NCBI RefSeq assembly: GCF_000186345.1
Contig: NC_014962.1
Span: 310,001-374,000, forward strand
DNA from: Isosphaera pallida ATCC 43644
GTDB lineage: Bacteria; Planctomycetota; Planctomycetia; Isosphaerales; Isosphaeraceae
Direction: 5' to 3'
DNA: 64,000 bases
Below the pieces are notes generated by a model, which ran no database searches, was not told the DNA's origin, and was given only the letters and a program-made list of their open reading frames with translations. Both the position numbers and the translations under genes were made by a program. Shown here one piece after another: positions 1 to 64,000 of the stretch (the first letter of the stretch is position 1; the number at the start of each line of letters is the position of its first letter).

Positions 1-1695
1 GATGGTAGGAGTGAAGCTCTCGCTGATCTGGATCAGGTGAAGCCGAGCCGCTGGAATCTGGAGGAAGTCGATCCGGCCCTCGACCAGTTCGACGACCACG
101 GGGGGTTCGGGCGCGAGTCCCAGCTGCTGCCGCAGGTCGTCGAGCGAGAGAATCCCCTTGAGGGCCACCGAGACTTCCATCGCCAAGAACATGGCCCGCA
201 GCACGATTCGGGTCTCCGAGTCGTGCACGGCGTGTTCGGCGGCCTGGCGGGGGGTGCGGCCGTTGAGCGTGGGGTGGGGGATGTCGGGCCAGCGCTCGTG
301 GAGCAGCCGATGAAGTTCCTCGCGCTGGAAGCGTCGGAAGGTCAGCAGAGGCAGGCCGGGAGGGGCGACCAAGGTGTTTCGCAGGGGAACCAGGTGGGTG
401 GGTTCGCGGCCGACGACTTCGGTTTTGGGGTGGGCCGGCGGCACCGCGTCGCCCAGAAGGCCGGTGATGCGTTGTTGAAGCCCGGCCAGTCCTTCGTTCT
501 CGAAGGTCTCGAGCGCGATTTTGTCGCGGAAGAGGTAGAGCCGGGCGAGTTCGCGAGGGAGGTCGGCGGCGGTGAGTTCGGCGAATCGGCTGGAGGGCGG
601 GGGAGGGCGATCGACGATGAGGAACAGGTCGGTTGGCTCGTTAGGATCGTCGGGGTCCTGGGGCGGCGGTGAGGGTTGGCGAATGGCCAGTTCCTCGGCG
701 AGGATGCGTTCCAACGCAGCGCGACGGTCGCGCAGCGGCCAGACCAGTTGCACCCGTTCTAGGGTCGGCACCGCGTCCAGGGGGGTGAGGCTCTGGCAGA
801 GGCATTCGAGATCGACCGCCTCCTCGGTTTCGCCCAAGGTGGGGCGGACTCTTCTCAAGCTGGCCAGGGCGTCCCGATCTCGTCCCAAGTGGGCCAGGGT
901 GAGACCGAGGTTGAGCCACGTGGCGACGCCGCCCTTGTTCTCTTTGGCGAATCGCTCGAACCGCTCGACCGCCTTGAGCCAATAGCCCCGGTGGACCCAG
1001 GCGACCGCCTCCTCAAATTCGCAAGCCTCCCGCTCCGAGAGATCCTCGGGTGCGGCGGCGAGCTTAGGGGGTTGCTTGGCCCAAGGAACAATGGCCGGGG
1101 TCATCAGGAGTTCCAGACCACGCGAGTGGTCGTCGTTCTCCGCCTTGGCGTTGACGCCGGCTTTGGGATCGAGTGGTTCCTGAGCGTCCAGCATATCGGC
1201 GAGTTCGGCGTGACGCGCCGCGGCCAACGGGTGGCCCTCGGCGATCAGCACGGTAGCGGTGAATTCGGCGAGTTCGGCCAACAGGTGACGACGCTCCGGC
1301 GTGGTGGCATTGAGGGCGTTCTGGAGCAGCTCGACCACTGCCCCGGCGTGCCCTCGAGCCTTGCCGTTATCCGACTGGTTGGAGAAAAGCAGCCGGGCCA
1401 TAGCAGACAGGGCCACCGGGTGGTCGGGTTGGATTTTCAGAACCCGCGCCACCAAGTCGCGGGCCTTGTCGGGCCGCCCGGCCTGGCTTTCGGCGTTGGC
1501 TTTATTCAGCAGCAGCCAAGGCACGTCAGGGAACCGGGCCAAGCCTTCGTCGAGCGACCTGGCCTCGGCCTCGCGCTGGCCATTTTCACGCTCCAGAGTG
1601 ACCCGTTTGATGAAGGTCTCAGCCTTCTGGCAGCAGAACTTGTATTTCTTTCCGCTGCCGCAGGGGCAGGGGGCGTACTGATCGACCAGCGACAT
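1..1695 (-). CDS. SEC-C zinc-motif and TPR-like protein (3' end outside window)
   Basis: An open frame runs without a stop from an ATG at 1695 off the left edge (at least 565 codons). Residues 10-22 form a SEC-C zinc motif (C-P-C-G-S-G-K-K-Y-K-F-C-C), here at the extreme N-terminus instead of the usual C-terminal place it has in SecA. The next 300 or so residues are Ala/Leu-rich helical repeats resembling TPRs. One stretch near residue 240 (AVAWVHRGYWLKAVERFER) reads like a TPR unit. The rest has no family I can name. SEC-C motifs bind zinc and often mediate protein or ribosome contact, so an adaptor role is inference. It lies downstream of der on the same strand with a 283-bp gap. Confidence 0.75.
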   Translation of the reverse strand, partial: MSLVDQYAPCPCGSGKKYKFCCQKAETFIKRVTLERENGQREAEARSLDEGLARFPDVPWLLLNKANAESQAGRPDKARDLVARVLKIQPDHPVALSAMARLLFSNQSDNGKARGHAGAVVELLQNALNATTPERRHLLAELAEFTATVLIAEGHPLAAARHAELADMLDAQEPLDPKAGVNAKAENDDHSRGLELLMTPAIVPWAKQPPKLAAAPEDLSEREACEFEEAVAWVHRGYWLKAVERFERFAKENKGGVATWLNLGLTLAHLGRDRDALASLRRVRPTLGETEEAVDLECLCQSLTPLDAVPTLERVQLVWPLRDRRAALERILAEELAIRQPSPPPQDPDDPNEPTDLFLIVDRPPPPSSRFAELTAADLPRELARLYLFRDKIALETFENEGLAGLQQRITGLLGDAVPPAHPKTEVVGREPTHLVPLRNTLVAPPGLPLLTFRRFQREELHRLLHERWPDIPHPTLNGRTPRQAAEHAVHDSETRIVLRAMFLAMEVSVALKGILSLDDLRQQLGLAPEPPVVVELVEGRIDFLQIPAARLHLIQISESFTPTI

Positions 1696-1771
1696 CCTCG
1701 TGAATCCTTTGAGCCGGAACTGCCAGGTAGGATCTGATGAGGACTCGATCAGTCTTCGGACCGAGCGGCCT

Positions 1772-1795
1772 CAACCCCCTGGCTCCTCGGGGTTG
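1772..1795. terminator. Hairpin between der and the SEC-C gene
   Basis: CAACCCC at 1772-1778 pairs with GGGGTTG at 1789-1795. On the plus strand the stem is followed by GTTTTCT. It lies downstream of der (minus), so it may end der transcription or stop antisense reading into der. Confidence 0.35.
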
Positions 1796-1978
1796 GTTTT
1801 CTAGGCGAAGCGGGTGGATGGGAAGGAACGTGGGCGTTGCCGTTGCCGTTGAGGGTAAGGTTCACGATAGCAAAGCCCACCCTATGGCGTCCATGCCGCC
1901 GAACCCGTCCGCCCGACCCCATCCACGGCGTAACGCGGCTCGACCCGGCAATAGTTCCAAGCGACGTGGGCCGGGCGG

Positions 1979-3622
1979 TCAGTCGTTGTTGGGACCCAAC
2001 GGCGACTCTAACCAGGCGGAGGTGCCCTCCTCCTCCCAGTCCTGATCGGTCAGCCTCAACCCCTCGAGCGCCTCTTCGTTCTTGTTGTCTTGGTCGCGCA
2101 GCGTTGGGTCGTCCAGCAGGTCGCGGCTAGGCATCCCGGCGCGTCCCGACGAACCCGCTGCCTCGGGATCGTTGCGATCCCTCAGGTAAATCTTGACCGG
2201 GACCGTGCCGAAAGGAAGGAGGTCCCGAAAGCGATTGCTCAAATAACGACGATAACTGGTGTCGAACAAGTCCGGGTTGTTCACAAATAGAACCAGAGTG
2301 GGAGGCGCGACGGCCACCTGGGTGATGAAATAGACCTTCGGCCGCTTGCCCTCCCGAATTGGCGGCGGGTTGCTGGTCAAAATCTGACGCAGCACCTTGT
2401 TGAGCCGCGCGGTGGGCACCTGCAGGTTGGCCTTCTTGAACAGGGCTTGGGCGTGATTGATCAATGCTTTGACGTTCTTGCCGGTCTTAGCCGTGATGAA
2501 GGCCAACGGCACATGGGCCAGACCCCGGAATTCCCGCTCGATTGCCGCGGCCACCACTGCCATCGTCTCCTGAGGGGGAGCCTGGGCGCGGTTGGGACCC
2601 TCCACGATCAAATCCCACTTGTTGATCACGAAAATGCACGGCTTGTATTGCTGTTGAATATAGTCGGCCAGCTGCTTGTCCAGCTTGGTGATCCCCTGGG
2701 TGGGGTCGAGGAACAGCAGGGTCACGTCGGAGCGACGGATGGAACGCTGCGCTCGGTGCAACGAGAAATAATCCAAGCTGTCGCGTAGCTTGGCCTTGCG
2801 TCTGACCCCGGCGGTGTCGATCGCCGTGAACGGTAGGCCGTCCAACTCGAAGTGAACGTCCACCGAGTCCCGCGTCGTCCCGGCCACTTCGGAGACGATC
2901 ATCCGCTCCTCTTGAGCAAGCGTGTTGATAAACGTGGATTTCCCCGTGTTGGGCCGTCCCACGACGGCGATCTTCATCACCGCAGCGCGTGGCTTGTTGT
3001 CGTCATCGACCAAGGGGACGCTTCGGGCGATCAGGTCGAGCAGACCAGAACGGTTGCGGTTCTCTTTGGTGGAGACCAAAATCCGCTCGTCGAACCCCAG
3101 GCGGTCGAACTCCGCGACGCGATCCTCCAGGCCGGGATGATCGACTTTGTTGACCACTAGGATCGTAGGTCGGTTGATCCTGCGTAGGCGGTCGGCCACC
3201 TCTTCGTCCAGCGGCAGGCGTCCGTCGCGGACATCGACCACGAACAGGACCAGGGAGGCTTCTTCGAGCGCGATGCGGATTTGCCGCTCGACATGGTCGG
3301 AAAGGTCGTCCCGATCCACAATGCCGATGCCGCCGGTGTCGATCAGTTCCACGTAGCGGGCAGCGTCGCTGGGCTGGGACGGTTCGTCGAGTTCCTCGTC
3401 CTCCTCCTCCAAGAGGTCCCGGACGTCTTTGAACCGCGGACGCGGCGAGCTATGCCGGGTGGGACGCTCGTTGAAGTCGAGACACAACAAGGTCGAGACC
3501 CGGTCGCGGGTCACGCCGGGGGTCGGTTCGACAATGGCGACCCGTTTGCCCACTAACCAGTTGAACAGCGAAGATTTGCCCACGTTGGGCCGACCGACCA
3601 CGGCCACTTTGGGGACCGGCAT
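1979..3622 (-). CDS. der: Ribosome biogenesis GTPase Der (EngA)
   Basis: Der is a double-GTPase factor for 50S subunit assembly in the cytoplasm. Two G domains are visible. The first has the P-loop GRPNVGKS near residue 12, DTGG, and NKVD. The second has GRPNTGKS near residue 223, DTAG, and NKWD. A C-terminal KH-like domain follows. The protein is 547 aa, against about 440-490 for most homologues. Part of the excess is a charged insert between G2 (TRD) and G3 (DTGG) of the first domain, including EEEDEELDE. The rest is an acidic tail of about 60 residues. I chose the ATG at 3622 over an in-frame start at 3652 because a GGAAAGG lies upstream and because it starts just before the G domain. Confidence 0.95.
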   Translation of the reverse strand: MPVPKVAVVGRPNVGKSSLFNWLVGKRVAIVEPTPGVTRDRVSTLLCLDFNERPTRHSSPRPRFKDVRDLLEEEDEELDEPSQPSDAARYVELIDTGGIGIVDRDDLSDHVERQIRIALEEASLVLFVVDVRDGRLPLDEEVADRLRRINRPTILVVNKVDHPGLEDRVAEFDRLGFDERILVSTKENRNRSGLLDLIARSVPLVDDDNKPRAAVMKIAVVGRPNTGKSTFINTLAQEERMIVSEVAGTTRDSVDVHFELDGLPFTAIDTAGVRRKAKLRDSLDYFSLHRAQRSIRRSDVTLLFLDPTQGITKLDKQLADYIQQQYKPCIFVINKWDLIVEGPNRAQAPPQETMAVVAAAIEREFRGLAHVPLAFITAKTGKNVKALINHAQALFKKANLQVPTARLNKVLRQILTSNPPPIREGKRPKVYFITQVAVAPPTLVLFVNNPDLFDTSYRRYLSNRFRDLLPFGTVPVKIYLRDRNDPEAAGSSGRAGMPSRDLLDDPTLRDQDNKNEEALEGLRLTDQDWEEEGTSAWLESPLGPNND

Positions 3623-4115
3623 GACCACCACCACCTTTCCAAGCCTCATCACGCCGCCCCGCAGCTCGGGTCGAGTTCAGACCGCCTCGTCCAGCCCTCC
3701 TTGAGTTCGGAATGAGTCGATGGGAGTCCGATCGACCAAGGGCAGGCGGGGGAGGATCAAGATCGCGGACTCTTCGAAACGCCGGCGGCAAGGAAGGGGG
3801 TTAAAGAGATTCGGCGTCGCGCGACGGTCCACCGGGACCATCCCCGACCGCATTATAATCTGAACTGGGCAAGGGCTGGAGCCGTCCAAGCTCTCGATCG
3901 GTTCCGTCAACTCGGTCTCCGGGTGACCGCTGAGGACGCCGCCACCGGCATTCTGGGCGTCAACTCCTCTCCCAAACCGCCAGGAATCCAACCCGGCCTG
4001 CCTAATGGGAGGAGTGAGTGACACAGTCCGACGGTTTTTTCCCAAGTTTTTCCCAACGAGGGTGGTCGTTTCATCATTCCCCGCGCTTGAGCGTGGGTCG
4101 AGATCAGGGAACGTG
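3623..4115. other. Divergent intergenic region between der and the membrane operon
   Basis: About 490 bp with no convincing gene. The open frames here have no ribosome site or recognisable protein. It should hold the promoters for der (minus) and for the operon at 4116 (plus). A TATAAT-like hexamer lies at 3854-3859, without a properly spaced -35 element. Confidence 0.4.
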
Positions 4116-4757
4116 ATGACGCGGGACGTCGCAACACGCAACGACGCCGGGGCCTTCGGCGTGCTAGACGGTGTTTCTCTGGTGGCGGGTGGGGCGATCG
4201 CCTCGCTGCACCTGCGGGACGTGGTACCGTCCGACCCTTCCAGCGCGTCAGCCCTGATGGCTCTGGCGATGATCGTGGGGATTGGCGTGACTGCCTCGGG
4301 ACCTCTGATTGTGGGGTTGCACGCTTGGTCGGCTCAAGGGTGGGTTCGACCCTCCCGAGGCGAGTGGGTCTGGGCCCTGGCGGGTCTTCCCTGGATAGGG
4401 GCCGCGTTGGCACGGATCGTTTTCGGAGTACCTCCTCAAGGGGCAACGACAATGCTCGCCGGAACCCTGGTGGTATGGGCCTCGGCGCTGGGGTTCGGCC
4501 TTTGGATCGCCGCGGGCGAGGATGATTGGGAGGAACGAACTGACGTCGAGCTCCGCTCTGCCTCCTCAATCCCTTCCACCGCTGCCACGATTCGCTCGCT
4601 GGACTTGAGACCGACCGGCTCGACCGCTCAACGAGGCGAAGTGACCACAACTGGCTCGGGACACTCGGTCACTTGGCGGCATTGGATTGGTTTGAGCGTG
4701 CTGTTCACTGCCCCCCTTCAATTCGTGTTCGCGTTTTTGATTGGGGACGTTCCATGA
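4116..4757 (+). CDS. Polytopic membrane protein, first gene of a three-gene operon
   Basis: 213 aa with about five hydrophobic segments: near residues 12-28, 45-70, 80-105, 108-130 and a C-terminal one ending at the stop. Between the fourth and fifth lies a polar, acidic stretch of about 50 residues, probably a loop. I recognise no family. The start is ATG 4116, or GTG 4113, just after AGGGA at 4106-4110. The stop overlaps the next start as ATGA (4754-4757), so the genes are probably translationally coupled. The two neighbours downstream are a second membrane protein and a soluble protein, which suggests a membrane complex. That is inference. Confidence 0.75.
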   Translation: MTRDVATRNDAGAFGVLDGVSLVAGGAIASLHLRDVVPSDPSSASALMALAMIVGIGVTASGPLIVGLHAWSAQGWVRPSRGEWVWALAGLPWIGAALARIVFGVPPQGATTMLAGTLVVWASALGFGLWIAAGEDDWEERTDVELRSASSIPSTAATIRSLDLRPTGSTAQRGEVTTTGSGHSVTWRHWIGLSVLFTAPLQFVFAFLIGDVP

Positions 4758-5341
4758 ACGATCCTCAGCTGACCGCTTGCGCCTCCCAAGGGCAAGGGGG
4801 CCGCCCCAATCTGCCGGAGTTCGGCGGGGTGATGGTGGGTTACGCTCTGGCCGGCACGCTGGCCAAGTCGGTGATGCCCGGTTCAATGACGTTGCAAACG
4901 GGCGATCCTCACCTTTGGCCAGTCATTCTTGGAGTGTACGTTTGGTTAGGTTTGGCGATGGCGGGGCCGTTCGTGATGCTGACGAGTGTTCTGGGACGCC
5001 AGCGCGTTGCGCAATCCGAAGACCATCCTGCCGTCCCCGTCGAGGCCTCCTGGAGCCGCGGCGAGACCGCCTGGGTTCTAGTCGGAACCTACTGGCTGGT
5101 CATGACGTTGCTGGTCGTACCCCGAGGCTTGTCCGAGATGGTCCAGCTGGGTCTGACGCCCGGCCTGGCTCTGATCATGCTGGGATACCTCCCCCGGTCC
5201 GCCTCCTCCCTGAGCCGGTCGGGCTTGGGGCGGGACGAACCCGCCGGACGCTGGACCCGTAAGGCTGCCTTGGCGGTGATGGCCGCCTGGCCTTTGACCT
5301 GGTTGGGATTGATCCTGTTGGGCCGGGAGTGGTTTGGATGA
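4754..5341 (+). CDS. Polytopic membrane protein, second gene of the operon
   Basis: 195 aa with about five hydrophobic segments (around residues 24-40, 55-78, 100-122, 130-146 and 172-191). No family is recognised. The start ATG at 4754 sits inside the stop of the preceding gene (ATGA). Its own stop overlaps the next ATG the same way at 5338-5341. Longer frames starting at 4673 are possible, but the overlap favours 4754. Its size and topology resemble the preceding protein, so the two may be diverged partners of one complex. I see no sequence identity strong enough to call them paralogues. Confidence 0.75.
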   Translation: MNDPQLTACASQGQGGRPNLPEFGGVMVGYALAGTLAKSVMPGSMTLQTGDPHLWPVILGVYVWLGLAMAGPFVMLTSVLGRQRVAQSEDHPAVPVEASWSRGETAWVLVGTYWLVMTLLVVPRGLSEMVQLGLTPGLALIMLGYLPRSASSLSRSGLGRDEPAGRWTRKAALAVMAAWPLTWLGLILLGREWFG

Positions 5342-6087
5342 ACCCAAGTGGAATGGACACCCCCTCCCGCGGCGACTCCGCCACCCAGGGCGACTTCAAC
5401 CGCGATGCCGAGGCGATGACCTGGGTGGGCGAGGAGGTTGGTCTCAATCGCCTGCTAGGGCTCTACGACGTGCCGGCCTTCGCCCGACGCGGACAAGCCA
5501 CCGAGTCGGCCTTGGAGGCGTTCGAACGCGGCGTCCTGCGCGAGCGCGCCTTGAGGCTCAAAGAGGTTGTTCGTCGGCTCGACGAATGGCGTGACGCCGC
5601 ACGCTCCTTCGAGACCCTCGGACCCGACGAACTGGCCCGTCGGGCTGGCCTAAAGGTCCCCATCGAACCTTTGATCGCCGTGGTGGAGCAAGAGCTTCAA
5701 CGTCCTTCGGGCGTTTCGGCGGTCGCCTTGGCCCTGTCCCGCGGCGAGGCGGCCACTAACCGGCCTACGCCCACCCCTAAGCCCCCTCCAGAACCCGCCC
5801 CGTCCCAGGCCCGCGCTGGCTCCTGGAGCGGGCGGTTGCGGCTCCGCGCCCGGACCCGCGCGTTGCGGGCCGCCGTCGAACGGTTCAACCGCCTCTGGGA
5901 CATGTATCTTTCCTCGCTCGACCTGAGCGCGATCAATCAGATTGTCAACGATTATAACTCATACTACCTGCTTGAGAAAGAATGCGTCATGGGCAGCCGC
6001 CTGCTGGCCGGTCGGTTGTTTGAGCCGCTTGCGCCGTTGGAGGTCGAGACCCTGCGGCGACGGTTTCCACCTCTGCCAATGATTTGA
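5338..6087 (+). CDS. Soluble helical protein of unknown function, third gene of the operon
   Basis: 249 aa with no signal peptide and no membrane segment. The N-terminal half is helical and charged (residues about 30-135). A Pro-rich linker follows (PTPTPKPPPEP near 140-155). The C-terminal region, about 170-249, is basic at first and includes a Tyr/Asn-rich patch (NQIVNDYNSYYLLEKE). I recognise no family. The ATG at 5338 overlaps the upstream stop as ATGA, and this decides the start over an in-frame GTG at 5329. It is probably the cytoplasmic partner of the two membrane proteins before it. Confidence 0.75.
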   Translation: MNPSGMDTPSRGDSATQGDFNRDAEAMTWVGEEVGLNRLLGLYDVPAFARRGQATESALEAFERGVLRERALRLKEVVRRLDEWRDAARSFETLGPDELARRAGLKVPIEPLIAVVEQELQRPSGVSAVALALSRGEAATNRPTPTPKPPPEPAPSQARAGSWSGRLRLRARTRALRAAVERFNRLWDMYLSSLDLSAINQIVNDYNSYYLLEKECVMGSRLLAGRLFEPLAPLEVETLRRRFPPLPMI

Positions 6088-6171
6088 TATCTAATGTGTA
6101 TCTAAATTGACATGGGGTTGTTACGGGCGGAGCGTTTAGGCCGTTGCCACCTGACTGGCCGCCAACTCTCC

Positions 6172-6192
6172 GCCCGCGGCGTCGTCGCGGGC
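6172..6192. terminator. GC-rich hairpin between convergent genes
   Basis: GCCCGCG at 6172-6178 and CGCGGGC at 6186-6192 form a 7-bp stem with a 7-nt loop. It lies between the operon (plus, ending 6087) and sppA (minus, ending 6356), so it could serve both. There is no T-tract. Confidence 0.3.
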
Positions 6193-6355
6193 GTCGAACG
6201 TGAGGGAAAACGGGTGCGGCTGCATAGTCGTGCCGTGATGGTTCTCCGCGCCGAGTTGCTCGTTCCTGTGCTGTGGATTTTGCCGAGGAATGGGAGGGCG
6301 TGGACGAGGGTTGGGCAAGGTTGATCCTCGGCGGGTCGGGGTCGTCTTGATCCTC

Positions 6356-7495
6356 TCAACGGCTAAGCATCAGCAGCCGAGGGGCGAGCCAGTCGTCCAC
6401 TTGGGCGCGGCTGAGCGGGATCGGCATCGAACGGCCCTGGTCCCTTTGAGAAGCTGGAGCCCAAAGCGACAGGGACTCGTCTGGGTCGGGATGGGGGGAG
6501 GGCAGCCGCGAACCCAACTCCAGAAGTTCCAGCAAGGTGGCCAAGCTGTTGGGGGGAACGTAGCGGACCACCTGAGCCTCCTCCAACCGCGTCAGTTTGA
6601 GCAGGTGTCGTAGGGCGTCGTCTTGGTAGCCAAGAAAATCGACCAAACCGTTCTCCAGCGCCTCCTCGCCGCTGAAGATCGAGCCGTCGGCCAGTGGCTT
6701 GAGTTGAGAAAGCTCCATCTTGCGGCCCTGGGCGACGACTCGAAGGAAACGTTGATAGCTCTGGTCGATGGACTTGAGAAAACGTTGGCGTTCCTCGTTG
6801 GTAATCGGACGGTAAATCGAACCGGAGTCCTTGAATTTGCCAGTGGTCAGGGTGGCGAATTCGACCCCGATCTTGTCCAGCAGGCCGGAGATTTGCGGAA
6901 TCTCCAGAATGACCCCGATGGAGCCGGTGATGGTGGCAGGTTCGGCGAAGAGAGCGTCCCCAGCGCAGGCGATGTAGTATCCGCCCGAAGCGGCCCGGCT
7001 TCCCATCGAGACCACCACGGGTTTCCGTCCGACCAACCGGGTTTGCACATCGCGCCAGAGACGATCAGAGGCACTTACGGTGCCTCCCGGCGAGTCGATC
7101 CGCAGCAGGACCCCCTTGACACTGGAATCGAGCGACGCTTGGGTGATTTGCCGGCTGATCCCGTCGGCTTTGGAATCGTCAATTGATCCGGTGATTTCGA
7201 TAATCGCCAGCTTGGCTTTGCCTGGTCCGATCGGCCCGGCGACGTACTGTTCGCGGACCGCGTCGGGTATGGGCCCCAGACTGGCCGTCAACAGCGAAAC
7301 GTTGAGCAGCAGGGAAACCAACAACAATCCCCAAACCGCCCAACGCCAGGGCCAACCACGTCGTCCGCGTTCGAGAATGATCGTCGAGCCGCCCCCCAAA
7401 TTGGAGAACCGAAACGGCAAGGGGGGAAGGGGGCCACCCTGACCAGACTCGGGCGAGGGGTTGGAGTCGGGGGCGGACGGGGACGGCGAACTCAT
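6356..7495 (-). CDS. sppA: Signal peptide peptidase SppA, S49 family
   Basis: This is a membrane-anchored serine protease that cleaves remnant signal peptides. A Pro/Ser-rich cytoplasmic N-terminus leads to one membrane segment at about residues 50-72 (WRWAVWGLLLVSLLLNVSLL). The S49 domain follows, with the nucleophile Ser170 in RAASGGYY and the general base Lys222 in GKFKDSGS. At 379 aa with a single S49 domain it is the short type, as in Bacillus SppA, not the doubled E. coli form. The start ATG 7495 follows AAAGGACGAG. It is divergent from the ABC ATPase at 7692. Confidence 0.93.
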   Translation of the reverse strand: MSSPSPSAPDSNPSPESGQGGPLPPLPFRFSNLGGGSTIILERGRRGWPWRWAVWGLLLVSLLLNVSLLTASLGPIPDAVREQYVAGPIGPGKAKLAIIEITGSIDDSKADGISRQITQASLDSSVKGVLLRIDSPGGTVSASDRLWRDVQTRLVGRKPVVVSMGSRAASGGYYIACAGDALFAEPATITGSIGVILEIPQISGLLDKIGVEFATLTTGKFKDSGSIYRPITNEERQRFLKSIDQSYQRFLRVVAQGRKMELSQLKPLADGSIFSGEEALENGLVDFLGYQDDALRHLLKLTRLEEAQVVRYVPPNSLATLLELLELGSRLPSPHPDPDESLSLWAPASQRDQGRSMPIPLSRAQVDDWLAPRLLMLSR

Positions 7496-7577
7496 GATAC
7501 ATCTCGTCCTTTGCGTCAAGTCGTCAGGTTTACTGAACCGAGTGTCCGGGTTATTCTAATCCGGCTGGAACCGCAAG

Positions 7578-7596
7578 GGGACGCGCTAGGCGTCCC
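7578..7596. promoter_or_regulatory. Inverted repeat in the sppA/ABC divergent spacer
   Basis: GGGACGC at 7578-7584 and GCGTCCC at 7590-7596 form a perfect 7-bp dyad with a 5-nt centre. It sits about 85-95 bp from each divergent start, so it could be an operator or a 5'-leader hairpin. Confidence 0.3.
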
Positions 7597-7691
7597 TACC
7601 AACTCGATTCTCACCTTACAAAGAGCCACGTGTTGGGAACACGACGGCACGTCCTGGTTGTTCTTCTCACCGAGTCAAGGCGACCCGTGCG

Positions 7692-8729
7692 ATGATTGAA
7701 GTGGAGCGGTTGACCAAGACCTTCGGCTTGCTCCGGGCTGTTGACGGCGTGAGCTTCGCCGTGGAATCGGGGCAGATCGTGGGGCTTTTGGGTCCCAACG
7801 GCGCGGGCAAAACCACCACCATGCGAATGCTGACTACGGCCCTCATTCCCTCCTCGGGACGAGGACGGGTGGCGGGTCACGACTTGCTCGACGAGCCATT
7901 GGCCGTTCGTCGCCATCTTGGGTCGCTGCCAGAAACTCCGCCGTTGTATCCCGAGATGAGGGTCAAGGAATATTTGGCGTTTCGCGCCAAGCTCCGCGAT
8001 CTGTCCTGGTCCCAACGACGGATCGCCATTGCCCGCGTGTTGGAGCGTTGCGCCCTGAACGAGGTGGCGTCCCGTCCAATCGGCCAGCTTTCTAAGGGGT
8101 TTCGCCAGCGCGTCGGTCTGGCCGAGGCACTGTTGCACGATCCCCCCGCGTTGATCCTCGACGAACCCACCGCCGGACTCGACCCGCTGCAAACCCGCGA
8201 GTTCCGAGCGCTGTTGCGTGAACTGGGCGGTTCCCACGCGATTCTGCTGTCCACTCACATCCTCTCGGAGGTCGAAGCGGTCTGCGACCGCGCCCTGATC
8301 ATCTCCCAGGGACGCCTGGCGCTGGATGAACCGATCGCCGCCTCTGGGATTGTCCCCGGTGGGGTTCGAATCGATCTGGAGACCCCCGAGGCTGTCGAGT
8401 TGGAAACCATTGCCCGCCAACTAGCGGCGGTGGCCGGCGTCGAGGCCGTCGAACCAATCCACGCCTACGCCTCGTTGGATCACAACGGCGCACCCCCTTT
8501 GCGTCCAGGCCGGCGTCGAACCGGCTGGCGGTTGCGGCTGCGGTCGAAAACCGACCGGGACGACGACGATTCCCGGACCAACCCCTCCGACGACCCCCGC
8601 GCCGTCCTGGTCCGTCGGGTGGTCGAACGTCATTGGGATCTGCTCCGCCTCGAACCGATCCGCTCCAGCCTGGAGGAGCGGTTCGTGGAAGTGGTCGCAC
8701 GCGACGTGCGCCCCTCCGCGGTCGCCTGA
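7692..8729 (+). CDS. ABC transporter ATP-binding protein, GldA/CcmA-like ABC-2 type
   Basis: 345 aa. The Walker A is GPNGAGKTT (residues about 35-43). The signature loop reads LSKGFRQRVGLA in place of LSGGQ, as is common in the GldA/NatA group. Walker B is LILDEPTAGLDP, and the H-loop is LLSTHILSE. The C-terminal 120 residues are an extension with an Arg/Asp-rich segment (RTGWRLRLRSKTDRDDDD). The protein should energise an ABC-2 permease, but no permease gene lies next to it. The next gene is on the other strand, so it must work with a partner encoded elsewhere. Confidence 0.9.
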   Translation: MIEVERLTKTFGLLRAVDGVSFAVESGQIVGLLGPNGAGKTTTMRMLTTALIPSSGRGRVAGHDLLDEPLAVRRHLGSLPETPPLYPEMRVKEYLAFRAKLRDLSWSQRRIAIARVLERCALNEVASRPIGQLSKGFRQRVGLAEALLHDPPALILDEPTAGLDPLQTREFRALLRELGGSHAILLSTHILSEVEAVCDRALIISQGRLALDEPIAASGIVPGGVRIDLETPEAVELETIARQLAAVAGVEAVEPIHAYASLDHNGAPPLRPGRRRTGWRLRLRSKTDRDDDDSRTNPSDDPRAVLVRRVVERHWDLLRLEPIRSSLEERFVEVVARDVRPSAVA

Positions 8730-8806
8730 CGGCAACGACGCTTCCTCAATGTGAGGAGTTTGGGTCCGATTGGCTCAAGATCAATGAGGTCGAGAAAGAA
8801 GCCATG

Positions 8807-10732
8807 TCATGCCGTTTCTCGAGAGCATTGAGGCGAACGAGGTTCCAGACCCCAGACGATTAGGTCGCTCAAACCGGTGTTGAGTAACGCGAGTTCATCG
8901 GCTTTGAGTGGACGATGGCTCATCAGTAACGACTGAACGTACAGGATTGGAACAACCTTCTCCAGAGTGGGACGGTGGTTTAACTCGATCAAGCAGCGGA
9001 TCAGGGGATTGTCGTAATTGAAGCGCAGGCGGGCGTGGATCTCCTCGTCTCCAGGGGCGATGCCGTCCAGCACCGAGCTCCAAAGGGAATTGGCAACCTC
9101 TTTGGTGCGCTCCAGCGACCGAAGAAATTCCGCCTCGGCGGAAAGGCTGTAAAGCGCGGGCATTTCAACTGGCAGAAAGCGTTTTACTTGAGGAAGGCAG
9201 CGGAAGGGGCGCAAAATCACTTCGGCCACGTCCAAGAGGGTGGAGGCGCGGTCGAGTTCGTCGGGTTCGAGTTCGTCGAAGCTCCGAGCGAGGTCGTCGG
9301 CGTCGATGGCCTCAACCCGACCTTCGGGGACGATGTCGGGGAACCGTTCCACCAGGTCCAGGTCGTAGGTGTAGGCGGCGTTGATCAGGCAGATTCCCTG
9401 AGCAGCGGCCACAGGCGCGATTTGGCGGAACTGATCGAGGTTGGCGACATATTTGAGCGTGTCGCTTTCCTCGCGGCGGCGGTACTCGGTGAGGGTCATC
9501 CGACCCATCGAGGTTTCAAAAGGCAACCAGTCGATCACCAGACGATAAAATTCATCGTCCCGGATGGCCAGCGCCTTGATCGAGAGGTAGTGCAACTCGA
9601 CGATCCGCCGCAGGCGTTGGGGGTCGCGGTTGGCCAGGCGGACCAGGTATTTTTTGAGGCAGGCTCCCAACTCGTCGCGGGCGTTGGCCAAGTCGGCGTT
9701 CTCGTGGAACCGCTCGCGCGATGCGGTGGGTTTCAGACGGTTGGCGTTGGCGACGCATTTGACGAAGAACGCCCACTCGGGCAGGAGGTTGTCGGCCTGT
9801 TCGGACAACAACATGCGTTTGAGGTAAACCCGATGGGTTCGTTTGGAGGCAAGGCTGGGGGAGAAGGGCAGCACGAAGGCCACGCCGTCCACCTCGCCTG
9901 CTTCGGCGCGCAAGGGGATCACGTCAATGAAGTCGATGCCGAAGACCGATCGTCCGTAGGCCAGAAGCGCCTGGTCGCGTTCTTCGGGGCGGGCGTAAAT
10001 CTGGCGCCACGGCGGTGGTTCGGGATTGATTCGAGTGGCGCGCTCCCGCGCGCCCTCGGCGATGACCTCGATCCGGTAGGGCAACAGCGAGCCGTAATCC
10101 CTCGCCAGTTCGATTAGGCGATTGGTGCAGAAGAACTCTTCCGAGCCGGGCTTGCAGGTCAAGAAGACCTTCGTGCCGATTTCCAAAGCAGCGTCGGATT
10201 CGGGGTCGAGCGTGCGGACGGTGTAGGTGCCGTCAGAACGGCCCCGCCATTCGACACCGACGTTTGCCCGAGGCGTGATCTCTCCTGGGCGGGGCGGTGA
10301 GGGTTTGGCTGATTTGGTGATGACCACAATTTCCTCGGAGACGACAAAGCAAGATAACAGACCAATGCCAAAGCGTCCGATGAAGTCGGTCGGGTCGTCC
10401 CAATTGGCCTCGTCCCGTTTGGAGGAGAGGCCGATGGTCGCCAGAAAGGTGTGAACCTCCTGTTCGGTCAACCCGATCCCGTCGTCGCGCACCACCAAGG
10501 TCGGCCGGGCTGCCCGCGGGTTCCAAACCTCCAGGGTGATGCGTCCAGCCTCACCGGTTGGCCAGGAGGGGTCCAATTGGGTCCGCGCCGTCAGGGCGTC
10601 CACCGCGTTTTGCAGCAACTCCCGGACGAAGACTTGGGGACCACTGTAGAGATGCCCGGACAGAAGCTCAATGATCCCATGTAAATTGATCTGAAAGTTT
10701 CGTGGGGATTGAGAGGGTGAAAACGTATTCAC
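8807..10732 (-). CDS. HSP90-family chaperone (HtpG-like)
   Basis: 641 aa, an ATP-dependent cytoplasmic chaperone. The GHKL ATPase motifs are all present: the N-box ELLQNAVDAL (residues about 39-48), DDGIGL, and the lid GRFGIGLLSCF. A middle domain and a divergent C-terminal region follow. This is the divergent HSP90 subgroup seen in several planctomycetes and actinobacteria rather than canonical HtpG, so I leave the symbol empty. The start is GTG at 10732, with a weak GCGAGGCG upstream and no nearby ATG. It lies convergent with the ABC ATPase (77-bp gap). Confidence 0.85.
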   Translation of the reverse strand: MNTFSPSQSPRNFQINLHGIIELLSGHLYSGPQVFVRELLQNAVDALTARTQLDPSWPTGEAGRITLEVWNPRAARPTLVVRDDGIGLTEQEVHTFLATIGLSSKRDEANWDDPTDFIGRFGIGLLSCFVVSEEIVVITKSAKPSPPRPGEITPRANVGVEWRGRSDGTYTVRTLDPESDAALEIGTKVFLTCKPGSEEFFCTNRLIELARDYGSLLPYRIEVIAEGARERATRINPEPPPWRQIYARPEERDQALLAYGRSVFGIDFIDVIPLRAEAGEVDGVAFVLPFSPSLASKRTHRVYLKRMLLSEQADNLLPEWAFFVKCVANANRLKPTASRERFHENADLANARDELGACLKKYLVRLANRDPQRLRRIVELHYLSIKALAIRDDEFYRLVIDWLPFETSMGRMTLTEYRRREESDTLKYVANLDQFRQIAPVAAAQGICLINAAYTYDLDLVERFPDIVPEGRVEAIDADDLARSFDELEPDELDRASTLLDVAEVILRPFRCLPQVKRFLPVEMPALYSLSAEAEFLRSLERTKEVANSLWSSVLDGIAPGDEEIHARLRFNYDNPLIRCLIELNHRPTLEKVVPILYVQSLLMSHRPLKADELALLNTGLSDLIVWGLEPRSPQCSRETA

Positions 10733-10973
10733 AAAAACGCCTCGCCTTGGTAGGTTGGATCTCGCGGAGACCTCGTCGTGGTTGGTAGGCCGTCCGGGTT
10801 GCTCAATCGCGCTAGAACGACCACTGCGGCCACCGGCGGACGAATCCCACGATCGGAGCGGTGGTTAGGGAGGGGGCCAACGCGAATCGAAACGTGATTT
10901 GGAAGATGAGTTGGGGGTGAGTGGGTGTTGGGAATGAAGGCCGCGGAGGACCTCGGCGTGTCCTGATGGGGGT

Positions 10974-13900
10974 TCAGGTAGTGGAAGCGGGGGCGTTGTC
11001 TTCCTCTTGGCGAGGGGGGGGCCGAAATCGTCCTCGAGCGCGGAAGGCGCGGGCGAGGGCAGCGGTCAATTCGTCGATCCGAAGCGGTTTGGCGAGGTAG
11101 TCCTCCATGCCGGCGGCCAGACATTCGGCCCGGTCGGAGGCCAGGGCGCGTGCGGTGAGGGCGATGAGCCAGGGTTGCGATTCGGGCGGCCATTCGCGGC
11201 GGATCACCTGGGTGGTTGCCAGGCCGTCCAGGACGGGCATTTCCAGGTCGAGCAGGATCACGTCGTAATCGCGTTGCCGCAGCGCTTCAAGTACCTGCGC
11301 GCCGTCAGCGACCGAATCGGGGGTATAGCCCAGGCGGGCTAGGGTCAACTCCATGAGTTTTCGGTTGGTCGCTACGTCGTCGGCCAGCAGGATGTCTAAT
11401 GGGTGACGACGCGCGAAATCGCGGTCGAAGCCGACGGGGCGTTCTTCGGATTCGTTTGAGTCTGAAAGCGAAATCAAGGTAGAGGAGGAGTCGCTGTTGC
11501 TTTGCGCGGAGCCGAACTTGGAGGGCGGGTCGATCCCCTCGTCCGCCAGAATGGAGGCCAACGCGCGAGCCAGTTTGGAGGGTTTGACCGGCTTGGGCAC
11601 AATCACCCAGGGCGGCGCGGACACCTCCGCGGAGGGGGAGGACCAGGACCGATGGAGATTGTCGGCTTGGGAGCGGCTGGCCGCGACGATCAAGGGCGGA
11701 GCTTGGGGGTCGGATCTCAGTGACTCCAGCGCCGCGTGGGCGGAGGCGTCGAGCAGCACCACGTCGTAGCGGGATTCGCTTTGGCGGGCCGCTTGGAGTG
11801 ATTCGAGCTGGTCGTCGATCCGATCGACCTGGACGCCCCAATCGCGGATTTGGTCGGCCAGCAGGGCCTGAAACAAGGGATGGCCGCCCACGATGAGCAA
11901 GCGACGGCCGGGAGGGATCGCCAGGGTTAGTAGCGACGAGGTCGAGGTGGGGGATTCCGAATCCCGTTCCCAGATCGAAGAGGTCAGCCAGTTTTCTTGG
12001 TGGAGGGACACGTCGGACACGGAGGGATCGCCCGAACCAAGACCCAGGAACGAATCGTCTAAGGAGGGCGGCGGGGGAGACGAAGACGGCGCGGGTGGGG
12101 CGAGCGCCGACGCCCTTTCTGCGGGATTGACCGGGACAGGAGAGGTCGGGGTGTTCGAGTGACGCTCCAGGTGCGCCATGAGTTCGGACACGGGAAGGTG
12201 GGTTTGAGTTTGATCGCGGTCGTTGTCCAGACCCGATCGAACCGGGTGGCTGGAGTCCGGTTCGACCCGAATGGTAAATCGGAATATGCTTCCTCGTCCC
12301 GGCTCGCTTTCCACTTCAATCTCGCCTCCCATCAGCTCGACGAGCTTCTTGGAGATCGCCAACCCTAGCCCGGTGCCGCCGTAGAGCCGGGTGATTGAGG
12401 CGTCGGCCTGACGGTAGGCGTCGAAGAGGCGGGACACCTTGTCGGGGGCGATGCCGACGCCGGTGTCGCGCACGGTGAAACTCAGGATCAGGCCGGGACG
12501 ATCGCTCACGGAGTCTCGACCGGGTCGGAGGGGACATTGGCCCAGCGTGATGACGTCGATCGTTACTGAGCCGGACGCGGTGAACTTCACCGCGTTGGAG
12601 GCAAGGTTGACCAACACCTGACGCAGCTTGGCGGCGTCGCCCCGCACTCGTTCGGGTACGTCTTCGGCCACCCGGGCCGCCACCTCCAAGCCTTTGCGTT
12701 CGGCGGTGGCGGCGATCATATCCAGCACCGACTCCACCACTCCGCGCGGCGACATCGAAGCGTGTTCCAGTTCCATCCGGCCGCTTTCGATTTTGGAGAG
12801 GTCCAGAACGCCATTGACCAACTCTAGGAGCGACTCGCCGCTGCTTTGGATCGCCGCCGCCAGGTCGCGTTGTTCGGCGGTGAGTGGGGTGTCCATCAGC
12901 AGACGGGTCATACCCAATACCGAGTTGAGCGGAGTGCGGATCTCATGGGACATGCCGGCGAGGAACCGGGTTTTGGCCTCGTTGGCCTGATCGGCGATCC
13001 GTTTAGCCTCGACGAGTTGCGCTTCGAACCGCTTGCGCACCGAAATGTCCCGGGCCACCCAGACCAACCGCAAGTCAGCCTCGCGTTCGCCGGGGATGGT
13101 GAACACCTGAAGATCTACTTCGAGGGTCGAGCCGTCCCGACGTTTGAGCAAGGTTTCACGGGCCAGGTTGCGTCCTGAGATCGAGATGGTCGCCGACGAG
13201 GCGTCAGAACTGGGTTGATCCTCCAGGCAGAAGAATTCTTCAATTTCCCGGCCGAGGAGTTCGAAGTAGGACGAGGCATCCATGCCCAGCCAGTCCATGA
13301 AGGTGGGGTTGGCGTAAACGATCGCCCGATGACGTCCGTGTGCCGAACTGGTGATCGCCACCGCGTCGGCGGCGTGATCGACCACCGCGTGCATCAACCT
13401 CAGTTCGACCTGATTGTGACGCTGGGAAGTGAGATCCAGGATTAACCCGGTGATGTGACGGGGCACTCCGGCCTCGTCGCGCAACACCACCCCATGCGCT
13501 AAGACCCAGCGATAGCCGCCGTCCTTGGTTTTGAGACGATGCGAGAAACAAAGGATGGGGTCGCGGCCTTCACGGGCCGCCTCTAAGGCGTTCAACGCCA
13601 AGTCGCGGTCGTTAGGGTGGATTCGCTCGCGCCATGTGTTGGCGTTGTCGGGCAACTCGCGGTTCTCATAACCCAGCAACGACTTGTAGGTCGAGGAGAA
13701 GATGAACCGATTGGTGGCGAAATCGAAGTCCCAGTAATTCAGCCCCGCGCGTTTGATCGAAGCGATAAAGCGCGCCCGGAGTCGTCCCATCTCGCCTTCG
13801 AGATGAACGGGATCGTCCGTCGAGGCCGTCGAGGTGGTCGAAGCGTGTGAGACGGCGTGAACACCGATGGTTTGGAGTCCGGTAACGATTGGGGTGGGGG

Positions 13901-14255
13901 TGGGGTGTGGCGCGTAGTTAGGATGCCAACCGCGGCGGGCGGTCCGCTGGTCGGTCCGAACTCGGCTCCACCAGCCCCAAGCGGTCAAGGTGATCAGACT
14001 CATTCCAACCAGGTTGATTTGCTGGGCAGATAAGCTGATCCATTGGGTCAAACCAGGCGACAAGGCCAACCATCCCGCGGTGACGGCCAGGCCGAACGGT
14101 TCCAGCCATCGCCAGCCCTGCCTCCACGACCCGGTCCGCGCTTCGGTGTCCGACAGGGGTTCGGACGCTGGGGCTGTGGTGGTTGAGACCCCGTCGCGCG
14201 CTCCGTTGGAAAGGATCGGGCTGTTCAGCCTTGCCGACGCCGATGAGTCCGTCAT
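10974..14255 (-). CDS. Hybrid sensor histidine kinase with two receiver domains
   Basis: 1093 aa. Order: two hydrophobic segments at about residues 50-98; PAS-3-like domain about 170-285; second PAS about 285-410; HisKA with phospho-accepting His437 in GMSHEIRTPLN; HATPase with NLASNAVKFT, DTGVGI and GGTGLGL; a Ser/Pro-rich linker; then two receivers. The first receiver keeps the Asp (VVLLDAS) and Lys (VPKP) but its acidic pair is replaced (LLIVGGHP), so it is probably degenerate. The second is complete (LLADD, LLDLEMP, LAKP). The start is ATG 14255 after GAGGTG, not the upstream in-frame GTG at 14267. No cognate regulator gene is adjacent. Confidence 0.93.
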   Translation of the reverse strand: MTDSSASARLNSPILSNGARDGVSTTTAPASEPLSDTEARTGSWRQGWRWLEPFGLAVTAGWLALSPGLTQWISLSAQQINLVGMSLITLTAWGWWSRVRTDQRTARRGWHPNYAPHPTPTPIVTGLQTIGVHAVSHASTTSTASTDDPVHLEGEMGRLRARFIASIKRAGLNYWDFDFATNRFIFSSTYKSLLGYENRELPDNANTWRERIHPNDRDLALNALEAAREGRDPILCFSHRLKTKDGGYRWVLAHGVVLRDEAGVPRHITGLILDLTSQRHNQVELRLMHAVVDHAADAVAITSSAHGRHRAIVYANPTFMDWLGMDASSYFELLGREIEEFFCLEDQPSSDASSATISISGRNLARETLLKRRDGSTLEVDLQVFTIPGEREADLRLVWVARDISVRKRFEAQLVEAKRIADQANEAKTRFLAGMSHEIRTPLNSVLGMTRLLMDTPLTAEQRDLAAAIQSSGESLLELVNGVLDLSKIESGRMELEHASMSPRGVVESVLDMIAATAERKGLEVAARVAEDVPERVRGDAAKLRQVLVNLASNAVKFTASGSVTIDVITLGQCPLRPGRDSVSDRPGLILSFTVRDTGVGIAPDKVSRLFDAYRQADASITRLYGGTGLGLAISKKLVELMGGEIEVESEPGRGSIFRFTIRVEPDSSHPVRSGLDNDRDQTQTHLPVSELMAHLERHSNTPTSPVPVNPAERASALAPPAPSSSPPPPSLDDSFLGLGSGDPSVSDVSLHQENWLTSSIWERDSESPTSTSSLLTLAIPPGRRLLIVGGHPLFQALLADQIRDWGVQVDRIDDQLESLQAARQSESRYDVVLLDASAHAALESLRSDPQAPPLIVAASRSQADNLHRSWSSPSAEVSAPPWVIVPKPVKPSKLARALASILADEGIDPPSKFGSAQSNSDSSSTLISLSDSNESEERPVGFDRDFARRHPLDILLADDVATNRKLMELTLARLGYTPDSVADGAQVLEALRQRDYDVILLDLEMPVLDGLATTQVIRREWPPESQPWLIALTARALASDRAECLAAGMEDYLAKPLRIDELTAALARAFRARGRFRPPPRQEEDNAPASTT

Positions 14256-14911
14256 GCCTGGTTTCACCTCGTTCGAGGCGTTGCGGAAAGAGGGATGCCC
14301 ATCACGTGAAGAAGAAACGGAAGGGGAAGCAACGGAGAGCCAAGCCAGACGATTCCAGCCCTTGGTGCCGGGATGATCGCCGTCGCCAAACTCTCATTGG
14401 GGTGGCGTCGAAAGGGATCGCATAGCTGAGGACGCGACGTTGGAGACGAGGAATCGGGTCGTGCGCTCGACTCTGTCGGTCATCTGATGCATTGCACTGA
14501 CCACATTCGAACGAAGCGGGGCGTGGGATCTGCGTCCAAAAAGGTTGAGGTTGGGAAGCCATCGCTAAGCCGGGGCCGCATGCCGAACCACTCGCCGCGG
14601 CAATCGGTCTCAACCGGCGCGACGATTCGTCGAACAAACACGGGGGCGTGGGTTTCCCATTCCGAGCTTAGTGCAATCCACTCGCTAACGAAAGAGACCA
14701 AAGCGGATAGGTGCCGGGAACGCCACCAGATCTGGTCGGACCAGTTCACTTCGGTTCGCGGCCGGTGTGGTCGCCCAACTTGGCTTCACCCACGATCACG
14801 CCCCACTCCCCTCGTCGGCTGAATGAGGGGAACGGGGCGTGGTGGATGGGGGAGGTCTGTGGACCTGGGATCACGGAGCGACGGTAGCGGCTCTACCGAC
14901 CGATCGCTACG
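14256..14911. other. Long intergenic region upstream of the hybrid kinase
   Basis: About 650 bp with no supported gene. It must contain the kinase promoter on the minus strand and the 3' flank of the polysaccharide export gene. The only structure I see is the hairpin at 14797-14841. Confidence 0.5.
14797..14841. terminator. Long hairpin after the polysaccharide export gene
   Basis: A 17-nt arm at 14797-14813 (CACGCCCCACTCCCCTC) pairs with 14825-14841 (GAGGGGAACGGGGCGTG), with one weak spot in the middle and an 11-nt loop. It lies about 70 bp past the stop of the gene at 14912 on the minus strand. There is no U-run. Confidence 0.5.
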
Positions 14912-15874
14912 CTAATTCGCCGGTCCGGTGGGGTTGGTCAGGGTGGCGCGGGCGTCGGCCTGGGGTCTCTGGTTGAAGCCGCCGCCGAAGCCTCCGGCGA
15001 ACTGACCGATCGGCAAGGAGAGGAACCGGAATTGCTGAATGGCAAAGGCTCCGGTCAACGCGGTGTTCAACACGTAGTTGATCGGCGTGGTCACCCGTTC
15101 GAGGAAGGCGGTGACCCGCACCGAAGGATCGCGCATCACCACCACACGGTCACCCGGCAACAATTGATAATTGGTCGAGGGGTCGCCGTCGTAGATGATC
15201 GAGGTGATGCTCACCGGCAGCACCTGCTCGCAACAGGCTCCCGGAGGGGCGGGTCTCACCAGCCTCACGTCGTTGGGCGAGGCGGTTGGGAGCAGACCCC
15301 CGGCGAACTGGATGGCGTCCAACACCGTCTCGTTGCCAGTGATCGGCAACCTCCCCGGGGCGGCCACATCACCCTGAACATAATAATATTTGCTATTGTA
15401 AGCCACTACGTCTACGAACACCCGATCCGAATCGGCCGGTTTGACCGGCTCAGGTTCGCCGGTTTCGGGGTTGGAACGGTAAAGTCCCAACACTTCGTCG
15501 TTGAGAAAGTTGCGGAGATGAAGGACGATTTTCTCCTTGACTTCGTCCAAAGTCAGGCCGGCCACGTAGATATCGCCGTAGAACCCTAGGGTGATCGTGC
15601 CGTCGGGACGCACCAGACGCTCGCCGGAGATGGGACGGCCCGGCAGAGCCTCCAGCACCTCGACGAGCAGGATGTCAGGCGGCTCGACGACGTGGGCTGG
15701 CATCGACACCTTGGAAAACTCGCGGGGAATCTCGCTGGCGGCGATTTTCTCTACCGAAACGTTGACTCCCGTGCTTCGACAACCTCCCAGACCAACCGCG
15801 AGTGTCGCCGCGGCCAGGCACATGGGAAGCGAAGCGATGGACACTCCACGTTGTTCGGACCTTACGCGATCCAT
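14912..15874 (-). CDS. Polysaccharide biosynthesis/export lipoprotein (Wza-like)
   Basis: 320 aa. The N-terminal signal sequence ends in a lipobox (AVGLGGC, Cys about residue 30), so it should be an outer-membrane lipoprotein. A polysaccharide export (PES) domain follows, with PPDILLVEVLEALPG and GERLVRPDGTITLGFYG, and then one or more SLBB-like segments (YYYVQGDVAAPGRLP; LLPGDRVVVMRDP). The start ATG 15874 follows GGAGAG. No kinase or glycosyltransferase gene is adjacent, so the export locus is split or lies elsewhere. Confidence 0.9.
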   Translation of the reverse strand: MDRVRSEQRGVSIASLPMCLAAATLAVGLGGCRSTGVNVSVEKIAASEIPREFSKVSMPAHVVEPPDILLVEVLEALPGRPISGERLVRPDGTITLGFYGDIYVAGLTLDEVKEKIVLHLRNFLNDEVLGLYRSNPETGEPEPVKPADSDRVFVDVVAYNSKYYYVQGDVAAPGRLPITGNETVLDAIQFAGGLLPTASPNDVRLVRPAPPGACCEQVLPVSITSIIYDGDPSTNYQLLPGDRVVVMRDPSVRVTAFLERVTTPINYVLNTALTGAFAIQQFRFLSLPIGQFAGGFGGGFNQRPQADARATLTNPTGPAN

Positions 15875-16342
15875 GCGTCTCTCCTGCCCGGCACGTCCGG
15901 GGCTGCCGGCGCGTGTCCAACGGGTCGTCGGGAGGTGCCTTCGCTTCCGAAGGGTTGGAGGCTCGGATTGCCTTCGGCGTCTCGACGACTTTCCCGCGTT
16001 CAGCGCGGAACGCCCTCTTGCCAGCCGATCTTCCAAGTCCGCCCCGATCCGGCCTTCAGTCAAAGCGAAAGGCGGTCATCCTGGTCTGCGGGCAACGTCG
16101 GTGGTCCAACCAGAAACATACCGTTCCGATCCACGGTCACTCTCGGTCCCAATGGCAAGGCTCCGTGCCAATCGCGGTTGGATGCGACCATGCTGTTCCA
16201 GATCGCTTCGCACTCAACCGCGCTGGGAATGGAATGACTTTGGTAAGGCCGGCGGTCTCGTCAACCACGACGAACCCGACGTTGTCAAGTTTCATCGGAA
16301 TTTCTGCCGCCAGCCTCAACCGTTTTCTTTTAGACCACCGAC
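15875..16342. other. Intergenic region with no supported gene
   Basis: About 470 bp between two minus-strand genes. Several overlapping open frames exist on both strands, but none has a ribosome site or a recognisable protein. It probably holds the promoter of the export lipoprotein gene. Confidence 0.4.
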
Positions 16343-17197
16343 TCAACGCCTTCCGCCAATTGTGTCGAAGTAGCCTCCCCGCTGGTCGAAGCGTCCCGGC
16401 GCGCCGTTTCGGAACGCCCGAGAGGCCGGGATCGCAGTGGGACGCGCGGAGGGTCCGCCCGCTGCGGCCGTGCCATAACGGTTGTGGTAGGCTTGACGCT
16501 GGGCCTCATGTTGACGCTGGGTCCAGAGATAGGTAGCAGTGGGGAGATTCCCTCCAAACGGCGCGACCACCCACAAGGGGTCGATCGCCGGCGCTCCCAT
16601 CAGGGGTCCCACGCCTCCCAACCCTGATGGCGCGGTCGTGGTTGCCGCCGCCGCCGGCTCGGTAGTCGCAACCCCCGCTGAGGAGAAGTTCGGGTTCGCC
16701 ACGATCGGCTCGGTCCCCCTCTCCCCGCCCGATGCAGACAAGGGCGGGATCACGCCTCCGCGTGGTCCTACCAGAACCCGCGAGGTTGAGATCGGCGCAG
16801 TGGCCGGCCTCGACGCCCGCGCTGGGCTCCGACCATCCAGCGTTGGCGCTCCAGCCGCCGCCGAACGCGGCGGGAAACGGCGCGGAGGCGGCAAGGAAGG
16901 GCGGCCCAGCGAGGCGGCTCCTTGGGGACGTGGTCCCCCCAACTCCACCCGGAGCGGACGCGCCGCGACGCCAACTCCCCCCCCTCCCATCGCAGCCGGC
17001 GGGCTGGACAACGGCATACGGTCCACCAAATTCGACGCACTTGTCATTCGACCCGAACCGGCTGGACCACCCTGACCCCAAGCCCGATCCACGACCCAAC
17101 CCAACACCAGTGACGCCACCCCAACCCACGCCACCGCCTTCACCAGACGACCCGAACCCGTGCGGGTCCTCGATTCACGTGATCTCCGCAGATTCAT
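16343..17197 (-). CDS. Secreted low-complexity protein, unknown function
   Basis: 284 aa. A basic N-terminus and a hydrophobic core (LVKAVAWVGVASLVLGWVV) ending near AWG-QG form a signal peptide. The mature part is rich in Gly, Ala, Pro and Arg and looks disordered. Only the C-terminal 60 residues look ordered (TATYLWTQRQHEAQRQAYHN, then a Tyr/Arg/Gly tail). I recognise no family. The start ATG 17197 follows GGGAGGGTG. An in-frame extension to 17536 is rejected because it precedes the signal peptide. Confidence 0.65.
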   Translation of the reverse strand: MNLRRSRESRTRTGSGRLVKAVAWVGVASLVLGWVVDRAWGQGGPAGSGRMTSASNLVDRMPLSSPPAAMGGGGVGVAARPLRVELGGPRPQGAASLGRPSLPPPRRFPPRSAAAGAPTLDGRSPARASRPATAPISTSRVLVGPRGGVIPPLSASGGERGTEPIVANPNFSSAGVATTEPAAAATTTAPSGLGGVGPLMGAPAIDPLWVVAPFGGNLPTATYLWTQRQHEAQRQAYHNRYGTAAAGGPSARPTAIPASRAFRNGAPGRFDQRGGYFDTIGGRR

Positions 17198-17634
17198 CGA
17201 AACACCCTCCCTTCCTGGTTTCGCCAGCTTTCCTTCATTCTCCGAAACAGCCTGATCCGATGACAGAGATCGACGCATCGGGCCGTCCGCGCTGATCAAA
17301 TCGCGGCGCGTTGCCTTGGGAGGTTCTTTGGCGTTCCTGGGAGAACCAGGCGACGTGTGGGAGCCGACCAGACGACCCGTGATTCGTTTTCCTTTCCCTT
17401 CCAGGACGGACGATGGATCGGTTCCCACCGTTTCCGCCGGAAATCTCGTCGTTCCTCGACGCGGTCGCCCGAGTTCCCTCCGATCCCCGTGCTTTTGAGC
17501 AAGGTTCGGATCAACGGGATGATGTGGGACAACCAAACCAGATGTGATGCGATCTGATGACCCGACCCGACGAGGTTGGTCAAGACCCGGTTGGAATCCC
17601 GAACCGAACCCAAGCGACCGGAGGATTAGTCAGC
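17198..17634. other. Divergent intergenic region
   Basis: About 435 bp between two genes for secreted proteins transcribed away from each other, presumably holding both promoters. I see no clear promoter hexamers or dyads. Confidence 0.35.
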
Positions 17635-18618
17635 ATGAGCGTTTCCTCCCGGACCCCCAGAACGAGAACGGTCGGAGTCGTGGCGGCCCTGATCGTCGCG
17701 GGCTTGACCACGGCTCAAGATGCCGCCGCCCAAACCTTGCTGCCGATCGATCGAAGCTACTCACGGCGGCAACGGATTCCCTGCGAGCTCGAGGATCCGG
17801 TTTACGCCCAGTATCGCCAGCTTTATTATGGCTATCACCCAACGTGTTGGCGACGGTTCCCAGACGGCTGGGGCTGCCCCAGCCCCGAAGCTCCCAACGC
17901 GGCCGAGGCGTTCCGCAAGCTGCCGTTGCAGGAGCCGCCTTCGATCGACGATCTTGAACCGCTCGAACCGTTTGATTTCGACGACTTGGGCGATCCCAAC
18001 GCTGCGCCTCGCTCAGGGCGCGATCGCCAGCGGACTCCGACCAACCGGGGACGGGATCGCAGTGGCGACTTCAACCAGAGTATCGATCGGGACTTGAACT
18101 TGGAGCGCCAACCGCGTCGGAGCCGCGATCTGGAGCCGCCGGCGCTTCCTTCCGACGACATGTTCGAGAACGATCGTCGCCGACCACAGCCCGAAGATCC
18201 CCTCCAGCCTGGTCCCGGCGACCAAACCGGTTTGCCCGAGCTGCCTCCGCTGCCCGGCGAACGACCCAACCGGGGCACCGTCGATCTTGTACCGCCTTTG
18301 AACCTAGAGGGTGACACCCCGAAGGCCGAACCGCCTTCGACCCGCCCCAACCGCCGTCCTCAGGTCGTCTCGACACCGACCCAACCCCATCCGCTCGATT
18401 TTGATCTTGAACGCTATCGCCGCTATCAGGGCGGGCGAATGCCTGTGGCCGACCTCTTCCCACCCACCTACCGGGTCCGCGACCCCCGCGTGATTCCCAC
18501 CCAGGCTTCCCAGGCCGGTTCCCCCCGCGTGGAGACCCGGAACACGGTCCCCACCCCAGAACCCGCCCCGGTTCGCCGTCCCGGCCTTTTCGGTGGACTC
18601 TTCCGACGCGGCGGTTGA
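17635..18618 (+). CDS. Secreted Pro/Arg/Asp-rich planctomycete protein
   Basis: 327 aa. A signal peptide (VVAALIVAGLTTAQDAAAQ) is followed by an ordered N-terminal module of about 70 residues containing the motif HPTCWRRFPDGWGCPSPEA (about residues 68-86). I have the impression that this motif recurs in secreted planctomycete proteins, but it has no function I know. The rest is a long, charged, disordered region ending in RRPGLFGGLFRRGG. The start ATG 17635 has GGAGG eight bases before it. Confidence 0.7.
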   Translation: MSVSSRTPRTRTVGVVAALIVAGLTTAQDAAAQTLLPIDRSYSRRQRIPCELEDPVYAQYRQLYYGYHPTCWRRFPDGWGCPSPEAPNAAEAFRKLPLQEPPSIDDLEPLEPFDFDDLGDPNAAPRSGRDRQRTPTNRGRDRSGDFNQSIDRDLNLERQPRRSRDLEPPALPSDDMFENDRRRPQPEDPLQPGPGDQTGLPELPPLPGERPNRGTVDLVPPLNLEGDTPKAEPPSTRPNRRPQVVSTPTQPHPLDFDLERYRRYQGGRMPVADLFPPTYRVRDPRVIPTQASQAGSPRVETRNTVPTPEPAPVRRPGLFGGLFRRGG

Positions 18619-18985
18619 ACCGAAGCTCCGTCCCTCATCGTTTGCCGTTCCGTTTGAGACGAGCCACGACGTGATTCAGTCGGCACAAAGGCCCACACCC
18701 TCTCCTCTTCGACCTGACTCGAACCCACGGCCGTGGATTCGAGTCGGGTCGAGTTCGTAGGCCCGCGATCCGCGGCCGGGACGGGTCGCAACGGTGGACG
18801 GAGGAGAGAAGGCCAGGGGGACGATTGACTTCGTCCGCGGGATTGGCCACACTCCCCAGCGTTCGCTCCCCAGACGCGGCAATAGCCAACCCGACTGACT
18901 CAGCCCCCCCCATCAAGTCCCACTCAATCGAACCCAACCTGTTCCTCTCCTCAAGGATTGATTCCCGAATCGCTCCTCCCAACCA
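18619..18985. other. Intergenic region carrying the palindrome
   Basis: About 365 bp with no supported gene. Apart from the palindrome at 18711-18750, I see nothing in it. Confidence 0.4.
18711..18750. repeat. 40-bp near-perfect palindrome
   Basis: The two 20-bp halves, 18711-18730 and 18731-18750, are reverse complements at 18 of 20 positions. One of the two differences would be a U-G pair in RNA. It lies 93 bp after the stop of the gene at 18618 and could be a terminator hairpin or a protein-binding dyad. There is no T-tract. Confidence 0.6.
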
Positions 18986-19453
18986 ATGGCTGATTCTTCC
19001 CGCCAACTCAAGCTCAAGGTGATTCTGGCTATTGCAGGCCTCATCGTCCTTCTGGCCGCCACCTGGGTCTGGACCGCGCCAGCTCGTCGGACGATGAGAG
19101 TCTTCACCCTCCTCCTCAACGCCGCCAACCGCGAAGCGGTCGAGGAAGTTCGGCAGCTCTGCTCGGAACGTTGGCTGGCCACGCATTCGCTCGAAGTTGC
19201 TCCCGAAGGAGGACTCAAAAACTTTCCCCGCAACATTCATAAAAACTTTCAGGTCTGGAGCGAGGGGGACGTGGTTCTGGTCCGGCCCACCAACCGAGGA
19301 CGCCTAGAGCCGGTCTATCGTTTCGTTCACGAACGCGGCGATTGGAAGTTCGACGGCCTGGCCGGACTCATGACCGCCGACGGCCAACTGGTGAGTCCCG
19401 ACTCAACCGATGACCACGACCTGGGCCACCCCAGCGCCAGCGGCTCGAATTGA
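18986..19453 (+). CDS. Small membrane-anchored protein, unknown function
   Basis: 155 aa with a single N-terminal membrane segment at about residues 11-30 (VILAIAGLIVLLAATWVWTA). It has no clear cleavage site, so it is probably anchored. The soluble domain of about 120 residues is presumably extracytoplasmic, with a fold like a small accumulation-associated or NTF2-like domain (LLNAANREAVEEVRQLC then VYRFVHERGDWKFDGLAG). That fold call is weak. It precedes the ExbB/ExbD genes on the same strand. Confidence 0.65.
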   Translation: MADSSRQLKLKVILAIAGLIVLLAATWVWTAPARRTMRVFTLLLNAANREAVEEVRQLCSERWLATHSLEVAPEGGLKNFPRNIHKNFQVWSEGDVVLVRPTNRGRLEPVYRFVHERGDWKFDGLAGLMTADGQLVSPDSTDDHDLGHPSASGSN

Positions 19454-19675
19454 CCGAGATGGCTAAATCGCTAGAATCGAACTCACCGCGAGCGTCCCCG
19501 CGCTTTCGGGGCGGCTTGGTCTTCAACGTCGTCGTTCACCCTTAGCCAAACCACCGCGTTCTTGCCAAACGGTCCAATGACGGTGGCGTTCACCAATGCC
19601 GCGCGTCGCCTGAACCTCGACTTGTTTCGTTTCGTTCGCCACCCCCCCCCTTCCTCCGAGTCGGCTTCCCTTGTC

Positions 19676-20614
19676 ATGGTCATGATGCGTTGCCGATCCT
19701 CCTCGCCGTTTCGCCCTCCCGCTCCATCACGACGCGGCCGCCTCGTTGGATTTCTGATTCCGCCGATCCTCTGGCTTTGGCTCGGCGTGGTTCCTGTCGC
19801 GTTGGGTCAACAACCCGCCCCCGATCCTACGGCTCCGCCGGCCGCCGCATTGGGTTCTCAAGAGGGGATCGGTCCAGAGGCAAGCGGAACGACCGAACCC
19901 AGCGGCTCGATCCCCGTCATTGGACCCGAGACGATCCTCAAGCTGATCGTCGAAGCCAATCCCATGCTCTGGCCTTTGTTCTTCTGCTCGATTTTCACCA
20001 TAGGCGTGGTACTTGAACGGGCGTTCACATTGGCTCGGGGGCGCGTTTTACCCCGCGACTTCGTTCAACGGTTCTTGGAACGGTTGGCGACCGGCAAACT
20101 CGACCGTGAACGGGCGTTGGAGTTCTGCCGCGCCCAAAGCTCGCCCGCCGCGCGCATCTTCGCCATCGCGGTGCGTCATTGGGGCAAGCCAGGTTGGGAG
20201 TTGCGACAGATCGTAGCCAGCGACGCGGCGGCCGAGATCGCCGAATTGCGACGGAGGACGCGGACCCTGAGCGGTCTAGCGACCTTGGGTCCCCTTTTGG
20301 GACTGCTGGGAACCGTCTGGGGCTTGATTGAATCGTTCGGCAATCTTGGCGGCAAAGTGGGCACGGCCAAAGGGGATGCCTTGGCCCACGGCATCAGCCT
20401 GGCGCTGGTGGCCACCGCGATTGGTCTGGTTATCGCGGTGATCGCGGTCACAGCCCACACCTATTTCCAGTACCGGATTGATGGTCTGATCCGCGACCTG
20501 GACGCGCGGACCCGCGACGTGGTCGATCTGATCGCGGGCGACTCGCCTCGCGGCGGTCCCGGAACCGGCGGGCTTGTTGGCGGTTCGGCTCACCCAGGCG
20601 ATCCCCGCGTCTGA
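19676..20614 (+). CDS. MotA/TolQ/ExbB proton channel family protein
   Basis: 312 aa. After an N-terminal signal-like segment (GFLIPPILWLWLGVVPVALG) and a Pro/Ala/Gly periplasmic linker comes the ExbB core. A first TM at PMLWPLFFCSIFTIGVVLE is followed by a cytoplasmic helical domain, then two TMs (LATLGPLLGLLGTVWGLIES and ISLALVATAIGLVIAVIAV). It should form the stator of a proton-driven inner-membrane motor with the ExbD protein encoded 80 bp downstream. The start is uncertain: ATGs at 19676, 19682 and 19685 are all possible, with no good Shine-Dalgarno. Confidence 0.9.
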   Translation: MVMMRCRSSSPFRPPAPSRRGRLVGFLIPPILWLWLGVVPVALGQQPAPDPTAPPAAALGSQEGIGPEASGTTEPSGSIPVIGPETILKLIVEANPMLWPLFFCSIFTIGVVLERAFTLARGRVLPRDFVQRFLERLATGKLDRERALEFCRAQSSPAARIFAIAVRHWGKPGWELRQIVASDAAAEIAELRRRTRTLSGLATLGPLLGLLGTVWGLIESFGNLGGKVGTAKGDALAHGISLALVATAIGLVIAVIAVTAHTYFQYRIDGLIRDLDARTRDVVDLIAGDSPRGGPGTGGLVGGSAHPGDPRV

Positions 20615-20695
20615 CCAACTTGACTCAACTCAACCCGCCTCGATCCGCCTCGTCCTGGAGATTGATCATCCCGCCGCCGATCGCGGAGAAGACCT

Positions 20696-21172
20696 ATGCT
20701 GTACGGTTCAAGCCCGGGGAGGGATTCTCACGACGATACCCCGTACATCAACATGACGCCGATGGTGGACGTGATCCTCTGCTTGCTGATCTTCTTCCTC
20801 GCCGCCACCCGGTTGTACGACTGGGACGAGTCGGAACTGAAGGTGTCCGTGCCCGAGGTGGCCCAAGCCGCTCCCCTCAGCGCGCCGCCCAGCGATCTGG
20901 ACCTGGTTGTGACCGGTCCCGGCACGGTTCGGCTCAACGATCGTCCCGTCAACCTGGCTCAACTTCTTACCGAACTCCGGGCCGCTGTAGCCCGCTACCC
21001 CGACCAGGGGGTCGTGCTGCGGGGCGAGGCTGGCTTGTCCTACCAAGAGATCGCCGACGTGCTTTCCGTCTGCGAACAAGCTCGCCTCGTCCACATCCGC
21101 CTGGCTGTGCGTCCCCGAGTGACCCTCCCACACACCTCCCGTCCCGACTCCAACCCCCCACCCTCGCCTTGA
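20696..21172 (+). CDS. ExbD/TolR biopolymer transport protein
   Basis: 158 aa. One N-terminal TM carries the conserved Asp (INMTPMVDVILCLLIFFLA), which is the proton-conducting residue of ExbD/TolR. A periplasmic domain follows (residues about 50-140), ending in a Pro/Ser tail. The start ATG 20696 follows GGAGAAG. Together with the preceding ExbB-type gene it forms a Tol/Ton-like motor unit. No tonB or tolA gene is adjacent. Confidence 0.92.
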   Translation: MLYGSSPGRDSHDDTPYINMTPMVDVILCLLIFFLAATRLYDWDESELKVSVPEVAQAAPLSAPPSDLDLVVTGPGTVRLNDRPVNLAQLLTELRAAVARYPDQGVVLRGEAGLSYQEIADVLSVCEQARLVHIRLAVRPRVTLPHTSRPDSNPPPSP

Positions 21173-21329
21173 TGCCCAGGTCGGCTGATGTCGAGACCCC
21201 GCGCTCGGACCCACGCACGTCTTACCTCCGGGTCCCACGGTGCTGAATTCTCCTCTTCCTCTCCTCGTTCTGACTGACTCGCTTCATTCCTTCCTTCATT
21301 CGCTCCTTCCTTTGAGCCGAGCGTGGACC

Positions 21330-22040
21330 ATGCTTGAGTATCTTGAGCCGATTCTGAACCTGCTCAAAGCCGAATACGTCGTCGCGGCCGGCTACACCCT
21401 CATGACAATCGTGGTCTTCGTGGAGACCGGCTTGCTCATTGGGTTCTGCCTGCCGGGCGACTCGTTGTTGGTCACCGCCGGGTTGTTCGCGGCGCGGGGC
21501 GATTTGGACATCACCTTAATCAACGCCCTGCTGATTCCCGCGGCGATTTTAGGCGACACGTTGGGCTACTGGATCGGCCATCATTCAGGCAAACGTCTCT
21601 TTAATCGACCCAGTTCCCTCCTGTTCCACCCCGAACACCTGATCCGCGCTCAGGAGTTTTACTTAAGACATGGAGGCAAGACCATCATCATCGCCCGCTT
21701 CATTCCGATTATGCGCACCTTCGCCCCGGTGGTGGCTGGGATGGGGTCGATGCCCTACACGCGATTCCTCGTCTACAACGTGGCGGGCGGCGTTTTCTGG
21801 GTCGCTAGTCTCACACTGGTCGGCTACTTCTTGGGTCTGCAATGGCCCTGGCTGGTCAAAAAACTCGAATACATCATTGTCTTCGTGGTCTTCTTGTCGA
21901 TTTTGCCGATGCTGATCGCGGGGGTTAAAAATTGGTTGACCCAACGCGCCGCTAGCAATCGCCGGGCCGTCGCCGCCTCTGAGCCAAGTTCAAGCGAAAC
22001 GGTTTCGGTTCCCCGCTCGGCCGAGGCGATCGAGTCCTGA
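21330..22040 (+). CDS. DedA/SNARE-associated family membrane protein
   Basis: 236 aa, a multi-pass inner-membrane protein. Family hallmarks are visible: ETGLLIGFCLPGDSLLVTAG near the N-terminus, the amphipathic stretch GDTLGYWIGHHSGKRLF, and the conserved ARFIPIMRTFAPVVAGMG with its paired Arg residues. DedA proteins are linked to lipid (undecaprenyl phosphate) flipping and membrane homeostasis. The start ATG 21330 follows GAGCG. The C-terminal 35 residues are polar and Ser-rich. Confidence 0.93.
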   Translation: MLEYLEPILNLLKAEYVVAAGYTLMTIVVFVETGLLIGFCLPGDSLLVTAGLFAARGDLDITLINALLIPAAILGDTLGYWIGHHSGKRLFNRPSSLLFHPEHLIRAQEFYLRHGGKTIIIARFIPIMRTFAPVVAGMGSMPYTRFLVYNVAGGVFWVASLTLVGYFLGLQWPWLVKKLEYIIVFVVFLSILPMLIAGVKNWLTQRAASNRRAVAASEPSSSETVSVPRSAEAIES

Positions 22041-22077
22041 TCCTGATCGCATGGGACGGGATGGAAATGGACCCGGA

Positions 22078-22839
22078 TCATCGCGCTGGTGATCCGAGGA
22101 ATCGTCCGCCATCGACGCGTAGGATCGCGCCGGTGGCGAAATCCGTGCCTTCGAGCAGAAAGAGGGTGGCCGCAACGATGTCTTCGGGAGAGCCGAAGCG
22201 TTGGAGCGGAGTAGTTTGAAGAATCCGTCGCGCTTCGTCTTCGTCGAGGTTGGGCGGGGGCAGCACGGTTCCTGGCTGAATCAGATTGACGGTGATCTCG
22301 GGGGCGAGTTCGACGGCCAAGCCCAGGGTCAAGGTGGTCAGAGCGCCCTTGGCGGTCAGATAGGGAAGCAGTCCCGGCTCGGGTCGGTCGGTCATCCAGT
22401 CGCCATAGAACAGGATTTTGCCTTTGAGTCCGTGGGGGCCCGGCGAGTTGGCCCGAATCGCCCGCGCCGCGGCGACTGCCACGTAAAACGGAGCGTTCAG
22501 GTTGGTGGCGACCATCCGTGTCAGGTGATCGGCAGTCAAATCGTCGAAGGCGACCCGTTCGTAGTCGCTGACCAGGTTGAGCAGAATGTCGAGGCGTCCG
22601 AATCGTTCCAATGTCACGGCGACTGCTCGCTCGGCCTGATCCGGTTGGGCTAGGTCGGCCGGGAGGGCCAAGCCGCGTCCACCCCGCCGCTGGACCTCCA
22701 CCGCGGTTGCCTCAGCTTGGTCACGGCTGCGGCGATAGGTGAGAGCGACATTGGCCCCACGATCGGCCAAGGCGTGAGCGATGGCCGCCCCCACACGTCG
22801 CCCCCCGGTGATGAGAACCACAGCGTCGGTGAGGATCAT
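22078..22839 (-). CDS. Short-chain dehydrogenase/reductase, pteridine-reductase-like
   Basis: 253 aa, a Rossmann SDR. The glycine motif is TGGRRVGAAIA, with an Arg in it, as in the PTR1/FolM-like group. An NLVS element follows, with the catalytic pair Tyr-x-x-x-Lys in PYLTAKGAL. The usual catalytic Ser region reads FYGDW, so the Ser seems replaced. The basic residues after the second strand (TYRRSRDQ) suggest NADPH preference. The start ATG 22839 follows CAGGAG. It lies upstream of no other gene on its strand and is convergent with dedA. The substrate is unknown. Confidence 0.88.
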   Translation of the reverse strand: MILTDAVVLITGGRRVGAAIAHALADRGANVALTYRRSRDQAEATAVEVQRRGGRGLALPADLAQPDQAERAVAVTLERFGRLDILLNLVSDYERVAFDDLTADHLTRMVATNLNAPFYVAVAAARAIRANSPGPHGLKGKILFYGDWMTDRPEPGLLPYLTAKGALTTLTLGLAVELAPEITVNLIQPGTVLPPPNLDEDEARRILQTTPLQRFGSPEDIVAATLFLLEGTDFATGAILRVDGGRFLGSPAR

Positions 22840-22958
22840 CGTCCGAGAACTCCTGGAAACCACGGTCGAGCGGCCGACTGAAGCGCAACTAAAGAGACGA
22901 ACAAGAGCGTCGAGTGAGTATTAAGTATGTAAGAGGAAGTGAATGCGTACGGGAGATC

Positions 22959-23516
22959 TCACCCTTCCCAGGGTACGTCCGGGAGGCCAAGGCGGTGGTT
23001 CACGGCCCTGGCCAAGGTGAAGAGCAGGTCGCTGAGCCGGTTGAGGTAGATTAGACTCGCCGGGGCGACCGCCTGACCATGCTGCCGTAACAAGCCGACC
23101 ACCGCCCGCTCGGCCCGTCGGCAGGTGGTGCGGGCAACATGGAGATGGGCCGCCCCGGCCGAGCCTCCAGGTAGGATGAACTGGGTCAACGGCGTAAGTT
23201 CGCCATCCAGGCGATCGATCTCGCGTTCCAGGCGGACGACGTGATCCATTGTGATCCGATGATGGAATGGGCCATCGGGGTTGGGGTCGGCCAACGCCGC
23301 GCCCAGTTGAAACAGGTCGTGCTGAAGCGACAGAATCAGCGCGTCCAAATCTGCGCCGGAGGTTTGCAGATGCAGCCGAGCCAGCCCGAGTTGAGCGTTG
23401 AGTTCGTCAACGACACCATAGGCGTCGATCCGAGGATCGTTCTTGGAAACGCGGCCGGGACCGAGCAGACCGGTGAGGCCGTCGTCGCCGGTCTTGGTGT
23501 AGATTTTCGGACTCAT
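22959..23516 (-). CDS. Cob(I)yrinic acid a,c-diamide adenosyltransferase (PduO type)
   Basis: 185 aa, the usual size of a single-domain PduO-type enzyme. It transfers the adenosyl group of ATP to cob(I)alamin. The ATP-binding N-terminus TKTGDDGLTGLLG is present, followed by the helical bundle with DAYGVVDELNAQLG, and the family signature HVARTTCRRAERAVV near residue 130. The start ATG 23516 follows GGAAGGAG. Longer in-frame starts up to 23777 give a basic Pro-rich leader with no support. Confidence 0.95.
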   Translation of the reverse strand: MSPKIYTKTGDDGLTGLLGPGRVSKNDPRIDAYGVVDELNAQLGLARLHLQTSGADLDALILSLQHDLFQLGAALADPNPDGPFHHRITMDHVVRLEREIDRLDGELTPLTQFILPGGSAGAAHLHVARTTCRRAERAVVGLLRQHGQAVAPASLIYLNRLSDLLFTLARAVNHRLGLPDVPWEG

Positions 23517-23803
23517 CGCGTCTGAGGCTCCTTCCTTGCTCACGCTTGGTGGGGCTCGGGTTGGGGCGGGGCGTGGTTGGCGGTGGGGTGGAACGGCCTT
23601 TATACTAGTCCGGTTCGGTTCGACCGGGTAGGCCGCGCGTCTGGTCGCGCGACCACGAGCCGCCCCGCTTGGAACGACCCACCGTTTCGATCCGGCCGAA
23701 TCGGGGGGATTGGTTCGGGGGAACGACGGGGAGGATTGCGTTCCGACCCGGTTGCTTGTCGAATCGAGTTCGACCATTCCTCTTTTGGTCTTGGGAGTCC
23801 GTG

Positions 23804-24901
23804 ATGCGTTCGCGTTCGTTGTGGTTCGTCGTCGCGTGGTTGGGGTTGGGAACGTGGGGGGGGATTCCCACGGCTGCTGACGAGGTGATCCTGCCCTCGC
23901 CGAAATTCAACCCCGCGGAAGCCCGCCACCTGACCAACATTCGCCAAGTCACCTACGGTTTCGCCAAGGCCGGCGAAGGGTATTTCAGTCCCGACGGGTC
24001 GCGGATCATTTTCCAGGCTGCCCCCCAGGGCAAGGAGGATTATCAGATTTACGTCGCCGAACTGAAGCCGGACGCTCAACCCAAAATGGTCAGCACCGGA
24101 CGCGGCAAATGCACCTGCGCGTTTTTCCACCCCGATGGTCAGTCGATCATCTTCGCCTCCTCCCATCTTGACCCCAAGCTTGACCAGCCGGCCGAACCCC
24201 GCGCCAAGTCTCCGGCCTACAGCCGCGACGCCCGTTATCGCTGGGATTTCGATGAGTGGATGGAAATTTTCCGGGCCGATCTGGAGGGAGGCAATCTCGT
24301 CCGACTCACTGACGCCCCCGGCTACGACGCGGAAGGCTCCTATTCACCCGACGGCAAGTCGATTGTTTTCACCTCGTTCCGCGACGGCGACGCCGAAATC
24401 TACATCATGGACGCCGACGGCCGAAACCCGCGCCGCATCACTCACGCCCCCGGCTATGACGGCGGCCCCTTCTTCTCCCCCGACGGCAAGCGGATCATTT
24501 ACCGCTCCGACCGCAAAGGCAACGACTTGTTGCAAATCTTTGACAACTCAGTTGAAGGAGACGACGAACGGCAACTCACTTCCAACGACGCGGTCAACTG
24601 GGGTCCGTATTATCATCCTGACGGTGAGTTCTTCGTCTATTCGACAAGCATTCACGGCCATCAAAACTACGAAGTGTACATGCAAAGTCTCAAGACCGGC
24701 GCGATGACCCGCCTAACCTATGTGGAAGGATTCGACGGTTTGCCCGTCTTCAGCCCCGATGGTCGTAAGCTGATGTGGACCTCCAAGGGACGCACCGCCG
24801 ACAACACCTCGCAACTCTTCATCGCCGATTTCAGTCTCGAACCATTGCCCCTCACCGAGAAAGCCGAGGCCGACGAGGCCAATCATTCGACCCGCGACTG
24901 A
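23804..24901 (+). CDS. Secreted WD40-like beta-propeller (PD40/TolB-type)
   Basis: 365 aa with a signal peptide (LWFVVAWLGLGTWGGIPTAAD). Six PD40 repeats carry the core F/Y-S/H-P-D-G: GYFSPDGSRIIF, FFHPDGQSIIF, SYSPDGKSIVF, FFSPDGKRIIY, YYHPDGEFFVY and VFSPDGRKLMW. This makes a six-bladed periplasmic propeller like the TolB C-terminal domain, but there is no TolB N-terminal domain. The protein is probably a binding scaffold or a stand-alone propeller. The start ATG 23804 is divergent from the adenosyltransferase gene. Confidence 0.88.
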   Translation: MRSRSLWFVVAWLGLGTWGGIPTAADEVILPSPKFNPAEARHLTNIRQVTYGFAKAGEGYFSPDGSRIIFQAAPQGKEDYQIYVAELKPDAQPKMVSTGRGKCTCAFFHPDGQSIIFASSHLDPKLDQPAEPRAKSPAYSRDARYRWDFDEWMEIFRADLEGGNLVRLTDAPGYDAEGSYSPDGKSIVFTSFRDGDAEIYIMDADGRNPRRITHAPGYDGGPFFSPDGKRIIYRSDRKGNDLLQIFDNSVEGDDERQLTSNDAVNWGPYYHPDGEFFVYSTSIHGHQNYEVYMQSLKTGAMTRLTYVEGFDGLPVFSPDGRKLMWTSKGRTADNTSQLFIADFSLEPLPLTEKAEADEANHSTRD

Positions 24902-24970
24902 CGAATTTGGCCGGTCAGAACCACTCAGTCCGGGATGCTCTCCAATCTTTCTTCGAGACCCTATTTCACC

Positions 24971-25006
24971 CACACCGGCCTCTCCGCTCACGCGGGGAGG
25001 CGTGTG
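24971..25006. terminator. Hairpin after the propeller gene
   Basis: CCTCTCCGC at 24979-24987 pairs with GCGGGGAGG at 24992-25000 (one G-U), with a 4-nt loop. Flanking CACAC at 24971-24975 and GTGTG at 25002-25006 can extend it. It lies 70 bp past the stop at 24901. Confidence 0.45.
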
Positions 25007-25156
25007 ATGGGTGTCTCAAGACCACCAGTGAACCCGGAGGCCGGGACGGCGACGACCGCGCCGATCTAATCCGTGGCATGGTTGTCTCGGTTTTGATTCA
25101 ATGTTTCCACGTCTTGAGTCGCGCTTTTCCTTTTCGTTCGAGAACGTTTGAAATCC

Positions 25157-25657
25157 ATGACTGCCATGACGGCCCATGATGTGCTGTTCCACTCCATGAG
25201 GATGGCTGAGCGGATCGTCGAGGCCTACCTCGGCGATCTCGGCGACGAGGAGCTGCGGATACCGCCGGCCCCTGGTCTCAACTCGATCGCGCATCAACTC
25301 ACCCACTTGATTTTGACCGAGTCTCGGATCGTCAACGCGATCCGACCCGGGACGAGCCCTGACCTGCCCGAAGGGTTCGAGAGCCTCGCGCCCGCCGAAG
25401 GAGAGACTGAAGCCACCCGCGCGCGCCATCTTTCTAAGGATCGCCTCTTGGGGCTGCTTGAGACGCAAAGGCGGGCCACCCGCGGCTTGCTGGAGTCGCT
25501 GACCGCCGCGGACCTGGCCGCGCCGATGCCCGAGCCGTTTCGAGCGTTGTGTCCCACGGTGGGGGGCGCGTTCAACCTGGCCTTCACCCATTACCTTCTG
25601 CACGCAGGCCAATGGGTGGCGGTTCGCCGTCAAGCTGGCAAGCCCATCGTGATTTGA
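25157..25657 (+). CDS. DinB-family four-helix protein
   Basis: 166 aa with the DinB/YfiT-like four-helix bundle. Metal-ligand His residues are seen in NSIAHQLTHL and in the C-terminal THYLLHAGQW. Family members bind a divalent metal and include thiol-dependent transferases, but most are uncharacterised, so no substrate can be assigned. The ATG at 25157 is preferred to an in-frame TTG at 25148. The ATG at 25166 is an alternative. Confidence 0.85.
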   Translation: MTAMTAHDVLFHSMRMAERIVEAYLGDLGDEELRIPPAPGLNSIAHQLTHLILTESRIVNAIRPGTSPDLPEGFESLAPAEGETEATRARHLSKDRLLGLLETQRRATRGLLESLTAADLAAPMPEPFRALCPTVGGAFNLAFTHYLLHAGQWVAVRRQAGKPIVI

Positions 25658-25682
25658 TCCTTGGATTGAGTTGAGTTTGTGA

Positions 25683-25700
25683 AACCAAGTCGGTTTGGTT
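25683..25700. terminator. Short hairpin between convergent genes
   Basis: AACCAA at 25683-25688 pairs with TTGGTT at 25695-25700, with a 6-nt loop. It fills the 42-bp gap between the DinB gene and the kinase gene and touches the kinase stop codon, so it may act for both strands. Confidence 0.35.
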
Positions 25701-27883
25701 CAGGGGTTCGGATTCGAGACATAGACCCAATCGACTCCGTCTTCCCGAGCGAGGACCGCGAATTTTCCGGCGGCGGCGGCCAACGCCAAAGGTAGCCGTC
25801 CTTCCAGATCAAGCTTGATGGTTGGGGCGTCGGACGGGTCGGAATCAACCCGCCACCGACGCGCCACCCCGTCGAGGTCGAGGGTGACGATTGCTGGATC
25901 AGGGGCGATCCCGTCGAACGCGGCCAGTTCGAAAGCAGGCGTTTCGAGAACCGTCACAGTGAGCCTCCAGGAATCCCGATCCGGCGCGGCTTGGAATCGC
26001 ACCAAGGCGTTCGCGTCCTCCCGGGAGCGGATCAACGCCACGCCCGAGTCGCGTCTGGGCGGGGACGCCGCATTGCGCGGGGGATCGCGCCAAAGGCGTT
26101 GACACAGGCCGGAAGCAAACGGAATCCGTTGTGGAATCAGCTGATTGGGCGTGAACACGTCGATTCCGTCGGGGGCGTCGTCACGGGCGACCGCGAGTCG
26201 TCCGTCGTCGAAACGCATCCAGGCCGAGGCGTGGTCGGTATGGGTTGGTCCCTGGCTCCAGGCGTGGAGGCGGGGAGGAATCGCGGGGTCGGGCCCGGGT
26301 TCCAAGTCGAAAAGGCCGTCGTCCAGGATGACCCCCAACGGTGGAACCAAAGATGACGATGCCGCGGGGAACGAGTGGGTTTGGGGGGGGCGTGGGGCCA
26401 AGAGGGCGCGGAGTTGCCCATCCAGCCGTGCCACCAGGCGTGGGTGGGTCGAACGGGGGGGCCAAGCCAACAGGTCGCCGCCGCGAAACAACCACACCAC
26501 GCCGTTGTCGTCAACGGTGGCTCCTTCCACGCCAATCTCGGGAGTTAGGCGGGGCGGACCGTCTTGGTCGGGACGAATCCGAAACAAACCGCAACTGGTG
26601 ATCGCCAGAAATTCCACGTTCTGATCGTCCAGGCGTCGCGCCACTAGATCAAGCGCCGCGACTCCCAAACAGCGGGCCATCCGGGGAGGCGCAGCGCGGA
26701 TGAGGGACCTCGTCGCGTTCGTGGATGCCCGCGGTGGCGTTGTGATGGGCGTTGTGTTGGCAATCGCCGGTTGAGGGATAGTTGGGGACGAGATCGAGTC
26801 CACCACCGTGACGCTCGGCGGTGACGTGACCCTCAGCTCGGGGACGAGGCGGTGACTTCCAGGAGCGTGGCGAAGCCGTTCAAGCAGCCAGGTATGGTCG
26901 TAACCACGTTCGTGAGGATGCTTGAGCAGCAAGCGGTCGAGGATGTCGGGCCAGGGGTCCGGCAGATCGTGGCGACGCGGCGGCGGTTCGTTGAGGTGAC
27001 AACGGGCCAGTTCCTCGGGCGATCCCAGGAACGGAGGTTGCCCATGCAGCAGTTCGAAGACGATCACGCCTAGGGCGTAGTAATCGCTGGCAGCCGAATA
27101 TTGGTTGAGGAATTGTTCGGGGGCCATGTAGGCCGGCGATCCCGAAAGCGCTCGCAGCACGCCGTCGGAGGGAGGATCCCCCCCGCCGCTGCGCCAGACC
27201 TTGACCAAGCCGAAATCGGCCAGCTTGACAGTTCCGGCGAACGGGGTGTCGCTGTCTGGATCGAGCAGCACGTTCTCGGGCTTGAGGTCGCGGTGAATCA
27301 AACCAACCCCGTGCGCTTCGGCCAGTCCCAGGGTCATTTGCAGGGTCAGTTCGCGGACCCGTTCCAGGGGGCAGGGTTGACGGGGATCGGCTCCCCGTTG
27401 TCGCGCTCGGCGCAGGTGGTCGCGTAAGCTGCCTCCCGCGCAGTATTCCAGGAACAGGTAGCGGACGCGCTCAGAAAGCTCCAGCAGGTTGACGGCTCGA
27501 ACAATGTGGGGATGACTGAGCCGAAACAAAGCGCTGAGTTCCCGGAAAAACATCGAGGAGCGGGTCACGGCGGTGGCGAACCGTTTGGCGGCCAGATGCT
27601 CGCCGGTGCTGAGGTCTAGAACCTTCCAAACTGTGGCGAAGGCTCCCTGACCCAGAAACTCTTCGACCTGATAGCGCGCACCAAGTTCGCTCCCGATCCG
27701 AGCGGCCATACGGGCTAGTTCGACCGGATCGGGTGGAGGTGGCGTCCAAGAGGCTTCGGGGTCGGTCCTATCGGCGAGGCCCGAAGCGTTCGGGGAAGGC
27801 GGAGAGGACACGAGGGAACGGTCCTGGGCGACAAGTCGAGCGGACTCTCGAAAACGCAGCGGGTCGGGGAGTGATTCAAGCAA
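25700..27883 (-). CDS. Serine/threonine protein kinase with C-terminal propeller-like region
   Basis: 727 aa. The Hanks-type kinase domain (about residues 70-345) looks active: [33 protein letters not shown] and SPAYMAPEQ. There is no obvious membrane segment. A Pro/Thr-rich linker (about 345-395) leads to a region of about 330 residues with repeated blade-like strands ([40 protein letters not shown]), which suggests a beta-propeller sensor or scaffold. The start is unusual: between the upstream in-frame TAG and the kinase domain there is no ATG or GTG, only TTG at 27883. The in-frame residues before it look protein-like, so the true start may be a rarer codon. Confidence 0.9.
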
Positions 27884-28073
27884 ACTGAAGCGAGGGAACG
27901 CGGCCCATTCCGACGCTTCATCTTCATCCCTGACGAGACCACCCGCGCTTGGAGTCTAGTTCCCGAAGTCCGCCCTGGTCAAAAAACACCAAGAAGGATC
28001 TCGGCACGGGGTAAAGAGGTTCCGGTTTTTGAGTCCCGAGTCGATCTCACTTGGCAAAATCCAATAGTCTCGT

Positions 28074-28958
28074 CTAGAGACCGGGTCGAGGGGTGATCGT
28101 GAGACGCAGCGTTTTGCCATCGCGGAGCAGTTCGACGGCGACGGGAGTTCCTGGCGCGGCGATGCGAGAGGCGGCTTCGTAGAGGTCGGCCACGTCGATC
28201 GTCCAGCGGCCGTCCAGAGAAGTGACCAGGTCGCCCACTTGAACGCCCGCTTCAGCCACCGCCGAGCCCGGCACCACCGAGGCTACCTTGACTCCCTGGA
28301 CTGGTGCGTCGTCTTCCAGCTCAGCGACGGTCCAACCCCACGCGCCCACCGGGTTGAGAACCCGTTCCAACGGCTTGCGGGAGCTGCCCAACGTCATCCG
28401 CGCTTCGATCGTGCTTGCAAGGTTCTTCGGCTCATTTGCAATCGGCTCCAGGGTCAAGGTTTTGGCTTGATAATCAATTGTGGAACGGTAACGGGCGAAG
28501 AAGGTGTAGCCAATGATCCCCTGGAGGGGCCGAAAGAAGGTGCTCAGCGCCTTGACGGCCGGGTGGTCCATCACGATCACCGGCAGGTTCTCCACCTTGG
28601 CCTCACCGACTTCCAAACGATCGACCTTGGCCTCGCCCCGCATCCCCATGAAGAGCGCCGGGCGATTGGTGTTTTTGATGACCCCGGCTTCCATGCCCGC
28701 CTTTGAACCAATGAGGGTAATCGGCGCGCCGACGTCGTAGAGCAGCCAGTAAGGGCCTTTGCCGTTGATCTTGGTCTGGATCACCATATGGTTAGATCCG
28801 AGAAGCACGAAGGGGACGGTGAACGTCTGCTTGGCCTCCTGAGCTTGGTTCTGGTTGGGAGTCGGCTCGTCGTGGCCATGCGAAGGGAGACCAAGACTCA
28901 GCGACAGGATCAGGCCGAGCGACAACGGCGCGATTCGTGAACAAAGCGACGTAGGCAT
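28074..28958 (-). CDS. Secreted retropepsin-like/PDZ protein with altered active site
   Basis: 294 aa. A signal peptide (LSLGLILSLSLGLPSHG) is followed by a retropepsin-like fold (about residues 45-190) with GPYWLLYDVGAPITLIG and LQGIIGYTFFARYRSTIDY. A C-terminal PDZ domain (about 205-290) has VVPGSAVAEAGVQVGDLVTSLDG. The catalytic Asp-Thr/Ser-Gly triplet of aspartic proteases reads Asp75-Val76-Gly77. The Asp is kept but the hydroxyl residue is lost, so activity is doubtful. It starts 3 bp after the stop of the next gene upstream, an intact paralogue. Confidence 0.85.
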   Translation of the reverse strand: MPTSLCSRIAPLSLGLILSLSLGLPSHGHDEPTPNQNQAQEAKQTFTVPFVLLGSNHMVIQTKINGKGPYWLLYDVGAPITLIGSKAGMEAGVIKNTNRPALFMGMRGEAKVDRLEVGEAKVENLPVIVMDHPAVKALSTFFRPLQGIIGYTFFARYRSTIDYQAKTLTLEPIANEPKNLASTIEARMTLGSSRKPLERVLNPVGAWGWTVAELEDDAPVQGVKVASVVPGSAVAEAGVQVGDLVTSLDGRWTIDVADLYEAASRIAAPGTPVAVELLRDGKTLRLTITPRPGL

Positions 28959-28961
28959 GGT

Positions 28962-29942
28962 TTAGAATCCCCGGGTGGCTTGAAGTTCGAGGTCGAGGGT
29001 CTGATCGCCCCGTTGGAGTTTGAGGGTGACTCGGCTGTTAGGGCGGATTGGGTCCAGAGCGCGTCGAGCTGCGTCGAAGTCGGCCACTCGCTGGTTGTTG
29101 ATTTCCAGAAGACGGTCCCCTGGTTGGATGCCAGCGGCCTGGGCCGGCGAATCAGGCCAGACGGCCGTAATAGTTAAAGGGGACGAGGGATCAGCCAACT
29201 CCAAACCGAGCGAACCGCGTTCCAGACGCTTTTCCTCGGGTTGCTTGCCGGTGAAGACACTCATGAGTTTCATCATCGGCCCAAACGCCTCCATCACCTT
29301 GAGTTCCGCCGGCACTTCGCGGGGTCGTTCGACCCCGGCAGACACAAAGGGGTCTCTAGGCTCGAAGTCCAAGCGGGTCCAGATCATGCGATCGGTGGTC
29401 GGGTCCATCGTGATGCGGAACCGCGCGAGCGCGGTAAAGCCGAGGATGCCGTCGATCGAGACTCCCGGCAGACCCATCGCGTTCATCCCCACCAACTGAT
29501 ACGGATCTTCAATTCGACAGGGGAGGTTTTCAAGGAACGGTCCCCCCTCGAAGTCGATACGGTTGATGGTGGTCCAAAACGAGGTCTTGGAGGGCTCCAG
29601 ACCGATCTTTTTGGCCGTCTCGGTCGAGACGACCACAATCGGCGCGCCCGTATCCACGAGAAAGTTGGAGGGGCCACGGCCGTTGATGCGGACGCGGACC
29701 AAAAAGTGGTTGGTGTCGCTCAGGCGATATGGAACCTGATAGGTCGTGCCGACTCCACGCTCCTTGGGATCGTTGTTGGAGGCCGCTCGGAGCAACTCCT
29801 GGGCCGGCGCGACCGCGGGAGGAGCAGCCTGGCCAGGTTGGAAGGCCAACAGCCAGGTGAGAGTCGCCAACAGGGTGGTTCGCGTGAGCCACCCAACCTG
29901 ACGAGGGAGGACAACGAGGGAGACCGGGAGGCAGCGCGTCAT
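28962..29942 (-). CDS. Secreted retropepsin-like aspartic protease with PDZ domain
   Basis: 326 aa. A signal-like N-terminus (TTLLATLTWLLAFQPGQAA) is followed by the retropepsin-like domain, with an intact Asp97-Thr98-Gly99 in NFLVDTGAPIVVVS and the later VSIDGILGFTALARFRITMD. A C-terminal PDZ domain has AVWPDSPAQAAGIQPGDRLLEIN. One such domain probably gives half an active site, so a dimer is expected, as in retroviral proteases. The ATG at 29942 follows GGAG. It forms a two-gene unit with the paralogue downstream. Confidence 0.88.
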   Translation of the reverse strand: MTRCLPVSLVVLPRQVGWLTRTTLLATLTWLLAFQPGQAAPPAVAPAQELLRAASNNDPKERGVGTTYQVPYRLSDTNHFLVRVRINGRGPSNFLVDTGAPIVVVSTETAKKIGLEPSKTSFWTTINRIDFEGGPFLENLPCRIEDPYQLVGMNAMGLPGVSIDGILGFTALARFRITMDPTTDRMIWTRLDFEPRDPFVSAGVERPREVPAELKVMEAFGPMMKLMSVFTGKQPEEKRLERGSLGLELADPSSPLTITAVWPDSPAQAAGIQPGDRLLEINNQRVADFDAARRALDPIRPNSRVTLKLQRGDQTLDLELQATRGF

Positions 29943-30303
29943 GGGACGTTACTCCACGGCGGGGTGTGGAAACGCGGTTGAATGGTGATCGACTCATGCC
30001 GAACGCGACTCATGATCCATCGCGCTCGGGTGACAAGTCGTACGCGCATCCAGTGTAGACCAACGGTACGCCGACGGGAAGGAACCGACCGCGGGCGGCT
30101 CCTCGCTCTGGAGTTCGGTTGGGGTTGGCCTTAAGACGGGGGAAGGTCGTTAGCGATGGGGGCACGGCGGAACGAGGAGACTTCCGCGGATCGAGCGTGT
30201 TCGATGGGTCCAACGACCACGAGAAGGAATGGAACACGGAGCAAGCAGGTTCGTCCTCTTCGGCCTGTCCCTTGGGGGACTGTCGAGTGGCGGCGTGACC
30301 GAC
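29943..30303. other. Intergenic region, nothing recognised
   Basis: About 360 bp between minus-strand genes. It presumably holds the promoter of the protease pair. Small open frames here lack ribosome sites. Confidence 0.4.
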
Positions 30304-31329
30304 TCAGGCTTGTCGGGCCATGCGTTTGAGGACGACGCTGATTCCCAAAGCGACCGCGGCGAAGCCGAAGGCCCAGTAGGGCAAGGTGTTGGTGGGAGCG
30401 CCCGGGGGTTGCTCAACATCGCCCAGCCCATAGGCCGCCAGGGTGAACTCCGAGTCGGGGATCGGGTCGGTGGAGAGACGCTCCGCTTGGAAGCGGTATT
30501 CCTTTTTCCATATCTCCTTGCTTGACTGAAAAAAAGTCTCTACACAAACTACTTCTTGAGGCAAAGAAACTTGGTTTTCATCAAATTCGTATATGCTATT
30601 GCCTTGATAATTATAATTTGCACCATCAACAGTGTCTGTAAAGTTATATTCACATACAGAATATTTGTTTTTTGGATCGAAATTCACCCAACCGCGAATC
30701 CTTGATGTTTTGCCAGGTCTGCTTCGGTCGTAATCAAACTCAACTTGTACTCGAGTATTACCATTTTTATTTATCCTTTCAATTTTAATAAACCTAAATT
30801 CGCTTGATTCAATCATTAATGATACTGGTAATCCTGCAAGTGTATATGGTGTATCCACTGAGAAGGTAAGGTAAGGAGACGCCAATTGCGAACGTTTTGC
30901 TTTCGAATCCGGGATAACAAGCTCCTGGATTCGGTAAGCTTCCTTAGGAGAGTTCCTTACGAGACTAAAGTTCCGATCGCACCCGAGAACAGTCACCGAT
31001 CCTACGGATATTTTTTGATTTTCTAAATCCTTTTCTTCAAGAATGATTCTTTCTCTTCCATTCACCAATGAATAAGCAATATGGGTTTCGTCTCTGCTTT
31101 CCGAGCTTCCACTTTGGTCGGTTCTATATTGCGACATCGTTCCTTCGATGTGGATAATCGAGTTGGCAGTTTGATATTGCTTGACGGCTTCTCGATACTC
31201 TTGGAGGAATTTCTCTGGGGAAAGATCATCCACAGCAAAGCAGGGATGATCAGCTACCCAGAAAAGCAGAAGCAAGGCCGCACAGAGAGGGTGGTGGAAT
31301 CGGGGAATCATGGTCTCGATCAACCTCAT
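30304..31329 (-). CDS. Secreted, tail-anchored protein of the AT-rich island
   Basis: 341 aa, no recognised family. A signal peptide (FHHPLCAALLLLFWVADHPCFA) leads to a beta-rich domain of about 260 residues. The C-terminus has Pro-rich spacing, a TM (YWAFGFAAVALGISVVL) and a basic end (KRMARQA), a tripartite sorting-like tail. Base composition is striking: from about 30500 to 31200 the coding sequence is AT-rich, with codons such as AAT, ATA, TTT and GAA. The last 65 codons, including the tail, are as GC-rich as the neighbours. The boundary suggests a mosaic or imported body joined to a resident tail. The cysteine-rich peptide gene lies just upstream on the same strand. Confidence 0.75.
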   Translation of the reverse strand: MRLIETMIPRFHHPLCAALLLLFWVADHPCFAVDDLSPEKFLQEYREAVKQYQTANSIIHIEGTMSQYRTDQSGSSESRDETHIAYSLVNGRERIILEEKDLENQKISVGSVTVLGCDRNFSLVRNSPKEAYRIQELVIPDSKAKRSQLASPYLTFSVDTPYTLAGLPVSLMIESSEFRFIKIERINKNGNTRVQVEFDYDRSRPGKTSRIRGWVNFDPKNKYSVCEYNFTDTVDGANYNYQGNSIYEFDENQVSLPQEVVCVETFFQSSKEIWKKEYRFQAERLSTDPIPDSEFTLAAYGLGDVEQPPGAPTNTLPYWAFGFAAVALGISVVLKRMARQA

Positions 31330-31457
31330 TGAGTAGGCGTTGGTGAGGATGGCATGGTTCTCTGTTGCAGCCTTGCCAAACAGAATAAACTCGATTACCG
31401 ATTTTACAATAGTTTATAAAATAGATAATCGTTGTGTTTACTCCGTATAATTGCTAA
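31330..31457 (-). promoter_or_regulatory. AT-rich spacer between the two island genes
   Basis: About 128 bp, strongly AT-rich near 31380-31457 with repeated TTTAT/ATAAAAT stretches. It is a plausible promoter region for the gene starting at 31329, but no single -10/-35 pair stands out. Confidence 0.3.
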
Positions 31458-31769
31458 TTATTTACATTCACAGTCGCCGGTTGTAAGATCGCGTTCGCAC
31501 TTGCAGTTAAAACAGGGTGTCGCAGCTCCGTTTTTAACGCAGTAAGCATTGCCGATAGATTTGCATTTTCCGGAACCGACACCATTGCGAGCACCATTCG
31601 TGCCATTCGGAGGACAGCCATCACACCTGAGAGGAACCGGGGTAGGGTCGATCGGATCGTCGGCCAGGGCGGTGCTAGCGAAGGCGAGCAGGCCCACCGC
31701 CATCGCCACCAGGCCCAGGCTGGCGAACAGGGCCGAGGTCAGTTGACAAAACTGCGAACGCATCGTCAT
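31458..31769 (-). CDS. Small secreted cysteine-rich protein
   Basis: 103 aa. A long signal peptide (LFASLGLVAMAVGLLAFASTALAD) is followed by a mature part of about 67 residues with nine cysteines in pairs and clusters: RCDGC, GKC, AYC, PCFNCKC and DCEC. This is an odd number, so one may pair between chains or bind metal. I recognise no family. The ATG at 31769 has GGAGG four bases upstream. A second ATG lies at 31763. The signal-peptide half is GC-rich and the cysteine-rich half is AT-rich, a second internal composition boundary. It sits between a DUF1573 remnant and the tail-anchored protein. Confidence 0.75.
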   Translation of the reverse strand: MTMRSQFCQLTSALFASLGLVAMAVGLLAFASTALADDPIDPTPVPLRCDGCPPNGTNGARNGVGSGKCKSIGNAYCVKNGAATPCFNCKCERDLTTGDCECK

Positions 31770-31854
31770 TGCTCCTCCGTCGGTTCACGCCTTCTCGGAT
31801 TTCGCTACGTCGGACGAACCGACATGGCGAACGGGATCACACGCGTGAGATTCG

Positions 31855-32112
31855 TTATCTCTTGACTTGTTGGCCGTCTCTGGCTCTCACTTCACCGGTG
31901 ACGGTAAGACTCAGTTCGACCTGAGACGGAATGTTTGTGTAGACCGTGATTGGATAAGAATCGCCTTCTACCTCCTCGTCAGGAAGGTGGATCACCACCC
32001 GGAACTCCCCGGTTTCCCCCGGAGCGATGCTGAAGGGAACATCTCGCGGAGTCGTGCAAGCGCAGCCCGCCCAGGCTCCGACGATCCGACACGGCTGGCT
32101 CCCGTCAGGACG
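31855..32112 (-). pseudogene. DUF1573 domain remnant, 5' end lost
   Basis: Reading the minus strand from 32112 to the TAA at 31855-31857 gives about 85 codons with a clear DUF1573-like pattern: PCRIVGAWAGCACT, FSIAPGETGEFRVVI, YPITVYTNIPSQVELSLTV. The frame is closed just upstream by TAG at 32113-32115 and by a further stop about 25 bp beyond. It has no ATG start, so the N-terminal part is missing or shifted. It lies 85 bp upstream of the cysteine-rich peptide gene on the same strand. The family match is by eye. A frameshift or a non-standard start is an alternative to decay. Confidence 0.5.
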
Positions 32113-32643
32113 CTACCCAGAACGATTCTTACGACGTCAAAATAGGAAATTTGGGATTGGTTTTTTTCATTGATGCCGTCTTCAATCATCTTGTCGCTGG
32201 AGTTGACCGCACGGTTGACCAACCCCCATTCGAGAGTGCGTTCCCCCACTCCCTTCTGTCAAGAGCATTCCGTTCGTCGATCAAAAATTATCCGACGCCC
32301 TTGAGTGGTTGAGGTCGGCGTTGAGGGGCCGTTCAAGAAAAGGGGACCGATTCAGCGATTCGTGGCGAGATTGTGCCCAAAAGTTCGCGGAAACCAGGGG
32401 GTCGGGACGCGCTCGGGACGCGAGCGGGTCCGAGTTTGGACAAAACGAGAAAGAAACGCGCGGGACGATCGTTGTTCCGGAAGAGACCACGGTGGGCGCG
32501 TCATCTTGCGTGATGGCGTGACGTTCGCCTGGTGGTTGGTGAGCGTTCGCGTTATGCCGTCCACCGGGCTGCTTCGGCGGGGTTCTCCAATTGGGTTTGT
32601 GGTCGTTTCGCATGTTCCTAACGCTCCTGGGAGATCATGGGTT
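32113..32643. other. Region between the island and the VIT/VWA gene
   Basis: About 530 bp. A minus-strand frame at 31992-32249 overlaps the DUF1573 remnant in another phase and has no support. The 32113-32280 part is moderately AT-rich like the island. The rest matches the chromosome and should carry the promoter for the gene at 32644. Confidence 0.35.
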
Positions 32644-34938
32644 ATGTCCGCCATGTCGTTGCCTTCCCCCCAAACGCCCCGCCTCGCCTGGTTCGCGGCG
32701 CTGGGGGGTCTGTTTCTCGTCGCACCTTCGGCTCTGGGACAGATCTTGATTGATCGTCGTCCAGGGGTGCCGATTCGTCAGGGGTTCGAGGTCCGCGAGA
32801 TCCGCATCGAGGCTAAGATTGTTGATCAGGCGGCGGAGGTGCGTCTGACACAGACCTTCCATAACCCCACCTCGATGACGTTGGAGGCCCAGTATCTCTT
32901 TCCGGTGCCGGAAAACGCCGCCATTCGCAACCTGGTGCTGATGGTGGATGGCAAGGAACTGGTGGGCAAGCTGATGCCCCGCGACGAGGCCCGGCGGGTT
33001 TATGAGGGGATCGTCCGCTCTAAGAAAGACCCGGCGCTGCTGGAATACACGGGCCGCGGCCTGATCCAGACCAGCGTCTTTCCCATCCCTCCAGGAGCCG
33101 ATCGAACCATCACTCTGAAATATTCGACGTTGCTGCCGCGAACCTTCGGCGCGGTCGATTTCACCTTCCCGTTCGGCGGTCGGGGCTTCACCTCCAAGCC
33201 GATCGGCAAGCTACGGATCGAGGTGGATCTGCGGACTACCAACGACCTCAAGACGATCCACTCCCCCAGTCATGACGTGGCGATCGACCGCAAGGGCAAC
33301 CGCGACGCGATGGTGACCTTCCAGCGCGAGTCGTTCTTGCCCGATCAGGATTTCCGCCTTCTGTTCAACGAGGGCGAAGGGGCGCTGGGGGCGATGGTGT
33401 TGAGTCACCCGCCCACCGCCAACGAGGATGGCACCCTGCTTTTGCTGGCCTCGCCCACGATCGAGACCACGCCCAACAAGACGCCGCCCGCCAAGACGGT
33501 CGTGCTGATTCTGGACCGCTCCGGCTCGATGTCCGGCAAGAAGATCGAGCAGGCCCGCGCTGCCATGAAATTCGTGGTGGAGAATCTCAATCAGGATGAT
33601 CTGTTCAATCTGATTCTTTATGATGACACGGTAGAGATGTTCAAGCCGGAGTTGCTGCGTTGCAACGCTGAGAACCGCGCCGAAGCGTTGCGGTTCATCG
33701 AGGGCGTCCGGCCCGGCGGCAGCACCGACATTGACCAGGGCCTCCGCGCCGGTCTGAAATTGATTGCCGATGAAAGCCGACCCAATTATGTGATCTTCCT
33801 CACCGATGGCCTGCCGACCAGCGGCGAGACCAACGAGTTGAAGATTGCCGAGGCGGCCCGCGCGGCCAACCCGCTCAAGGCCAAGCTGTTCGTTTTCGGC
33901 GTGGGCTACGACGTCAATGCGCGGTTGCTCGACCGTCTCAGCGGCGAGAATGGCGGGGTTAGTTTCTACGTCAAGCCCGACGACAATCTCGAAGTAGCGG
34001 TAAGCCGGTTTTATGAGCGGATATCGACGCCCGCGTTAACCGACATCACAGTGACCTTCGAGGGGGTGGAGATCAACCGCGCGATGCCCCGCCAGCTTCC
34101 CGACCTGTTCCGTGGTGGTCAGTTGGTGTACGTCGCCCGTTACCGCAAGGGCGGCCAAGCCCGTTTGATCCTCACCGGCAAGGTCGAAGAGCAGATCAAC
34201 CGCTATGAATTCCCGATCGAACTGGCCCAGGAGGGGTCCAATGTCGCCAACTCGTTCGTCGAAACCCTCTGGGCCACGCGCCGTATTGGAGCGATCCTGG
34301 ATCAGATCGACCTCAAGGGAAAAAATGATGAGCTGATCAACGAGCTTGTTGAATTGAGCAAGCGTCATGGGATTTTGACCCCCTATACTTCCTATCTAGC
34401 GGAGGAGGAAGTGTCGATCCAGGACCGCGTCGCCTTGAGATCGCGGGCCACCCGCAATTTGGAGGCGCTGAATGTGACCCAGGGGACGTTTGGAGTGGCC
34501 CAGCGACGCGCCAAGGGAACCTATCTCCAGGCCGACCGCGTTCCCGCGCCGGTTGACTTGCCGCCGCTGGCCGGGATCGAGGTTCAGTCCGCGGCCACTG
34601 CCGGCCGGATCGTGGGCGGAGAACGCGGTGCGGTCGCGGTTCCTCCCGCGGCTCGTGGCGGTCGGGATCGGACCCCGGGCGAGGTGGTCCGACGCCTGGG
34701 CGGCAAAACCTTCTTCTTCAAACAAGGCCGATGGATCGACGCCGAAGTGACCGAGGAGGACCTCAAGGCGACTGCGAAACAACAGATCATCCAGCGATTT
34801 GATGATACCTACTTCGCCTTGGCGGATCAACTCCGGGGTGATCAAACCGCCTGGCTGACCTTGGATGGGCCCATCACGCTCAAGTTCGCCGGTCGGATTT
34901 ATCTCATCGAGGCGTCTCAGGAGAACGACGCTCCGTAA
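32644..34938 (+). CDS. Secreted VIT and VWA domain protein
   Basis: 764 aa. A signal peptide (LAWFAALGGLFLVAPSALG) is followed by a VIT domain (about residues 45-175), with FHNPTSMTLEAQYLFPVPENAA and GIVRSKKDPALLEY. A VWA domain (about 270-450) has the MIDAS motif DRSGSMS and later Thr/Asp positions (GGSTDIDQG, FLTDGLPTSGE). This is the inter-alpha-trypsin-inhibitor heavy-chain-like layout common in planctomycetes. The C-terminal 250 residues have no named domain. A role in extracellular adhesion is inference. The start ATG 32644 is preferred (GGGAG upstream). 32653 is possible. Confidence 0.9.
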   Translation: MSAMSLPSPQTPRLAWFAALGGLFLVAPSALGQILIDRRPGVPIRQGFEVREIRIEAKIVDQAAEVRLTQTFHNPTSMTLEAQYLFPVPENAAIRNLVLMVDGKELVGKLMPRDEARRVYEGIVRSKKDPALLEYTGRGLIQTSVFPIPPGADRTITLKYSTLLPRTFGAVDFTFPFGGRGFTSKPIGKLRIEVDLRTTNDLKTIHSPSHDVAIDRKGNRDAMVTFQRESFLPDQDFRLLFNEGEGALGAMVLSHPPTANEDGTLLLLASPTIETTPNKTPPAKTVVLILDRSGSMSGKKIEQARAAMKFVVENLNQDDLFNLILYDDTVEMFKPELLRCNAENRAEALRFIEGVRPGGSTDIDQGLRAGLKLIADESRPNYVIFLTDGLPTSGETNELKIAEAARAANPLKAKLFVFGVGYDVNARLLDRLSGENGGVSFYVKPDDNLEVAVSRFYERISTPALTDITVTFEGVEINRAMPRQLPDLFRGGQLVYVARYRKGGQARLILTGKVEEQINRYEFPIELAQEGSNVANSFVETLWATRRIGAILDQIDLKGKNDELINELVELSKRHGILTPYTSYLAEEEVSIQDRVALRSRATRNLEALNVTQGTFGVAQRRAKGTYLQADRVPAPVDLPPLAGIEVQSAATAGRIVGGERGAVAVPPAARGGRDRTPGEVVRRLGGKTFFFKQGRWIDAEVTEEDLKATAKQQIIQRFDDTYFALADQLRGDQTAWLTLDGPITLKFAGRIYLIEASQENDAP

Positions 34939-34985
34939 TTTCGTCTCGGATCAGCGTCCGAAAGAAAGAACTCCTCTCACCTGGT

Positions 34986-35039
34986 CGCGCCGCCGGTCCT
35001 CCCTCTCGCGCTCTTTGGGGGGAGGGGATCGGTGGCGCG
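34986..35039 (+). terminator. Strong intrinsic terminator after the VIT/VWA gene
   Basis: A 16-bp stem (34986-35001 with 35024-35039, including three or four G-U pairs) closes a 22-nt loop and is followed by TCGTTTTGG. It begins 48 bp past the stop at 34938. It is the most terminator-like structure in the window. Confidence 0.65.
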
Positions 35040-35199
35040 TCGTTTTGGTAAATGGCGAGGGCCGTTCGGTAATCAGCTTGCGGGAGCGAGGGTTTCGTCG
35101 TAGAATAAATGACGCATGTCGCCTGCGGCGTTGGCTGAACGACTCCCTTCCTATCCTTCAAAACGTCGCAACAGTCCCAATTCCGACGGTTTCTCCACC

Positions 35200-36336
35200 A
35201 TGACCACGAACCGGCTAAGTTTGATCGCGCCGACCTGGGCGCGGTTCCTGACCTGCGCGCTGCTTGCAACGGCGTCGCAGCGCACGGTTGCCGCGGTGAT
35301 CAACGACCCACCCGTTCTCTGGCCGTCCCAGGCCCGCGCGGTGGCGACCCGTCTGGCCAAGCCATTGCGGATCGACGGCGATTTGCGCGATTGGCCCTGC
35401 TCGACTTTTCGCATTCCGCTCAACCACGCCCATTCCCAACGTCTGGACCAGCGGGCCGCTCAAGTCGGTTGGGCTTGGGATGACCAGGCGCTTTATCTAA
35501 GCCTTCGCGCGCTCGACACGCACCGCGTTTCCTTCAAGGGAGCGCAACCCACCTGGCCTTTGGAGGCGTGCGACGGTTTGGAACTGCGGTTGGACACCCG
35601 TTCGGGAGCCGCCTTGGGCCGTCCGGACTGGTCCGAGGGTACCCTTCGTCTGGCGCTGGCCCCATTTCTTAAAGGCCGGACGGGACCAGTCTGGATCGTC
35701 CATCCAATTGACCGCTTCGAACAAGTGCAACTGAGAGGGGTTGAGTGCGCGGTTGTCACGCACGATTGGGGGTATGAACTGGAGTTCAAACTGCCTTGGG
35801 TCAATTTGGCGGGCTTCCAGCCTAGGGTTGGCAGTCTCATTGGTCTCGAGGTCGTGCTGGTTTCATGCGACAGCGCGTCCCGGTCGCAACGGGCTTTCGC
35901 GCTGGGTTCAAGCGCCAACGAGCGAGGAACACCGGATACGCTGGGCGTTGTCCTTTTGGTGGAGGAACTTGACCCCGATCGATTTGACCAGATTGGTTCG
36001 GTCGCCTTTCCGCTCACAGTTCGGACGTTCGACCAAGACGAGGAGAGACACCATTCTGAGGTTGAGGCGGTTGTTGGGATTCCGCCGAGCTGGGGACTGC
36101 TGATCGCCGAGGTCGAGGTTCGCCAGCACGCCGCCGATGGCTCGATCGCGGGTGTGACACCCGCGCGGTTGGAGTCGTTTGGTCCCGAGGGTCTGGAATT
36201 CCGTCGCGCGGTAGCTCGGTGGTCGGAAACGCGGGAAGCTGCCGTCAAAAATTCCACCGTGACCGCGCGGTTGGTCTCGCCCACGGGCAAGACGATCGCC
36301 ACCATCGCTCCACAGCGGCGCGACGACGCCCACTGA
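35200..36336 (+). CDS. Secreted DOMON/CBM9-like protein
   Basis: 378 aa. A signal-like segment (FLTCALLATASQRTVA) is followed by a domain resembling the carbohydrate-binding family 9/DOMON-like fold (about residues 50-245). Its pattern is LRIDGDLRDWP, then VGWAWDDQALYLSLRALD, DGLELRLDTR, and a final WGYELEFKLPW. Such domains bind sugars or haem, but the ligand here is unknown. The C-terminal 130 residues look like a second beta-sandwich. The start at 35200 is chosen for signal-peptide placement. An upstream in-frame ATG at 35116 cannot be excluded. Confidence 0.7.
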   Translation: MTTNRLSLIAPTWARFLTCALLATASQRTVAAVINDPPVLWPSQARAVATRLAKPLRIDGDLRDWPCSTFRIPLNHAHSQRLDQRAAQVGWAWDDQALYLSLRALDTHRVSFKGAQPTWPLEACDGLELRLDTRSGAALGRPDWSEGTLRLALAPFLKGRTGPVWIVHPIDRFEQVQLRGVECAVVTHDWGYELEFKLPWVNLAGFQPRVGSLIGLEVVLVSCDSASRSQRAFALGSSANERGTPDTLGVVLLVEELDPDRFDQIGSVAFPLTVRTFDQDEERHHSEVEAVVGIPPSWGLLIAEVEVRQHAADGSIAGVTPARLESFGPEGLEFRRAVARWSETREAAVKNSTVTARLVSPTGKTIATIAPQRRDDAH

Positions 36337-36540
36337 GCAGATTGTTCGGAAGCAAGAAGAGGTGAGCGTGACCGCGGCAAGATCATTCCCCAGGATTCGC
36401 GGGACTCCGGCTTGGCGTGGCGTCAAGACGTGACGCGATGCTGACCTGGGACGAATGGGCCGGTTGGGTTAGGATAGTTTGGCGTTTGGTTTCACGCCGC
36501 CGTCTCTTCTTTCCTTGCGACTTCCTTCAGGCGTTGATCC

Positions 36541-38907
36541 ATGACCACCGATCTTCCACCCACCCCTGCGTCGCGGGCTTGCACGGTTTTCTCAAAGTCC
36601 GACCGTGAGCTTGCTCGGCGGACGCATCGAGGAGGAACATGGCGTTCCCGCGGGCGTCGGGCGTGGCGTGGTCTAACGTGGGCCTTGATAATGATGGCGA
36701 CTCTAGGCGTGGTCGGGGCATTGGCGGCATTGGCGGCGTTGCCAAGCTACCTGGCGACTCAAGCGGGCCGGGATTACCTGCTGGAGCAAGCCAACGCGGT
36801 TTTGGAGCCGGGCCGTTTGGAGGTCGATCGGTTCGACTTCGCCTGGTTTGGACCCACCCACTTTGAGGGATTCCGTCTGGTGGATCATGAGGGGCGAGTC
36901 GTTCTGGACACGCCCAAGGCTGATTGGGACCGCACGCTGTTTCATCTCGTCTTCAGCAGCGACCGCGACCGCTTGGGGACGCTCGACCTGGGTTCGGCCG
37001 CTTGGACCCTGGTACGCGACGACCAAGGGCGGGTGAGTCTTACCACCCTGCTTGAACCCGTGATCATCAACGGGGGACATAGGGAACTCACCATTCAAAC
37101 CACTCAGGGCAGCCTCCGCGTCAGCGACCCGCGACTGCCCGCGGATTGGGTGGTCCCCTCGTGGGACGCGCTGATTCATTTGCCGCCCCAACCCGCCCCG
37201 GTGGAATTCGATGTGGCCTTTCGCGCCCAAGCCTCCAAGGCCGCCGACACCCTCGCCTCCGGTCCCGGGTGCCTAACCGTGAGGGGGCAATTCGATCGAG
37301 AAACAAGTCACCTGATAGGTGAGTCTCATTTGAATCGTTGGCCGATCGCACTAGAGGAGTCCTCGAATCCGTTGGGGGTGCGTTTGGAGGCGGCCGCCTC
37401 CGCCGACCTGAGCCATACCGCCCAGACAATCGCGGGGCGTTTGGGGTTGACGGTTGTGGAGTGGGGTTGGCCCGGTCAACCGCTGTGGGAAATCGGGACG
37501 GGGTGGGAGACCGTGGCGCTTTCCGCCGGAGTCGCCTACCATTTCGACGATGATCGGCTCGACCTGAACGAACTGCGGATTGATTCGGCGCTTGGACGGA
37601 TTTTGGCTCAAGGACGGATCGACAAACCCTTGGCCGACCAGCTGTCGTTGGAAATCCAGGGCCGAGCTCGGGCCGACTGGCAACGGGTTGTCGAACATTT
37701 CGGACCCGAAGGCATCGAAGTGACCCTGGAAGGAGACGACCTTCTGTTTGCTCTAGAACACGCGGCGGTGGACCGCGACGGAGTCGATCCGCCCGACGAC
37801 AACGAACCGGAGACAAAAGCCAACGCGGCCCGAGCGTCGCAGACAACTGGAACGTCGCAGACAACTGGAACGTCGGTGCGGTTTCGGTTGCCCAACCTCA
37901 AACTCACGTCGAACTCGGTGGCGTTGGGCCCGCTCGACCTGGCCGGTTTGGTGCGTCCCGACCTGCGAATGCTGACGTTGGAACCAATCGCTGGGTTACT
38001 CAATGGCGGGCGTTTGGTGATCAAGCCGGAGATCGTGGCCGACGCCGACGGCATGGGCTGGGCGATTCAGCTGCGCGAGGGGTCACGGATCGAAGGAGCG
38101 GCCATTGACGATGTGATCGCCCGACGCGCGTTGGCATATGTCGCGCCGGTGCTGGCCGACGCGACGCGGGTCGAGGGCAAGATTGATCTGGAGATCGACG
38201 AGGCGCGGTTACATGTGCGTTTGCGTCCGCCTGGCGCGATGGCCGTCGCGGTGGAGGCCGTCGCCGACCCGCCGTTGGTGGTGGGGAACCCCAACGTGGG
38301 TCAAGGTCCACGCGAGGGCGAGGCGATCGCGCCGTTGGGGCCGCTGGAATTGGGTCCGAATCTGGCCGCCTGGGTCGAAGCGCCCCGGTTCGAGGGACGG
38401 GTGCGGTTCCGGGAGGTGGTGTTCTCGCCCGGTCCGTTCGTGGAGCGGCTCACCGACCTCCTGGGGGTGACCAAGGTGTTGCGGATTCAGTTGGACGTGC
38501 CGGTACATGTGGCAATCGATCATCACGCGGTACGTCACACTGGTCTCGTGGTGAGTATTGGTCCGCAGATTCAAATTGAGATCGCCGGAAGCGTGGGGTT
38601 CAATCAGGAGTTGGACCTGACAGCGCGGTTGCCAGTGACACCGCGGATGATGGGGTCAAACCCTTTGGTCAACGAGGTGTTGGGCGGCCTGACGATCGAC
38701 GTGCCGATCGGCGGCACCCTTCGGCAGCCGACGATCGACCACCAGGCGTTCGGCCGGGCCTTGGCGGAGTTGGGCAAGGATGTGGGAGGACGAGCTGCGG
38801 TGAGAGGAACCCTGGAACTGCTCCGCATCCTGCGCGACCGTCAGCGGCAGCCGGACCGTGGTTCCACCCCGCCCCGCCGCCGCCGTTGGCCGTCGCGTCG
38901 TCGTTGA
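36541..38907 (+). CDS. AsmA/TamB-like membrane-anchored protein
   Basis: 788 aa. A basic N-terminus, then one TM at about residues 47-68 (LIMMATLGVVGALAALAALP), then a very long periplasmic region of alternating beta strands. The first 60 residues after the TM have the AsmA-like pattern (AGRDYLLEQANAVLEPGRLEVDRFDFAWFGPTHFEGFRL, split by strands). Such proteins are lipid-transfer or envelope-assembly bridges. The end is very basic (RRRRWPSRRR). Residues near 432-443 come from an 18-bp tandem repeat (SQTTGT twice). Family assignment is by architecture, not by a strong motif. Confidence 0.7.
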   Translation: MTTDLPPTPASRACTVFSKSDRELARRTHRGGTWRSRGRRAWRGLTWALIMMATLGVVGALAALAALPSYLATQAGRDYLLEQANAVLEPGRLEVDRFDFAWFGPTHFEGFRLVDHEGRVVLDTPKADWDRTLFHLVFSSDRDRLGTLDLGSAAWTLVRDDQGRVSLTTLLEPVIINGGHRELTIQTTQGSLRVSDPRLPADWVVPSWDALIHLPPQPAPVEFDVAFRAQASKAADTLASGPGCLTVRGQFDRETSHLIGESHLNRWPIALEESSNPLGVRLEAAASADLSHTAQTIAGRLGLTVVEWGWPGQPLWEIGTGWETVALSAGVAYHFDDDRLDLNELRIDSALGRILAQGRIDKPLADQLSLEIQGRARADWQRVVEHFGPEGIEVTLEGDDLLFALEHAAVDRDGVDPPDDNEPETKANAARASQTTGTSQTTGTSVRFRLPNLKLTSNSVALGPLDLAGLVRPDLRMLTLEPIAGLLNGGRLVIKPEIVADADGMGWAIQLREGSRIEGAAIDDVIARRALAYVAPVLADATRVEGKIDLEIDEARLHVRLRPPGAMAVAVEAVADPPLVVGNPNVGQGPREGEAIAPLGPLELGPNLAAWVEAPRFEGRVRFREVVFSPGPFVERLTDLLGVTKVLRIQLDVPVHVAIDHHAVRHTGLVVSIGPQIQIEIAGSVGFNQELDLTARLPVTPRMMGSNPLVNEVLGGLTIDVPIGGTLRQPTIDHQAFGRALAELGKDVGGRAAVRGTLELLRILRDRQRQPDRGSTPPRRRRWPSRRR
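37835..37870 (+). repeat. 18-bp tandem repeat inside the AsmA-like gene
   Basis: Two exact copies of CGTCGCAGACAACTGGAA lie at 37835-37852 and 37853-37870, followed by a partial third (CGTCGG). The repeat keeps the frame and encodes Thr/Ser/Gln-rich sequence in a linker. Confidence 0.9.
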
Positions 38908-38965
38908 GGCGGTGAAGCCAGCGGTCAACCCACGCCCCGATGACATGGTGAAGAGAAAATGGACC

Positions 38966-38990
38966 CGCTTGGGTTTGGGTTTCCCAAGCG
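38966..38990. terminator. Hairpin after the AsmA-like gene
   Basis: CGCTTGGG at 38966-38973 pairs perfectly with CCCAAGCG at 38983-38990 over a 9-nt T-rich loop. It is 58 bp past the stop. There is no T-tract after it. Confidence 0.5.
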
Positions 38991-39199
38991 AATAACTGAC
39001 CAACCGCTTGCAAGGGCTTGGCAAGTCCGCTAAAGTCCCTTTCCGATGAGACGAGCGGTTGAACCAGGCCGGGACCGACGCGGTTGGTTGCTTCGTCTCA
39101 GGGCACTTCGCCCTCGCGCCCCGCGCTTCTCACCAGCTCCAAGTTTGCGGGGTGATTCTAAGAATGATTTTTCGTCGGTAAGGAACTGTGAGTGACTCT

Positions 39200-39406
39200 A
39201 TGATGAAGCTTCAAGGTTTCCTCGTCGCGTTGATGGCCGCCCTGTTCGTGGTGGGTTGTGGTGGCAGCGAACCAGCCAAGCCCACGCCTCCTGCTCCTGC
39301 TGAAACCCCCAAACCGGCTGACCAACCTCCGGCTGAAACTCCCGCTCCGGCTGAAACTCCCGCTCCGGCTGAAACTCCCGCTCCCGAAGCCAATACCCAA
39401 GGCTGA
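39200..39406 (+). CDS. Small Pro/Ala-rich lipoprotein
   Basis: 68 aa. A signal peptide with a lipobox ending in VVGC (Cys about residue 20) is followed by GGSEPAKPTPPAPAETP and tandem PAET units, so it should be a lipid-anchored extended spacer protein. The start is ATG 39200, with AAGGAA about 15 bp upstream. A GTG at 39188 is in frame. Its mature part is low-complexity and gives no function. Confidence 0.7.
   Translation: MMKLQGFLVALMAALFVVGCGGSEPAKPTPPAPAETPKPADQPPAETPAPAETPAPAETPAPEANTQG
39329..39382 (+). repeat. Three-copy 18-bp tandem repeat in the lipoprotein gene
   Basis: CCGGCTGAAACTCCCGCT occurs three times in a row (39329-39346, 39347-39364, 39365-39382). It encodes the repeated P-A-E-T-P-A unit, a site prone to copy-number change without frame loss. 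Confidence 0.9.
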
Positions 39407-39890
39407 GCCCCTGATTCAAGTCAAGGCCTCCGCCGCGATGCCCTTGGCCGTCATCTGGTCTGGTTCTCTCAGGGTGGATCGAGACCTGGAGTTTGATCCA
39501 CCCTCGAAGGGCGTCTCAACCAAGGTCGAGGAAATCTCTCGTTTCAGCGCGTTCCAGTCTTGTTTCCGTGCGTTGGATTGGATCAGCGTCCTAACGGACC
39601 TCAATAATTGGTTTACTTGGTTTCGGGACCGCCGAATCCGGCTCAGACCGTTGTTGTGACGCTTCAGCTCCACCACCCCGTCGTTCCGACGACATCCCGC
39701 GCCGGGAAGTCGTTGGGACGGCAGGGTGATGGTTCGAGGGTGGCTTCAAGTCGAAGACGACGATCGACTTGGTTGGGTGATCGCGGTTGACAGGGGGGGA
39801 TCGGTTTGCGAAAACGCCGGCGTGATCTGGCGACCCATCGTGCCGCGCGAGGACGTGCGGAGTTGGATCGTGGGAGGGGAGTCGGCGACG
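39407..39890. other. Intergenic region with one hairpin
   Basis: About 480 bp without a supported gene. The long frame at 39258-39659 is a shadow across the lipoprotein gene. It contains the hairpin at 39471-39504. Confidence 0.4.
39471..39504. terminator. Perfect 10-bp inverted repeat after the lipoprotein gene
   Basis: AGGGTGGATC at 39471-39480 pairs with GATCCACCCT at 39495-39504 over a 14-nt loop. It is 65 bp past the lipoprotein stop. There is no T-tract. Confidence 0.5.
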
Positions 39891-41366
39891 ATGATTGGAC
39901 GCGCGCTCGTCTTGGGGACAACGTGGAGTTTCCTCCTGTTCGACGCGGGTTGCGTGGCGTCGCGGACTCGTTGGCTCAACGACTTGCCCACGCCGATTGA
40001 CTCTCGGGAAATCGCTGGCGATTCTCGGGTGCGAGCCGCGGGGGAAAGCCAGACCACTCCGTCCTCACTTTTGGGAGCGGATCAACGCGCCTCGGTGATC
40101 GGGCGGGACGACGCGCTGGCGTTGACAGCGCGGCGTCCCGACTCTGGCTTGTCGCCTCCTCCTCCTGACGAACTGCCACCGCCACCGTTGCCTCCCGGGC
40201 GGTTGCTGGCCGAGGGACCGCTGCCGATCGACCTGCCCGCGTCCGAGGAACCGGTGTTGCCTGCTCCGGTCGCCCCGACGGACTCTTCAAGCTCAAGCTC
40301 AGGTTCAGATTTAGCGGTCACTCCGGCGGGGCTTGAAGCCCAGCCGCCGCGCTCCGACCCGATGCAACCCGCCACGCCTCGGCTCGCCGCCCCCTCCCCA
40401 CGTCCGAGCGAAATGCCGCCCATTCCCCTCAAAACTCCTTTGCAGCCCGCGCCGCCGGCATCCCCCGCCCCCCAACCCGGCCAGGCCGTCCCCTCCAACA
40501 CCACTCAGCCCGGTTCCCTCAACAACAACGCGACTCAGGCCACACCCGAAGCGATCATCCTCAGGGCGCGCCAGGTTCTGGAATCGATCCGCAACTACCA
40601 GGTAACGATGGTGCGTCAGGAGCGGGTCGGAGGCCAACTGCAAGAGCCCGAGCGGTTGGTGTTGAGTCGTCGCCGCGAGGATCCAGTCTCGGTGCGTTTG
40701 GAATGGGTCGAGGGACCTTACAAAGGTCGAGAGGTCATCCATTCGCCGGTATTGTGGCAGGGCAAACTCCACGTGCGAATGCCCAACAACAAGCTAATGC
40801 CGCGGATGGCGATTTCGCCCGACAACCCGATGGTCACCCGCGCTAGTCGCCACCCCATCCAGGAGGCTGGGATCGAAGGGGTGCTCGATTCGATGCTGGC
40901 GACCCTGGAGGCACGCCGACGTGGCGAGGCGGTCGGATCCCTTAGACTTGAGGGCATCACCGAGTTGGGTGGGCGACGTCTGATCAACGTCCGCCGCGAC
41001 GACCCCAACGGCGAAGTCTGGGTCGTCGGCTTCGACGAGCGCACCGGCCTGCCGCTGGCGATCGAAGGTCGCGACCGCGACGGCAACCTGCTAGAACGCT
41101 ACCAATTTTTCGACCCTCGCTTCGACTTGGCCGAACTGAGCAAGCCCGAGGCGTTCGACCCCGACGCCCGCTGGGGCGTGCCACCCCGAGGCACGCTGGC
41201 CAGTTTGCTAAGCGGTCTGGGAGGCCGCGAACCCACGGAGGAGGATCTCAAGGCCATCATCACCTCCCCCTCCGACCCTAACGCACCCCCTCCGGACGTT
41301 CCTAACCCCGACGACGAGCCTCCGCCGATTCCCAACCCTGACGATGATCCGCCTGGCTTGTCTTGA
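39891..41366 (+). CDS. DUF1571-family lipoprotein
   Basis: 491 aa. The ATG at 39891 follows GGGAGGGGAG. Its signal peptide ends in a possible lipobox (LLFDAGC), so it is probably a lipoprotein. Residues about 75-215 are Pro/Ser-rich and disordered (PPPPDELPPPPLPP, DSSSSSSGSD). The folded domain, about 220-445, has the DUF1571 pattern: RARQVLESIRNYQVTMVRQE, the R-R-E-D-P stretch, LEWVEGPYKGREV, and NNKLMPRMAI. A Pro/Asp-rich tail follows. DUF1571 proteins are widespread in planctomycetes and resemble LolA/LolB-type lipoprotein carriers in layout. Function here is unknown. Confidence 0.85.
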   Translation: MIGRALVLGTTWSFLLFDAGCVASRTRWLNDLPTPIDSREIAGDSRVRAAGESQTTPSSLLGADQRASVIGRDDALALTARRPDSGLSPPPPDELPPPPLPPGRLLAEGPLPIDLPASEEPVLPAPVAPTDSSSSSSGSDLAVTPAGLEAQPPRSDPMQPATPRLAAPSPRPSEMPPIPLKTPLQPAPPASPAPQPGQAVPSNTTQPGSLNNNATQATPEAIILRARQVLESIRNYQVTMVRQERVGGQLQEPERLVLSRRREDPVSVRLEWVEGPYKGREVIHSPVLWQGKLHVRMPNNKLMPRMAISPDNPMVTRASRHPIQEAGIEGVLDSMLATLEARRRGEAVGSLRLEGITELGGRRLINVRRDDPNGEVWVVGFDERTGLPLAIEGRDRDGNLLERYQFFDPRFDLAELSKPEAFDPDARWGVPPRGTLASLLSGLGGREPTEEDLKAIITSPSDPNAPPPDVPNPDDEPPPIPNPDDDPPGLS

Positions 41367-41584
41367 CTTCCCCCGGCGCTCGCTGGCCTGATTGCCACCT
41401 CAACACTATAATCTCGTGGCGATCGAATGAACGGCGACGTTCCATCGCATCGTCAATTCGCCCCCCAATTCCGTTCGTGGTGTTCCATCATTGCCGGGTC
41501 AATCCACGAACTCAGCCCTTCGGCCCTCATTCGAGTCCGCGTCGCGCTGCCGCTGCGGCCTGGTGCTTTCGCGGGCGATCTCCT

Positions 41585-42055
41585 ATGATCGCAACTTGCT
41601 CTCATACCCTGCTCATCACCGCCGACGACCCCGACGCTCGGGAACTCCTCCGGGAGATCCTGGAGCCGATCGGTTTTCGAACATGGCTGGCCGAAAGTGG
41701 TGAACAGGCGATTGACATCATCCGTTCGACCGACATCCACCTTTGTCTGATGGAGTTTCACCTGCCGCGGCTCTCCGGCCTGGAGGCGGCTCGGATCTCC
41801 CGTGACATCAAAGCCGATCTGCCCACTATCCTCTTGACCGGCGAACCGGACGCAACTCTGTTGCGCCGGGCCCTCGAGGCGCGGATTTATTGCGTTCTAC
41901 CCACCCCGCCCACCCGCGATCTAGTGGTTTACCATGTCCACCGGGCGTTGCGCAAAGTGCCTCCTCCACGTTGGAACCCGTCGGCCCTGCCTCCTCCCAC
42001 CGACCCGCCAGTCCCAGGATCGGTGACGATCCCCAACGGCTGGAGACAACCATGA
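41585..42055 (+). CDS. Stand-alone receiver protein with Glu at the phosphorylation site
   Basis: 156 aa with a single CheY-like receiver domain (about residues 8-125) and a Pro-rich tail, no output domain. The acidic pair is present (ITADDPD), but the phospho-accepting Asp is replaced by Glu57 (CLMEFHLPRLSG). The conserved Lys after strand 5 is replaced (VLPTPPT, usually KP). It therefore cannot be phosphorylated in the normal way and may mimic the active state. The stop overlaps the ATG of the next gene, a NicO-type transporter (ATGA at 42052), so the two are translationally coupled. The start ATG 41585 has no strong Shine-Dalgarno. Longer frames from 41363 are unsupported. Confidence 0.85.
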   Translation: MIATCSHTLLITADDPDARELLREILEPIGFRTWLAESGEQAIDIIRSTDIHLCLMEFHLPRLSGLEAARISRDIKADLPTILLTGEPDATLLRRALEARIYCVLPTPPTRDLVVYHVHRALRKVPPPRWNPSALPPPTDPPVPGSVTIPNGWRQP

Positions 42056-43638
42056 AGGGGACTGTCGCGCCGCTTGGGGCGCTGGCATGGTGGCTGGGTT
42101 TGGGTTGGGGAGGGGGTTGGATGGATTCTTCTCCAGCTCGCGGTCATGACATCCCCGCCGCCCGAGTCGATCGCTCCACTCAGGCGATTCTGGAACCAGG
42201 ACGGTTGATTCTGCTTTACGAGGTGAGTCTGGCGGAATTGACCCTCACTCAAGATCTGCGCGGGTTGATCGGCACCCTGCCTGGCGGCGGTCGGAACGAC
42301 TGGTTTCAACGCTACGGGGAGGTGATTGGTCCTCTCAACGCCCGTGGCTTCCTCGTCAAGGTCGATCGACGAATCGTCCCCCTCCGGGTCGTCAGCTTCC
42401 TCCTCACGGTCGAAGACCATCCTCGTTATGTGTTCCGATTCGAGGCCGATTTGCCTGTCTCGGGACGCCTGCTTATTCACGACACCAATTACCTCGCCAG
42501 CGAAGGCTTGAGTCAAATGGCGCTTCAGGCCACTCCCGGCGTCATTTATCGGGAGGAGGGTCCCCCTGAAAGCGTCGGCGCGATCCCTGAACGGTCGCCA
42601 GCCCTCTTGAACGACGAGGGGGACCGCGCCTCCCGACGTTTGGAGGTTCACTACCAAACCATCCCGCCCACTCGCGTCGCCTCCCACGCCACCAATGACG
42701 TTCCGTCAGTTCCGCCGACCGAGCGGGCGATCGCCGGCACCGCCCTGTCGCAAGCAAAGCCGCCCTGCCTGGAACGACCCGAACCCGCGTCGGCAAAATC
42801 GGCCGCGGCTCCCAAGCCCTTAATCGCGAAGGAGTCGCTGAGCCAGTTGTTGGAGGGACCGAGGCGCGGTTGGGGATTGGCGGGACTTTTGGCGATCGCC
42901 TTGGTTTTGGGTGCGGCCCACGCCTTCCAGCCAGGGCACGGCAAAACCTTGGTCGCGGCTGTTACTTTAGGACGAGGGGGCGGTTTGGGACACGGATTGG
43001 CGCTGGCTGGATCGGCAACGGTGTCGCATATGTTAGGAGTTTTGGCGATCGCCTTGATCCTCGGCTTGACCCGCACCCAACGCTACGACGCGATCAACTC
43101 GGCGATCGTCTGGAGTTCGGGTCTGGTGCTGGCGGTCATTGGAGGGTGGCGGTTGGGCCGTCATCTGGCCGGTCACGATGAGCATCGCCAGCGATTCGGT
43201 GTCCAGGATTCCAGAAGAGAGAGGATGGCGATATCCCGCGACGGTTCGCGTTCGCCCCGGCGTTTGGGTTGGCGTTCCACCATCGCCCTGGGGTTTGTCG
43301 GCGGCGTTACTCCCTGTTGGGACGCGGTGTTGTTGGTGGTGATGGCCGAAGCACTGGGGCGTTTGACCCTGGGACTCGCCCTGCTGGCCGCGTTCAGCCT
43401 CGGGATGGGTGGTCTCTTGACGGGCGTGGCGTTGGTGATGGGGTGGCTGCGCGATCGTTTCGTGGCCGCACAGACTCATCCAAGCCAGGCGGTTCTCCTT
43501 GCGTCCGATCGTGCCACCCCCTCACGCCGCTTCGAGTTCGAATTGACCAACGCGGGCTGGGAACGCCGCCTGGGGTTGACCTCCGCCATCATCCTGCTGG
43601 TGCTGGGGATCGGGCTTTGTCGCGCTAGTGGGGTATGA
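42052..43638 (+). CDS. NicO/RcnA-type nickel-cobalt transporter with long extracytoplasmic N-terminus
   Basis: 528 aa. The N-terminal 270 residues form a signal-led, presumably extracytoplasmic domain (a beta-rich region plus a Pro/Ser/Ala linker). The C-terminal half is a six-TM NicO-type domain with the family motifs HAFQPGHGKTLVAAV, a His/Ser pair in LALAGSATVSHMLGVLA, and GGVTPCWDAVLLVVMAEALG. A His-containing loop (RHLAGHDEHRQRFG) lies between TMs. Efflux or uptake of Ni/Co, or of another metal, is expected from the family. Direction cannot be read. The ATG at 42052 overlaps the receiver-gene stop. Confidence 0.85.
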   Translation: MKGTVAPLGALAWWLGLGWGGGWMDSSPARGHDIPAARVDRSTQAILEPGRLILLYEVSLAELTLTQDLRGLIGTLPGGGRNDWFQRYGEVIGPLNARGFLVKVDRRIVPLRVVSFLLTVEDHPRYVFRFEADLPVSGRLLIHDTNYLASEGLSQMALQATPGVIYREEGPPESVGAIPERSPALLNDEGDRASRRLEVHYQTIPPTRVASHATNDVPSVPPTERAIAGTALSQAKPPCLERPEPASAKSAAAPKPLIAKESLSQLLEGPRRGWGLAGLLAIALVLGAAHAFQPGHGKTLVAAVTLGRGGGLGHGLALAGSATVSHMLGVLAIALILGLTRTQRYDAINSAIVWSSGLVLAVIGGWRLGRHLAGHDEHRQRFGVQDSRRERMAISRDGSRSPRRLGWRSTIALGFVGGVTPCWDAVLLVVMAEALGRLTLGLALLAAFSLGMGGLLTGVALVMGWLRDRFVAAQTHPSQAVLLASDRATPSRRFEFELTNAGWERRLGLTSAIILLVLGIGLCRASGV

Positions 43639-43865
43639 TGGGATTGGGGTGATTGTTGGAAGAGCCCAGAACAGAGACGGCTCGAATCAAACGGCCCACG
43701 CCCACGCGACACGCTTGCTAACCCCGGCGGTGAAGGCTAGTTTGACCCGCTGGGTAGGATGTCCGCCCAGACCGTGGAGTATCCGTGGCCAAACGCCCGC
43801 GATGTCTACCATTGGTCTCCTCTTTCGCTGTCGTGGGTCCCCTGCGGTATGGCCGAGGCAAAACG

Positions 43866-44561
43866 ATGTGTTTTTCTCTTTCCCTGCGGTGTTCAACCCG
43901 TCTGGCTCTCACGGCCGTGTGCTTGATCGGCCTGACCGGCATGAACGCGGTCTCGAGCGACGACGACGGATTTGTGTCCCTGTTCGACGGCAAATCGCTT
44001 GAGGGCTGGCAACGCTACGACGGCTCCACGCCCGGCACCCAATGGGTTGTCGAGGATGGTGCGCTGCATCTCAAAGGGGGTGGCGGCGGCGACCTAGCCA
44101 CCGTCGAGCAATACGGCGACTTCATCCTCGAACTGGAGTGGAAAGTCGCGCCCGGCTCCAACAGCGGGATTATCTACCGCGCCCGTCCCGGCGATCCCGC
44201 TCCTTACATGAGTGGTCCCGAATATCAGATTCTCGACGACTCCCGGCACAACGACGGTCGCAACCCCAAGACCTCGGCCGCGTCGTTTTACGCCCTGGTC
44301 GCCCCCGAAGGCAAGCGACTCAAGCCGGTGGGGGAATGGAACACTGCCCGCCTAGTCGTTCAAGGGACCAAGGTGGAACACTGGGTCAATGGGCAAAAGG
44401 TGGTAGAACTCGACATCAGTTCTGACGAGTTTAAGAGCATGGTCGCCAAAAGCAAGTTCAAGGCGTGGCCCCAATTCGCCCAAAGCGCCAAGGGCCACAT
44501 CGTTCTTCAAGACCACGGCGACCCGGTCTGGTACCGCAACATTCGCATCAAATCACTGTAA
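43866..44561 (+). CDS. Secreted DUF1080 (3-keto-disaccharide hydrolase-like) protein
   Basis: 231 aa. A signal peptide (STRLALTAVCLIGLTGMNAVS) is followed by one DUF1080 domain with the hallmark FVSLFDGKSLEGWQRY at the start, FILELEWKVAPGSNSGIIYR, GPEYQILDD and GEWNTARLVVQGTKVEHWVNG, and a final HIVLQDHGDPVWYRNIRI. The family has a laminin-G/glucanase-like beta sandwich, is abundant in planctomycetes, and includes 3-keto-glycoside hydrolases. The start ATG 43866 follows GAGGC. A small GC hairpin (44568-44573 with 44587-44592) lies just after the stop. Confidence 0.92.
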   Translation: MCFSLSLRCSTRLALTAVCLIGLTGMNAVSSDDDGFVSLFDGKSLEGWQRYDGSTPGTQWVVEDGALHLKGGGGGDLATVEQYGDFILELEWKVAPGSNSGIIYRARPGDPAPYMSGPEYQILDDSRHNDGRNPKTSAASFYALVAPEGKRLKPVGEWNTARLVVQGTKVEHWVNGQKVVELDISSDEFKSMVAKSKFKAWPQFAQSAKGHIVLQDHGDPVWYRNIRIKSL

Positions 44562-44640
44562 TCCGCATCCCGCCGCGCGGTGGGGCGCGGGACAGTAGAC
44601 CGACCAACTTTCGCCCGGCTTCGAGCTTGGTTCGGCTTAA

Positions 44641-44724
44641 CTTGAAGAATGCGGCGGGACGCCTACACTTTTCATAGAGATTCATAGAGAAGGAAGAGGG
44701 AACGGCGTCCCGCCGTTCTTCAAG
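44641..44724 (+). promoter_or_regulatory. Long hairpin that covers the start of a Shine-Dalgarno
   Basis: The arm 44641-44663 (CTTGAAGAA, 2-nt bulge TG, CGGCGGGACGCC) pairs perfectly with 44704-44724 (GGCGTCCCGCC, then GTTCTTCAAG), giving 9 plus 12 base pairs. The 40-nt loop holds a tandem 10-mer, TTCATAGAGA twice (44671-44690). The last AAG of the right arm is the first part of the AAGGAGG at 44722-44728, the ribosome site of the gene at 44736. So the stem touches the ribosome site and may gate translation. A read-through terminator is the alternative. Confidence 0.65.
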
Positions 44725-44735
44725 GAGGCTGTATA

Positions 44736-45176
44736 ATGGCCGCGAATCATTCTTCGGAATCCCCTACGCTTCGCGTCTCCGGCCCCGATCCCTCGCTGAG
44801 TCCTCGGGATGTGGTGGCAATCCAGCTCGACGCGCTTCGTCACAACGATCAACCTTACCACGACGCTGGAATCGAGACCGTGTTTCGTTTCGCGTCTGAA
44901 GGCAACCAACGCTCGACCGGGCCGTTGCGGCGGTTCGCTGGGTTGGTTCGTAATCCGCTTTACGCCCCCTTACTGTACCATCGTCGAGCCGACCTAGGCG
45001 AGACCTACACCTTGGGCGATGAAGTGGCTTGGATGAATGTCCGCGTGATCGATGACAACGAGCAATCCCACATTTATGAGTTTATGCTCTCGCGCGACCC
45101 CAACACCAGTTGCTGGCGCACTGATAGCGTGTTGCCCACTCTGCCGGATGGGTTCGAATTCAAGGCTGAGTCTTGA
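44736..45176 (+). CDS. DUF4864-like protein
   Basis: 146 aa, cytoplasmic with no signal peptide. The pattern RDVVAIQLDALRHND, ETVFRFASEGNQRSTGPLRRFAGLVR (split by a turn), then YEFMLSRDPNTSCWRTDSVLP matches the DUF4864 layout, an NTF2-like alpha/beta fold. The biochemical role is unknown. It has the strongest Shine-Dalgarno in its area (AAGGAGG, 7 bp before the ATG). A long hairpin abuts that site and a tandem hairpin follows the stop. Confidence 0.82.
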   Translation: MAANHSSESPTLRVSGPDPSLSPRDVVAIQLDALRHNDQPYHDAGIETVFRFASEGNQRSTGPLRRFAGLVRNPLYAPLLYHRRADLGETYTLGDEVAWMNVRVIDDNEQSHIYEFMLSRDPNTSCWRTDSVLPTLPDGFEFKAES

Positions 45177-45184
45177 GTCCGATT

Positions 45185-45230
45185 AGCCGCGACGCCCATC
45201 GCGTCGCGGCTGGCCTCGCGCTGTAGCGCG
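45185..45230. terminator. Two adjacent hairpins between convergent genes
   Basis: AGCCGCGACGC at 45185-45195 pairs perfectly with GCGTCGCGGCT at 45201-45211 (5-nt loop). Directly after, CGCGCT at 45217-45222 pairs with AGCGCG at 45225-45230. They start 8 bp after the DUF4864 stop and face msrA's 3' end, so they probably end transcription on at least one strand. Confidence 0.6.
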
Positions 45231-45312
45231 TTGAAGTGGTGTTCGAGGTTTGATTGAGAGTTAGGTGACTTCGCGTCGAGAAGCGTCTCGCGTTTGCCCG
45301 TTGAGGTTTGGT

Positions 45313-45816
45313 TTAGACGTGGCACGAGCCGCCGCCGTGCTTCTCGAAGTACCGTTGATGATACTCTTCGGCCTTCCAGAACGGACCGGCGGGCGCGATC
45401 TCGGTGACGATAGGTCCACGAAACCGTCCAGAAGCCTCCCACTTGGCTTTGGAGGCGTGAGCCTGGGCCAGCTGCGCTTCGGTGGTGGTGTAAATCGCCG
45501 AGCGATACTGGCTGCCCACGTCGGGTCCCTGGCGGTTGCGGGTCGTGGGATTGTGCATTTGGAAAAAGGCGTCGAGCAGTTGGTCGAAACTGACGACGGT
45601 GGGGTCGAACACCACTTCGACCACCTCGGCGTGTCCTGTCGTATCGGTGCAAACCTGACGATAGGTCGGATGATCGACATGACCGCCCGCGTAGCCGCAT
45701 ACCGCGTCTAGCACGCCCGGGATGCGTCGGAAGGCGGCTTCCACTCCCCAAAAACAGCCCGCGCCGAAGAGAACCCGCTCCGTGACGGTGGCGGCGGGTT
45801 GTGTGGTCGTGGTCAT
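45313..45816 (-). CDS. msrA: Peptide-methionine (S)-S-oxide reductase MsrA
   Basis: 167 aa. It reduces methionine-S-sulfoxide in proteins. The catalytic Cys21 lies in the signature GAGCFWGVEAAF. Other family blocks are GYAGGHVDHPTYRQVC, GHAEVVEVVFDP and YRSAIYTT, and the end carries a His-Gln and a C-terminal Cys (GGGSCHV) that could be the resolving Cys. The protein is the standard length, with no leader sequence. It is convergent with the DUF4864 gene. Confidence 0.96.
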   Translation of the reverse strand: MTTTTQPAATVTERVLFGAGCFWGVEAAFRRIPGVLDAVCGYAGGHVDHPTYRQVCTDTTGHAEVVEVVFDPTVVSFDQLLDAFFQMHNPTTRNRQGPDVGSQYRSAIYTTTEAQLAQAHASKAKWEASGRFRGPIVTEIAPAGPFWKAEEYHQRYFEKHGGGSCHV

Positions 45817-45986
45817 GGCGAGAGACTCTCCCTAAAGGAAGACCGCCGGACGGTGGCGCGATCGATTGTGGCCGAAAGGAACCGCCTGGCGAGACCCATT
45901 GTAGGGCGGCTCGTCGAGATCGGCCACGCTGGGAATTTCAATGTCTTGTAGGGTCTGGCCCAACCCAAACCCGGCGTCGGTCCGGT

Positions 45987-47363
45987 TCAGGTTTTCCTTC
46001 GCGCGATGAGGCTTTCGGGGAAAAGGCGGGCGAGGTCGAGGCGGTCGGGGTCGGCGGAGGTCCAGGGAAGGGGAGTGAAGTCGGTTTCGCGGCTGAGTCC
46101 GGGGAGGCGGTCGGCGTCGTCGGCCAGGGCGGGGCTAATCCAAAGGGTCGAGAGTTCCAGGGTGTTGGGAATGAGAGCGAGGCGGACCTCGGCGGGGTCA
46201 AGTTTCCAACAGGTGTCTAGACCGGCCTGGATCGCGTCGCGGTCGGTGGGTAAGTCGATCGGAACGCGGGCGCGGGTCAGGAAATTGGTGGTCAGACTAT
46301 TGACCCGCATCGGCGTCGGGTCGATCGCCTCGGCCAGACGGCGGGTGATGAGGTCGGCCAGACCGACCCCTAGCGCGTTGCCGTGGGTCTCGACCGACAG
46401 CCCCAGGGTGACGATGCGGGTGATGACCGGGCGGGGCAGATCAGGCATGGTTTCGATCCGTTGACGGCCAATCACATTGGGGTCCATGCCGGTCCCGGAA
46501 TAGTTCTTGCCGAGTTCGCCGACGATCAACACGTCAAGCTGATCGAATGGCAGACGGGCCATCATCTCGCGGGCGCGCTCGAGCAGGGCCGGTTCCTGGG
46601 CGACGATCGCCTCCGGTTCCAACGCCACAATTTGGGCCACGCGGTCGTCGGCGTTTTCCAGAACCGCCACCCCCAACGCGACGGGGGCGTGTTCAATCAG
46701 AAATGCGCCAACTTCGGGAATCAACACCTTCAAGCCGGGCAGACCCAACTGATGAACCTGAGCGGCTCCCTGACGTTTGCCCAAACCGACGGCCAGCATC
46801 TTGAGCAGCCCGCTTTCGTGGGTGCCGGTGAAGGAGGTGTGGGGCTTGATTCGATTGAAGACGATGATCCCGTCGGCGTTATAGGCGTGGCGGTCGAAAT
46901 AGATCGGCAGGCCAAAGCGGTTGCGCCCCAGTTCAAGGGTCTCCATCTCAGCGCGGATGGGGCAACCGATGGTGGATTCGGTGACACCGAGTTGAGCGAG
47001 CAGGGCGCGTTGGCCTTCGGCGGTGCCGCCGCCGTGACTTCCCATCGCGGCGACGACGAACGGGGCGAACCCCATCTCCTTGAGAGTGGTGACGGCCGCG
47101 GTCACCAGTTGGGGGAGGCCGTGAATGCCTCGGCTGCCGACGGTCAGCGCCACCGAAGCGCCCCGTGGGAGGCGTTCGGACAAACGACTGGCGCGGAGGA
47201 CGCGGGCAAGTTCCCCTGTGGGGTCATTGAGGGCGGGATGACGGGTTGCTTGGCGAATCCGGGCCACGGGAGGCAGGGGCATCATCGCGGGGGTAAGATC
47301 GGGTGCAGGGGAATCGTGTCGGCGGGGCAAGGACACGTGATCGGAGAGGGAACAACATGGCAT
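45987..47363 (-). CDS. LarA-like (DUF2088) protein, lactate racemase N-domain family
   Basis: 458 aa. The LarA-type N-domain is seen in VALTVGSRGIHGLPQLV, FVVAAMGSHGGGTAEGQ, GIIVFNRIKPHTSFTGTHES and GLLKMLAVGLGKRQGA. LarA proteins carry a nickel-pincer cofactor and racemise 2-hydroxy acids, but no larBCE genes are adjacent. This subgroup is more divergent, so the substrate is open. The ATG at 47363 has GGAGG about 12 bp upstream. ATGs at 47285 and 47282 are alternatives that would remove a Cys-Cys-containing N-terminus. A second, smaller open frame runs antisense and is a shadow. Confidence 0.8.
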   Translation of the reverse strand: MPCCSLSDHVSLPRRHDSPAPDLTPAMMPLPPVARIRQATRHPALNDPTGELARVLRASRLSERLPRGASVALTVGSRGIHGLPQLVTAAVTTLKEMGFAPFVVAAMGSHGGGTAEGQRALLAQLGVTESTIGCPIRAEMETLELGRNRFGLPIYFDRHAYNADGIIVFNRIKPHTSFTGTHESGLLKMLAVGLGKRQGAAQVHQLGLPGLKVLIPEVGAFLIEHAPVALGVAVLENADDRVAQIVALEPEAIVAQEPALLERAREMMARLPFDQLDVLIVGELGKNYSGTGMDPNVIGRQRIETMPDLPRPVITRIVTLGLSVETHGNALGVGLADLITRRLAEAIDPTPMRVNSLTTNFLTRARVPIDLPTDRDAIQAGLDTCWKLDPAEVRLALIPNTLELSTLWISPALADDADRLPGLSRETDFTPLPWTSADPDRLDLARLFPESLIARRKT

Positions 47364-47483
47364 GGACCGGGACAACCTCCAGGTGGGGGAGGCCGTCCCG
47401 GTCGCGTAGGGTTGAGGAGAGTTGAATTGCCGAGCGGGCCTTCATCTAGACGCCGTCCCGGCGGGCAGCTGGGTTTGCTGGTG

Positions 47484-48380
47484 TCAGGCGGCGCGACGAC
47501 GGCGATGCATCCGGACCAGGGCCGCGGCGCCCAGGACGCCGGCCCAGCCCAGCAGGGTGGCCGGTTCGGGGATAGGGGGTTGGATGTTGTGAGCTTGAGG
47601 GTTCCAAATTTCAGGCAGATCCCGACCTTCCACACCCCGATAGAACTCGGGACCGTTGACGTCAACGGTCGCAGTTTCCTCGGGGGCGACGGTGGAGAAC
47701 AGGGCGACGACCGGGGTATTCAAGGTGCCGGCTTCGGGCAGCCGGAAGTTAGAAGTCAGCACGGCGAAGCTCGCGTCGTCCTCAGAGCTGCCGAACCGTT
47801 CGAAGCTGAAGCTGGCGTCGGCCAGGTTGTCGATGGTCGGTGTCTTGTAGAACGGGCTGTCGCTGTCTTCAATGGGGCCGCTGATCTTCACAACATGGCT
47901 GCCGCCGAAAAGATCGTCGTTGGCGACGGGCTGGGCGTTGAAGTAGTTGCCGATGCCGCGAATGGTCGGCATGTTCCGGGGGTTTTGGCTCTCGCCTTGA
48001 AGTTGGAAGGTGTAGGCGTAGAGATCCTCGTCGTTCTTCTTGTACACCTGCGAAACGATCGTGGTGTCGATACCAGTCCGGGCGAACCGCGAGACGCCCG
48101 AGATCGCCGCGCCCGGGGTGCCGGGGGTGGTCGAGACTGGCGAGAACAGCGAGCGGAAGGTGGCCCAATCGGTGGTGCCGCTGATCAACATCGTGGTGTC
48201 GAGCGAGCGGACGCCCGCCGGCAGTTCGGAGGGCGTGATCGCGGTCGTTTCAATCATCGGGTCGGGGATTGTATCCGCGGCTGGGTCGATAGCGGCGGGC
48301 ATTTCATCCGCGAGAGCAACAGGGGAGGCCACGGCCAGGGCGAAAGCGGCCCCCAGGGCGGAGTAACGCGTGTTGAACAT
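47484..48380 (-). CDS. PEP-CTERM sorting-domain protein
   Basis: 298 aa. A signal peptide (ALGAAFALAVASPVALAD) is followed by a beta-rich passenger domain of about 240 residues with no named family. The C-terminus is a classic PEP-CTERM: PIPEPATLLGWAGVLGAAAL then RMHRRRRAA. This tail is recognised by an exosortase (EpsH/XrtA type), which is not encoded here. The start ATG 48380 fits the signal peptide. In-frame starts up to 48503 are rejected. The passenger might be an exopolysaccharide-associated protein, by analogy with other exosortase substrates. Confidence 0.9.
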   Translation of the reverse strand: MFNTRYSALGAAFALAVASPVALADEMPAAIDPAADTIPDPMIETTAITPSELPAGVRSLDTTMLISGTTDWATFRSLFSPVSTTPGTPGAAISGVSRFARTGIDTTIVSQVYKKNDEDLYAYTFQLQGESQNPRNMPTIRGIGNYFNAQPVANDDLFGGSHVVKISGPIEDSDSPFYKTPTIDNLADASFSFERFGSSEDDASFAVLTSNFRLPEAGTLNTPVVALFSTVAPEETATVDVNGPEFYRGVEGRDLPEIWNPQAHNIQPPIPEPATLLGWAGVLGAAALVRMHRRRRAA

Positions 48381-49206
48381 TGCGAATTTCCAGGGTTGAT
48401 CCGGGGATTCGTCCGACGAACCCCCCGCAAGCGAGTCCATCCTTAACTCGCCGACCGGAGACCGACTCCGGGCGGGCCCCGCGCGTGGGTACAGATGTCT
48501 CAATCGGACGACGGCGCGCGGGACGGAAGCATCCTGCCGCCGTCGCGCCCTCGGAGCCCATCGTCCCGTGCGGGTCGGGGTGGCGAAGTCAGGGGAGCCG
48601 AAGTGATCCGACGGACACCGTCACGGCCGGATCGCGGCCTCTCTCCAACTTCGACCCGCCCTGAACACCAATTGAGGATCAACAATTCACCTCTTGCGCG
48701 TCCAGGGCACGAGCTCTTGAGACAACGCGCCTTGGGTTGAGCTAACCTGACAGACAGGTCGTTTCACCCAAGGCGACGCGGAAGGTACCGGATTCATCGA
48801 CTTGGTCAACCCGGAGTTTCCTGGTTTTTTCCAAACCCGATCGTCTTTGCCGTAACCCGATTCCAAGAGGAGGGTTGGGGCTATTCTCCGTTTCTTCTTC
48901 GCCTCGCGCGGGTGGCTTATGACATCGCGTCGCGCCAGGGGTCGGCGATCGGGATGGAGGGTTTGACTCCCGGGGGATATACTGCTTGCGGGGCGGATCG
49001 GCCTGAGTTCGAGTCGGATCGCGTCCGATCGGTCAACCACGAACGAATCGTACCGAATCGAGTCGAATGCCGTCGAGTCGAATCGGGTCGAAGTGGTCCT
49101 AACTGAGCCGGATCGAGCCAGGCTCGGCCATCACGAGCCGCGATCCCCCGGAGCCGCCGGCCAACGGTTCCATCCCCTTGAACCAAGCCAACGAGGGAGA
49201 GGCGCG
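48381..49206. other. 826-bp divergent region with structured elements
   Basis: This is the longest convincing gap after the 61.9-62.8 kb one, between the PEP-CTERM gene and rbsD. Small open frames on both strands have no ribosome site. It contains the nested hairpin at 48728-48775 and, near 49045-49095, degenerate repeats of GTCGAAT/CGAATCG (for example CGAGTCGAAT at 49059-49068 and 49074-49083). Confidence 0.45.
48728..48775. ncRNA. 48-nt nested hairpin, candidate structured RNA or cis element
   Basis: An outer perfect stem of 10 bp (CGCCTTGGGT 48728-48737 with ACCCAAGGCG 48766-48775) encloses an internal loop and an inner perfect 5-bp stem (ACCTG 48745-48749, CAGGT 48755-48759) with loop ACAGA. 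It is not near a stop codon and has no T-tract, so a terminator is less likely. Orientation is undefined. Confidence 0.35.
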
Positions 49207-49605
49207 ATGAAGAAGCGAGGCATCCTCAACCCGGCGATCTGCTCGCTCCTGGCCGAGTTGGGGCATCAGGACGAACTCCTGATTGTGGACGCCAGCTTCT
49301 CTCTACCAACCGATGCGCACGTGATCGATCTCAGTTTGATCCCCAACCTACCCCGGTTCCTCGACGTTTTCAAAGCGATCGCCGAGGAGTTGGTTATCGA
49401 GTCGGTGGTGGTCGCTCACGAGATCCACGACGCCAATCCCCGCTTGTTCCACGAAATCCGCCGGGTTATCGAACCGGGGGTCGAACTTGAAGAGGTGCCC
49501 CACCGCGAACTCGTTGAACAGGCCGAAGACGCCAAGGGGATCATCCGCACCGGCGAATTCACCCCCTACGCCAACATTCGGATTGTTTGCGGCTCGGCCT
49601 TCTGA
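49207..49605 (+). CDS. RbsD/FucU-family sugar mutarotase
   Basis: 132 aa, close to the 139 aa of E. coli RbsD. The conserved start reads LNPAICSLLAELGHQDELLIVDASFSLP, with the active-site His19 of the RbsD/FucU family, and the end keeps EFTPYANIRIVCG. The enzyme interconverts pyranose and furanose forms, or anomers of ribose or fucose. The sugar cannot be read from the sequence. The ATG at 49207 has GGGAGAGG upstream. Longer frames from 49093 are unsupported. No sugar transport genes are adjacent. Confidence 0.88.
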   Translation: MKKRGILNPAICSLLAELGHQDELLIVDASFSLPTDAHVIDLSLIPNLPRFLDVFKAIAEELVIESVVVAHEIHDANPRLFHEIRRVIEPGVELEEVPHRELVEQAEDAKGIIRTGEFTPYANIRIVCGSAF

Positions 49606-49670
49606 TCCCCCGACCCGACGGCCTGCCGCATCTCTGCGGCGTCGTGGAGAGTCGGAACTCGTTGATCAGA

Positions 49671-49828
49671 ATCAAAATCAAAAGATGAAGAGGGGGCCCG
49701 GAATAGGCCGGTAGGTCAGCAGGGCCAGCGATCCGAAGATTGCGGCCGCATCAAGATCAAAAGATGAAGAGGGGGCCCGGAATAGGCCGGTAGGTCAGCA
49801 GGGCCAGCGATCCGAAGATTGCGGCCGC
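49671..49828. repeat. 79-bp tandem duplication
   Basis: Two copies of a 79-bp unit lie back to back (49671-49749 and 49750-49828) and differ at one position, an A/G at unit position 6. The right copy contains the last 23 codons and stop of the membrane-protein gene at 49757. The left copy lies just after that stop and repeats them. The near identity points to a recent event. Confidence 0.93.
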
Positions 49829-50452
49829 CCATCCCAGGCGAAGCAGCCGGGCGTGGCTGCGCCCAGCTGCTTCCAGCGGAACCCGATCCCACAACAGGCG
49901 TCCCACGAGCAGAGCGGCCATGACTCCCACCGGCATGGCGAAATACGGCAGAAGGAAGAGCGCTTTGTGGTTGAGATCCTTGCGCCAGAAGGCGTTTTCC
50001 AAGGCGGCCCCCCAGGCTCCCGACCGCCAGAGCCAGTAAGGACCAATTGCCAGGATGCCTCCCAACCCCATTGGCGAGCCCAAGAGGATCAGCATTTGCT
50101 CTTGGCCGAGGCCCAAATTGGTGAGGACCAGACCGTTCCAACCCCACTTGGGGATCAGCGCTACGATCGCTAGGAGAAGGACCAGGGAGTCGATCCAGCG
50201 CGCCGACACCCAAGGTCGGGGTTCGGGGGTGTGAGGAAACAGGTCTTGTTCCAGCTCGGCGATGGCTTGAGGATTGAATGCTGGTTCGAGAGGTTCGGGA
50301 TCAATCGGCGTGGAGGGAAACTCGCGCCGCGCCAGGGCGGTTCCCGGCGGACATGGTGGATTGCTGATAGCATTCACGGGCATGCCGTTATTCGAGTGGG
50401 GAAGATTCGCCATGTTGGAGGGCGAATCGTGGTTGGACGTGGGGTCGAGCAT
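49757..50452 (-). CDS. Multi-pass membrane protein with duplicated 3' end
   Basis: 231 aa, no recognised family. The N-terminal 85 residues are polar and Pro/Asn-rich. About four hydrophobic segments follow (near 92-105, 118-142, 168-190 and 206-228), ending in PIPGPLFIF. The ATG at 50452 has no strong Shine-Dalgarno. ATGs at 50413 or 50383 are possible. Its 3' end lies inside a 79-bp tandem duplication, so a second copy of its last codons follows the stop. The stop codon itself is formed at the left part of the right-hand copy. Confidence 0.75.
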   Translation of the reverse strand: MLDPTSNHDSPSNMANLPHSNNGMPVNAISNPPCPPGTALARREFPSTPIDPEPLEPAFNPQAIAELEQDLFPHTPEPRPWVSARWIDSLVLLLAIVALIPKWGWNGLVLTNLGLGQEQMLILLGSPMGLGGILAIGPYWLWRSGAWGAALENAFWRKDLNHKALFLLPYFAMPVGVMAALLVGRLLWDRVPLEAAGRSHARLLRLGWAAAIFGSLALLTYRPIPGPLFIF

Positions 50453-50620
50453 AGAACAGGTTGCTCACGCCTCGGGTCGAAGGGTGCCGCGGCGATTTCC
50501 CGTCCCGCTTCGGGTCGATCGTCAGAGCGGGTGCGATTCAGGGACGCGACGCGATCGTTGCCATCCCAAGATTCCAAGCGGATCGATTGCCGCGGGAGGG
50601 GACACCATCGGTAAGGAGGA

Positions 50621-50878
50621 TCAAGCCGTCTCGTCGGCCTCCTCTTCCGAGGCAAGTGTAGGTTGCGTCGGGATCGCTTGAGGTCTCCTTGTGGCGTCTC
50701 GATCCCGGCCGTTGAGGTGAGAGGTGGCGTAGCGTCCGTGATCGGGTTGGGTGACGTGGGAGGCTTCCTCGGGGTGGTCGCGTAGCAAGGCTTTGAACGA
50801 GCGTCGCGCCCGCTGGTTGCCCAGCTGTTTGAGCCGTCTCTTCTCTTCGCGGAATCGTTTCTTGTCGCGTGGGTTCAT
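50621..50878 (-). CDS. Small basic cytoplasmic protein
   Basis: 85 aa, with a very basic helical N-terminus (MNPRDKKRFREEKRRLKQLG, residues 1-20) and an acidic end (SEEEADETA). No family is recognised. The ATG at 50878 has GGAG nine bases upstream. The regular charge pattern and RBS support a real gene. RNA or ribosome binding is a guess from charge alone. Confidence 0.55.
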   Translation of the reverse strand: MNPRDKKRFREEKRRLKQLGNQRARRSFKALLRDHPEEASHVTQPDHGRYATSHLNGRDRDATRRPQAIPTQPTLASEEEADETA

Positions 50879-51028
50879 CGCAGCGGCTCCGATTCTGTCG
50901 AGCCGAGTGAAAGGAAAGCAGGTTGGGGATATTCAGGCGTTGGTTCAGGAGAGGAGACGGTGTGGCGTGGGGTTCGCGTCCTTGAGTTATCAGGCCGTCG
51001 TGGCGACGCGGGTTGGCTGCCGACCGAC

Positions 51029-52072
51029 TCATTGGCCGAGGAGTTCCAGAGGGGGAGGACGCCGCCGTCGTCCACTGATTCGGGCAAACCGGTCGAGCAA
51101 CCATTCGGCGAGATCGACGGAGTAGCGATAGGGGTCAGGTTCAAATTCCAGGGTATGGTGGGCGTCGGGATAGTCGATCACTGTGCGGTCGCCCGAAGGC
51201 AAAGCGCGGAGGAAGTCGAGGGTACGGGCGTTGTCAATGATTCGGTCCTGCCCAGCCAACATCAGGAGGGTTGGCGTGCGGATCTGCTTCACCAGGCGTC
51301 GGACTCGGCGATCCAGGGTGCGGCTGGCTAGCATGAGGCGGGCGGTCGCCCGTCGCAGAGCGAGATGATCGTTGGCGATGTATTCGATGGCCGGCGGGTT
51401 GGCAGTGAACAACTCGGGGTCAGACAGCGGGATAGGGAAGGTGGTCCGGGGTCGGATCGCCAGGGCCAGGGCAATCCCCAGACGGGTCCAAAGACCCGGG
51501 CTGACCCGGGGAACTAGACCCGGACAGATCAGCGCGAGAGCATCCACCAGATCGGGCCGTTCGCCGGCGACGACTGCCGCAAGCTTGCCGCCCCAACTGA
51601 TCCCGACCAGACCAACCGGGGCTTCTGGCTCCCGTTCCCGAAGCGCTTCGAGGCGTTCCACCACGTCGTCGATAAGACGCTGAGCGTTGGGAGTATCGCC
51701 CCGGTTTTCGACGTTGGCTCCCGAGCCCCGACGGTCGGGGAAGTGAGCTTCGAGTCCCAACGCCGCCAGGGTTCGTCCCAGATCGAGATACCATTCGGCA
51801 TGGCTTTGGATGCCGTGAAGCACCACGACCCGCCCGTAGGTTTCGAATCCGTCGGGAGGGGACCAAACTAGTCCCCGAAGGGAATACGTGTCGGAAGCAA
51901 GTTGAACCATGGGCCGCGGTTCGACCCGTTCAAATGCGATCCGGTCGGCCTCGGCCTGAGCGTGGGCTATCGCCATAGCCTGGGCTTCGGCCTCAGCGCG
52001 GGGATCAAACCCGCCTGCGGCGTCCCAGTGAGCGCCCTTGCCGCCGTCTTGATCGGGGAACTCGCGCGCCAT
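51029..52072 (-). CDS. Alpha/beta hydrolase
   Basis: 347 aa with no signal peptide. The fold is shown by VVVLHGIQSHAEWY (oxyanion region), the nucleophile elbow GISWGGK with its Ser, the acid in GQDRIIDN, and the His in DAHHTLEFE. It resembles the serine aminopeptidase/monoacylglycerol lipase group (Hydrolase_4), but the substrate is unknown. The first 45 residues are Ala/Glu-rich helix. The ATG at 52072 follows the stop of the epimerase gene by 4 bp, with GTGAGGTG around that stop as ribosome site, so the genes are coupled. Confidence 0.87.
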   Translation of the reverse strand: MAREFPDQDGGKGAHWDAAGGFDPRAEAEAQAMAIAHAQAEADRIAFERVEPRPMVQLASDTYSLRGLVWSPPDGFETYGRVVVLHGIQSHAEWYLDLGRTLAALGLEAHFPDRRGSGANVENRGDTPNAQRLIDDVVERLEALREREPEAPVGLVGISWGGKLAAVVAGERPDLVDALALICPGLVPRVSPGLWTRLGIALALAIRPRTTFPIPLSDPELFTANPPAIEYIANDHLALRRATARLMLASRTLDRRVRRLVKQIRTPTLLMLAGQDRIIDNARTLDFLRALPSGDRTVIDYPDAHHTLEFEPDPYRYSVDLAEWLLDRFARISGRRRRPPPLELLGQ

Positions 52073-52076
52073 CACC

Positions 52077-53249
52077 TCACCAACTCTCCCGATCGAGGGT
52101 CATTCGCTCCAAGGTTTCGGAGTCCAGGTCAACCCCCCATCCCGGTCCCTCCAACGGTTCGGCCCGCCCGCCGTATCCAAAGGTGATATCCTGCCGAATC
52201 GGGTTGGCGGCCAGGACATGACGATCATAGGACCCTTCAAGATAACGCAGATCGGCGATCCGCGTGGCGACTTGGCGTCCGGCGGCTGAAAGCAGGCCGG
52301 TTTCGCCGGGGTGACACCCCAGTTGCACTCCCAAACCCGAGCGTTTGGCCAGACCAATCAGGGCCAGCGAGGGACCGATGCCGCCGCACTTGGACAAACG
52401 GACGTTGAACAGGTCGGTCAGGCCAAGCTCAACCGCTTTGACCGCGTCCCCCCAGCCGCACAACGACTCGTCCAACATCACCGGAATTCCCAAACGGGGT
52501 CGGAGTTGGGCCAACACTTCGACTTGAGCGTGGGGAACCGGCTGCTCCAAGGCGGTCGGGCCAAATGGCACCAACGCCTGGGCTCGTTCTTCGACCTGGG
52601 AAACGTCCCAGGCTTCGTTGGCGTCAATCCGAAGATCGCACGTCTTGCCCAGAATCCGTCGGAACCGCCGCAGACGCTCCGGGTCGTTCTGACCCACTAC
52701 ACCTACCTTGACCTTGACCTGATGGAAGCCGTAGAGCCGCATTTTCCAGGCGGCGATCCGCTCCGCCCACACGCCCTCGGCTGTGATCGCTCCAGAGTAG
52801 CGGACTGTCGTGGGATTCAGCCGTAGACCCGCCTCGGGGGGAGCCATGCGGACTAAGGCCTCGCCGATTGAACGATCGAAGCCGCGGGCAAAGGCCTCCA
52901 GCAACGCCATCTCCAACGCGCAACGCGCGGCGTTGCCAAACGCGCCGCGAGGATCGGCGGCGCGGGCGGGGGTCTCTAGGTTGGCCAAGCGATCGACCGC
53001 CTCTTCAAACGAACTCGGCGCGCCGAGCTGCCTGTCCAAATCCCAGCCACGGAGCATTTCAAAGGCGGTCTCCAAGGTTTCGCCGGTCACATAAGGGCGG
53101 GGAATCCCCTCGCCGTGTCCAACCGCGCCGCTGTCTAGGCGGGCCGAGACGATCAGGTTTTCGCTTTCGGCGCGGGCGTGCGAGGCGTGTTTGACCACCT
53201 TGCGTAGCGGAACCCGCACTCGCCGCCATTCCAAGCCGACCACCTTCAT
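52077..53249 (-). CDS. Enolase-superfamily dipeptide epimerase-like (MLE subgroup) protein
   Basis: 390 aa. The muconate-lactonising subgroup residues are all visible: the K-x-K pair Lys179/Lys181 (QVKVKVG), metal ligands Asp209 (RIDANEAWD), Glu235 (LEQPVP) and Asp260 (MLDES), and the second general base Lys287 (RLSKCGG). An L-Ala-D/L-Glu or other dipeptide epimerase is likely, but specificity needs the 20s loop and is not certain. The ATG at 53249 follows AAGGAGG at a long spacing of about 14 bp. It is the first gene of a coupled pair with the hydrolase downstream. Peptidoglycan-peptide recycling would fit such a pair. Confidence 0.87.
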   Translation of the reverse strand: MKVVGLEWRRVRVPLRKVVKHASHARAESENLIVSARLDSGAVGHGEGIPRPYVTGETLETAFEMLRGWDLDRQLGAPSSFEEAVDRLANLETPARAADPRGAFGNAARCALEMALLEAFARGFDRSIGEALVRMAPPEAGLRLNPTTVRYSGAITAEGVWAERIAAWKMRLYGFHQVKVKVGVVGQNDPERLRRFRRILGKTCDLRIDANEAWDVSQVEERAQALVPFGPTALEQPVPHAQVEVLAQLRPRLGIPVMLDESLCGWGDAVKAVELGLTDLFNVRLSKCGGIGPSLALIGLAKRSGLGVQLGCHPGETGLLSAAGRQVATRIADLRYLEGSYDRHVLAANPIRQDITFGYGGRAEPLEGPGWGVDLDSETLERMTLDRESW

Positions 53250-53564
53250 GGTCCCACGCCCCCGCCTCCTTGAAGAGACCACGCCTTGAGAAGAGACCCC
53301 ACCCTCGACCCAGATTTGAACACAGGCGCAACCCCCCAAGGTGATCTCGCGGAGCGGATCGGGTGCCGGAATTGTAACGGTTGGTTCGACTAACTCCAAG
53401 GTCCGGACTGGTCGGGCGACGCCGATTTGGGTATCCTGTCCCTTTTGGGGAACACGCGCCGGCCCTCTGGCCCGGCGAACCTGGGGATCCTCCACCCCCG
53501 ACGTCGCCTTCACCTTGTCCCGCTCACCTGGCGCTTACCAAAACCATTGTCGAGCTTTCCTGTC
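53250..53564. other. Divergent promoter region between the epimerase gene and efp
   Basis: About 315 bp with no supported gene, carrying the 5' flanks of both genes. Confidence 0.4.
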
Positions 53565-54128
53565 ATGAAGATCAAAGCCACCGACATCCGCCGAGGTATG
53601 GTCATCACCATGAACGGCGTCAACTTCGTCGTCGTGGACTTCGCCCACCACACCCCCGGAAACCTGCGCGCCATGGTCCAAACCAAGCTGCGCAACATGA
53701 ACACCGGAGCCATCATCGAAGAACGACTACGCTCGGTTGACCAAATCGAAGTCCCCTTCGTCGAAACCGTCACCTACGAGTATCTTTACTCCTCCGGTGA
53801 TGAGCATGTCTTTATGAACGTTGAGACATTCGATCAGATTTCGTTCGGTCCGGACATGGTGGGGTCAGCGATGCCCTATTTGTTGCCCAACACACGGGTG
53901 GGGGTGATGTTCATCGACGGCAAGGCGGTGTCGATTGACGTGCCGGCCTCGGTGGAGATGACCATAACGGAGTGCCCGCCTTCGATAAAGGGAGCCACGG
54001 CGACGAATCAGTACAAGGAGGGGGTTACTGAAACCGGTCTGAAGGTGATGGTGCCGCCGTTCATCGAGCCGGGCGAGAGGATTAAGATCGACACTCGCAC
54101 CGGCGAGTATATTGAGCGGGTTAAGTGA
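53565..54128 (+). CDS. efp: Elongation factor P with Asn at the loop-tip site
   Basis: 187 aa, standard EF-P length with three beta-barrel domains. It rescues ribosomes stalled on polyproline. Family blocks are clear: ATDIRRGMVITMNGVNFVVVD, VQTKLRNMNTGAIIEERLRS, YLYSSGDEHVFMN, and the C-terminal IEPGERIKIDTRTGEYIERV. The domain-I loop reads TPGNLRAMV. The residue aligned with the modified Lys34 of E. coli is Asn33, with Arg35 nearby. The usual lysylation or rhamnosylation site is therefore absent. The ATG at 53565 is fixed by homology. Abundant Pro-rich proteins in this window make EF-P function relevant. Confidence 0.95.
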   Translation: MKIKATDIRRGMVITMNGVNFVVVDFAHHTPGNLRAMVQTKLRNMNTGAIIEERLRSVDQIEVPFVETVTYEYLYSSGDEHVFMNVETFDQISFGPDMVGSAMPYLLPNTRVGVMFIDGKAVSIDVPASVEMTITECPPSIKGATATNQYKEGVTETGLKVMVPPFIEPGERIKIDTRTGEYIERVK

Positions 54129-54311
54129 GCTGGTCGCATGATGAGTTTAGCGTGTGTGTCAGCGTGGTGGGTTGACGACTGCGCTCGCGCGTTTCCGCTG
54201 GTTATCCGATTGGATTTTGCCAACCCTGCCCAACCACACCGGGGCCGTGCCTGGTGAAGTCGAGCGGGGTTGGATTTTGAGTTAGGCCATGTTGGGGACG
54301 GGGCTTAAGGG

Positions 54312-57308
54312 TTAGCCCAGCAAGCGGGGCACGATAGGCCGGGACAACGGCCGGACCAAGCTGGAAGCCGGCGTGGTCGCGGGACGGAGGCGCGCTTCGG
54401 GGTCTTCCTGGGCGCGAGCCCAGGTGGGCGACACGGTCATCGGGGTGACTCTGGGCTGAGCCGTTACCGCCACTGGGGTTCGGACCACCAGCGTGGAGCG
54501 ATTGGCTCTCTGCTGAGTGGCGGCCTGGCCGCGCAATGGAGTAGACATGACGCGATCGAGCCGCCGTTGCGCCTCGGTGACGACCGACGCGGAAGCCGGC
54601 TGCTGACGACCGATCACCGGATTGACCCGTCCGGCGACCACGTCGCGCACCAGGAAGATGGGTTGAGGCGGCACGACCCGCAGATCGTTGGTGTGGAAGA
54701 TCGGCTGGTTGTAGACCCGCGTGGCCGTGGCGAAGGTCCGCCCGTCGTAGAGTTCGCCCGCCACCGTCACCATTTGGGGACCGCGCGGCAGATCCACCTC
54801 GTCGGAGCGATAGACCAGCAGCAGATCGAGGAAGCCGTCGCGGTTGACGTGGTGAATCAACATCCAGGTGGGCGACGCGCCGCCGAGCAATACTGACTCG
54901 GGGTCGATGTCGCGCACGTCCAGGTCGGGACCGCCAAAGATGTTGACTCGGATCAAGCCGCGGTGGAACGTGTTGATGTGATGCTGGTCGTGATGGTTAA
55001 TGAACACTGGCGGCCGCAGGGGAACTTGCGGGGGCGTTGGCAACAGTTCGAAGAAATCGTAGTTGATTCCGGGCAAGTTGGCCTGCAACGGGACGTTGGA
55101 GATGACGTTGACGCCGGGGGTTCCGCCCCGATTGCCCACGATCACTCCACCGTCGAGGAACCCGGGCGGCTGGGTCTGGGTGACGGTGTAGGTGCCGGCC
55201 AAGAGGTTGGTGAACTCGTAGAACCCCTGGGCATTGGTGGTGGTGACTTGAGTGACCGGACGGTTGAACAGATCTGCCCCGGTCAAGGTGAGGGTAACGT
55301 TGGGCAGGAGCTGGTCGCCGTTGTCGAAGAGGCCGTTGTTGTTGACATCCACGAAGACGATGCCAGAGATGCCGGTGGGCTCGATCTCGACGAAGTCGTA
55401 GCGAGTGCCCGCGTCACCGCGTCCCACCACAATGTTGGAAATGACGTTGACTCCCGGCACGCCGCCGAGACTGCCCACGTTGACGCCTAAATCCAGCAGG
55501 CCGGGCGGCTGGGTTTGGGTGACGGTGTAGGTACCCGGCTCAAGATTGGTGAACTCGTAGAAGCCTTGGGCGTTGGTGGTGGTGACGATCGGCGCGATAG
55601 GTTGACCGGTGTTGGTCACGCCGGTCAGCGTGACGGTCACATTGGGGAGCAACCGCGAGTTGGGGTCGAGGATGCGATCGCCGTCGTTGTCCACGAAGAC
55701 CAGGCCGGAGATCGAGCCGGGTCGTACCAAGAGTTCGAAGAAGTCGTAGTTGATTCCGGGCAGGTTGGCCTGCAACGGGATGTTGGAGATGACGTTGACG
55801 CCGGGGGTTCCGCCCCGGTTGCCCACGATCACTCCACCGTCGAGGAACCCGGGCGGCTGGGTCTGGGTGACGGTGTAGGTGCCGGGCAGCAGGTTGGTGA
55901 ACTCGTAGAACCCCTGGGCATTGGTGGTCGTCACTTGTTGAATCGGCACGTCCAGGACGTTGGTGCCAGTCAAGGTGAGGGTAACGTTGGGCAGGAGTTG
56001 ATCGCCGGCGTCGAAAACATTGTTTTCGTTGACATCCACGAAGACGATGCCGGAGATGCCGGTGGGCTCGATCTCGACGAAGTCGTAGCGGGTGCCGTTG
56101 TCTCCTGAGGCCACTACGATGTTGGAGATGACGTTGACGCCGCCGATGCCGCCGAGCGAACCAACCACCACGCCCAGGTCGATTAGGTCGGGCGGCTGGG
56201 TTTGGGTGACGGTGTAGATGCCGGGCAGCAGGTTGGTGAACTCGTAGAAGCCTTGGGCGTTGGTGGTGGTGACGATCGGCGTGATGGTTTGACCGAGGTT
56301 GTTAGTGCCGGTCAAAGTGAGGGTGACGTTGGGCAGCAGCCGGGAGTTGGGGTCGAGGACAAGATCGCCGTCGTTGTCCACGAAGACCAGACCAGAGATG
56401 CGGGCAGGATCGACTAGTGGGAAGGTCACCAGTTGATCAGGCAGCGCCGCTTCACTAATCGGGCCGTCATTTGAGGAACCAGCGAACCCGAAGATTCGGA
56501 ACGACAGTTCGTTGACGGGAGCCTGGCCCGTGACCTGGGTGACCAGTTGAGTGAAGTTGCGGATTTGGAACTGGAAGGCTGGATTTTGCGGGGTCTCGCC
56601 GATGAAGAAGTCGCTCGCAAGGCCGGTGAAGCCGGGGAGTTCTTGACCGAAAACAAACCCTTGACGGGTTCCGCCAGGATTGAGGGCCACCCGGGGCGTC
56701 TTGTTGACGAAGTCGGGGTCACCCGAATTGCGCTGGGGAATTCCGGCGATGATCTCGAACTGGCCATCCAAATTCAGGTCGAACTTGACGCCCATCGTCT
56801 CGGTGCCGCCGAGCCGGGCGAAGTCGATAAAGTTGTCCGGATCATCCACCAGGGTGAGGATGATCGGGTTGACCGTGCCCCCGTTGCCGTTGTTGTCAGC
56901 GTCGCCGGCGATGACCCGGGTGCCGTCGTTGAGCAGGGGGTTGAGGGGTTGTTGGAAGCCGATCGCCAGCACGTCGGTCACGCGGTCGTAGGCTAACCGC
57001 AACCCTTCTAACTCGAAGCCGGAGATTCCGACGAGGGGTTCCAGGGTTTCGCTCAGCAACGGTCTGGTGAAAAACGGGGTTCCCTCGGCGAAGGGCCCCA
57101 ACACGCGCACGTTGGGATCGTCCGCGGGGAAGTCAGCGATCACGTCGCCGGTGAAGTTGACAGCCAGCAGTCGGCGAGATTCGAGGGGTTCGACGCGAGG
57201 CCGATTGGCCCGTTCCACGCGGCGCTGTTCCCTCTTGGTGTGATCGTCGCGCAACCGCTCGCCCGAGTTGTTCGGAAGGGTGATTCCACCCGGAGCAAGG
57301 AATTCCAT
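54312..57308 (-). CDS. Large surface protein with four SdrD-B/Cna-B-like repeats
   Basis: 998 aa. The N-terminus has no classical signal peptide but carries RPRVEPLESRRLLAVNF, a variant of the planctomycetal 'LEPRxLLS' motif. A beta-rich N-terminal domain (about 50-310) is followed by four prealbumin-like repeats of 110-120 residues (about 312-770). Each has ISGLVFVDxDG/GISGIVFVDVN, LLPNVTLTLTG, NAQGFYEFTNLLPGTYTVTQTQPPG, and YDF. Repeats 1 and 3 form one type and 2 and 4 another, an ABAB pattern. A C-terminal region of about 225 residues follows. The start ATG 57308 is chosen over a GTG at 57314. It is probably an adhesin or cell-surface structural protein. Confidence 0.85.
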   Translation of the reverse strand: MEFLAPGGITLPNNSGERLRDDHTKREQRRVERANRPRVEPLESRRLLAVNFTGDVIADFPADDPNVRVLGPFAEGTPFFTRPLLSETLEPLVGISGFELEGLRLAYDRVTDVLAIGFQQPLNPLLNDGTRVIAGDADNNGNGGTVNPIILTLVDDPDNFIDFARLGGTETMGVKFDLNLDGQFEIIAGIPQRNSGDPDFVNKTPRVALNPGGTRQGFVFGQELPGFTGLASDFFIGETPQNPAFQFQIRNFTQLVTQVTGQAPVNELSFRIFGFAGSSNDGPISEAALPDQLVTFPLVDPARISGLVFVDNDGDLVLDPNSRLLPNVTLTLTGTNNLGQTITPIVTTTNAQGFYEFTNLLPGIYTVTQTQPPDLIDLGVVVGSLGGIGGVNVISNIVVASGDNGTRYDFVEIEPTGISGIVFVDVNENNVFDAGDQLLPNVTLTLTGTNVLDVPIQQVTTTNAQGFYEFTNLLPGTYTVTQTQPPGFLDGGVIVGNRGGTPGVNVISNIPLQANLPGINYDFFELLVRPGSISGLVFVDNDGDRILDPNSRLLPNVTVTLTGVTNTGQPIAPIVTTTNAQGFYEFTNLEPGTYTVTQTQPPGLLDLGVNVGSLGGVPGVNVISNIVVGRGDAGTRYDFVEIEPTGISGIVFVDVNNNGLFDNGDQLLPNVTLTLTGADLFNRPVTQVTTTNAQGFYEFTNLLAGTYTVTQTQPPGFLDGGVIVGNRGGTPGVNVISNVPLQANLPGINYDFFELLPTPPQVPLRPPVFINHHDQHHINTFHRGLIRVNIFGGPDLDVRDIDPESVLLGGASPTWMLIHHVNRDGFLDLLLVYRSDEVDLPRGPQMVTVAGELYDGRTFATATRVYNQPIFHTNDLRVVPPQPIFLVRDVVAGRVNPVIGRQQPASASVVTEAQRRLDRVMSTPLRGQAATQQRANRSTLVVRTPVAVTAQPRVTPMTVSPTWARAQEDPEARLRPATTPASSLVRPLSRPIVPRLLG
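55045..56418 (-). repeat. 687-bp tandem superrepeat (two copies)
   Basis: Two directly repeated units of 687 bp (55045-55731 and 55732-56418), each encoding one A-type plus one B-type domain (229 aa), lie within the surface-protein gene. The offset is seen from AGTTCGAAGAA at 55045 and 55732. Long blocks are almost identical, while inner linkers differ. Confidence 0.85.
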
Positions 57309-58013
57309 AAACACGGACTCGCGTTCGAAATGGTGGGGGCGTTCCTAGCCGACTCTGAACCATCGCGTCAACCCGGGAGCGGCAACGGGTGTGGCCCGTC
57401 GCCAGGCGGCACCTAGCCCTACTCCAACCCCTCTACGCAACAATTCAAAGTCCCCGCTCCGGTCTTCCTTCTAACCCAACTCGAGACCGAATCGCCAAGC
57501 TGGATCGACCGGACGGGTCTCCCTCACACGTCAATCTCAATCCACCACCTGAAACGACCCCAACGGACAACCGCAACGGGATCGCCCACATGCATCCATG
57601 CTACCAGCATGGTGGACGTACACGCAAGCGGTCTACGGAACGAGTGGAGTCGGGAGGAATGAACTGATTTCTGGTGGTGTGGACGGGATGTCCGAAGCTC
57701 ACTATAGCTGGTTTCGCGTACAAAAACTTGGAGGATTCGCGTGTCAACTGGAAGGATGCGCGTTAGCTTTGACCAGATCGTTTCGACCGCTGGAAACCGA
57801 ACAGATCGACAAAAAACGATTGAACCTAATAGACAAAGAACACCACCCCGTCGCGATTCCCTCAGATCGACATCCGAGGCGGCGTCGCCGGAAGATCGAT
57901 CATGCGTGATTGGGACGCGCGACGGGGTTTGGTGGTGTGAATGAGGATTGGATTGGATTGAATTGATTTAGAAACGGTGTTTGGGATGGAGTGAGGGTGG
58001 AACGAGGCTGGCT
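57309..58013. other. About 700-bp intergenic region
   Basis: Between the two large surface-protein genes, both on the minus strand. A plus-strand frame at 57598-57909 and others lack ribosome sites and recognisable protein. It probably holds the promoter of the gene at 57308 and the 3' flank of the other. I see no strong hairpin. Confidence 0.4.
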
Positions 58014-60953
58014 TTACACTCGGACATCGACCCGAGAAGCGCCGGGGATCATGGTGGCGGCGTCGTGGGGGAGGTCGGGGTTGGAGTTGTCCGAAGGCGA
58101 ATCGTTCTGGGGGGAGTCGGTTCGGAGGTAGTTGCGGCCTTCGACGAGTTCGGGCTGGTCAACCAAGGCATCCACGGGGCGGGAGCTTTCTAGGTGGCTG
58201 CCAGCTATGTCGATGCCGATCCAGTTGAGGATGACCGAGTTGGGGTTGATGCGGTTGTGGGGCATGATCCAGCCCTCCTCGTCCCGAGCGGTCACACGAA
58301 GGTCCGCCCCCCGAGGTGGCCCCTCGGCTCCAGGCGCATTGCCCACTAGGGCGTTGGATTCGATCCGATTGCCGCCAGCTCCTCCGGCAATCACCAGGCC
58401 GTCGCGTTGATTACCTAGGTTGCGTGCCGTCTGAGTGCCTAGAGGCGTCCGATTGGGGTCGAGTCCCACCACGTTGCGAAGCACCTGGTTGCCGGTCGTG
58501 GCCGCTCCCAACAGGGTCAGGCCGGCTCCCTGGTTGCCCGCGATCCAATTGCCTTGTGACGACTCGTCGCCCCCGATGCGGTTGTCCGGCGAATCGACAA
58601 TCCGCACGCCGTCGCCACCGTTGCCGCGGGCGGTCAGGGTCAGGGGGTCCACGCCGACCAACGAGGTTTCGACCCGGTTGCCGCCGGCTCCACGAATGAC
58701 AATGCCGTGGGAGGGGAACCCAGTCACGGCGATTCCACGAATCACGTTGCCGCCGGAGTTTAAAACGAGGCCGGCCACATCCTCCTGGTCGGGTCTCTCG
58801 GCGAGCCGATCGCCTCGTAGTTCCACCCCGATCTCGGAAAGCTCGGGACCAGTCGGGTACAACGGCGCGGCTTGCCGCTCGGCCTGGGCGCGACGCGCTT
58901 GGAGCCATGCCCCAGCGTTGGCTGGTCGGGAACCGGTGGCTGGGGAAACCCGCCGCGCCCCGCGTTCGGATTCGGATTGGGTTTGAGTTTGCGCGGCCTC
59001 CGCGCTTTGGCGGGCCGCGACGAATCGGGCTTGACTGACACCGTCCAGCATGACCGGGTCGTTGATCTCCGGTAGGGGACGGGTGGGTTGGATCACCGCG
59101 ACGCTCGCCGTTACAGTTGGAATTCGAAATCGAATCACGTCGGGACCCGGATGCCGGTTGGCTTGCTCCAGCGCGTCGCGGAGTGATCCAGGCCCTTGGT
59201 CGGCGGTGGTCGTCACCACGATTGGCGAGGCCACCCGGCTCCAGTCAATCATCCGAGCCGCGCCCGCGGAGGCGCTGCGGACTGCCTCGGGGGGATCGGA
59301 TGGAATGACTGGGTTAGAAGGGGCGGTTGGTCGAGTAGGCGGGGTTGGCGTGGGACGCCCCGCCCGCGATCCTCCGACCAGGGTTCGGTGAGAGGCCGAG
59401 ACCGCCGCTGGCGGGATCGTCGAACCATTTCGCCCGAAACGTGCCCCGCCGCCAACTAGGCTCGAAGCTTGACCGACCGAGTGGGGGCCGTTGGACTTCG
59501 AAGCCGACGAAGTCGGCGACGCTTGCGGTGAATTGGAGAGCGTTTCCGCTGGAGGGCCCCCGTGATTCGGTTCAGAATCGCTCGATTCGAGCGTGGTCGT
59601 GGACAGGGTTCGCCCGTGGTTGGGCGCGGGGTTGCGGGGGTTGTCACTCCGAGAACCAGAACGGATCGGATCATCGGTGTTCATCAATGCCTTGGCCACT
59701 TCGCGGGAGGGTGAGCTGAAGCGACTCGGTGGCGCGGGGGAAGTCGCCGTCGGTGTTGGTTCGACCGCGGCCACCGCCGGCGTCGTGGTCGGTTGTGGTT
59801 CGGAGGTTGGGGGTTGGGGATGCGAGGACATCGCGTTCGCGGAAGCAGTGGGCGTGACCGCCCCATCCAATTCGATTCGCAGGCGGCTAATCTCACCGAG
59901 TTCCCCGCCTTCGACCGCCGGGTCGATCGTCAGATCGAGCGCGTTGGTCAACAACAGCCCATCGTCCTGACTGCGGGGCACCGGCAGGCTTAACCAGGCT
60001 TCGGCTTGGCCGGCTTGGAAGGTCAGGCGGCCCGCAAGGCCAGCCAGATCGCCCGGCGGGATCGTCGAGGAACCGACCGGCGAGGCGGAGTAAGCCACCG
60101 TGGTTGTGCCTAGGCGGTCCCCTTGACGCGCCAAACGGACCACAATCGTCTCGGCGGCTTCACCGACCTTGATCAAGGACTCCGCGAACGACACCTTGTC
60201 CGGCTCGATTCCCAGCGGATCGGGAGCCGGACGTACCCGCGCCAGAAACGACCCTGGCGTGTAGCTCCACACTCCGCCGTCGATCCGGTTGGGAACACCC
60301 AGAGGCGATTGGAGCGAGTCGAACTCCAGCAACAACGTGGTGCCGTTGACCACGGCGATCTGGGAGGCGAGGGTTTCCGACCGAGCCGAGACGGTCATTC
60401 CGCCCCGACTCAGCTCAGCGTCTAGCAAGCCCCGGAAAACCACCGTCGCCTGCTTCTCGGGCGCATCGCTGACGCCGGGCTGCGAGCGGTCGGCCACCTG
60501 GATCACGAATTCGTAGGGCAGGTCGTCGAGTCGAAGAGTCTGGTCGGGACCGAGTTCCGAGGGGTTGAGCGGTTGCAAGCTGCCAAACGCGATCAAACGA
60601 TCGGCGGGGTTGGACAGGAAACGGACCCGTCCCAGATCATCACGCCCCTCCAATCGGATCGCCACGTCCCGCTCGTCGCTCCCCTCGGCGCGGAAGACCA
60701 CGCCCTCGGTTCCCCGGGCGGCGTCTTGGGTCACCTCCATCTCCAAACCGTCCGCTGTCCAATCCGGGTCCAGCAACCGCAACTCCGCCCGAAACCCAAA
60801 AGCGTCCAAACCACTCAAAACCATCCGAGGCTCCAGAAAGGACCAACACGCCCCCTCTGTCCAGCCTTCACGCCCCACCCGACGAGACCGCGGGCGTTCG
60901 TGACGGCTTCTCGACCCGTCCAATCGAGACCAGCGCAACCACGTTCCACCCAT
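58014..60953 (-). CDS. Large surface protein with Calx-beta-like and right-handed beta-helix regions
   Basis: 979 aa. The N-terminus has no classical signal peptide but carries the planctomycetal motif FLEPRMVLSGLDAFGF (about residues 38-53), preceded by many Arg residues. A beta-sandwich region (about 55-370) includes a Calx-beta-like stretch (VSFAESLIKVGEAAETIVVRLARQGD split by turns). A Ser/Pro/Thr-rich linker (about 370-560) follows. The last 400 residues start with VVTTTADQGPGSLRDALEQAN, a CSLREA-like element, and continue as a parallel beta-helix (GNVIRGIAVTGF, GHGIVIRGAGGNRVETSLVG-type repeats). The ATG at 60953 follows AAAGGTGGGG. A longer frame to 61088 is less likely. Confidence 0.83.
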   Translation of the reverse strand: MGGTWLRWSRLDGSRSRHERPRSRRVGREGWTEGACWSFLEPRMVLSGLDAFGFRAELRLLDPDWTADGLEMEVTQDAARGTEGVVFRAEGSDERDVAIRLEGRDDLGRVRFLSNPADRLIAFGSLQPLNPSELGPDQTLRLDDLPYEFVIQVADRSQPGVSDAPEKQATVVFRGLLDAELSRGGMTVSARSETLASQIAVVNGTTLLLEFDSLQSPLGVPNRIDGGVWSYTPGSFLARVRPAPDPLGIEPDKVSFAESLIKVGEAAETIVVRLARQGDRLGTTTVAYSASPVGSSTIPPGDLAGLAGRLTFQAGQAEAWLSLPVPRSQDDGLLLTNALDLTIDPAVEGGELGEISRLRIELDGAVTPTASANAMSSHPQPPTSEPQPTTTPAVAAVEPTPTATSPAPPSRFSSPSREVAKALMNTDDPIRSGSRSDNPRNPAPNHGRTLSTTTLESSDSEPNHGGPPAETLSNSPQASPTSSASKSNGPHSVGQASSLVGGGARFGRNGSTIPPAAVSASHRTLVGGSRAGRPTPTPPTRPTAPSNPVIPSDPPEAVRSASAGAARMIDWSRVASPIVVTTTADQGPGSLRDALEQANRHPGPDVIRFRIPTVTASVAVIQPTRPLPEINDPVMLDGVSQARFVAARQSAEAAQTQTQSESERGARRVSPATGSRPANAGAWLQARRAQAERQAAPLYPTGPELSEIGVELRGDRLAERPDQEDVAGLVLNSGGNVIRGIAVTGFPSHGIVIRGAGGNRVETSLVGVDPLTLTARGNGGDGVRIVDSPDNRIGGDESSQGNWIAGNQGAGLTLLGAATTGNQVLRNVVGLDPNRTPLGTQTARNLGNQRDGLVIAGGAGGNRIESNALVGNAPGAEGPPRGADLRVTARDEEGWIMPHNRINPNSVILNWIGIDIAGSHLESSRPVDALVDQPELVEGRNYLRTDSPQNDSPSDNSNPDLPHDAATMIPGASRVDVRV

Positions 60954-61318
60954 GATCCCCACCTTTCCCCAAGGGAAACGGCCCAAGTCTCTTCTCTTCT
61001 CGATCGCCCTAACCTCGGACGCGACGATCGGTCCGGTTGTAGCGATTTCATCGTCTCGGTGGATTGTTCGGCTTGACGAATTCGCCACACCCTCCTCAAC
61101 GCCCGCTTTTGGCTAACAGGGTCTTGTACTTTTGAACAGGTTGCGATAAAGTGCGTTTGACGACGACGCGGGAGCCAGGTGAATTCGTCGGACTCACGAG
61201 ATGAGGAGCGCTGAGCGGGATGAACAACCTGACGCGGCACATGGTCGCGTTGCGACACCCAGGGCGATCGCCTTTGGAAGGGGAAACGCGGGGTGGCCGA
61301 CGCGGAGAGGAAACCACG
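60954..61318. other. Divergent intergenic region
   Basis: About 365 bp between the beta-helix protein gene (minus) and the helix-hairpin-helix gene (plus), presumably containing both promoters. It has no supported gene. Confidence 0.4.
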
Positions 61319-61963
61319 ATGATTGACGAGTCGATAGATCGTGCAACGGACGGTGTCACAGCCGCGGCGCCGTGGCGGGGGAAGGCTTCTCCGACGTGGT
61401 TTGAGGAATCGGGTGGCCTGGCGCGTCGAGAACGTCTGACGGTGACGATTCTGGCGGGCCTTTGTCTGGGTGGTCTGGCGATCAGTTGGGCACGGGGGTT
61501 ATGGCAGGAGGCGCTCGTCGGCGGGACTGAATCGGCGGTGACGGTGGGACGGGACCAAGCGTCGTCAAAGTCTTCCTTCGCGTGGGAACGGGATGAAAGG
61601 ACGGTGTTCCGGGAGGAAGGGGAGCCGCTTCAGCCCCGCCTGGGTCTGGCGACGTTGGACTCGGGCGGTCGGGACGCCGCCAAGGCGGAGCACAAGGAGG
61701 AATCCCCCCCTGAAACGGCGATCAACCGGCTCGACCTGAATCAGGCCAACGCGATCGAGCTTCAGGGATTGCCGGGGATTGGTCCGGTGTTGGCTCAGCG
61801 GATTTTGGCCGAGCGGGTCCGGGGCCCATTCCAGTCGCTGGAGGATCTGGCCGAGAGGGTTCGGGGGATTGGTCCCCGGACGGTGGAACGCCTTCGGCCT
61901 TGGATTGTGTGCAGCCCATCCCGACCGGCTACGGCCCAGGTCAACGGCGAGGCTCGACCCTAA
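61319..61963 (+). CDS. ComEA-like helix-hairpin-helix protein with membrane anchor
   Basis: 214 aa. A cytoplasmic N-terminus, one TM (about residues 41-58, VTILAGLCLGGLAISWA), a disordered linker, and a C-terminal double helix-hairpin-helix domain: LDLNQANAIELQGLPGIGPVLAQRIL, then FQSLEDLAERVRGIGPRTVERL. This is the layout of ComEA, the membrane DNA receptor of competence. Stand-alone HhH proteins like this also serve other DNA tasks, so the role is not proven. No comEB/comEC gene is adjacent. The ATG at 61319 follows GGAGAGG. Confidence 0.87.
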   Translation: MIDESIDRATDGVTAAAPWRGKASPTWFEESGGLARRERLTVTILAGLCLGGLAISWARGLWQEALVGGTESAVTVGRDQASSKSSFAWERDERTVFREEGEPLQPRLGLATLDSGGRDAAKAEHKEESPPETAINRLDLNQANAIELQGLPGIGPVLAQRILAERVRGPFQSLEDLAERVRGIGPRTVERLRPWIVCSPSRPATAQVNGEARP

Positions 61964-62837
61964 GTCGGTCGCCGCGCGGGGGCGTCGATCGGACTCGCCG
62001 GTCCGGCCGATCGGTTTGGTGTCGGGCGTCGGCGACGCTTCACGTGACGTGATGGATGGTCACGGTCGCAATGGGGTTGGCGGACGGGTTGCAGGGGTGA
62101 TCATCCTCTGGTCCGTCCGCCCTCGCCGCTTCCGTTCACCTTGGAGTTGAGTTGATGGTTGAAGTCAATTGATCATGCCTTGATGGATCTCAAACCCTCT
62201 TGATTGAGGAAACCATCACGCTGGCGACCTTGGACGACCCGTTGGTGTTTTGTTGAAATCGCAACAGGGAATGCAATTAATCTTGGTCGCGCGATCAAAA
62301 ACGGATGGGTTGTCTGATTTTTCGAGAATCGGCATGGTTCACTCGGTCACAAGTTCCGTTTCTCCGCGTTGGACGGCATGAAGATGATGGTTTCTCATCG
62401 CGCGAGGGGTGCGCGACTAGGCTTCGGAATCAGAACCTGGTTGGGAATTGGTGGATTCATCCATCCATCGAAGGGAAATCGAACCGAAGCGGAGTGGTCC
62501 CGGCATCGGTTTGGGCCGCCGTGGCGGTTTGAGCGAGACTGAATCCTATGGGGGACGATCGGACTTACGAAAGTTCTCAGGGGATGCGTTTCGAGGATGT
62601 CAGCGAGCGAGGGCAGGCGTGATGAGGACACCCTGGCCTACCCCGTCCCGGTTGGTCGGCGGGAACGTTCAACCAGTGGCCCCCCCGGTCCCCCAGCACG
62701 GCTCGACGCCATCGCGTTGCGGGTCGTCGGTCCCCATCGGTTGCTCGGTTCCCGCCAGCTCCCATCCGATCGCGTCAGTCGTCCCGAACCCAAGTCGGAG
62801 TTCGCCTCTCCTTTCATCGCCGGCGTCGCTTGGTTCT
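61964..62837. other. 874-bp intergenic region
   Basis: This is the largest gap in the window. Its middle (about 62150-62380) is less GC-rich than the surroundings. Small frames are unsupported. It contains the hairpin at 62080-62120 and presumably the promoter of the kinase-like gene. Confidence 0.45.
62080..62120. terminator. Hairpin after the helix-hairpin-helix gene
   Basis: GCGGACGG at 62080-62087 pairs perfectly with CCGTCCGC at 62113-62120. The loop can fold a second short stem (CAGGGG with CCTCTG). It is 117 bp past the stop. There is no T-tract. Confidence 0.4.
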
Positions 62838-64000
62838 ATGTCCATGTCGATGACCTCCTCCACCACCACTGTCAGCCCCTCTTTGGACGCCTTGGCTCTC
62901 GCCCGGACCGAGACGCTGCCCGAAGGGGTGCTGTTGTGCGGCAAGTATCGGGTGATCCGCAAACTCGCGCAGGGCGCGGTGGCTGGCATCTGGCTGGTGC
63001 GTCACGAATTGCTCAAGGTCGAACGGGCGCTCAAACGGATTCCAGCTCCGCTGGCGCTTGAGGATCGGGTGCGCGGGCGTCTGGAGCGCCAAGCGCGAAT
63101 CATGTCTCGATTGGATCACCCCGCTGCCGTGGCGGTTCAGGATTGCGGCGTTTCCGACGGCGCGCCCTACCTGGAGATGGAGGCGGTGCGGGGACGCGCT
63201 TTGGAAGACGAATTCGCTACCACCACGTTCACCGCTGCCGACTTCGCGCCGCTGTTGGAACAGCTTTGCGACCTGCTTGACCAGGCGCATGGTCGTGGAA
63301 TCGTCCATCGGGATCTGAAAGCCTCTAAAATTTTGCGGCTGCGGGATCGTCGAGTCGGACGCGACCTCAAGGTGTTGGGGTTCGGCATGGCCTCGCTGGT
63401 GGAGGATCCCTCCCTCGGTGCCAACGATCCCTTGTTCATCGGCACACCGGCCTATGCCAGCCCCGAACAGATTCTCCGGGGTGTCACGGCCGCTCAGGGG
63501 GAGTCGATCGACTCCCTGCCCACTTTGGACGCCCGTTGCGACATCTATTCGTTGGGGGTGATCCTTTATAAAGCGCTCAGCGGGGTTTCCCCCTATCGGG
63601 GCAACCTCAATTCGATCCTATTTCAGAAGCTGAACAAACCGGTTCCCCGGTTCGACGAGGCGACACGTGCCCAGCTGCCGACTGGGATCGAAGAGCTGGT
63701 GCTGGCCTGTCTATCCAAAGACCCGCGCCAGCGTCCCGCCTCGGCGCACGAGGTTTGGGAGACGTTCCAAGCCGCCTTGAATCGGTCTTCGATCGCGCCG
63801 GTGACCGTCCCGCTTCCGGGAGAGGCCGACGCCCCAACCTCGGCGTTGCCGGCCGCCTCGCCCAAGTCCACGACCGCGTTGGAGGCCGCGTCCGCCTCCG
63901 TGGTCCCCGAGGATTCCAACCACCCCCCAAACTCATCTCCCACCCCGGCTGGTTCTCCGGCTGGTTCCTCCCACACGCTTGGGGGGTCCGAGACCGAGAC
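62838..64000 (+). CDS. Kinase-fold protein predicted to be a pseudokinase (3' end outside window)
   Basis: At least 387 codons, open to the right edge, starting at ATG 62838 (further ATGs at 62844 and 62850). The Hanks-type fold is clear (about residues 37-310): the beta-3 Lys66 (RALKRI), HRDLKASK with Asp159, the activation segment GTPAYASPEQ, and DIYSLGVILYKALSG. Two catalytic metal-binding residues are missing. The Asn five residues after the HRD Asp is Lys164, and DFG reads Gly181-Phe-Gly. The Gly-rich loop is also altered (LAQGAVAGIWLV). It is followed by a Pro/Ser/Ala tail. Either a regulator without catalysis or an unusual ATP-binding enzyme is possible. Confidence 0.85.
   Translation, partial: MSMSMTSSTTTVSPSLDALALARTETLPEGVLLCGKYRVIRKLAQGAVAGIWLVRHELLKVERALKRIPAPLALEDRVRGRLERQARIMSRLDHPAAVAVQDCGVSDGAPYLEMEAVRGRALEDEFATTTFTAADFAPLLEQLCDLLDQAHGRGIVHRDLKASKILRLRDRRVGRDLKVLGFGMASLVEDPSLGANDPLFIGTPAYASPEQILRGVTAAQGESIDSLPTLDARCDIYSLGVILYKALSGVSPYRGNLNSILFQKLNKPVPRFDEATRAQLPTGIEELVLACLSKDPRQRPASAHEVWETFQAALNRSSIAPVTVPLPGEADAPTSALPAASPKSTTALEAASASVVPEDSNHPPNSSPTPAGSPAGSSHTLGGSETE

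Follow-up and report, generated by a model that had tools for sequence, protein, structure and literature searches.

Planctomycetes have large genomes that are full of unassigned genes, and one locus of Isosphaera pallida raises the question of whether two such genes are exchanged together as a segment. The locus lies in a 64-kb stretch of DNA that was analysed whole (the window, in whose positions all features below are given unless a locus or contig is named). An earlier sequence-only reading had proposed a cassette in a clearly AT-rich stretch, made up of a DUF1573 fragment, a nine-Cys secreted peptide and a secreted protein with a membrane segment and a basic tail, in which the surface-exposed parts are swapped and the resident targeting ends are kept.

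A low-GC island with both breaks in coding sequence

All three units were recovered on the minus strand, as described: a DUF1573 remnant (~31861..32100), the gene for a Cys-rich secreted peptide of 103 aa (31458..31769, from its ORF and the family alignment) and the gene for a 341-aa protein, here called the partner (30304..31329, from its ORF, the family alignment and a structural model). A two-changepoint fit placed a low-GC segment at 30496..31570 (no strand assigned), with GC of 40.6% versus 61.2% outside and a log-likelihood gain of 67.7. This variable segment takes in the later part of the mature peptide, the spacer and the partner's signal peptide and body: it begins inside the mature-peptide coding part and stops shortly before the partner's C-terminal anchor. 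Across the 64-kb window (mean GC 62.2%, SD 3.1%), the island was the only place where 1-kb stretches fell below 47% GC, and it also held the minimum (40.5%), which confirms that the stretch is clearly AT-rich.

The breaks, both of which had been placed within genes, were also found at fourfold-degenerate third positions. In the peptide gene, the signal-peptide half (~31662-31769, minus strand) had GC at 23/25 such sites and the mature half (~31461-31661, minus strand) at 17/34 (Fisher p = 7e-4), the cleavage site being judged by eye from an AxA motif. In the gene of the 341-aa protein, GC stood at 37/107 fourfold sites of the body but at 33/39 of those in the final 64-71 codons (p = 6e-8), and these codons correspond to a GC-rich, conserved 3' end (30304..30498, minus strand) that encodes an FTLAAYGL motif and the anchor. 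The GC of the body lay 6.3 SD under that of 37 coding chunks of equal size taken from the window. With both breaks holding at fourfold sites and the body so far from the other coding chunks, the composition island is real and far beyond chance. The described junction of a GC-rich signal half with an AT-rich Cys-rich half was found as a compositional break, but the sharpest 5' break lies ~30 codons into the mature part.

Recurrence of the peptide and partner genes

Protein searches followed by family-profile searches found exactly five peptides and five partner proteins in the I. pallida genome, and they formed five adjacent pairs out of five. In relatives, a secreted Cys-rich peptide was encoded upstream of 53 of 83 partners versus 4 of 277 other long ORFs from the same loci; the 83 are those partners from the first 65 loci fetched for this protein whose upstream sequence was long enough. 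Linked recurrence was the check that the sequence-only reading had set for itself, and on these counts it is almost certain that peptide and partner make up a linked planctomycete family. The common gene order in the ~100 loci that were read was DUF1573, a small Cys-rich signal-peptide protein and the partner, often with DUF1559 in Isosphaeraceae.

A 30-sequence profile detected the partner family in at least 114 of 398 Planctomycetia genomes (75 of 186 genera), a lower bound because few candidates were scored per genome. A sample of 392 genomes from across the phylum gave 13 partner matches, all 13 in Planctomycetia and none outside that class. No paper linking DUF1559 with DUF1573, or describing such cassettes, was found in the open-access literature, and the two-gene cassette is apparently undescribed so far.

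Several copies are damaged. Locus L011 retains DUF1559, DUF1573, peptide and partner, while the I. pallida cassette locus L014 has in-frame stops in both peptide and partner, and at L013 the partner gene is frameshifted in its 5' part. Together with the truncated DUF1573 of the window, these lesions indicate that the cassette family turns over and decays often. As a separate observation, the orthologous locus of two genomes of one genus (L091 and L098, flanks 90-91% identical) has one copy that lacks the peptide and DUF1559 and whose partner is anchorless, a cassette caught in decay.

Peptide and partner families

With nine Cys, the mature part of the window peptide has an odd number, and it ends in CxxCxC...CxC. 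The mature parts of 50 peptides contained a mean of 9.7 Cys, with an even count in 40/50. A CxC near the C-terminus was present in 39/50 peptides (12 expected after shuffling) and a CxC...CxC ending in 22/50 (2.8 expected). In the family alignment, five or six Cys columns are kept and near-invariant, and the loops between them are hypervariable. From this Cys pattern across 50 peptides we predict that the family is of the disulfide-bonded type. A kept leader, a kept Cys scaffold and hypervariable mature loops are also seen in conotoxin-like and mollusc CRP peptides; the likeness is one of resemblance only, since the cassette peptides are bacterial, paired with a partner and varied by segment replacement.

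With a mean net charge of -2.9 (n=50), the mature peptides are acidic, which sets them apart from most membrane-active antimicrobial peptides; they lack the net positive charge of a cationic antimicrobial peptide. One weak match to a solved structure (E=0.07) was taken as chance. An AlphaFold2 model of the peptide was confident in the signal helix alone, and with a pLDDT of ~50-70 in the mature part it was set aside.

The partner has a signal peptide, a body, a conserved FTLxxxGL motif, a C-terminal membrane helix and a short basic tail. Its AlphaFold2 model, built with the family alignment (pLDDT 87, pTM 0.78), shows a helix and a curved sheet followed by the membrane helix (residues 318-340, ~30310-30378, minus strand). 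Foldseek gave DUF1329, LolA and EPDR1 as best matches, with E of 1e-5 to 1e-3 and a probability of ~1 but low TM scores of about 0.2-0.5. Going by this model, we read the body as a LolA-like half-barrel that probably lies in the periplasm, tethered by its C-terminus. The predicted helix and curved beta half-barrel resemble those of LolA/LolB and the EPDR1/DUF1329 superfamily, from which the partner differs in its low TM scores, its C-terminal membrane anchor, its hypervariable body and the absence of a Pfam match. The secreted protein with a membrane segment and basic tail was correctly described, but with a signal peptide and one C-terminal membrane helix it is not a classical tail-anchored protein. 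Neither family had a match above cut-off in Pfam or NCBIfam, and no toxin domain was found there, in agreement with the sequence-only reading, which could name no family for the two proteins.

Kept ends and replaced middles among relatives

Units from the same genome were compared at the DNA level in six genomes from four families. The signal-peptide end was 87-100% identical and the anchor end 79-100%, and between them the mature peptide and the partner body, the latter over its first half or more, were unalignable or far less alike. The tandem units of L134, from the metagenome-assembled Pirellulaceae bacterium KatS3mg110, are identical (100%) over ~390 bp that reach from DUF1573 through the upstream region to the middle of the signal peptide; identity drops to ~45-75% over ~1 kb, where the mature peptide, the spacer and the beginning of the partner body lie, and returns to 100% over ~450 bp on the 3' side. 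At L095, 94.7% identity over 152 bp is followed by ~1.25 kb of unalignable sequence and 85.6% over 187 bp at the anchor end. The units of L138 and L179, on different contigs, are 99.1% identical in the signal end and 87.5% in the anchor end, with an unalignable mature part between. L131, L180, L137/L177 and L173/L174 have the same kept ends and replaced middle, and one pair alone, within L137, is conserved throughout. The clearest of these DNA-level cases come from draft or metagenome-assembled genomes.

An unrelated or distant middle between near-identical ends points to segment replacement, and from these alignments we hold with high confidence that it takes place in relatives. Homologous recombination through the two ends would be the simplest mechanism. 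The pattern also weighs against a rival account, in which an ordinary fast-evolving pair happens to lie in a horizontally acquired AT-rich island and no exchange between kept ends occurs in this lineage. Point mutation cannot produce flanks of 98-100% around a middle of ~45-75% or less, as at L134, L180 and L137/L177, and the two breaks of the window are equivalent in position to the breaks seen in relatives. That account agrees with the lower GC of the variable parts as a family tendency, and with the finding that no I. pallida paralogue shares ends with the window cassette at the DNA level; overall we consider it very improbable.

Distances between members of the family were consistent with a kept anchor end. 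Anchor-end distances followed DUF1573 distances (rho 0.31, p = 0.002), and partner-body distances did not (rho 0.03, p = 0.31), a result to which saturation may contribute. The replaced block covers both peptide and partner body. The correlation of peptide with body distances was weak (rho 0.13) and no higher than that of peptide with anchor distances, so specific co-variation of the two was not demonstrated, and adjacency alone could explain their joint exchange.

Probable exchange in the window copy

The proposal that the middle is swapped and the targeting ends are kept was seen directly in DNA from the six other genomes, but for the window copy it is drawn from composition. The low-GC segment of the window sits where relatives have the replaced segment, and among the I. 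pallida cassettes the island is the most extreme case in GC. The variable parts tend, however, to be lower in GC throughout the class: mature halves lie below signal halves (n = 75, p = 1e-6) and bodies below the anchor ends (n = 131, p = 1e-6), both without correction for relatedness. Since this is a family-wide tendency, a composition break is weaker evidence of exchange than the sequence-only reading held.

The fourfold GC of the five I. pallida partner bodies ranges from 0.37 to 0.78, as expected if the segments differ in origin and arrived at different times. Mutational bias of fast-evolving segments would likewise lower GC, and for this reason exchange in the window copy is likely rather than established. 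A DNA search of the I. pallida genome found no donor for the island, and a single-protein query of the genome collection for a sister allele of the cassette matched its own genome alone.

DUF1573 and DUF1559 genes of the cassette

The remnant upstream of the peptide gene keeps the C-terminal half of DUF1573 with its CxC motif (GCAC) and has lost the N-terminal half; the frame upstream of it is broken. A profile made from the paralogue loci matched it over positions 88-165 only (E=3.1e-31, the remnant itself being among the model's four sequences). We regard the fragment as a true DUF1573 gene of the operon that has decayed, and as no chance neighbour. Against the Pfam family PF07610 (cut-off 26.1 bits), the DUF1573 of L013 scored 38.5 and that of L011 25.2, just under the cut-off.

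A motif listing showed CxC in 41 of 55 DUF1573 members, and a UGC selenoprotein motif has been reported for the family (PMC9312934). Taken together, the two motifs suggest that DUF1573 may act as a thiol-redox helper for the peptide. The DUF1573 gene is the upstream one of the cassette operon, and its product shares with PF07610 and its selenoprotein members a CxC motif followed by LPxxIxPG; the cassette members differ in being membrane-anchored, and the window copy in being truncated.

DUF1559 genes were found near L011, L013 and L014, and near L012 on the other strand, but a motif scan of the whole 64-kb window detected no DUF1559 prepilin gene. Genes for DUF1559 pseudopilins, on which the sequence-only reading was silent, adjoin many Isosphaeraceae loci and were seldom detected at loci outside that family. 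At L013 (the C2:648000 region), the 3' frame of the partner continues without a stop into a DUF1559 prepilin, which suggests fusion or read-through. Two genomes of one genus (L061 and L069) have DUF1559 genes that are 83% identical at the N-terminal end only, and L061 carries a second partner gene after DUF1559; a recombination point inside DUF1559 is possible.

The cassette might be tied to these neighbouring pseudopilins or to the protein-rich planctomycete envelope. The same cassette and exchange could then yield variable envelope or surface components, diversified against phages or predators. Planctomycete cell walls are known to hold disulfide-rich YTV proteins (PMC8567305), and the acidity, kept scaffold and variable loops of the peptide would suit an exposed part. 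Surface exposure by itself, however, needs no swap of a separate partner, partner genes that lack a peptide are common, and DUF1559 is seldom detected at loci outside Isosphaeraceae and is absent at the window locus. We judge this role unlikely.

Proposed mechanism and function

We propose that the island is one of five I. pallida copies of a planctomycete-wide operon of DUF1573, peptide and LolA-fold partner, often with DUF1559 in Isosphaeraceae. In relatives, the replaced segment begins inside the peptide gene and takes in most of the partner body; the 5' signal-peptide end and the 3' anchor end would serve homologous recombination or gene conversion, and the AT-rich stretch of the window would be a swapped-in segment of low-GC origin. 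The Sec system would export the peptide, the CxC-bearing DUF1573 protein would aid its disulfide formation, and the anchored partner would recognise its own peptide in the periplasm. If so, peptide and partner would have to be exchanged together. Read loosely, the whole chain of operon, swap and effector with cognate partner has in our judgement an even chance of being right.

The likeliest role, which we put forward tentatively, is that of a polymorphic effector that is secreted and has its cognate immunity or binding protein in the partner. It is suggested by the logic of the exchange, the linked partner and the surplus partner genes, which resemble what has been described for polymorphic toxin cassettes and polyimmunity loci (PMC3482391). 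As in the CDI, Rhs and related systems of that description, a constant trafficking end adjoins an exchangeable effector part (six genomes) and extra partner genes occur in strings; the downstream gene may likewise be swapped along with the effector part as its cognate. Partners without a detectable peptide numbered 30 of 88. Peptides were called by simple rules of length, hydrophobic N-terminus and Cys content; few-Cys peptides were therefore missed, and some of these partners may have one. At L136, one peptide gene is accompanied by four partner genes with shared ends of 84-294 bp at 82-99% identity. L133, which lies on the sole contig of its genome, has three partners and zero peptides, and the anchor ends of these partners are kept (90-94%) with more divergent bodies.

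The cassette differs from CDI and Rhs systems in that its effector part is a peptide of ~36-118 residues, predicted to be disulfide-rich, with a plain signal peptide and no known toxin domain, in that the partner gene contributes a second end that is kept, and in having a membrane-tethered, putatively LolA-fold protein as partner. A planctomycete-specific system of conflict or self-recognition, with a two-gene core exchanged by recombination between kept ends and the DUF1573 redox protein as dedicated folding helper, is a reading that we hold at somewhat under an even chance.

A small secreted peptide beside a membrane-tethered binder, swapped together, could also be a signal and its receptor that serve self-recognition or quorum-like sensing and are exchanged as matched pairs. 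I. pallida forms gliding filaments and phototactic comets (PMC3072084), a way of life in which such signals might have a place. The cytoplasmic side of the partner is, however, a short basic tail with no signalling domain, and no recurring kinase or regulator was noticed in an unsystematic look at the neighbourhoods; a signal-receptor pair is accordingly rather improbable.

Two unannotated families and a DUF would gain a shared, testable setting as a widespread, fast-diversifying system of peptides and partners. Should these prove to be effectors with immunity proteins, they would form a polymorphic conflict system based on disulfide-rich peptides and not on large toxins, and also a natural library in which folded Cys-rich peptides come with matched binders.

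Flanking sequences

A 118-bp element at the break of the DUF1573 remnant (32106..32223, no strand assigned) was identified by a genome-wide DNA match. Its one other genomic match (C2:87061-87177, 89% identity) lies ~2.8 kb upstream of another cassette, and the element is possibly a recombination scar; no hairpin structure was found in it. Directly downstream of the window cassette are two adjacent genes for secreted aspartyl-protease plus PDZ proteins (28074-28958 and 28962-29942). At L064, an ORF that appears transposase-like by eye (5666-6511 of that locus) lies between DUF1573 and the peptide gene.
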